Source: Bacteriovoracaceae bacterium (GTDB lineage: Bacteria; Bdellovibrionota; UBA2428). From it: a stretch of 32,183 bases of DNA. The stretch is taken from assembly GCA_947467125.1 (NCBI GenBank), contig CANIGN010000005.1:1-32183 (forward strand). The letters are read 5' to 3'. Below, one piece after another: positions 1-32,183 of the stretch. The notes under the pieces were generated by a model. The model did no database searches. It was not told where the DNA came from and was given only the letters and a program-made list of their open reading frames with translations. Made by a program: the position numbers and the translations under genes. Positions within the stretch are counted from its first letter, which is position 1. Each line of letters opens with the position of its first letter.

Positions 1-312
1 CTCACACACATTGAGCCTGCGCAGTTGCCTGGTCAGGCTTTGGCCGTTGCTCTTTACGAAGAGGGTGGAATTCGAAGCTGCGAAATTGGAACTTCGATGT
101 TTGGAAAAATCGTGAATGGAAAAATTGAGCCCGCAAGACAAGATCTTGTACGGCTTGCTATCCCACGACGAGTTTATACTCAGTCGCATTTTGATTATGT
201 GATTGAGGTCTTTTCAAGAATTGTAGAACGCAAAAAAGAAATGAAAGGGATGAAGTTTACGTACAGGCCAGAAGCCCTACCTCACTTCTCCTCTCATTTT
301 GATTGGATTTAG
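1..312 (+). CDS. Tryptophanase / tyrosine phenol-lyase family, C-terminal fragment (5' end outside window)
   Basis: Frame 1 is open from base 1 (LTHIEPAQLPGQALAVALYEEGGIRSCEIGT...LVRLAIPRRVYTQSHFDYVIEVF...MKFTYRPEALPHFSSHF). This resembles the TnaA/TPL C-terminus (PAQALACELY...EIG...[22 protein letters not shown]...LTFTYEPKVLRHFTA). Confidence 0.88.
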   Translation, partial: LTHIEPAQLPGQALAVALYEEGGIRSCEIGTSMFGKIVNGKIEPARQDLVRLAIPRRVYTQSHFDYVIEVFSRIVERKKEMKGMKFTYRPEALPHFSSHFDWI

Positions 313-323
313 TTCTTTAAGTT

Positions 324-1835
324 TTACTTCTCTTGCTGAGGTGTTGCCGATCCTGTTTTGATCAACAAGCGCATGATTTCTTCCCAGAGATCATGTTCTT
401 CAGGAGCAATCAAAGACAGAGCTTGTCCGGTGCTTCCCGCACGACCAGAGCGACCAATGCGGTGAATGTAATCTTCTGCAACTTGTGGCAAGTCGTAGTT
501 AATCACATGTCCAATGTCTGCCACGTCAATCCCGCGAGCCGCAACGTCGGTTGCAACAAGAATGCGTGATTCACCGTTTCGAAAAGCTTCGAGAGCGGCT
601 CGGCGTTGGCCTTGAGTCCTGTCTCCGTGCATTTGCTCTACTTGCATTCCAAGCGATGTTAAGAAACGAGCCAATTTATTTGTACGAGATTTTGTACGTG
701 TGAAGATAATAATACTTCCTTCACGCTTTCTGATTTCGTTGATGAGAGTGTCGTTTTTTGCAAGTTGAGAAGTTGTTTTGAAAGTTTGTTTTACAGAAGC
801 GGCTGCTTTTGAAACGCTTCCCACAGCAATTCGAAGAGGTTCTACAAGAAATTTCTTTGAAAGTTGGTCGACGTTTTTATTCCACGTTGCAGAGAAAAGA
901 AGGTTTTGTCTTTTTTGTGGAACGAACTTTTCAATTTCAGCCAATTGAGGTGCAAAACCCATGTCGAGCATGCGATCGGCTTCATCGAGAACAAGAATCG
1001 AGCAATTGTCGAGCTTACACTTGCGACGCTTTAAGTGATCAAGCAAGCGACCAGGAGTTGCCACAATCAAGCGATAATCTTTTGCGAGTGCTTTGATCTG
1101 ACGATCCATAGGAGAGCCACCCGTCACAGTAACGCTACGGTATTCAGGCATAGCTTCTGTCAGAGTTCGCCAAAAAGTTCCAATTTGCTGAGCAAGTTCA
1201 CGAGTGGGAGCCAAAATAAGGCCAGTCGCTTGAGGGTTTTTGATAAATTCTGTGAGTATGGGCAAACAAAAGGCTGCTGTTTTACCAGTGCCTGTTTGAG
1301 CGCATGCGACAAGATCTTTTCCTGCCAAGACTTCGGGAATACTTTTCGCTTGAATAGGAGTCGGCTTTTCAAAAGCCATTCGTTTCAAAGCAACTTGAAT
1401 AGGTTCTACAAAGTTAAATTCTTCGAATGTTGAGTTTATGGTTTCGTCTGGAGAGATTTGAAGAAATTCGGAAAGTTCGTTCTTTTGTTGAGAGGGCGCA
1501 ATAGAGGCGTAGTTTTTAAATCCTTTAGATTGCCAACGGCGAGGACCCTTGTGAGGCTCGCTTCGTTTGAAGTGACTGCTAGAGCCATTGGAGCCGCGAT
1601 TGAAATCTCTGCGTTCACCTCTTTGGTCGTTTCTTTGTTCGTTATTTTTACGACCTTTAGGTGGGCCATAGCGTTTTTTAGGGGCTCTGGGATTTTGTTG
1701 TTCAGATGCTTTGACGTCAGCCTTCTCGGCAGGCTTTTCACTTTTGCTACCAAAAAACTTCTCGCTAAAACGAGAGAAAAATTTCTTCTTAGGTTTTTTG
1801 GGGTATTTATTGTTCGAATTCATAACTGGGTTCAA
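324..1835 (-). CDS. DEAD-box RNA helicase (RhlE-like) with basic low-complexity N-terminal extension
   Basis: Q-motif (PTPIQAKSIP), AQTGTGKT, PTRELAQQ, VLDEADRMLDMGF, SAT, HRIGRSGRAG. Confidence 0.95.
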   Translation of the reverse strand: MNPVMNSNNKYPKKPKKKFFSRFSEKFFGSKSEKPAEKADVKASEQQNPRAPKKRYGPPKGRKNNEQRNDQRGERRDFNRGSNGSSSHFKRSEPHKGPRRWQSKGFKNYASIAPSQQKNELSEFLQISPDETINSTFEEFNFVEPIQVALKRMAFEKPTPIQAKSIPEVLAGKDLVACAQTGTGKTAAFCLPILTEFIKNPQATGLILAPTRELAQQIGTFWRTLTEAMPEYRSVTVTGGSPMDRQIKALAKDYRLIVATPGRLLDHLKRRKCKLDNCSILVLDEADRMLDMGFAPQLAEIEKFVPQKRQNLLFSATWNKNVDQLSKKFLVEPLRIAVGSVSKAAASVKQTFKTTSQLAKNDTLINEIRKREGSIIIFTRTKSRTNKLARFLTSLGMQVEQMHGDRTQGQRRAALEAFRNGESRILVATDVAARGIDVADIGHVINYDLPQVAEDYIHRIGRSGRAGSTGQALSLIAPEEHDLWEEIMRLLIKTGSATPQQEK

Positions 1836-2016
1836 TGAGACTCCTTAGTGGGATAGGGCCGACAAAGAGGACTGATGTCGAGAGCGTTTTGTATAAACGA
1901 TAACACTTTAAGGCAACTACACCGATACAAGAGTGCATATTATACACGTCTTCATGGGCCAATACTAGGATTTAATGGGCTTAGAAATTCACGAGAGAGG
2001 GTTATAATGAGAGCTG

Positions 2017-2262
2017 ATGTGGTGGGTTTACATTATCGAAACTGAATCGGGGAGTTACTACACGGGAGTCGCAAAAGACGTAAATCTTCGTTTTCGCCAG
2101 CATAAGGGAGAGCTGAAAGGTGGAGCAAAATTTTTTCGCTCCAATCCTCCTTCACTTTTACTTTATTTAAAAAAATATAAAAACCGAAGTGAAGCTCAAA
2201 AAGTAGAATGGAACATTAAGCAGCTGACTCGTTTGCAAAAAGAAGAATTAATTTTCTCTTAA
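2017..2262 (+). CDS. GIY-YIG nuclease superfamily protein
   Basis: MWWVYIIETESGSYYTGVAKDVNLRFRQHKGELKGGAKF...; typical length and motifs of the small UPF0213-type GIY-YIG proteins. Confidence 0.9.
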   Translation: MWWVYIIETESGSYYTGVAKDVNLRFRQHKGELKGGAKFFRSNPPSLLLYLKKYKNRSEAQKVEWNIKQLTRLQKEELIFS

Positions 2263-2273
2263 AAAAATAAAAT

Positions 2274-5153
2274 TTATTTTCTTTTTTCTAGAAGAATTTC
2301 TTTCCACTCAAGCTGAGGAGAGTTCTTTAAAATATCTTTAAGATATTTTCCCGTTAAACTGGCCTTTGTCTTCACAATTTTTTCGGGAGTTCCTTCGGCA
2401 ACAATTGTTCCGCCGTGAACGCCTCCACCAGGTCCAAAATCGATGACCCAGTCTGCAGTTTTTATAAAATCAAGACTGTGTTCGATCACGCAAACTGTAT
2501 TCCCATTTTCAACAAGATGATGAAGAACTCTGTTAAGTGTTTTGATGTCGCGTAAATGTAAGCCTGTTGTAGGTTCGTCGAGAACATAAAAGAGACCCGT
2601 GCGGTCGATATCCATCAGTTCACGAGCGATTTTGAGGCGCTGAGATTCACCGCCAGAAAGTGTGGTTGCTGGTTGACCAAGTCGCAGATATCCTAATCCT
2701 ACTTTTTCGAGCACACCCAACATTCGACGAAGTTTATTGGATTCATGAAAGAAAATAATCGCTTCGTTAATGGTGAGATTTAAAACATCAACGATGCTTT
2801 TTTCTTTATAGGTAATTTTTAAAATTTCTGGTTTGAATCTTTTTCCTTCGCAGTGGTCGCAAAGAATAAAGAGATCTTCCATGAAAACCATTTCTACTCG
2901 GTTGTAGCCTTCTCCCTCACAATGATCACAACGTCCGCCTGGAACGTTGAAAGAGAAAAATCCAGCATGAAATTTATGTCGTTGAGCTTCTTTCGTTTGT
3001 GAGAAAAGATTTCGAATCTCATCAAAAGCGCGAATGTACGTAACGGGATTTGAGCGAGGACTTCGTCCAATGGGCTCTTGGCTGATGAGAACGATATCTT
3101 TGATGGGTTCAAAGCCTGAAATTCTTTTGTATTCACCGACCTCTAAAGTGGTCTGTTGAAGTAACTTAGCAAGTGCAGGGTAAAGAGTTTTGCGAACAGC
3201 AGTTGATTTTCCAGATCCTGAAACACCTGTAATGCACGTAAGAGTGTTGAGAGGAATCTTGAGATCTACGTTTTTGAGATTGAATGAAGTGCATCCTTCA
3301 ATAGAAAGCCATTGCGTTGTTTTTTGAAGTTCTTCCATTCGTTGCAATCGACGTCGCAAAGGAATGGGGATTTGCTCTTGGCCCATCATGAATTGATAGG
3401 TGTGGCTGTTTTTGGAGCCTTTCTTTTCAAAGTCTTTGCTGGGTCCTGCGTAAAGAAGTTCTCCGCCTTTTTCACCAGCTTCTGGTCCAAGATCGATGAG
3501 GTATTCAGCAGAGCGAATAATGTCGCTATCGTGTTCAACAACGACGACTGTGTTTCTGAGGTCGGCAAGGTCTTTGAGAATTCCAATGAGTTTTTCTGTG
3601 TCGTGAGTATGAAGTCCGATGCTGGGCTCATCCAAGACGTAACAGGTCTGAGTGAGCCGAGCGCCTAATTGATTTGAAAGAGCAATTCTTTGAGCTTCTC
3701 CGCCGGATAAAGTTTTGGTGAGACGTGAGAGAGTGAGGTAATCAAGTCCCACTCGCATTAAAAAATCGAGACGATTTTCGATTTGCTTAAAGATTTCATG
3801 CGCAACACTTTTTTCATATTTGCTAAATGAAGTTGTTTGAAACCACTTTTGTAAATCCTCAATCGAAAGTTGCGAGAGATCCCAAATGTTTTTCTTTTGA
3901 ATAAAAACTTGAAGAGCTTCTTTTTTGAGTCTTGCTCCGTTGCAGCCTGTGCACGGGAAGGGGCTGCGGTATCGAGATAAAAAAACTCGAACTTGCATTT
4001 TGTATTTGTAATCATCGAGTTCTTCGAAGATTCCGTTGATTCCTTGAAAGTCTCCGTCTCCCTTCCAGATTAACTCGATTTGGGTTTCGCTGAGTTTTTC
4101 ATAGGGAAGGTGAATCGATATTTTTTTCTTTTGGCAAAAACTCAAGAGTTCTTTGTACCAATCTTTGGCAGAAGGTTTGGTGAGAGGTTCAATAGCGCCT
4201 TGAGAAATCGAAAGTTGAGGACGAGGAACGACAAGGTCTCTGTCGATTTTGAGAATATTTCCAAAACCTTTGCAATCGGGGCAGGCTCCCGCTGGAGAGT
4301 TAAACGAAAAAAGTAGGGGAGAAGATTCAGGAAAACGCGTGACTCCTCCATCGACGGATGGAAATTCAGAGCAAATCCTTTCCCAGGTTATTTTTGATCC
4401 TTGAGCGACGACGACTCGAGATCGTCCGCTTCCGTAATGATAAGAGGTTGCAATCGCCTCTGAGCAGCGATTGATTTCACTTTCTTCTTTAGGGAATCGA
4501 TCGACTAAAACCCAGATCTCGCCTTTTTTAAAAAGTTTTTTTGAATCAGAGGATTCTATTTCTGCAAGCTCTAATGATTTTTCATCAGCGAGGATTTTTG
4601 AAAAACCTTTTTCTAAAAGAAATTGTCTGGGGTCAAAGTTTTTGTCGCTTTGAGTGGGTGGAAGAAAAGGATAAAAAACAAAAACCTTGTCTCCTTTTTC
4701 TTTCCACGCTTCATCGCTTATTTCCGATGGCAGGTCTTTTTTAACAACGCGGCCACTTTTGGGATCAACCATTTGTCCAGCTTTGGAAAAAAGGAGTCTA
4801 AGATAGTCATAAATTTCAGTGCTTGTTCCAACGGTGGAGCGAGAGTTTTTGGTGTAGTTTTTTTGTTCAAGCGCAACTGTAGGGCTAAGATTTTTGATCG
4901 CATCGACATCGGGCTTTTCATGTTTTTCCAAAAACTGACGCGTGTAAGAGCTTAGGGATTCTACAAAGCGACGCTGCCCTTCTGCAAAAAGAGTATTAAA
5001 CGCAAGGCTCGATTTTCCGGATCCTGAAGGGCCCGTTATAACGCTCAGTCCAATTCGTGGGATATTGAGCGAGATGTTTTTAAGATTATGTTGTCGGGCT
5101 CCTACTATTTCGATGTCTTTTAAAAAAGCGGAAGCGTGTTTGGGGCTCGACAT
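2274..5153 (-). CDS. uvrA: Excinuclease ABC subunit A (start probably MSSPKHAS at 5153 rather than 5222)
   Basis: Two ABC ATPase modules (GPSGSGKSSLAFNTLFAEGQRRFVESLSSYTRQFL; GVSGSGKSTAVRKTLYPAL; LSGGEAQRIALSNQLG; LSGGESQRLKIARELM) and UvrA zinc module CDHCEGEGYNRVEMVFMEDLFILCDHCEGKRF. Confidence 0.95.
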   Translation of the reverse strand: MSSPKHASAFLKDIEIVGARQHNLKNISLNIPRIGLSVITGPSGSGKSSLAFNTLFAEGQRRFVESLSSYTRQFLEKHEKPDVDAIKNLSPTVALEQKNYTKNSRSTVGTSTEIYDYLRLLFSKAGQMVDPKSGRVVKKDLPSEISDEAWKEKGDKVFVFYPFLPPTQSDKNFDPRQFLLEKGFSKILADEKSLELAEIESSDSKKLFKKGEIWVLVDRFPKEESEINRCSEAIATSYHYGSGRSRVVVAQGSKITWERICSEFPSVDGGVTRFPESSPLLFSFNSPAGACPDCKGFGNILKIDRDLVVPRPQLSISQGAIEPLTKPSAKDWYKELLSFCQKKKISIHLPYEKLSETQIELIWKGDGDFQGINGIFEELDDYKYKMQVRVFLSRYRSPFPCTGCNGARLKKEALQVFIQKKNIWDLSQLSIEDLQKWFQTTSFSKYEKSVAHEIFKQIENRLDFLMRVGLDYLTLSRLTKTLSGGEAQRIALSNQLGARLTQTCYVLDEPSIGLHTHDTEKLIGILKDLADLRNTVVVVEHDSDIIRSAEYLIDLGPEAGEKGGELLYAGPSKDFEKKGSKNSHTYQFMMGQEQIPIPLRRRLQRMEELQKTTQWLSIEGCTSFNLKNVDLKIPLNTLTCITGVSGSGKSTAVRKTLYPALAKLLQQTTLEVGEYKRISGFEPIKDIVLISQEPIGRSPRSNPVTYIRAFDEIRNLFSQTKEAQRHKFHAGFFSFNVPGGRCDHCEGEGYNRVEMVFMEDLFILCDHCEGKRFKPEILKITYKEKSIVDVLNLTINEAIIFFHESNKLRRMLGVLEKVGLGYLRLGQPATTLSGGESQRLKIARELMDIDRTGLFYVLDEPTTGLHLRDIKTLNRVLHHLVENGNTVCVIEHSLDFIKTADWVIDFGPGGGVHGGTIVAEGTPEKIVKTKASLTGKYLKDILKNSPQLEWKEILLEKRK

Positions 5154-5231
5154 GGGTTCACACACTCTATCCGAACTTTGTCTTTCTGGGTAGGGCTTGC
5201 AGAGAACGCGAATGAGTATCAATATTTTCTT

Positions 5232-6128
5232 ATGCTTAAAAGCTTCAAAATGCCCGCAGACCTTTTAAAAGCTCGATCAGACGATGAGTTGCTCAAGAGA
5301 TGGGCTCATTTAACAGTGACGCCTTCTACAAAAACTCTTGAAAGTGCAAAAGGAGATCTTGTCTTGCTTGGTTATCCTGATGATCGAGGTGTGAAAAATA
5401 ATTTAGGGCGCTTGGGAGCTCGTTTGGCACCCGCTGCTTTTAGAAAAGTTTTTTATAAAATGTCGGCTTCAAGAATTTGCACCCTAGTAGACGTGGGAGA
5501 TTTGTTTTCAAAGGGGGGACTTCGGGAATCTCATGAAGAAGCTCGAAGGATTTTGCAAAAATTGAGAAAGAACTTTTCATTAGTTGTGACAGTCGGGGGT
5601 GGGCATGATTGGGCAGCGGTTGATTTTGATGTGAGCGATGCGCAGATTATTCATATCGACACGCATTTGGATGTGCGGCCTTTTGAAAAAAATATTCATT
5701 CAGGAATGCCTTTTAGATATTTAGCGGAGAAAGGAGCGCGGATTTGGTGCCTGGGTGCTCAGCCTGAATACAATTCTCCTGAGCATTGGAAATATGCTCA
5801 AACTCATTTTGAAGGATTGTGGTCTTTGGATGAAGTGCAAAAAAATTTTTCTACTATCTTATCTAAAGTTTTAAGTGAAGTTGAAAAAGGTAAGCCTTTG
5901 TTTGTAAGTCTTGATATGGATGTCTTTTCACAGGCAATTTCTCCAGGTGTTTCAGCTCCATCACCTCGTGGAATGAGTGTTGAAATGATTGTTGAGCTTT
6001 TAGAGGCAGTCTCTAAAGACCTTCGTCATTTAGGAATTTATGAATTGAATCCAAAGTTTGATCAAGATTCGCAAAGTATCAAACTTGCGAGTTATCTTTT
6101 GAGCAGGCTGCTTTCAAAACGTTTTTAA
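5232..6128 (+). CDS. Ureohydrolase (arginase/agmatinase/formimidoylglutamase) family protein
   Basis: Metal-ligand motifs GGGHDWA, IHIDTHLDVRP and SLDMDVFSQAISPGVSAPSP. The internal ATG at 5232 avoids overlap with divergent uvrA. Confidence 0.9.
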   Translation: MLKSFKMPADLLKARSDDELLKRWAHLTVTPSTKTLESAKGDLVLLGYPDDRGVKNNLGRLGARLAPAAFRKVFYKMSASRICTLVDVGDLFSKGGLRESHEEARRILQKLRKNFSLVVTVGGGHDWAAVDFDVSDAQIIHIDTHLDVRPFEKNIHSGMPFRYLAEKGARIWCLGAQPEYNSPEHWKYAQTHFEGLWSLDEVQKNFSTILSKVLSEVEKGKPLFVSLDMDVFSQAISPGVSAPSPRGMSVEMIVELLEAVSKDLRHLGIYELNPKFDQDSQSIKLASYLLSRLLSKRF

Positions 6129-7144
6129 TGATTATGTTTATTCTTTTTACTTGAATGTTGATGAGGATCTTCAGAAGCGCCTTCAAAGCCAGGAGTCGTG
6201 GGAAATTCTCCAAATAAAGTTGGATCGGCTTTGTCGCCAGTGAGGAATCGACCTTTTGCGATGTTCAGATCAACCGCAACATCTCCTTGATAGTCGGATG
6301 GAAAATCTTGAAAATCACTTCCGATACGAGTTTGGATAATACGAGTTCCTTGATCTTTTTGTTTCACGCGTAATTTTCCAGTGTCTTTTCCGACAACAAC
6401 ATAGAGCTCGTCTTGATCAAAATCATAGCTCCAGTAATCAGCGCGGCCGCCTAAATCTTTTTCAAGTTTTTTGCCTAATTGAGTTTTATAAAATTCAGGA
6501 TCAACAGGAGTCAGGTTAAGTTTTTCAGCTTCAGATGTATTGAGTCGATCCACTCTAGAGCCCTGAAACATTCCAGGCATTTTGGGAGTTTTTTTTGCAA
6601 GGGTCGAATCTGTTTCTTTACTTTGAAATGTAGAGCTCATGACTTTTTGAACAGAGGGACTTTTGAGCATTTCATTTAAAGCTCTATTTGCTTTAAGGGA
6701 GGTATCAAAAAGAACAAATTTAGATTGTTTGAGCTGATCGTTAGAAGCTGTGATCTTGAGGTTTAATTCGATAATCTCTTTGTTTTGAGAAAGAGGGAGC
6801 GCGATTTTTTTTTCTTCGAGAATTTTGACGTTTTGTTGAATTTTTGCACGGATTTCTTTGTAACTTACAAAGTCCGTATAAAAACGAGTTTGTAGGTTTT
6901 TGAAAGAAGCAGTTGGGAGAGACTTAAGTGTGTTGGAGTCGAATTTTTTATAAGCTTCTGTTTCGTCTTTTACGTTTTTTTCTAAAAGAGTGATCAACTC
7001 GGGGTATTGTTGATAATGCCTCATGAGCTCTGCCATATTGAGAATATCTTTAGAATTAGGGGGAGTGTTTTCGTTTTGTGAATGGCCTACGGAGAGGAAG
7101 AAAAAGGATAGAAATAAGACTCTTTGCGCAAAACCTCGGCTCAT
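6125..7144 (-). CDS. Secreted hypothetical protein with signal peptide and His-rich C-terminus
   Basis: MSRGFAQRVLFLSFFFLSVGHSQ signal-like N-terminus; C-terminus EDPHQHSSKKNKHNH; long ORF. Start placed at ATG 7144 because of the signal peptide. Confidence 0.75.
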   Translation of the reverse strand: MSRGFAQRVLFLSFFFLSVGHSQNENTPPNSKDILNMAELMRHYQQYPELITLLEKNVKDETEAYKKFDSNTLKSLPTASFKNLQTRFYTDFVSYKEIRAKIQQNVKILEEKKIALPLSQNKEIIELNLKITASNDQLKQSKFVLFDTSLKANRALNEMLKSPSVQKVMSSTFQSKETDSTLAKKTPKMPGMFQGSRVDRLNTSEAEKLNLTPVDPEFYKTQLGKKLEKDLGGRADYWSYDFDQDELYVVVGKDTGKLRVKQKDQGTRIIQTRIGSDFQDFPSDYQGDVAVDLNIAKGRFLTGDKADPTLFGEFPTTPGFEGASEDPHQHSSKKNKHNH

Positions 7145-7234
7145 AGCTTTATTTTGACCTAGATAGCCTTGAATGGGGACTAAAATATTGACGCCCATTT
7201 GGACTTTAACGGCTATCTAGGCTACACCAAGCCT

Positions 7235-8122
7235 ATGTCCGATAATCTCGAAAAGGCGTCTGAGGAAGTTCAAAAACCCTTAACCTTTGGTGCTTGGTTA
7301 AAAGATCAAAGAGTTTCTAAAAAAGTTTCTCTTGAAGAAATTGCAGCGGTTACCAAAATTCATATTGGTCAATTGCGCAGTTTAGAAGAGGGATGGGAAG
7401 GGTCGGCTCCTGCTCCTGCTTTTGTTCGTGGATTTATTGTTTCATACGCAAAGCATATTGGTTTGGATGAAGCAGATGTCTTGAATCAATTTCGCAAATT
7501 GGCTCCAGAGGCTATTCGAGAAAAAGCGGCAGCCCCTAAATCAACTCCTCCCCAAACTTATACAGCAAATTCTGGAAAGCCTTTGCGATTTGGAAGCTAT
7601 AGTGAGCGCAAGGATCAATTACAAATTGCGCATTGGCTTTCTACCAAACGTATTATTTATGCTTTGGGTGTTTTGTTGGGCTTGGCTCTTTTAATTTTTT
7701 TAATGAGAATTGGCAAAAAAGCAGGTGATGAAAAAGCTTCTGCGACAATGACAAGTTCTCAGGAAACATCTCAACAGTCATCTTCGCAGACAAAGATTGT
7801 GGATCAGGTGATTTCAGATGCTTCAGTTTCCACAGGAGTTTTTGGAAATACAGCTCCTTATAATTTTACACTTGTTTCTTCTGCGGATTGTTGGGTGAAT
7901 TTAAAAACAGATGATAACTCTTTGGAAAGCTTTAAGCTTGAAAAGGGTCAAAGTCGAAAGATCACCTTTAATCGAAAATCTAAAGTAACTCTTTCTCATC
8001 CTTCTTTTGTGAAGATTCAAATCAATGATTCATTTTTCAAAATTCAAACAAGTGGAACATCCGCTGAGACTCTTACTTTCCCTGATCAAGCAACAAAACT
8101 TGTTTCTGCTAGCTCTAAATAA
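7235..8122 (+). CDS. RodZ-like protein: N-terminal helix-turn-helix, one TM segment, C-terminal DUF4115-like domain
   Basis: FGAWLKDQRVSKKVSLEEIAAVTKIHIGQLRSLEEG...PAFVRGFIVSYAKHIGLD, TM IYALGVLLGLALLIFLM, and C-terminal FTLVSSADCWVNLKTDDNS...KLEKGQSRKITF. Confidence 0.88.
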   Translation: MSDNLEKASEEVQKPLTFGAWLKDQRVSKKVSLEEIAAVTKIHIGQLRSLEEGWEGSAPAPAFVRGFIVSYAKHIGLDEADVLNQFRKLAPEAIREKAAAPKSTPPQTYTANSGKPLRFGSYSERKDQLQIAHWLSTKRIIYALGVLLGLALLIFLMRIGKKAGDEKASATMTSSQETSQQSSSQTKIVDQVISDASVSTGVFGNTAPYNFTLVSSADCWVNLKTDDNSLESFKLEKGQSRKITFNRKSKVTLSHPSFVKIQINDSFFKIQTSGTSAETLTFPDQATKLVSASSK

Positions 8123-8129
8123 TTAAGTA

Positions 8130-9275
8130 TTATCCTGTTGGTTTTTTATGTAAGAGTGCGGTGTCTAGCCCCGTCTTGCCTACATAAGAGACATTTGTGG
8201 CAAGATTTTGGACTTCTTTTGGAGTCCATTGTGCGAAGAGGTTTTTGTCATTCGCAGCTTCCCATGCAACGGTTCCATCGATTACACCTGCTTTAACAGC
8301 CTCAAGGAGAGCTTGATCGAGAATTTGCATTCCTTCTCGTTTTGCAGTCTGCATGATGGATCCAATTTGATAGGTTTTTTCTTCGCGAATTAAATTTGCA
8401 ACTGCAGAATTGTTTACAAGGATATCGTGAAAAGCCATTCGTGATTTTCCGTCTTTTGTAGGGACGAGTTTTTGAGAAATAATCACACGTAAGCTTTCTG
8501 AAAGCATTGATCTAATTTGCGCTTGAGCGCTTCCTTCAAACGAATCAATGATACGGTCCAAAGATTTGGGTGCGCTATTTGTGTGAAGGGTTCCAAAAAC
8601 TAAGTGGCCTGTTTCTGCAGCTGTAATTGCAAGTTGTATGGTTTCTTGGTCACGCATCTCACCCACAAGAATACAGTCGGGGTCTTCACGAAGAGCAGCC
8701 TTGAGGGCGTCCTTGAAGGATGTGAAGTGTTTTCCGAGTTCGCGTTGGTTCATGAGGCCTTTTTGAGATTCATGCTGAAACTCAATCGGATCTTCGAGAG
8801 TAATGATATGACCCTTATCGTTGCGGTTAATGTGGTCAATCATCGCCGCAAGGGTTGTTGATTTTCCCGATCCAGTAGGTCCTGTCACAATGACGAGACC
8901 GTTTGGAAAGGAGCAAGCCATTTTGCAAATGGGAGGAAGGTTGAGCATTTCAATTGTGGGCGCAGTAGAAGGCAAACTTCGAAAGACAGCGGATATTCCG
9001 TGTTTTTGATAAAAATAATTTACGCGAAAAATTCCTAAGTTATTTACCTTAATAGAAAAGTCGAGTTGTTTGTTTTGAGCGAGTTCTTGTTTGTTTGAAG
9101 CTGAAATGATGGAGCCTAACATTTCTTCAAGAACTTTGGGGTTGAAGGGTGCCATTTCCAACTTCAACATTTCACCTCTCACTCTGACAAAGGGAACAGA
9201 GTTTGAGGCAAGATGGAGGTCGGATCCCTTTTCTTTGACAAGAGTTTGTAAAAGAGTCATCAAATTAGACATCAA
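8130..9275 (-). CDS. pilT: Type IV pilus retraction ATPase PilT-like
   Basis: GSDLHLASNSVPFVRVRGEM, GPTGSGKSTTLAAMID, ITLEDPIEFQH, LREDPDCILVGEMRDQETIQLAITAAETGHLVFGTLHTNSA. Confidence 0.95.
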   Translation of the reverse strand: MMSNLMTLLQTLVKEKGSDLHLASNSVPFVRVRGEMLKLEMAPFNPKVLEEMLGSIISASNKQELAQNKQLDFSIKVNNLGIFRVNYFYQKHGISAVFRSLPSTAPTIEMLNLPPICKMACSFPNGLVIVTGPTGSGKSTTLAAMIDHINRNDKGHIITLEDPIEFQHESQKGLMNQRELGKHFTSFKDALKAALREDPDCILVGEMRDQETIQLAITAAETGHLVFGTLHTNSAPKSLDRIIDSFEGSAQAQIRSMLSESLRVIISQKLVPTKDGKSRMAFHDILVNNSAVANLIREEKTYQIGSIMQTAKREGMQILDQALLEAVKAGVIDGTVAWEAANDKNLFAQWTPKEVQNLATNVSYVGKTGLDTALLHKKPTG

Positions 9276-9320
9276 AGTTTTTATCGGACTTTCGATAAGG
9301 AACTAGAAGAAAGTCTTGTT

Positions 9321-9343
9321 AAATTTGTGGAAGCGACAAATTT
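9321..9343. repeat. Perfect 8-bp inverted repeat (AAATTTGT-N7-ACAAATTT) upstream of the RNase G/E gene
   Basis: Read directly: aaatttgt ggaagcg acaaattt, between divergent pilT and rng. Confidence 0.6.
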
Positions 9344-9376
9344 ATGACAGCCAATCAAAAGCTAGGAGAATGTTGA

Positions 9377-10936
9377 ATGGGTTCGAGTGAAATTTTAATC
9401 AGTCGGAGCGTGGGGGAAACTCGCGTTGCACGTTTAGAAAATGGTGAGTTAACAGAATTTTTAGTGGAACGTGAAAATGTTAAATCTTTGTTAGGAGGAA
9501 TCTACAAAGGAAGAGTTTCTCGAGTTCTTCCGGGAATGCAGGCGGCATTCGTTGATTTGGGATTATCAAAAACTGGGTTTTTATATGTTGATCTTGTGGT
9601 AGATCCTGAAGCTCAACACAGTCAGGCTATTGAAGATGTGATTGATCCAGAAGAAGCGCATTCTCAAAACGATGAGGAAGAGGGTGCTTCTGAGTTTAGT
9701 GTGAACCCAGAGAGAAGAAAAAATAGACCTATTCAGGAATTGCTCCGCGAAGGAGAAGATATTCTTGTTCAAGTTACCAAAGAACCTATGGGCACAAAGG
9801 GCCCCCGTCTTACGGGTTATGTGAGTTTACCGGGACGGTATTTGGTTTATCTTCCGGACAGTCATACCCTTGGGGTTTCACGAAGGATTGAAGACGCAGA
9901 AGAAAGAAATCGTCTCAAAGAAATTGTTGAAAAAATTCGTCCTCCAAAAGGCGGTATTATTGTTCGCACTGTTGCAGAAGGTGCAAGCGAAAAAAACTTA
10001 AGAGATGATCTTGAATATATTTTGAAGGTTTGGGGAAATCTAAAAAAGTCTTTTGAAAAGCAAAAATCAATCGGGCTTTTATGGCAGGATTTTGATTTGT
10101 CTCTTCGAATCGTTCGGGACCGAGTGACGGATGATGTGGAGCGAATTCTTGTTGACGATTTACATCTGTTTAAACAGATGACCAAATTTATCCAACTTTT
10201 TTCTTCAAAAATGAAAAAGAAAGTAGAGCTTTTTGTCCAAACAACAACGCCTCTTTTTGAAACATATGGAATTGAAACGGAAGTGAATCGAGCGACTGCT
10301 CGAAAGGTTTGGCTCAAATCCGGTGGATATATTTTGATTGATGAAACGGAGGCTTTGATTTCGATCGACGTGAATACGGGGCGCTTTGTAGGCAAAAGAA
10401 ATTTAGAGGAAACGCTTCTTCTTACAAATTTAGAAGCTCTCAAAGAGATTGCGTATCAAATTCGCTTAAGAAATTTAGGGGGGATCATTGTTGTTGATTT
10501 TATTGATATGGAAAGACTTGAACATCGCGAACAGGTTTATTCATCTTTTTGCGAAGAAATGAAAAAGGATCCTGTGAAGACTCAGGTGTATCCAATGAGT
10601 CCTTTGGGGTTGGTTGAGCTTACAAGAAAGAGAACAAGAGAGAGTTTGTCTAAAACTCTGACTTGTCCGTGTCCTGTCTGTGATGGATGGGGACACGTTG
10701 AGTCAAAAGAAACCTTTGCCTATAGAATTTTTAGAGCTTGTGAGAAAGAATCAAAGCTAGCGGTCGAAGGTCAGGGGCTTGTTTTGTATCTGCCTCCGGA
10801 TATGGCCACTTTTGTAACAGAGTCGCTGAAGGGTTTTTTGGAAGATTTGGAGAAAAAGCTTTCAAAGCGAGTCATGATTCGGGTGGACGAGGACTTATTG
10901 CCTCGGGAGTTTGAAGTTTACGCACATGACCTGTAG
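9377..10936 (+). CDS. rng: Ribonuclease G/E family endoribonuclease
   Basis: S1 region (GGIYKGRVSRVLPGMQAAFVDLGLSKTGFLYVDL), catalytic region IDVNTGRFVGKRNLEETLLLTNLEALKEIAYQIRLRNLGGIIVVDFIDM, and zinc-link-like CPCPVCDGWG. Confidence 0.95.
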   Translation: MGSSEILISRSVGETRVARLENGELTEFLVERENVKSLLGGIYKGRVSRVLPGMQAAFVDLGLSKTGFLYVDLVVDPEAQHSQAIEDVIDPEEAHSQNDEEEGASEFSVNPERRKNRPIQELLREGEDILVQVTKEPMGTKGPRLTGYVSLPGRYLVYLPDSHTLGVSRRIEDAEERNRLKEIVEKIRPPKGGIIVRTVAEGASEKNLRDDLEYILKVWGNLKKSFEKQKSIGLLWQDFDLSLRIVRDRVTDDVERILVDDLHLFKQMTKFIQLFSSKMKKKVELFVQTTTPLFETYGIETEVNRATARKVWLKSGGYILIDETEALISIDVNTGRFVGKRNLEETLLLTNLEALKEIAYQIRLRNLGGIIVVDFIDMERLEHREQVYSSFCEEMKKDPVKTQVYPMSPLGLVELTRKRTRESLSKTLTCPCPVCDGWGHVESKETFAYRIFRACEKESKLAVEGQGLVLYLPPDMATFVTESLKGFLEDLEKKLSKRVMIRVDEDLLPREFEVYAHDL

Positions 10937-11040
10937 CTTTTTTTCAGGGGTCAATATTAAAATTTTAAATCAATTTTTTAATTGAGGAAAACTCTGTATT
11001 TGGTCGAAATAACCGCTTTGACCCACAAGTGCCTCGACAC

Positions 11041-11090
11041 CTGAAAATAGATGAAAATAGCTAAAAATAGCTAAAATCAGGCGAAAACAG
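11041..11090. repeat. Five imperfect, in-phase 10-bp repeats (ctgaaaatag / atgaaaatag / ctaaaaatag / ctaaaatcag / gcgaaaacag)
   Basis: Read directly; consecutive 10-mers with conserved AAAAtAG-like cores, immediately 5' of the DnaA-box cluster. Confidence 0.75.
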
Positions 11091-11098
11091 GTTCTTTT

Positions 11099-11195
11099 AG
11101 TTATCCACATTTTATGTGAATAACTTTCCACATAATCGTAAGAGCTTTTTAAAAGAGAGTTCAGATCGTAAGTCCTGTAGAAAGCCTGTGGATAA
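11099..11195. promoter_or_regulatory. DnaA-box cluster: TTATCCACA 11101-11109 (+), TTATTCACA 11115-11123 (-), TTATCCACA 11187-11195 (-), weaker CTTTCCACA 11124-11132 (+); oriC-like or dnaA autoregulatory region
   Basis: Two exact consensus 9-mers and one single-mismatch 9-mer within about 95 bp, upstream of a dnaA-family gene. Confidence 0.85.
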
Positions 11196-11302
11196 CTCTG
11201 GAGCAGGGGGGCTTTATGGCTCGCCGCACAAGCGACAATTTGGGGGCACTTTTTCTTCAAGTCTGTAATAAAACAGTAAGTCTCTAGAAAGAAACTCTTA
11301 TT

Positions 11303-12772
11303 GTGAGGGAAAATTTTATTGCCTCTACGGCAACTCGTGCGGAAAAAAACGGAGATTCTCATTCTCGCACGTCTTTAGCTCTTACAAAATACTGGGAACG
11401 TCATGAAGGCCTTGCGCAAATTGGTGAGCGCTATCTTTCAAGAGCAAAAATTCGCAAAGAAGCAGGCGGCCTTCTATTCATTGTTCCGACAAGTTTTCAT
11501 CTTAAAGTTATTCAACCTTGGAAAGAAGTTCTTGAATCGACACTCAATGAAAAAATTGTAGGCTTTGAGGTTTCGCGAGAAGAGAAAAAAACTCCGTCAG
11601 TTGATTTTTCTCGTGTGCAATCTCAGCAGTCTGCACAGAGCGAATCCTCCACTCAGCTTCCTTCTACGCAACTTTCTATTCAGCTTTCACCCGTGAATCC
11701 ACAAGTAGATCGAGTGGAAAGGGAACGCATGCGTCGAATTGTGGCGCCTTATTTTGTTTCTTCTCCTGCGTTAGAAGTTCCCACTCAGTTAGTTTCTCGT
11801 TGGGCAAATCAAATCAAATTTGGAAATCAAGTTTTGTGGGTCTATGGAGCGCCTGGAAGTGGAAAAACCACATTGCTTCGCCAGCTCAACCATTGGATCA
11901 GTCTTGATTATCGAATGGAATTTATTGATGTGATGTCTTTTTTCCACGAATGGAGAAAAGCTCTCGATCAAAACAACACCTTTGCTTTCATTAAAAAATA
12001 TCGAAGAGAAACGGATGTTTTCGTTCTCGAAAATATCGAAGAGCTAAGAGGAAAAGTCGGAACTCAGCAAGAGCTTCTTTTCACTTTGAATACGCTTTCT
12101 GATAGAGGGGCTTCCTTTGCGGTTTCAAGTTCTCTTTCTCCTCAAGATTTAAAAGAAGATTTGGATCCACAGCTTTATAGTCGTCTTTTGTCTGGTTTAG
12201 CTGTGGAATTGGCTGCTCCTGATAAAAGCTTTAAAGAAAATCTTTGGCGTCATTTAATGGCTCAACATGGATTATCTGAGGTTCAAGTAGATTTGGGAGT
12301 TCTTGAAAAACTTTTCAATTTAAAACTTTCAACAGCACGAAAAGTTCAAACTGTTTTCATCAATGCAATTGCGCGTCTGAGTGTATCGGGTCGTTTGCAG
12401 TTGCAAGATGTTTATGAATTTGAAGGCATTCATGCTCCTCAAGTTCTTCCGATGACCTCAACGGGGATGAATCCTCGTCAGTTGATAGAGCGAGTTGCAA
12501 AACTTTCTGGTATCAGCACGAGTGCTGTTCTAGGAAAAGGACGCCGCGCAGATGTGGTGTTGGCTCGCAAGTTTATCTTTCTTTCTCTTTCACGCATGCT
12601 GGGAATGACGAATACTTCCATTGCTCACTATGTAGAAAAAGATCCCTCTACTGTTTGTCATGCTCTCAAAACGATTCAAGAAGATCTTCTCAACAATCGT
12701 CATGTTGCTAAGCAGTGGAACTGGATATGCTCTGAGTTGGGTTTAAAAGAAACCTCTTACAGCACCCATTGA
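11303..12772 (+). CDS. dnaA: Divergent DnaA-family replication initiator (AAA+ domain plus C-terminal Bac_DnaA_C-like HTH); GTG start
   Basis: Walker A GAPGSGKTTLL; Walker B region KKYRRETDVFVLENIEELRGKVGTQQELLFTLNTL aligns with DnaA [33 protein letters not shown]; box VII-like LYSRLLSGL; domain IV VLARKFIFLSLSRMLGMTNTSIAHYVEKDPSTVCHALKTI aligns with DnaA [40 protein letters not shown]. Confidence 0.88.
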   Translation: MRENFIASTATRAEKNGDSHSRTSLALTKYWERHEGLAQIGERYLSRAKIRKEAGGLLFIVPTSFHLKVIQPWKEVLESTLNEKIVGFEVSREEKKTPSVDFSRVQSQQSAQSESSTQLPSTQLSIQLSPVNPQVDRVERERMRRIVAPYFVSSPALEVPTQLVSRWANQIKFGNQVLWVYGAPGSGKTTLLRQLNHWISLDYRMEFIDVMSFFHEWRKALDQNNTFAFIKKYRRETDVFVLENIEELRGKVGTQQELLFTLNTLSDRGASFAVSSSLSPQDLKEDLDPQLYSRLLSGLAVELAAPDKSFKENLWRHLMAQHGLSEVQVDLGVLEKLFNLKLSTARKVQTVFINAIARLSVSGRLQLQDVYEFEGIHAPQVLPMTSTGMNPRQLIERVAKLSGISTSAVLGKGRRADVVLARKFIFLSLSRMLGMTNTSIAHYVEKDPSTVCHALKTIQEDLLNNRHVAKQWNWICSELGLKETSYSTH

Positions 12773-12803
12773 AGTGTGTGGAATGTGGCTCTAAACTCAG
12801 GCT

Positions 12804-14132
12804 GTGGGAGCCAAAAAAACATTTGTCCTCGATACGAACGTTCTTCTTTTTGATGCGCAAGCAATTTATAAGTTCAATGACAATGATGTGGTTATTCCCA
12901 TTTCAGTCATTGAAGAAATAGATCGCTTCAAAAAAGATTTGAATGAAGTGGGTCGCAACGCTCGTCAATTTAGTCGCAACCTCGATAATTTAAGGTCGAA
13001 GGGATCTCTCTCGACAGGAATTAAAATCGAGACGGGTGGAACTCTTCGTGTTGAGTTGAACGATGAGAAATTGCAACTACCTGCGATGCTTGTTGGCGAA
13101 AAAGCAGACAATAGAATTCTTGCTGTTGCTTATAATCTTTTAAAAAAGAAATCAGCTAAAGCTGTTGTCTTTATTACAAAAGATACAAACTTACGCCTCA
13201 AGGCAGATGCCTTGGGAATTCCCGCTGAAGATTATGAAACCTCTCATGTCAGCATTGAAGAGTTGTATTCGGGGATGGGAGTTTTTGAAGTTAGTTCCAA
13301 AGAAATTACAGCTTTTTATACGGATCGTCGTTTAGCTTTTGAGCGTCCGGATCTTTATCCCAATCAATTTGTTATTTTGAGAGATCAATTGAACCCCAGT
13401 CACTCAGCTGTCGGGCGTTATGATTTACGTCAAGGAGCGATTCTTCCTATCATAAAATCTCCAGAGGGAGTTTGGGGTTTGCATCCTAAAAACGTTGAGC
13501 AAAGTTTTGCTCTCGATTTGCTTTTGAATGATGAAATTCAATTGGTGACTCTTGTAGGAAAAGCGGGAACAGGAAAAACTTTGCTTGCGATTGCTGCAGG
13601 CTTGTTAAAAACTTTGGATGAGGGGAAATTTCAAAAGTTACTCGTTTCGCGTCCAATTTTTCCAATGGGTAAAGACGTAGGTTACCTCCCTGGTGATATT
13701 GAGCAAAAATTAAATCCTTGGATGCAGCCTGTGTTTGATAACATTGAGTTTTTGATGGGCGGAGCAGAGAATCGTCGTCGAAGTAGCAGTGTCGTGCGCG
13801 GAATGCAGGAACTTATTAATCAAGGTATGTTGCAAGTTGAAGCTCTCACTTACATTCGTGGAAGAAGTATTCCGAATCAGTTTTTGATTGTCGATGAAGC
13901 ACAAAACTTAACTCCACATGAAATTAAAACAATTCTTACTCGCGCGGGAGAAAATACAAAAATTGTATTAACGGGTGATTGCTACCAAATTGACAATCCT
14001 TATGTTGATAGCACGAGCAATGGTTTGGCTTATGTTGTCGAGCGTATGAAGCAGGAAGAAATTTCTGGTCATATTAGCTTGGTTAAAGGAGAGCGCTCGA
14101 TGCTTGCAGAATTAGCATCGAATCTATTGTAA
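12804..14132 (+). CDS. PhoH-family ATPase with N-terminal PIN domain
   Basis: PIN: KTFVLDTNVLLFDAQAIYKF...VFITKDTNLRLKADALG. PhoH: VTLVGKAGTGKTLLAIAAGL, LVSRPIFPMGKDVGYLPGDIEQKLNPWMQPVFDN, FLIVDEAQNLTPHEIKTILTRAGENTKIVLTGD. Confidence 0.95.
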   Translation: MGAKKTFVLDTNVLLFDAQAIYKFNDNDVVIPISVIEEIDRFKKDLNEVGRNARQFSRNLDNLRSKGSLSTGIKIETGGTLRVELNDEKLQLPAMLVGEKADNRILAVAYNLLKKKSAKAVVFITKDTNLRLKADALGIPAEDYETSHVSIEELYSGMGVFEVSSKEITAFYTDRRLAFERPDLYPNQFVILRDQLNPSHSAVGRYDLRQGAILPIIKSPEGVWGLHPKNVEQSFALDLLLNDEIQLVTLVGKAGTGKTLLAIAAGLLKTLDEGKFQKLLVSRPIFPMGKDVGYLPGDIEQKLNPWMQPVFDNIEFLMGGAENRRRSSSVVRGMQELINQGMLQVEALTYIRGRSIPNQFLIVDEAQNLTPHEIKTILTRAGENTKIVLTGDCYQIDNPYVDSTSNGLAYVVERMKQEEISGHISLVKGERSMLAELASNLL

Positions 14133-14134
14133 TC

Positions 14135-14668
14135 ATGTTTGAAAATAGAAAATTTTATAGGATTCCCAGTCAAGCGCGCTTTATTTTGGGGAATTCTCAG
14201 AAAATTTTTACAGGTCGCTGTACAAATATTTCTTTTGGTGGAGGTTTTGTCCAGCTTCTTGATGTGACGGGATTGAAAAGTGGAGATCTTCTTAAGTGTG
14301 ATTTTGTACTTCATGAAGGTGGACAGGTTCTGACGGCTCAAGTTGAAGTCCGTAGGGTTTCTCAGGGGTCAGCGGATCCAACGGATCCGGTAGGAGTTGG
14401 GATTAGTTTTTCTGAGTTAATTGGGGCTTCTCAAAAAGAATTGTCTCAATTTGTTTTAGATCAAAAAAGAATATACGAGCTTTTAGGGGCTCTTCTAATG
14501 AACACAGAACCTGATTTGCGCTCAATAAGACCGTTGATTTCTAAGTTGCCGCTTCAGCGACAACCTAGCTTAAGAGATTTGCGAATTTTTGTGGAAGCAA
14601 CCTTGAAAGCAATTCAATTAGTTGAACAGAAGGGGACGTCGCTGCCCCCTTCTCCTGGTCTTTCTTGA
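14135..14668 (+). CDS. PilZ-domain-like protein (possible c-di-GMP binding)
   Basis: NRKFYRIPSQARFIL...CTNISFGGGFVQ...LKSGDLLKCDF...VEVRRVSQGSADPTDPVGVGISFSEL matches PilZ R-x-x-x-R ... (N/D)xSxxG organisation. Confidence 0.72.
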   Translation: MFENRKFYRIPSQARFILGNSQKIFTGRCTNISFGGGFVQLLDVTGLKSGDLLKCDFVLHEGGQVLTAQVEVRRVSQGSADPTDPVGVGISFSELIGASQKELSQFVLDQKRIYELLGALLMNTEPDLRSIRPLISKLPLQRQPSLRDLRIFVEATLKAIQLVEQKGTSLPPSPGLS

Positions 14669-14676
14669 TTTATTCG

Positions 14677-15825
14677 TTAAGCATTTCTTTCAAAAATTTC
14701 TTTTGAAATAATTAAGCGTTGAATCTGGCTTGTGCCTTCGTAGATTTGAAAAATCTTAGAGTCACGATAAAGTTTTTCTACAGGATATTCAGTGCTGTAT
14801 CCGTAACCGCCAAAAACTTGCACGGCATCTGTGCAGACTTTGTTACACATGTCGGCTGCAAAAGCTTTTGCCATGGCTGCAAATTTTGTATTTCTTCGGC
14901 CTTGATCGATTTCATGTGCCGACTTCCAAACAAGAAGACGGGCTGCTTCGATGTTCATTGCCATTTCTGCAATCATAAAACTCACCGCTTGATGTTTTGC
15001 GATAGGTACACCAAATGTTTTGCGTTCTGTTGCATACTTCATTGCATGATTCATGGCTGCTTTTGCAACACCGACTGCACCTGCGGCAACAGGTGGGCGA
15101 GTGTGGTCAAAAGCTTTCATCGCGATTTTGAATCCATCGCCTTCTGCTCCTAGGCGATACTTTGAGGGAATTTTTACATCCGTGAAAACAAGACCTCTTG
15201 TATCAGAGCATCTTTGACCAAGATTTTTTTCTTTTTTTCCAACTTCAATTCCCGGAGTACTTGCGGGAACGATGAATCCTGTCATTCCTTTAAAGCCAAG
15301 TTCTTTATTTGTGTAAGCAAGAACAAAATACCAGCTTGCAACAGAGGCGTTGGTAATCCACATCTTAGATCCATTGATGACATAATCATCGCCCACTTTT
15401 TTAGCAGTTGTTTTAATCCCTTGAACATCTGATCCAGCATGAGGCTCAGTCACACCATAAGCAGCCATCATAGGTTCTAGAGTCATGGGTGCGAGGAATT
15501 GTTTTTTTTGTTCATCGTTTCCGGCAACAATCAAAGGAGCTTGTGCAAGTCCATTGGCTTCGAGTGCAGTGTACATGCCACTGCAATAGCTTGAGAGTTC
15601 TTCTGCAATTAAGCAGCCATCTAAAACTGAAAGTCCTAAACCACCGTACTCTGGAGCAATGTGTGTGTTCATGAGTCCAAGCTCATGAGCTTTTTTGATA
15701 ATAGGCCATGGGTATTCGCCTGTTTGATCAAAATGCTCCACGTGTGGGCGCATTTCTTTTTCGCCAAAATCGCGAGCGAGTTCAATGAGGCTTTGTTGTT
15801 CAGGGCTTAAGTCGAAATTAGACAT
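14677..15825 (-). CDS. Acyl-CoA dehydrogenase
   Basis: [97 protein letters not shown]. Confidence 0.96.
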
Positions 15826-15866
15826 ATGTTTATTCTAAGCAAGTCGTGAGAAAAAACAAAGGTTCT

Positions 15867-17012
15867 TTAGAATTCAGAAAGTTCTTTTCGTTCTTGAGTC
15901 CAGAGCTCTTTTATCCAGGATAATGAATTATCTGTTGGAAGAAAGCTTATAGCTAAATCCATTTGCCGAAGAGCTTCTTTGAAATTTCGTTGATGAGCCA
16001 ATTCTATGGCTTCTTGCCTAAGCTTATGGGCTTGCAGGGTTTCCTGATAAGCCACACATCTAGCTTCTTCTCTTAGGGGGCGTTCTCGAAGGGCTTTCCA
16101 TGCGGTGAGGCCTCCGCCTTGGTCTGTATGCATGAGGCAGTTGGAATAATTTAATTTATATTCGGAGGCGATGCCTCGAGCTCCAAATTCTTGATTTCCA
16201 ATTGTTGAAACATAATCAGGTAATCCTAAGAGGGCATGACCTAATTCATGAGCAATCAAAAATTCACCCAAGTATCGAGATTGAAGTGAGGGGTTGTTTT
16301 CTTTGATCTCAGTAAGCATTCGATAACTAGAGATGATCACAAAAGAGGGGTTCGCAAAACCGCCCACTAATCGCGAGGAACTGAGATGGCGAGTTTCCAT
16401 CCTCATAAAGTCTGGAGCCTTAAGCGGCATGTTTGTGATAAATATTTTTAAAGGCTGATAGGGATTAAGCTTCCACCTGGGAAGGAGTTGTTTTCTATAA
16501 AAAGATTGCCAAAAAGAAAGGTTTTCTAATTCTTTTGCTTCGACTGAGCTTAAGAGGGGGGAAATTTCATCCGGAATTTGATCTTGAATGAAGCGCCACT
16601 TTTTAATTTTGATTCCAAAGTGGTCTTCAAAGCTTTGTAGGCTTACAAGAATGGCTTCGCGATTTATATATTCAGGAACTTTGGGATATCCTTCAAAGTT
16701 ATTGACATAAAACTCAACTTCACGCTCTGAAGATATTTTTGAAAGTTTATTTTCTTTAAAAATTGAAGCTGCACTTAAGAAGAGAACAATACAAATCGTT
16801 GCCCACGTAAGGAGGGTGGCGATTTGCTTGTGTTTGATCTTCTTATTGATGACGTTGAGTTGATGTTCAATGATTAAAATAAAATCATTGGTGGGTGGAT
16901 ATATAGAAAAAGCAGCGCCGCATGTACTGCAGAAACTTTGAGTTTCATCTGGTAATGGATGGGCACATCGTCCACAAAAGACTGATTGAGGCCCTTCAAC
17001 TCGAAAACGCAC
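15867..17012 (-). CDS. Zinc-ribbon, single-TM protein with an HExxH metallopeptidase-like domain
   Basis: CGRCAHPLPDETQSFCSTCGAAF zinc ribbon; TM LLTWATICIVLFLSAASIF; LIAHELGHALLGLPDYVST with downstream YSNCLMHTDQGG; TPR-like C-terminus. GTG start. Confidence 0.75.
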   Translation of the reverse strand: MRFRVEGPQSVFCGRCAHPLPDETQSFCSTCGAAFSIYPPTNDFILIIEHQLNVINKKIKHKQIATLLTWATICIVLFLSAASIFKENKLSKISSEREVEFYVNNFEGYPKVPEYINREAILVSLQSFEDHFGIKIKKWRFIQDQIPDEISPLLSSVEAKELENLSFWQSFYRKQLLPRWKLNPYQPLKIFITNMPLKAPDFMRMETRHLSSSRLVGGFANPSFVIISSYRMLTEIKENNPSLQSRYLGEFLIAHELGHALLGLPDYVSTIGNQEFGARGIASEYKLNYSNCLMHTDQGGGLTAWKALRERPLREEARCVAYQETLQAHKLRQEAIELAHQRNFKEALRQMDLAISFLPTDNSLSWIKELWTQERKELSEF

Positions 17013-17094
17013 CTTTTTTTATCGGGGTGCACGTTGAACTTGAATGTGAATTAACTCTTAAGATCGAGTGGGTAATTTGTCGGTTAAATTTGAG

Positions 17095-17358
17095 TTAATT
17101 TTCGAAATTACTTTTAAGAGTTTTGAGAATTTCTTTGAGCCAAGATGTTTGTACTTTTTCTTCAAGTGCGATGATGAGTGCTTTAAATTGTTTTTGCTCT
17201 TTGAGGCTGCCTTTTTTGAGGGGAAAGTCTTTCTCTTGTTGGTCTAAAAGTTGGTTAAGAAGAAATTCTTTTGTTTCTTTTTTATAGGTCGATTCCCACG
17301 CTTTTTGGTGAGCAAATTCATCGTGAGCTTTTTTAAATTCAATGACGTTATTTTGCAT
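17095..17358 (-). CDS. Small hypothetical protein
   Basis: 87-aa ORF, charged and helical, with ATG start in a gap between same-strand genes. Confidence 0.5.
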   Translation of the reverse strand: MQNNVIEFKKAHDEFAHQKAWESTYKKETKEFLLNQLLDQQEKDFPLKKGSLKEQKQFKALIIALEEKVQTSWLKEILKTLKSNFEN

Positions 17359-17437
17359 TTTTGACTCTTTAACGAGGCTGAATATAGGTCTTTTGACGCG
17401 TCAAGTCAATAAGTTGTTTTGATGATCGTGAATGGTG

Positions 17438-18205
17438 CTAGGGAAAATCTTGAGTTCCAAGGCCCTTCCAAAGCCCTTTTTGGTAATTTTGAACATACCA
17501 AAGGGCTTTGGAAGGTGGGAGATAAAAGTATTTTTTTGAAGTCACACCTATTTGAAAGGGAATCATACCAGTCTCTTCTGCAAGCTGCATTTCCTCGAGG
17601 TCTTCTCCAATATATATAGCTTTATTTTTACTTTGATTGGCTAGAACAAGGCCTCGCTCAAAAAGAATTTTTGAACCTTTGTTTTTTCTTTCTGTATTTT
17701 TTTGTGGAATAAAAAGCGATCCCTTGAAAACTCTATGCTCATCATGACCGCTGAATTTACCAAAAGGAGAAAAATCCCAAGGCTCTTCATCCTCTTTCCA
17801 GCTTGTTTTATCTGCAGGAACTTTTCCGGATAAAAAATCAATTAATCGAAGAATCTTTGCGCTCGCTAAATCTTTGAGAGGCTTTTCTGGTGGATAGTTG
17901 ACTCCCCATTCCTCAGGTACGTCTGTGAGCATTCCTAGTTTGAGGCCCTTTTTTTGCAAATCATTTATATAATCTCGAGCGGATTCATAGCGCCTTCCGT
18001 CTAACCATTTGAATTTTCCATACATGTTTTTGGAGTGAACCTCTCTCATGTAAAACATGGGATTGTAGTTGTTTGTCTTGGTATCAATGAGAGTGTTCCC
18101 AAGGTCTAAGAAAATCCAAACATTTTTCTTTGAAGAACGCCGTTGTTGAGCAAAAGCGTAAAAACCTAAAAATAAAAAACAAAACGTTAAAAAGTAAAAC
18201 TTCAT
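17438..18205 (-). CDS. Secreted HAD-superfamily-like protein
   Basis: Signal-like MKFYFLTFCFLFLGFYAFAQ; HAD motif I-like WIFLDLGNTLIDT, motif II-like GMLTDVP, motif IV-like AIYIGEDLEEMQLAEETGM. Confidence 0.7.
   Translation of the reverse strand: MKFYFLTFCFLFLGFYAFAQQRRSSKKNVWIFLDLGNTLIDTKTNNYNPMFYMREVHSKNMYGKFKWLDGRRYESARDYINDLQKKGLKLGMLTDVPEEWGVNYPPEKPLKDLASAKILRLIDFLSGKVPADKTSWKEDEEPWDFSPFGKFSGHDEHRVFKGSLFIPQKNTERKNKGSKILFERGLVLANQSKNKAIYIGEDLEEMQLAEETGMIPFQIGVTSKKYFYLPPSKALWYVQNYQKGLWKGLGTQDFP
17464..17515. repeat. Long hairpin: CCTTCCAAAGCCCTTTTTGGTA (17464-17485) pairs with TACCAAAGGGCTTTGGAAGG (17496-17515), 2-nt T bulge, 10-nt loop
   Basis: Read directly; 20 complementary pairs, lying inside the 3' end of the HAD-like CDS. 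Confidence 0.85.
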
Positions 18206-19434
18206 GAGAAAGCTCCTTCTTCAAGTGAAGTTGATAAATCAAGACTCTTCGATTTGTGATGAGATCGCGTCATCATAAAAACAAGAGAAAGAATAAGGAT
18301 TCCGAGACAGCTAAAAATCCCTGATTGAGTCAGAAGGTCATTCAACTTTCCTTCTTGGAGTGAAGACCCAATAAGAGCGGCCATCCAGGCGCAGACAGCT
18401 CGATCGACGATCGACTCAAGCGAGAGGAGTGTTGCGCGAAATTGTGTTTTTTCTTGAATTGCATCGTTGATGAGTTGTTTTTGAATAGGAAAAGCAATTC
18501 CAGAAGCGAGAGAAAAAATTAAAAGTAAAATCAGAGTAAAAATTTTATCAGCATAAGGAATGAGAAAAAGAGTGAGTCCCATTGCAATCGTTGCGAAAGA
18601 AACAGCTTGGCGATTTTTTTTAAAACTTTGAAAAATTTGTGGAAAAAATGAGCCCAAAGCTTCACTCAAAGTCATAAGCGACATAATCCATCCAAATGAA
18701 TAAAGAGTGAAGTTTTTAGAGTTTAAGATAGGTTGATAGAGATTGACTTGGCATAAGCGAGTCAGGGTGAAGATTCCTATTCCTTGTATAATAATAAAGA
18801 GCAAATAAAAATTAGATCCAAGATATTTAAGAGCTTTGAGAGTCCCCTGGAGTGAGCTCTTGTGTGTAGATTTTTGAAAAGAAATTTCTGGAAGCTTTAG
18901 GACAAAGAAAAGTGAAACGAGGGCGTTAAAAGTTGTGATCCAATAAGGAAGGGTCAGGTGCCATTTCATAAGAAATCCTACAATTGCCCAGCAAAAAACT
19001 TTTCCAAAAAGGCTTATAGCACGTGCCTTACCTTCTACTTTTGCGTATTCGTGCTGAACTTGATTTTGTTGAAGGTATTCATAGAGATAAGCTGAGGAAG
19101 CGCCTGATATAAAAGATCTTGAAAGCGCAATCAGTAAAAAATGCCATAAGAATCCGCTGTAGTGAGCTGCAAAAATAGGAAGAAGATTTGCAAAGATAAG
19201 AGTTCCCGCTCCCCATATGAGACATTTTTTATAACCCAGACGATCTGCAAGATATCCTGTGGGAATTTCTAAAAAACAAAACACAATATAGTAAAGACTT
19301 TGAATGCGGAAGATTTGCAAGTCACTGACTCCACTCAGTTTTTGGTATTCATAGAATACAGGAACCCAAACAAGGAGAGTGTAGAAAAACTGGAAAGCAG
19401 TATAAAGATAGATAACCTTTTTGCTTTCTTTCAT
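18202..19434 (-). CDS. Major facilitator superfamily transporter
   Basis: Many TM segments; MFS loop IPTGYLADRLGYKKCLIWGAG. Overlaps the downstream HAD-like gene by 4 bp. Confidence 0.88.
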   Translation of the reverse strand: MKESKKVIYLYTAFQFFYTLLVWVPVFYEYQKLSGVSDLQIFRIQSLYYIVFCFLEIPTGYLADRLGYKKCLIWGAGTLIFANLLPIFAAHYSGFLWHFLLIALSRSFISGASSAYLYEYLQQNQVQHEYAKVEGKARAISLFGKVFCWAIVGFLMKWHLTLPYWITTFNALVSLFFVLKLPEISFQKSTHKSSLQGTLKALKYLGSNFYLLFIIIQGIGIFTLTRLCQVNLYQPILNSKNFTLYSFGWIMSLMTLSEALGSFFPQIFQSFKKNRQAVSFATIAMGLTLFLIPYADKIFTLILLLIFSLASGIAFPIQKQLINDAIQEKTQFRATLLSLESIVDRAVCAWMAALIGSSLQEGKLNDLLTQSGIFSCLGILILSLVFMMTRSHHKSKSLDLSTSLEEGAFS

Positions 19435-19441
19435 AAAATCA

Positions 19442-21451
19442 TTACTTGCTATAGGGCCTTAATTGAAGAATGTAGAGTCCGTCAGAGTTTGCAAGCCATT
19501 CTATATCGACCGGAGCACTAAAAGTATAGTCGGGAGAAAAGTGTGATTGAAGAAAACGCCCGCAATACGCCAACTTTTGAAGAGTTTCTTTTTGTTCATC
19601 ACTTAAATCCTCTTGTTCTTTACCTCTTGCCACGGTTCGGCCGCCACCTTCGACAGTGTTGTAGAGATATTGATAAGGAGCTTCGCTTCCTTGAACAATT
19701 TGAACGGCAGATTTAGTAGAAATATTCATATAAACATTTCGAAAGTCACTTTTATTTGCGGGGTTACTTGTGACTAAAACTCCACCCATTTTTGAAGGAA
19801 TTTCTTCTTGAATAATGACTCCCATGTACACATCGTCGAGTGATATCCCCACGTCTTGTCTAAGGCGTACGCTTCGAGGTGAAAGGATAGAGGCCCAAAC
19901 TTGTTTGATGCTTTCAAAAATATTATCAGCAGTCGTCACGTGATTGATGCTTTCGTAAATTCCAGCAGCAGAAAATCCATAGAGATCTTCAGCGTTAGAT
20001 GAGCTTCGAACAACAAAGCTTGAAACTCCGCCTAAGTTCATCATGATTTCGCTATCGATGTAGCTCTTTAAATGCTTTGGCAGTCTTGTTTCTAAAATCA
20101 TGTGCTGCAGATTGATACAGAGGGCATCGATCTGCCGAGCATTCAGCTCGAGCGCCATCTTAAGTTTTCCAATGGCTTGTTGAATTTTGGGAGATGATTC
20201 TAGAAATTGTTGTTGAATTGCAAAGGGAATAGCAATTCCTTTTGAAAGGTTTACAGAATTTTTTAAATAGTTGTGAGAGAGTTCATAAATTTTTGAAATA
20301 TCTTGAGAGGTTATTTTCGGAGGTAATTTATGATTTAAAGCTTTTGCAAGATAGTTCAAAAGATTCGCTCGAGGAGGGCGTTTCACTTGATAAAAACCAA
20401 GAATCCGCTGAGAGCCTTCATTTAAAACATGGAATAATTCACCTAAGTTTGCTGCTTTTGTTCCGTACTTAAATCGATCTTCGACTCGTAAGTTTTCAAG
20501 TGAGGTAATAGGAACATTCGTCACAAGTGGTTCGTCGAGTTTGATCTTTGTTGCTTTCCAAGATGGTTTTAAAAGATCAGTGGGTTTATCTGTGGGACGA
20601 ATTCGAACATGATTGGCGTTGTTATCAACTTGATATTCAACCCAGGAATTTTGCCAAGAGTGTTTTGATATTTCTTGAAGAATGCCCAGTTGAATCGCGT
20701 TGGGGATTTGCCAGCCACTTGCCAAAACATTTGTGTGTGAAAGAGGTGTTGTGTGTTCAGCGTTGATGATTCCAGAAAGGCGAGGAATGTCATCGGGTAC
20801 GCGAGGCATGACAATGATGTCGTGCCATTCAAGAGTGCTCTTTTGAAGTTGGTAGTCTTCTAGGTTGTCAAAAGCACGGATGCGTCCAACTGTTTTTCCT
20901 GGATTCAGCGGAATGTAAGTTGCCGAAGCGAAAAGTTCATGGGCATAGATTCGAGGAAGGCGAAGTGAGTCTTCATCCTTGATAAAGTTTTCTTGAAAAT
21001 GATTTGCGGGTTTGATGTAAAGCGGAAGCGAGGGATCAAGATTTTTTCGAACAATTTTATAAAAATCTTCGAGCATGTTGAGATTCATTGTGTCGACTTC
21101 AACGGTTTCAAGAGTGAAGAATTTTTTTTGTGCGTGATCTTGAAGAGCGATAATCCCCAAGAAGAAGCGGCGACTTTCACTTTGGTAAAAACTTTCATTG
21201 AACTGGTCTATGTTTTGTTCGAGTTCGTTGAGGGGGATTTTGAGAAGGCAATCGGCAATGTAATTTGCATGAAAAGAATAGGATGCGTGATTTAAAAAGT
21301 GAACGGTGTTTTGGTTGCGATCAATCACGACTTTGACAAACGGAACTCCCGCTAGATGACCACAGATTTGTTGAAAGGCTTCGGTGCTGAGGGTTTCGTT
21401 ACATATATTTTGAACGTTCGAGATCGTAGGATTTTCTAAACCACCTCTCAT
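19442..21451 (-). CDS. PEP synthase/PPDK-like protein: phosphohistidine-like domain followed by ATP-grasp-like PPDK_N domain
   Basis: LSGIINAEHTTPLSHTNVLASGWQIPNA (swivelling-domain-like) precedes FVVRSSSNAEDLYGFSAAGIYESI...VWASILSPRSVRLRQDVGI...MGVIIQEEI...VDIEWLANSDGLYILQLRPY (PPDK_N-like). Confidence 0.85.
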   Translation of the reverse strand: MRGGLENPTISNVQNICNETLSTEAFQQICGHLAGVPFVKVVIDRNQNTVHFLNHASYSFHANYIADCLLKIPLNELEQNIDQFNESFYQSESRRFFLGIIALQDHAQKKFFTLETVEVDTMNLNMLEDFYKIVRKNLDPSLPLYIKPANHFQENFIKDEDSLRLPRIYAHELFASATYIPLNPGKTVGRIRAFDNLEDYQLQKSTLEWHDIIVMPRVPDDIPRLSGIINAEHTTPLSHTNVLASGWQIPNAIQLGILQEISKHSWQNSWVEYQVDNNANHVRIRPTDKPTDLLKPSWKATKIKLDEPLVTNVPITSLENLRVEDRFKYGTKAANLGELFHVLNEGSQRILGFYQVKRPPRANLLNYLAKALNHKLPPKITSQDISKIYELSHNYLKNSVNLSKGIAIPFAIQQQFLESSPKIQQAIGKLKMALELNARQIDALCINLQHMILETRLPKHLKSYIDSEIMMNLGGVSSFVVRSSSNAEDLYGFSAAGIYESINHVTTADNIFESIKQVWASILSPRSVRLRQDVGISLDDVYMGVIIQEEIPSKMGGVLVTSNPANKSDFRNVYMNISTKSAVQIVQGSEAPYQYLYNTVEGGGRTVARGKEQEDLSDEQKETLQKLAYCGRFLQSHFSPDYTFSAPVDIEWLANSDGLYILQLRPYSK

Positions 21452-21578
21452 GTTGCACCCCTCAATGTAGGACTAGCATTCGCGTAGAGTTTTGATCAAC
21501 TTTTGGGCGAACTTAAAAACCCTATAAAAATATTTCTAAAAAGTGCCTCACATTCTTTTCTGAAGTAGATATAAATCA

Positions 21579-22298
21579 ATGAGCTTTGAGCGTTTAAAAG
21601 TAAAACTTTATTGTGATGGGGCCTATAAAGAGGAAATCCTTAAATACAATCAGGATCCAGAAATCGCAGGCATGACCACGAATCCTTCTTTAATGAAAAA
21701 AGCAGGCATTCATGATTATGTGAGTTTTAGCCAAGAAGTTTTAAAAGTGGTGACGCAAAAACCAATCTCCTTTGAAGTTTTTGCAGATGATATTCCCGAG
21801 ATGACTCGTCAAGCAAAGCTCATCGCAACATGGGGAAAAAATGTTTACGTAAAAATTCCGATCTTGAACACGAAGGGAATCTCTACGGCTTCTTTGATTC
21901 AAGAGCTTTCTCATTCAGGTGTGAAGGTGAATGTCACGGCTGTTTTAACGGAAGAGCAAATTCAAGAAGCGTTGAAGGTTTTAGCTGGAGGAGCTCCTTC
22001 GATTTTATCGATATTTGCAGGACGCATTGCCGATACGGCTCGTGATCCAAATCCACTTGTGAAAGACGCTGTTGAGGCTGCCAAAAAAAAGGCGCCTAGT
22101 GTGGAAGTTTTGTGGGCAAGTACGCGTGAAGTTTATAATCTCATTGAGGCAGAAAAGGCTGGTTGCCAAATTATTACTGTTCCTGGAAGCATTTTAGAAA
22201 AGTATCGAGACATGCGTACAAAAACTTTGCACGAAGTGAGTTTGGACACAGTCAAAACTTTTAAAAAAGATAGCGATGCTGCGGGTTATTCGCTTTAA
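21579..22298 (+). CDS. Transaldolase / fructose-6-phosphate aldolase family
   Basis: KLYCDGAYKEEILKYNQDPEIAGMTTNPSLMKKAG, FEVFADD, VYVKIPILNTKG, VNVTAVLTEEQ, SIFAGRIADTARDP, EVLWASTREVYN. Confidence 0.92.
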   Translation: MSFERLKVKLYCDGAYKEEILKYNQDPEIAGMTTNPSLMKKAGIHDYVSFSQEVLKVVTQKPISFEVFADDIPEMTRQAKLIATWGKNVYVKIPILNTKGISTASLIQELSHSGVKVNVTAVLTEEQIQEALKVLAGGAPSILSIFAGRIADTARDPNPLVKDAVEAAKKKAPSVEVLWASTREVYNLIEAEKAGCQIITVPGSILEKYRDMRTKTLHEVSLDTVKTFKKDSDAAGYSL

Positions 22299-22356
22299 TT
22301 AAGTGTCTTAACCAAAAATTCACAGTCTAAAGCTCATTTTGTTGCGAAAATAAACT

Positions 22357-22947
22357 GTGCGCTTTTGTTCTTTAGTTTTGTTTTCTTTTTTTGCACTCAA
22401 TGGATGCGTGCCTTTTCCACTCGCTCTTAAGAATGGAAATTGTCTCGTTCAGGATCAAATTATTAATACTTATCATTTAGAGGGAGCCTGGAAGACAGAG
22501 ACGGATGCGAATGGCGAGTTTGAAATGATTTATTTTGAAGCGCCTAATTTGTGGTTTAAGGATCTTGAAAGCTCGAGAGTTTCAGTCACAGCAGGCGATG
22601 GAAAAACGATCTATGCGATTCTTTCTCATCGCATGTGTAAGATCCATTGGAATGATGGAGCTCCTGATGCGGCTCTGGAAGTCGGAGCGTATGACATTCT
22701 CAACAACGAAAGTGCGATTGCTCAGCGTTCGTTGCAAGTTGTAGATGGAAAAGTAGATTTGGGTTTAGCAGCAGATTCGACAGCTGATTATATTAGCTAT
22801 CATTTTAGCGATGGTTGTGGCGGTACTAAATTGACACTCAGTGGGCATCTTGACGGTGGTTCTGGCATTCAGACCAAAACATATACGCTGTATCAGACAG
22901 ATCCTGCGGTTATTCAAGGCGTTTGCTCCAGCACAAGTTCAAATTAA
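22357..22947 (+). CDS. Putative lipoprotein, unknown function
   Basis: MRFCSLVLFSFFALNGCVPF with a lipobox-like LNGC; GTG start; 196 aa. Confidence 0.68.
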   Translation: MRFCSLVLFSFFALNGCVPFPLALKNGNCLVQDQIINTYHLEGAWKTETDANGEFEMIYFEAPNLWFKDLESSRVSVTAGDGKTIYAILSHRMCKIHWNDGAPDAALEVGAYDILNNESAIAQRSLQVVDGKVDLGLAADSTADYISYHFSDGCGGTKLTLSGHLDGGSGIQTKTYTLYQTDPAVIQGVCSSTSSN

Positions 22948-23025
22948 ATCATCTTTGATGAAGCGTTAAATTATTGCCGCTTCTCTTTTCACTTTCAGAA
23001 GTGAATTTCCCTATAATGAAAAAAT

Positions 23026-23544
23026 ATGGCTGACGTGGATCTCGGCGAGCTCGAGCATTATTTGCGTATTTTTCAAGAGAATCCAGATTCACGCGTTTTC
23101 GCTCCTTTGGCCGACCTTTATCGCAGACTTGGAAGAATGGATGATGCGGAAAGAATTTGCCGTGAAGGTCTTCGAAGACATCCTTACTATGCGGGGGGTC
23201 GAGTGGCTCTTGCGCATATTCTCTTTGATCGAGGGCAACTTAAAGAAGCCTTTGATGAAGTAGAGTCCATCGTCACTTATTATCCGGACAATCTTTTAGC
23301 TCGAAAGATTTTGATCAAAGCATTGCTCTCTTTGGGTCAGCGCGATCGAGCGCATCGTGAGTTAGAGGCTTTGCGAGCTCTTGCTCCAGAAGTGGCGGCC
23401 GACCCAGAGTTGCATGCATTCTTTAAATCGGGAGCTCCGTCGGCACGGCGCTTTGAGTCGGTCTCTGATTATCTCCCTCAAAGCCTTCTAGAAGGTCTCA
23501 AGCTTCAAGCTGCAATTCTTCAGCGTCTGATTGCAAGTATTTAA
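23026..23544 (+). CDS. Tetratricopeptide-repeat protein
   Basis: FAPLADLYRRLGRMDDAERICREGLRRHPYYAGGRVALAHILFDRGQLKEAFDEVESIVTYYPDNLLARKILIKALLSLGQRDRAHRELEAL. Confidence 0.85.
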   Translation: MADVDLGELEHYLRIFQENPDSRVFAPLADLYRRLGRMDDAERICREGLRRHPYYAGGRVALAHILFDRGQLKEAFDEVESIVTYYPDNLLARKILIKALLSLGQRDRAHRELEALRALAPEVAADPELHAFFKSGAPSARRFESVSDYLPQSLLEGLKLQAAILQRLIASI

Positions 23545-23616
23545 GGCAAGTATTTGGGCTCCTTTCCATCTAACCTTTGACTCTTAGCGAGGGCGGTTCT
23601 AGATTTTAGCTCAGTT

Positions 23617-24180
23617 ATGATTGAATCTGGTGATCTTAGAAAAGGGTCTAAAATATTGATCGATGCCGCTCCTTATGCCGTTCTCGATGCTCAGCACGTG
23701 AAGCCTGGTAAGGGGAGTGCTTTTGCTCGATGTAAATTAAAAAATCTCGAAACAGGTCAGCTTCTTGAGCGGACTTTTAAATCAAACGAAAGTTTTGATG
23801 AACCCAGTCTTGAGTTTGTTGAAATGCAGTATTTGTATACTGAAAATGACATGTTCATTTTTATGAATACCGTCAATTACGAACAGATTACTCTCAGCGC
23901 AAAGCTTATGGGTGATCAGAAAATGTTTCTCAAAGAAAATATTAACGTCGGAATTCTTTTCTATAATGAACGACCTATTAACGTGGAACTTCCAACTTTT
24001 GTGGAATTGCCGATTGTTTACTGCGAGCCTGGTTTCAAAGGCGACACAGCAACAGGGGCTTCTAAACCTGCAACAATGGAAGGTGGATTGATTGTGAAGG
24101 TTCCTCTTCACATGAAAGAAGGCGATATCTTGAAGATTGATACTCGCACAGGGGATTACGTTGAAAAGGTCAACAAGTAA
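23617..24180 (+). CDS. efp: Translation elongation factor P
   Basis: LRKGSKILIDAAPYAVLDAQHVKPGKGSAFARCKLKNLETGQLLERTFKSNE...; EF-P length, and position before accB-accC. Confidence 0.95.
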   Translation: MIESGDLRKGSKILIDAAPYAVLDAQHVKPGKGSAFARCKLKNLETGQLLERTFKSNESFDEPSLEFVEMQYLYTENDMFIFMNTVNYEQITLSAKLMGDQKMFLKENINVGILFYNERPINVELPTFVELPIVYCEPGFKGDTATGASKPATMEGGLIVKVPLHMKEGDILKIDTRTGDYVEKVNK

Positions 24181-24211
24181 AAATCGCGTCAAAGGAAAAG
24201 CGAGGGGTTCA

Positions 24212-24796
24212 TTGAAAAACGTGACAAAAGAAAAAAGTCTTTCGCCCAAAAAAGTAAACGAAGTTAAAGAAGTTAAATCCGGTGCTTTGAATCGAGATTT
24301 ATTAAGAAGCTTCACGGAGTTTATGCGTGAAGAAGGTCTTGTAAGTTTTAAATTTAAAAGCAAAGAGTTTGAAGTTGAATTGAATTTTTCAAATTCACAA
24401 CCAGGCGCTCTTCCTTTGCAGCAGTCTGCTCCGCAAATGAATCATGCTCCTGCTCCCGTTGTGGCGACAACTCATGTTCCCGAGCGAAATGAAGCTCCTC
24501 AAGCTTTTACTCCTCCTCCAACGGCGACTCGACCTCCTCTGGCCGCTGCTGAAAACACACGAATCATCAAGTCTCCTTTTGTCGGAACTTTTTATCGATC
24601 AGCGGGTCCTGGTAAAAGTCCCTTTGTAGATGTTGGTTCTGTCGTGAAAGCAGGGGATGCGCTTTGTATTCTTGAAGCGATGAAGTTGATGAACGAAATC
24701 GAAGCTGAATTTAAATGCAAGATTCTAAAAATCTTAGCGGAAGATGCCTCTCCTGTTGAATACGGAGAAGCTCTTTTCGAAGTTGAAGTTCTTTAG
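24212..24796 (+). CDS. accB: Acetyl-CoA carboxylase biotin carboxyl carrier protein (start uncertain; TTG 24212 follows GAGGGG; ORF open from 24137)
   Basis: Pro/Ala-rich linker, then IKSPFVGTFYRSAGPGKSPFVDVGSVVKAGDALCILEAMKLMNEIEAEFKCKI; EAMKLMNEIE biotinylation motif. Confidence 0.92.
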   Translation: MKNVTKEKSLSPKKVNEVKEVKSGALNRDLLRSFTEFMREEGLVSFKFKSKEFEVELNFSNSQPGALPLQQSAPQMNHAPAPVVATTHVPERNEAPQAFTPPPTATRPPLAAAENTRIIKSPFVGTFYRSAGPGKSPFVDVGSVVKAGDALCILEAMKLMNEIEAEFKCKILKILAEDASPVEYGEALFEVEVL

Positions 24797-24831
24797 TTTA
24801 AAATTAACTTGAAATTTAACGAGGGTAAAAA

Positions 24832-26166
24832 ATGAAAAAAGTATTAATTGCAAATCGCGGGGAAATTGCGCTTAGAATTATTCGATCTGCTCGGGAATTG
24901 GGCATCAAAACTGTTGCGGTTCATAGTGAATGTGATGCCGCAAATTTACATGTAAAAATGGCTGATGAGAGTATTTGTATCGGTGGAAATCGCGCAAAAG
25001 ATTCTTATCTTAATATTGTTGCTTTGATGTCTGCGTGTGATGTGTCGGGTGCCGATGCGGTTCATCCTGGATATGGATTTTTGAGCGAGCAAGCACATTT
25101 TGCTTCTACGGTTGCAGAATGTGGAATTACTTTTATCGGACCGAAGCCTGAGTCCATGAAGAAGCTTGGCTCAAAAGTGAGTGCTCGTGAAATTGTTTCT
25201 AAATCGGGCGTTCCTGTTTTGCCTGGAAGTGGCGTTTTAAAAAGTGTTGAAGATGCTTTGAGCATCTCTAAGGATATTGGTTTCCCCGTTCTTCTGAAAG
25301 CTTCTAACGGAGGCGGCGGTCGGGGAATGCGTATTGTTCGGAGCGAAGATGAGCTCAAAAGAGCTTTTGAGTCTGCGCAAAGTGAATCAAAGGCTGCGTT
25401 TGGTTCTGGAGATATTTTCGTTGAAAAATTTGTTGAAAAGCCACGCCATATAGAAATTCAAATTCTTGCAGATCGTTATGGAAACGTGATTCATCTTGGC
25501 GAGCGCGAGTGCAGTTTACAGCGTCGTCACCAAAAAGTAATTGAAGAAGCTCCCTCTATGCATCTTGATGAAGAATTAAGGCAAAGAATGGGAAAGGCGG
25601 CTTGTGCTGTCGCTTCTGCCGTGAATTACGAAAGTTTGGGAACTTGTGAGTTCTTGTTGGATGAGCAAAAGAATTTTTATTTCATGGAAACCAACACTCG
25701 TATTCAGGTGGAACATCCGGTTACTGAATTTGTAACAGGAATCGATCTTGTAAAAGAACAATTCTATGTGGCTATGGGTGAACGTCTTCGATACAAGCAA
25801 AGTGACATCAAACTCACGGGACATGCGATTGAATGTCGCGTGAACGCAGAAGATCCCTATAGCTTTATGCCTAGTCCTGGAAAAATTGAAAATTTGATAT
25901 GGGCTGGTGGATTAGGAGTGAGAATTGATTCAGGAGTTTATCCTGGTTTTAGTGTGCCACCTTTTTACGATTCTATGCTCGCAAAGGTAATTTGCTATGG
26001 GCACGATCGCAAAGAATCCAGAGCCAAAATGCTCAGAGCTCTGAGGGAATGTGTTGTAGAGGGAATTAAAACAAACATTCCTCTTCATAAAAAAATTCTT
26101 GAGCATGAAGATTATGTAAGCGGCGATACATATACGAAATGGATTGAAGAAAAGCTTCTTGTTTAA
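24832..26166 (+). CDS. accC: Acetyl-CoA carboxylase biotin carboxylase subunit
   Basis: KKVLIANRGEIALRIIRSARELGIKTVAVHSECD, VHPGYGFLSEQAHFA, LLKASNGGGGRGMRIV, METNTRIQVEHPVTEFVTGIDLVKEQ. Confidence 0.97.
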   Translation: MKKVLIANRGEIALRIIRSARELGIKTVAVHSECDAANLHVKMADESICIGGNRAKDSYLNIVALMSACDVSGADAVHPGYGFLSEQAHFASTVAECGITFIGPKPESMKKLGSKVSAREIVSKSGVPVLPGSGVLKSVEDALSISKDIGFPVLLKASNGGGGRGMRIVRSEDELKRAFESAQSESKAAFGSGDIFVEKFVEKPRHIEIQILADRYGNVIHLGERECSLQRRHQKVIEEAPSMHLDEELRQRMGKAACAVASAVNYESLGTCEFLLDEQKNFYFMETNTRIQVEHPVTEFVTGIDLVKEQFYVAMGERLRYKQSDIKLTGHAIECRVNAEDPYSFMPSPGKIENLIWAGGLGVRIDSGVYPGFSVPPFYDSMLAKVICYGHDRKESRAKMLRALRECVVEGIKTNIPLHKKILEHEDYVSGDTYTKWIEEKLLV

Positions 26167-26212
26167 GGGCGTGTATTTGCCAAATACTTCTTTTGGCCAC
26201 TAGACTGATCCT

Positions 26213-26704
26213 ATGGCGAGAGACATTGATGCTTTAAGAGATCAACTGTTGCGTGAGTTAGGTTCAACGGGAGAAAAGCTTGAGTCTATCGATATTGATT
26301 GGGCTGTTGAATTAAAAGATTTAACGTCTCTTCCGGATTCAGATTTTCAAAAAATTGCTTTAGATTTAGCCGCTCAGTTTGCCATTCTCTCTGATTGGAC
26401 AAACGCTCGTGATTGCATCAGACGTTATCGTAAATTAGATCCCACTCATGTTGAAGCTTTGATTTTTGAAATGCGATGTTTGTATGAGTTAGAAAGTTTT
26501 ACGGAAGTTTTGGCTCTTGGTCAGACTCCTTTGTCAGAAAAGCGTCACTTACTTTCAGTCAATTATTTGATGGCCATATGTTTTGAAGCTTTGGAAATGT
26601 TTCCGCAGGCTCGAAGTCGATACGAATCTGTCGTCCGCCAAGATGTTAACTTTTTAGATGCATCTTTAAGGTTGTCGAAGCTCCAAGGCTTCGGCGGTCG
26701 ATGA
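26213..26704 (+). CDS. TPR-like hypothetical protein
   Basis: Helical repeats (AAQFAILSDWTNARDCIRRYRKLDPTHVEALIFEMRCLYELESFTEVLALG...LMAICFEALEMFPQARSRYESVVRQDVNFLDA). Confidence 0.65.
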   Translation: MARDIDALRDQLLRELGSTGEKLESIDIDWAVELKDLTSLPDSDFQKIALDLAAQFAILSDWTNARDCIRRYRKLDPTHVEALIFEMRCLYELESFTEVLALGQTPLSEKRHLLSVNYLMAICFEALEMFPQARSRYESVVRQDVNFLDASLRLSKLQGFGGR

Positions 26705-26772
26705 TAGAATATAAGAGTGAAATTGGGTGTCTTTTGCTGCCTAAATTTCATATGAAAAAATAGTGTAGTTAA

Positions 26773-29700
26773 ATGAAATTTTCGGGGCAGAAATTTTTTA
26801 TTTTTTTGGGGTTTTTTCTTGTCCCCATTTTGTTCGTGGGTGCCCTTTTGCGCGAACCTATTGTGAATCGTGGATTATTGCGAATCACGATGAACATCTT
26901 GAAGAATCGTTTAGGGACTTCTATTAAAGCAAGAACATGGAAAGTTGATTTGTCTCGATTTGCGGTTGCAATTGAAGGAATTGAATTCGAAGAAAATAAA
27001 ACAAAAATTTATGCAGATGAATTGAGAGCAGAGTTTTCTCCCCTCTTTTTGATGGTGGGAAGGGTTTATCTTTCAAGAGTTTGGCTAAATCATGTCTCCG
27101 TGAATGGTTCTTTGCCTTTTTCTAAAGATTTAAATTCAAAAAAATCTTTTGTTTTGGAAAATGAATTAAAAGATTTAGGAGAGGCCCTTGTTGAGGGACA
27201 GTCTCGATTAGAGAAGCAAAAATTAGGCTTCGAATTAGTTGAAATAAGCTCCTTAAAAATCAACACCCAGCAAATCAATATACAAGAGGCAGACTTAAAA
27301 GTTGAAAATTATGGAGTTGGCCATTTAAAATTTGAATTTGTCGTGGAAGGTTTAAGTGGAGAAAATCTTCCAAAGATTAATCGCATACTTTCGTCGGTTG
27401 TTCTTTATAAAGATCGACAAAGCTCCTACCTCAGTATTCGTCGTTTAAATGCTGAGTTGATGAATAAGCAAAACGTTCATTCTTCATTTGAGTTAAAGGG
27501 CCGCTTGCCTGGGGATTTGTCATTGGAAGTTGTCTCTGACTTAGGTGAGCTTAATAAATGGCTGTTGGCTCAATCCAATTCAAAATTCAAGGAATGGGCA
27601 AAAGAGAATAAAACTTCAGGTTTTGTAGAAGTCATTACAACAGGGCATTTTCAAGGAGCTGGTTTTCAAAAAGCAGAATCATCTTTGCGTTCTAAAAATT
27701 TGAAGTTTAACGATTTATCTTTTGCGGAACTTTCGGGCGATTTAAGTTTCGATGAAAAAAATTGGAATCTTTCAAAAGCTAAAGGTCGTTTCAATGCGAC
27801 TCCTTTTGATTTAAAAGCAAAGAACTCTTTTTCAGTCAAAGATGTTCGCCTAGACAATGGCAGGTTGCAGGGAAGTGTTCAGGTAGAACAGCTTGGTCTC
27901 TGTGCTCTTTTGAGAGGGGTACGTATACCTGAGTGTTACGTCGATTTAGTCATGAGTGGAAGAGTGGATCTTGATGGAGGTCTGGATCCCGTTAAAGTTT
28001 CTCCTCATGTTCAGTTGAAATTAGAGCCTTACACAGTTTACTCGGATCCAGATGTTGGAAGTGGTCCTAGCGGGCGCCTCCTCAAAACAAAAGCAGCTCA
28101 GTTAAGCGGGGTTTTTGAATTAAGAGAAAAAAATCTTGATTTTAATGATTTAAATTTATCTTTTGGAGACGATACTGTTTTGAATGTTCAAGGGAATTTA
28201 AAGTATGCTCCCACTCGATTATTTTTAAAAGTTAAAAATGAATCAGCAAAGCTTGAAGATATTTTGAGTGATTTTTTAGATCAGTCCATTTTGGGTTTGT
28301 TAAAGATACAATCCACAATCGATTACGATTTTCAGCGATCACATGTAAATGGTAAGACAGATGTTTTTGCAGATTATTTAATGAAAGAATTAAATGTTTC
28401 TGGTTTTCCTTTGGGTGATTTGTCCGGAAAATTACAATACACAAAAAATATTCTTGATTTTAAGCCCATTGCTCGAATGGGACCTGGAACTTTGAGCTTA
28501 GAGGGGAAAATTGGAAAGATCGATCCCACTTCTCATGAGAGCTTGATGTCACTCGACCTAAAATCAAATGAGTACGAAATTCTGGTTCCTCGAAAAGATA
28601 AAGCGCCTATCTTTGATGCGGTTTCAAATTTCGAAGCTCACCTAAAGGGATCGTTAGAAAAAGAAACAAGTCGCCCCTTTGGAGGAATTGTAAGCGCAAA
28701 CTTACACTCGCTTTCTACTTTTGGAGTTCCTTTTGAAAAAGGAAATCTCAAAGCTTACGTGGATTTAAACGGATTGAGAATCGAAAAGCTTGAAGCTTAT
28801 AAGGGAGAAAAGAAAGCGATCTTAACGGGGTTCTTAGGTGCTAAAAAGTCGCATGTTGAATTTTCTTCGCAAGATTTTCCAATCCGTCAAATAGGATATC
28901 AGCCTGATATTGAACGATTGTTTCAGTCTGGTGAGTTGTCTTCATATGGCTGGTGGGATCAAGACAAGGGAACTTCGATAGATGCTGTTTGTAAACAAGC
29001 TAAGATGGGTTCTTCTGTCTTTCCTGATTTAGCTTTAAGTTTTGTGAGTCGAAAAAATGCAAATTCTAAAAATACTGACGCTGAAGATGCGTTCGTTGTT
29101 TCTTTAAAAGCGGGCGATGAGATGAATGTGCACTACGATTCGAGTACTGAAAACTTAAGAGCTCATTTAAAAGATGAGGGAATATTTTTAGCTTTAAGTC
29201 TGGCTAATAAAAAAGAAAATATCTCAGAGTTTTTAAAGATCAAAGGTGACTTAGGAGTTGATTGGTCTCCGTCTCTTGGGAAAATTAAAATCAACGCTCT
29301 TGATTTTCAGATGGCCGACCGCTGGAACAAAGAAGATCGCAGATTGCTTTATCTCGAAAAACCGACAGAAATCACCTTCAGGAATTCTCAGTTTCAAGGG
29401 GATGCAAGTTTTCTCTCCAATAACCAGCGATTTGAATTGCAAAGTCGAGGGGCTGATCTGAATGCTTACGGGCGTGTTTCAGTTCGATTGATTGATCTAT
29501 TCCTTCCTAAAGTGATTCGCCTTGTTGATGGAAATGTTTTGATAAATGGTCGCTGGAATCCCCTTAGCCACCAAGGAGCACAAGCGAGTCTTTCTTTTGC
29601 GGATACAAGTTTGTACCTTCCCTTTATTGGGACTGAATTAAGAGCCGTGAAAGGAAATGTGGGCTTGAGCGGAAATGACTTAAAGTTTTCGAATATAAGT

Positions 29701-30723
29701 GGACGCTCAGGAGAGGGAACGTTTGAATTAAACGGGTCTATGGGAATCATGGGTGGAGCGATGCACTTAAAAACTCATGCGTCTGTTTTACCTCTGCGGA
29801 TTGGGCATGACCTTGATATGGCTGTGACGGGTGATTTTGAAATCAAAGGCAAGGACCAGCCTTATTTGCTGAGTGGAAAAGCGCGCCTTGATCGTGGCTT
29901 ACTTAGAAAAGAATTTTCGGATGCGGGCGTTAAAATGGCTGTATTGGAAAAACCTTGGGTTAATTTCGATCTTCCTTTTGAAGTGTCTCAGAACTTTGAG
30001 GTTAAAAATTCTCTGACAGATTCTTTTGTAACGGGTCAGGGTCAGTTGCTGGGAAATAATATTGTTCCTCAAGTTTCTGGAAAGTTTAACGTAGTGAAGG
30101 GAACTCTTCTTGCAAAAGACAATGAGTTTTCTTTGCTCTTTGCAAAGGTAGATATTCCAAAAGATACAAGCTTGGATACGCTGAAAGTAAACGTACAAGC
30201 TTCAACTCTCAAAAACTTTCAGAGTGTTGATTATCGAATCTTTATGTCTGCTGAAGGGGATCCTGCCAATTTGAAACTTAACTTTAGAAGTGAGCCATCG
30301 CTCGGACAAAAAGAGGTCATTGCACTTTTATCTTTAGGTTATATTCCTCAAGATCAGAGTTTGGGGGGAGCGAATCAAGGTTCCTCTATTGCGCAAGGCG
30401 CTTCAGCAGAAGCTTTTCAACTTCTCTTTGGACAGGCTTTGGGTAAAGGGATTCAAAAACAAACAGGATTTGATGTGAGAGTCGGGACTTCTTCAAACTT
30501 AAAGCAAGCGGATACGATTCCTAAAGTAACAGTTTATCGTAAATTAAATGATCGAATGAGCGCTACTTTCGGAAAAAGTCTTGATGTCTCAAGACCGGAG
30601 AATAATTTTAAAATAGATTATAAACTCATGAAAAATTTAAATCTTACAGGTGTTTGGGAAAACCCTGAAGAAAATCAAAACTCTCTTGGATTAGATCTGC
30701 GATTGGAGTTTGAAATTAAATGA
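26773..30723 (+). CDS. TamB-like (DUF490) translocation/assembly module protein
   Basis: N-terminal TM/AsmA-like region, long beta-rich body, C-terminal DUF490-like LKNFQSVDYRIFMSAEGDPANLKLNFRSEPSLGQKEVIALLSLGY...FDVRVGTSSNLKQADTIPKVTVYRKLNDRMSATFGKSL. Confidence 0.9.
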   Translation: MKFSGQKFFIFLGFFLVPILFVGALLREPIVNRGLLRITMNILKNRLGTSIKARTWKVDLSRFAVAIEGIEFEENKTKIYADELRAEFSPLFLMVGRVYLSRVWLNHVSVNGSLPFSKDLNSKKSFVLENELKDLGEALVEGQSRLEKQKLGFELVEISSLKINTQQINIQEADLKVENYGVGHLKFEFVVEGLSGENLPKINRILSSVVLYKDRQSSYLSIRRLNAELMNKQNVHSSFELKGRLPGDLSLEVVSDLGELNKWLLAQSNSKFKEWAKENKTSGFVEVITTGHFQGAGFQKAESSLRSKNLKFNDLSFAELSGDLSFDEKNWNLSKAKGRFNATPFDLKAKNSFSVKDVRLDNGRLQGSVQVEQLGLCALLRGVRIPECYVDLVMSGRVDLDGGLDPVKVSPHVQLKLEPYTVYSDPDVGSGPSGRLLKTKAAQLSGVFELREKNLDFNDLNLSFGDDTVLNVQGNLKYAPTRLFLKVKNESAKLEDILSDFLDQSILGLLKIQSTIDYDFQRSHVNGKTDVFADYLMKELNVSGFPLGDLSGKLQYTKNILDFKPIARMGPGTLSLEGKIGKIDPTSHESLMSLDLKSNEYEILVPRKDKAPIFDAVSNFEAHLKGSLEKETSRPFGGIVSANLHSLSTFGVPFEKGNLKAYVDLNGLRIEKLEAYKGEKKAILTGFLGAKKSHVEFSSQDFPIRQIGYQPDIERLFQSGELSSYGWWDQDKGTSIDAVCKQAKMGSSVFPDLALSFVSRKNANSKNTDAEDAFVVSLKAGDEMNVHYDSSTENLRAHLKDEGIFLALSLANKKENISEFLKIKGDLGVDWSPSLGKIKINALDFQMADRWNKEDRRLLYLEKPTEITFRNSQFQGDASFLSNNQRFELQSRGADLNAYGRVSVRLIDLFLPKVIRLVDGNVLINGRWNPLSHQGAQASLSFADTSLYLPFIGTELRAVKGNVGLSGNDLKFSNISGRSGEGTFELNGSMGIMGGAMHLKTHASVLPLRIGHDLDMAVTGDFEIKGKDQPYLLSGKARLDRGLLRKEFSDAGVKMAVLEKPWVNFDLPFEVSQNFEVKNSLTDSFVTGQGQLLGNNIVPQVSGKFNVVKGTLLAKDNEFSLLFAKVDIPKDTSLDTLKVNVQASTLKNFQSVDYRIFMSAEGDPANLKLNFRSEPSLGQKEVIALLSLGYIPQDQSLGGANQGSSIAQGASAEAFQLLFGQALGKGIQKQTGFDVRVGTSSNLKQADTIPKVTVYRKLNDRMSATFGKSLDVSRPENNFKIDYKLMKNLNLTGVWENPEENQNSLGLDLRLEFEIK

Positions 30724-32183
30724 AAATGATCAATCGCTTGAGCTTCTCCTTTCTTTGCTCTGTTGCTTCATTAAACGCACAGGAAATAAAGTCTATTGAA
30801 TGGTTGTCTAATTCAGAAGAGCCGACACTCCTTCAGAATCTTGTCGGAAAAGAAATTCAATCAAAAGAATTCATCAATACGATTAAACTTTTGAAATCGA
30901 CCGATAACTTCCAAGACCTTGAGTATCTTTTTGACGACGGTAAGTTAACGGTTAAGGTTCTAGAGAAAGTTTTTATCGAATCGATTGTTTGGCATTATCC
31001 CGAATCTGGGATCAGGTCTTATGTTGAAAGAGACTTGATGGTTCAGTTTGATTTGCGGGAAGGTGACCTCTTGCCTGCTGATGTTCAACAAAGAGTTTTG
31101 AGGCTTGAGTCTCGCTTACATGCTCGTGGTTACAAAGATCTAAATTTAAAAGCTTCTGTCTTTAAACAAACCAATGGTTATGGGATTGTTCTTGATTTTG
31201 TTTCATCGGGAAAAGATCGAGAGAAATATTCAAAAATTATTTTTCAAGATATCGAAGATAAGGAAACGATGGAATATCTCGCTCAGAAAATGAGCGGCCT
31301 TCAGTCTTTAGACGAGAAGAAATGGACCTTGTCCGGTAGTGAATTCTTGGCCGATACTTGTTGTTTCTTAAAAGATGAAATTGAACTTGATGACTTTCGC
31401 TATACCTTGAGAAAGGTTATGCGATCTCGAGGTTTTCTCAATTTTGACATTGATGTTCATTCTGCAGACGAGGGAAGGCTTTTGGTGAGCCCCAGAAACC
31501 TAAAGAGATTTGACTTTCAATTTGAAGGACAAAGTTTTTTTTGGGAGAGCGAGCTCAGAAATTTTCTTTTAGAAAACCTTTCAGATAGAAACTTTGAAAT
31601 TGAAGAAGCTAAAACGCTCATTCAGGACCTTTACTTTAAAAAAGGATTTCAGGATGTTGTTGTGGATCCTGTTATTTCGTCAAAGGGGTCACATTTTAAG
31701 ATTGTTTTTAACATTCAAGAAAATAAACAGTATTTCTTTAGGGCGATTAATTTTCAAAATGTAAGAGAAGAGTATTTGCCGCTTTTAAGACAATCTGAAA
31801 GGGAATGGCTAGAGCCTGAAAAAAGTCCTTTTCGATACTCTTTCTTTGATGAAAAGGGATTGAGAGATGGCTTAGGAGTTCTTGTGGAGCGCATTCGCTC
31901 TAAGGGCTTTTTAGATATTGAGGTTTCGAGTTACGACTTTTCAGTTAATTCTGATTCTCGGTTTGCTCAGTTAAAGTTGAACCTTCGTTTAGGGCCTCGT
32001 TATCAATACTCCAAATTTAAAATTCGAGATTCTGAAGAAAGTCTTCTTCCCGTTAAAGATCTTAATTTGCCAAGTGAAGGAGATTATTTTGATGGAGATC
32101 GTCTTCAAGAAATTCTGAAAAAATTAAAAAGAGCCTACCAAGATGAAGGCTATCTCTATTCAGAGATCGATTTTAATCCTGAA
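30720..32183 (+). CDS. Outer-membrane assembly protein with POTRA repeats (TamA/BamA-like), truncated at window end
   Basis: ATG 30720 overlaps the tamB stop (ATGA); frame is open for 488 codons to the window edge. Signal-like MKMINRLSFSFLCSVASLNAQ, then POTRA-like segments (VQFDLREGDLLPADVQQRVLRLESRLHARGYKDLNL; FDGDRLQEILKKLKRAYQDEGYLYSEIDFNPE). Absent from the ORF track because it has no stop. Confidence 0.82.
   Translation, partial: MKMINRLSFSFLCSVASLNAQEIKSIEWLSNSEEPTLLQNLVGKEIQSKEFINTIKLLKSTDNFQDLEYLFDDGKLTVKVLEKVFIESIVWHYPESGIRSYVERDLMVQFDLREGDLLPADVQQRVLRLESRLHARGYKDLNLKASVFKQTNGYGIVLDFVSSGKDREKYSKIIFQDIEDKETMEYLAQKMSGLQSLDEKKWTLSGSEFLADTCCFLKDEIELDDFRYTLRKVMRSRGFLNFDIDVHSADEGRLLVSPRNLKRFDFQFEGQSFFWESELRNFLLENLSDRNFEIEEAKTLIQDLYFKKGFQDVVVDPVISSKGSHFKIVFNIQENKQYFFRAINFQNVREEYLPLLRQSEREWLEPEKSPFRYSFFDEKGLRDGLGVLVERIRSKGFLDIEVSSYDFSVNSDSRFAQLKLNLRLGPRYQYSKFKIRDSEESLLPVKDLNLPSEGDYFDGDRLQEILKKLKRAYQDEGYLYSEIDFNPE

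Follow-up and report, generated by a model that had tools for sequence, protein, structure and literature searches.

Does a cluster of consensus DnaA boxes located upstream of a divergent dnaA-like gene mark a replication origin, and which DnaA protein is likely to read it? This question is raised by an intergenic region in a window of 32,183 nucleotides, the whole stretch of DNA analyzed here, which corresponds to contig C5 in a draft assembly (G000; 1.17 Mb in 89 contigs, 66% complete). The locus was compared with its equivalents in three other genomes of the class (G001, G002, and G003), in which the order of the genes is the same: rng, the intergenic region carrying the boxes, the dnaA-like gene, and phoH2. 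The features of the window are the following.

9377-10936, plus strand, rng (RNase E/G family), upstream neighbor, order conserved
11044-11093, plus strand, five tandem decamers, consensus AAAAYAGSYA, with A-tracts phased every 10 bp
11101-11109, plus strand, DnaA box TTATCCACA, (+) arm of the head-to-head pair
11115-11123, minus strand, DnaA box TTATTCACA, (-) arm of the head-to-head pair
11124-11132, plus strand, weak DnaA box CTTTCCACA, 7/9
11187-11195, minus strand, distal DnaA box TTATCCACA
11303-12772, plus strand, dnaA paralog, 489 aa, GTG start
11669-11686, plus strand, codons of QLSIQL (residues 123-128), resembling the Hda clamp motif QLSLPL
12635-12652, plus strand, codons of EKDPST, altered recognition helix (E. 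coli GRDHTT)
12804-14132, plus strand, PhoH2-type gene (PIN + PhoH), downstream neighbor, order conserved

The initial annotation had described canonical boxes, two of them forming an inverted repeat, and exact 9-mers were indeed found at these positions. AGTTATCCACAT (11099-11110) and ATGTGAATAACT (11114-11125) face each other across a gap of 3 bp and are complementary at 11 of 12 positions. The second exact box, TTATCCACA on the minus strand at 11187-11195, and the weaker box, CTTTCCACA on the plus strand with two mismatches, were recovered as described. No equivalent of the weak box was found in the relatives, and the (-) arm of the pair is the most constant box among the four genomes of the class. 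The raw number of boxes is ordinary, since three exact copies of TTATNCACA are present in the 32-kb window and 8 of 100 shuffled sequences reach three. According to a genome-wide pattern search, G000 contains 49 exact TTATNCACA sites per 1.17 Mb, and the only triple within 100 bp is located at this locus; simple arithmetic from this density gives an expectation of ~0.0004 triples. In the 420 bp located 5' of the start codon, three boxes match at 8/9 positions or better, versus 0.075 expected, a number reached in none of 1,000 dinucleotide shuffles. The DnaA boxes are real and clustered beyond chance.

A canonical dnaA gene is present in G001 and G002 in addition to the dnaA-like gene, indicating that the window's dnaA-like gene is a paralog. 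In both genomes, dnaN adjoins the canonical dnaA, on a contig other than that of the paralog, whereas the neighbors of the boxed locus are rng and phoH2. A search for dnaN in G000 and G003 found none. True absence of canonical dnaA from the species represented by G000 was rejected because this assembly, only 66% complete, also lacks dnaN; incompleteness is the best explanation for the missing gene.

The initial annotation implied that replication may start at the boxed locus and proposed GC skew as a check. The box cluster, the adjacent gene of the dnaA family, and the AT-rich repeat array do give the locus the layout of an origin or of iterons, as would be expected for the chromosomal origin or an active second origin. 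The skew, however, argued against an origin in the window, G001, and G002. Values on the left and right of the locus were +0.124 and +0.122 in the window (up to 20 kb), +0.087 and +0.087 in G001, and -0.026 and -0.072 in G002, and one sign prevailed throughout the 32-kb window and the G001 contig (89 kb), as well as along almost the full length of the G002 contig (256 kb), including across minus-strand genes. In G001, the cumulative skew reaches its minimum on contig C59, at position 74,295, which falls within the spacer between dnaA and dnaN; this spacer carries oriC-type boxes. A genome of family f3 (G028) provides a further example of a paralog locus off the skew minimum, at a distance of 41 kb on the same contig; the minimum on its canonical dnaA contig is about 5 kb from dnaA. 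Canonical dnaA and dnaN are jointly missing from the two incomplete assemblies and jointly present in the two fuller ones, as also argues against an origin beside the paralog. Skew is indirect evidence, in that it reveals the habitual start of replication and not the capacity of a given site. The absence of a skew switch at the boxed locus, together with the position of the minimum in the dnaA-dnaN spacer of G001, makes it very unlikely that the locus is oriC, and we assign a similarly very low probability to an active second origin. The origin was found elsewhere, beside the canonical dnaA and dnaN. The G028 minimum that lies 41 kb from the paralog is on contig C6 (L101-L108, about 124 kb), which lacks canonical dnaA; a rearrangement, a misassembly, or an unrecognized feature are possible explanations.

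Inspection of the region directly upstream of the boxes revealed a decamer array that the initial annotation had overlooked and that belongs to the same element. Its units are, in order, AAAATAGATG, AAAATAGCTA, AAAATAGCTA, AAATCAGGCG, and AAAACAGGTT. The best chain of four units scores 37/40, in comparison to 22.7 in shuffled sequences, and none of 1,000 shuffles reached this value. Pattern searches identified the array as the only place with two mismatches or fewer in G000; no other match in G002 or G003 was as good as the array, and one other place equaled it in G001. Arrays of four to five units occupy the same position in all four genomes of the class. Elsewhere in these genomes the decamer pattern was not commoner than a reversed control pattern, and other uses of the array were rejected on this basis. 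DnaA-trios were likewise rejected, since trios are repeats of 3 bp (PMC8287927) and the array has a period of 10 bp.

The module is thus composed, in order, of the decamer array, the head-to-head box pair, the distal box, and the paralog gene, and it precedes the same gene in the four genomes of the class. An additional coding sequence separates rng from the module in G002 and G003, indicating that the module belongs to the paralog gene. The distance between the start of the array and the (-) box of the pair is 71, 71, 71, and 72 bp in the four genomes, and the distal (-) boxes follow after 72, 59, 59, and 71 bp. In the three relatives, the distal box is doubled, with a second and often weaker box 11 bp further on in the same orientation. 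Conservation of the boxes in related genomes, another check proposed at the outset, was therefore observed, with the reservation that only G000 and G001 have a strong (+) box in the pair; in G002 and G003 this box is degenerate. A separate cluster of three exact TTATNCACA boxes is located in G002 between an HDOD-like gene and another open reading frame (L085, 2116-2256; G002:C12:18615-18755); two of these boxes are 11 bp apart, like the boxes before the paralog.

The same architecture extends beyond the class. Paralogs of family f3, which are much more DnaA-like, are preceded by an A-rich array of ~10-bp units, a head-to-head pair with a 3-bp gap, and a second (-) box. The distance between the two (-) boxes is exactly 126 bp at seven of the eight f3 loci inspected (L039, L040, L042, L043, L045, L117, and L132) and 137 bp at L044; it is 125 bp, with a degenerate (+) partner, at L119 of family f16. 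Traces of the module were detected in one genome of a third family. In ten loci of two families, the centers of the A-tracts are located at about -16, -26, -36, and -46 from the (+) box. The power of this common register is 7.46, in comparison to a maximum of 6.30 in 5,000 random re-registrations, a result somewhat favored by the weak (+) boxes of G002, G003, and G034, which were placed by alignment. The f3 loci also share a conserved TATAA element near the start codon of the paralog, and a consensus scan of the window's intergenic region for a sigma-70-like promoter found none. Boxes were looked for and not found upstream of the f8 paralogs. No box matching at 8/9 positions or better was found upstream of canonical dnaA in G001, nor upstream of most of the f8 DnaA genes and canonical dnaA genes examined. 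In eight f3 genomes, a second head-to-head pair, ATCCACA-NNN-TGTGGAT with a gap of 3 bp, lies in the mutS-trmJ gap or ~100 to 190 bp upstream of trmJ, with mutS and trmJ-grpE-dnaJ as neighbors (L140-L147). This pair could be a further site of DnaA regulation or an operator bound by some other protein.

Conservation of the clustering, the spacing, and the register speaks against boxes arising by chance or belonging to a hairpin of the leader RNA in place of protein-binding sites. The strand spanning 11090-11205 does fold better than shuffled sequences (z, -3.29), but the fold consists mostly of the pairing of the inverted boxes and has no match in Rfam. We therefore rejected the RNA hairpin, whose fold is a by-product of the inverted boxes, and consider this entire line of explanation extremely unlikely.

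Conserved DnaA boxes upstream of a gene are one feature expected of a DnaA-regulated promoter, and we consider it probable that the module responds to DnaA and controls the dnaA-paralog gene, and that it is not an origin. The initial annotation had left two possibilities for the protein that reads the boxes, canonical DnaA or a divergent protein that keeps the canonical specificity. Canonical DnaA is the simplest candidate and the likely reader, since the oriC boxes beside canonical dnaA in G001 and G002 are also TTATCCACA and close variants thereof, and the consensus box of Bdellovibrio DnaA is NN(A/T)TCCACA (PMC5124646). The canonical DnaA proteins of G001 and G002 (L051 and L052) themselves contain RHHTT where E. 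coli DnaA contains RDHTT (D433H), as do those of G005, G013, and G021 in family f3; the oriC boxes of G001 and G002 remain TTATCCACA despite this substitution.

The protein encoded by the paralog gene was examined in this light. Its divergence, including the change from DHTT to DPST, had been correctly described; the protein reads EKDPST where E. coli DnaA reads GRDHTT. One residue is deleted before EKDPST, His434 is replaced by Pro, and Thr435 is replaced by Ser. In E. coli DnaA, bases are contacted by R399, P423, D433, H434, T435, and H439 (PMC7561715). The class paralogs retain the equivalents of R399 (K in G003), D433, and H439; H434 is replaced by Pro or Ala, T435 is replaced by Ser, P423 is lost, and one residue is missing before R432. 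Since T435S is common in the DnaA proteins of epsilon- and deltaproteobacteria (PMC5043019), the unusual changes are those at position 434 and the deletion, the latter being common to the f3 and f8 paralogs. The class paralogs also share a C-terminal tail, QWNWICxxLG (QWHWVC in G003; positions 12721-12750 of the window), that is absent from the other DnaA proteins aligned.

These changes bear on the possibility that the paralog itself reads the module, the decamers possibly being its own sites. The reverse complement of the decamer, TTTTTRSCT, keeps the T-rich half of the DnaA box, and the change in the other half is what an altered recognition helix might predict. Some base-contacting residues are kept (R399 or K, D433, and H439) and others are not (H434 and P423), with one loop residue gone. 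The array and the gene also co-occur in the four genomes of the class, and the array is nearly unique in each. Against autoregulation, the boxes themselves remain TTATCCACA, and phased A-tracts also precede the paralogs of f3, whose helices retain RDHAT, so that DNA bending explains the array without any change in specificity. We regard autoregulation as unlikely.

The arrangement of the boxes also recalls the cores of the E. coli DARS sites, which comprise three DnaA boxes, two of which (I and II) are in opposing orientations; these cores work through DnaA molecules paired head to head, and IHF bends the DNA (PMC8682772). Three boxes, two of them opposing, are likewise found in the module, and the phased A-tracts could replace the bending protein. 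The module might accordingly resemble DARS or datA in acting on the nucleotide state or the supply of canonical DnaA, and lie beside the paralog by descent; the occurrence of the same pair in f3 away from any dnaA gene, between mutS and trmJ-grpE-dnaJ, would fit this proposal. However, the association of the module with the paralog gene persists across families and across changes in gene context, and the third box is 60 to 126 bp away; the comparison with DARS covered the layout of the boxes. A DARS- or datA-like function thus appears quite unlikely to us.

If the module is a control region of the paralog gene, as we favor, the function of the paralog becomes the question. The protein combines a predicted domain-I-like N-terminal fold, a linker with a clamp-type hexapeptide, an AAA+ domain, and an altered domain IV. 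It scores below the cutoff of the DnaA equivalog (TIGR00362, 122.6 versus 343.9 bits), far below that of the Hda equivalog (TIGR03420, 40.1 versus 194.8 bits), and above the gathering scores of Pfam Bac_DnaA (60.9 bits) and Bac_DnaA_C (37.7 bits). Its sequence is nearer to DnaA than to Hda, and it has a domain IV, unlike Hda, which comprises the AAA+ domain alone. In a structure model (mean pLDDT, 71.9; pTM, 0.43), the AAA+ domain and domain IV were confidently predicted; the matches of the model were DnaA first and then Hda, and the model does not decide the function. The class paralogs are sister to those of f3 in a tree, tentatively, as the branch is very long (3.8).

E. coli Hda (QLSLPL) and Caulobacter HdaA (QFKLPL) contact the clamp through a motif required for this interaction, and Hda requires both the motif and an arginine finger (PMC3836487). 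By pattern, a hexapeptide of this type aligns in all four class paralogs (QLSIQL, QVSLPL, QIHMPL, and QLAMSF), 57 to 62 residues before the position corresponding to residue 170 of E. coli DnaA, where the Walker A strand begins, within a linker that is otherwise unalignable. The strict form QxSLPL occurs only in G001 (QVSLPL); QLSIQL and QLAMSF are imperfect. None of the canonical DnaA linkers of the class contains such a hexapeptide. The arginine finger (four of four) and Walker A are kept, and Walker B reads EN or ED, versus DD in DnaA and DN in E. coli Hda. A search for the Bac_DnaA family detected no separate Hda in G001 or G002. The f3 paralogs have neither the hexapeptide nor the motif QLDLL that f8 paralogs carry instead. 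The latter proteins (L047-L050) are short, with QLDLL near the N terminus in four of four, and branch inside the f8 canonical DnaA clade; they are perhaps an independent clamp-tethered derivative of DnaA. An Hda-like role for the class paralogs is plausible, and no more than that. We view the paralog only tentatively, at less than even odds, as a DnaA-derived analogue of Hda; for the locus as a whole, our best guess is a gene under DnaA control whose product restrains DnaA. Such a role cannot explain the module in general, since the f3 paralogs carry the module without the hexapeptide; the shared module predates the hexapeptide or is independent of it.

Combining these elements, the phased A-tracts would curve the DNA and fix the geometry of the head-to-head pair. 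By binding to the pair and to the distal box or boxes, 60 to 130 bp nearer the gene, canonical DnaA would set transcription of the paralog, perhaps by looping. Transcriptional control by DnaA is known for dnaA itself and, in Caulobacter, for hdaA (PMC8203912). Through the hexapeptide, the paralog might then be tethered to DnaN where DNA has just been replicated, and the arginine finger of the paralog might stimulate ATP hydrolysis on canonical DnaA, thereby closing a feedback loop. The sites, their conservation, spacing, and register, the identical boxes at the canonical oriC, and the lack of a skew switch are direct observations. We infer canonical DnaA as the bound protein and an effect on transcription, as well as the sign of this effect and the feedback role. 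The complete scheme is doubtful, namely, that a full-length duplicate of DnaA does the work of Hda as a clamp-tethered DnaA inactivator, its gene being switched by DnaA through a phase-locked enhancer of A-tracts and head-to-head boxes older than the class, in a DnaA-to-DnaA feedback loop.

According to a review published in 2023, no regulator of replication initiation has been identified in Bdellovibrio bacteriovorus (PMC11318664). If the genomes compared here are of the same phylum, as we suppose, a dnaA paralog with apparent control by DnaA and a clamp-type motif is a concrete candidate for such a regulator in relatives of Bdellovibrio. The module also shows that an origin can be wrongly inferred from a DnaA-box cluster near a dnaA-like gene, and its spacing, with A-tracts ~16, 26, 36, and 46 bp upstream of a head-to-head pair, is a searchable signature.

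Comparison with known systems places the module as follows. The oriC of B. bacteriovorus contains DnaA boxes of the same type, NN(A/T)TCCACA (PMC5124646), but is a dnaA-dnaN origin with a skew switch, which the boxed locus lacks. Plasmid iteron origins similarly have tandem repeats beside DnaA boxes near an initiator-like gene, whereas the units found here are of the 10-bp bending type in a chromosomal housekeeping context devoid of a skew switch. Hda and HdaA, which act in RIDA, share with the paralog a clamp-type hexapeptide preceding an AAA+ domain of the DnaA family with an arginine finger, and the Walker B motifs are comparable (EN or ED in the paralogs, DN in E. coli Hda); the paralog differs in retaining a domain IV of the DnaA type and a region resembling domain I, and its sequence is closer to DnaA than to Hda. 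The cores of E. coli DARS1 and DARS2 resemble the module in having three DnaA boxes, two of them opposing, and DNA bending, in contrast to which the module has a built-in bending sequence, a distal box 60 to 126 bp away, and a constant position upstream of a dnaA paralog within the family studied. In the DnaA-regulated promoters of E. coli dnaA and Caulobacter hdaA, boxes are also located upstream of a gene of the DnaA family and DnaA acts as a transcription factor; here, the target is a divergent paralog, and the boxes form a head-to-head pair locked in phase with both a distal box and a decamer array of A-tracts.
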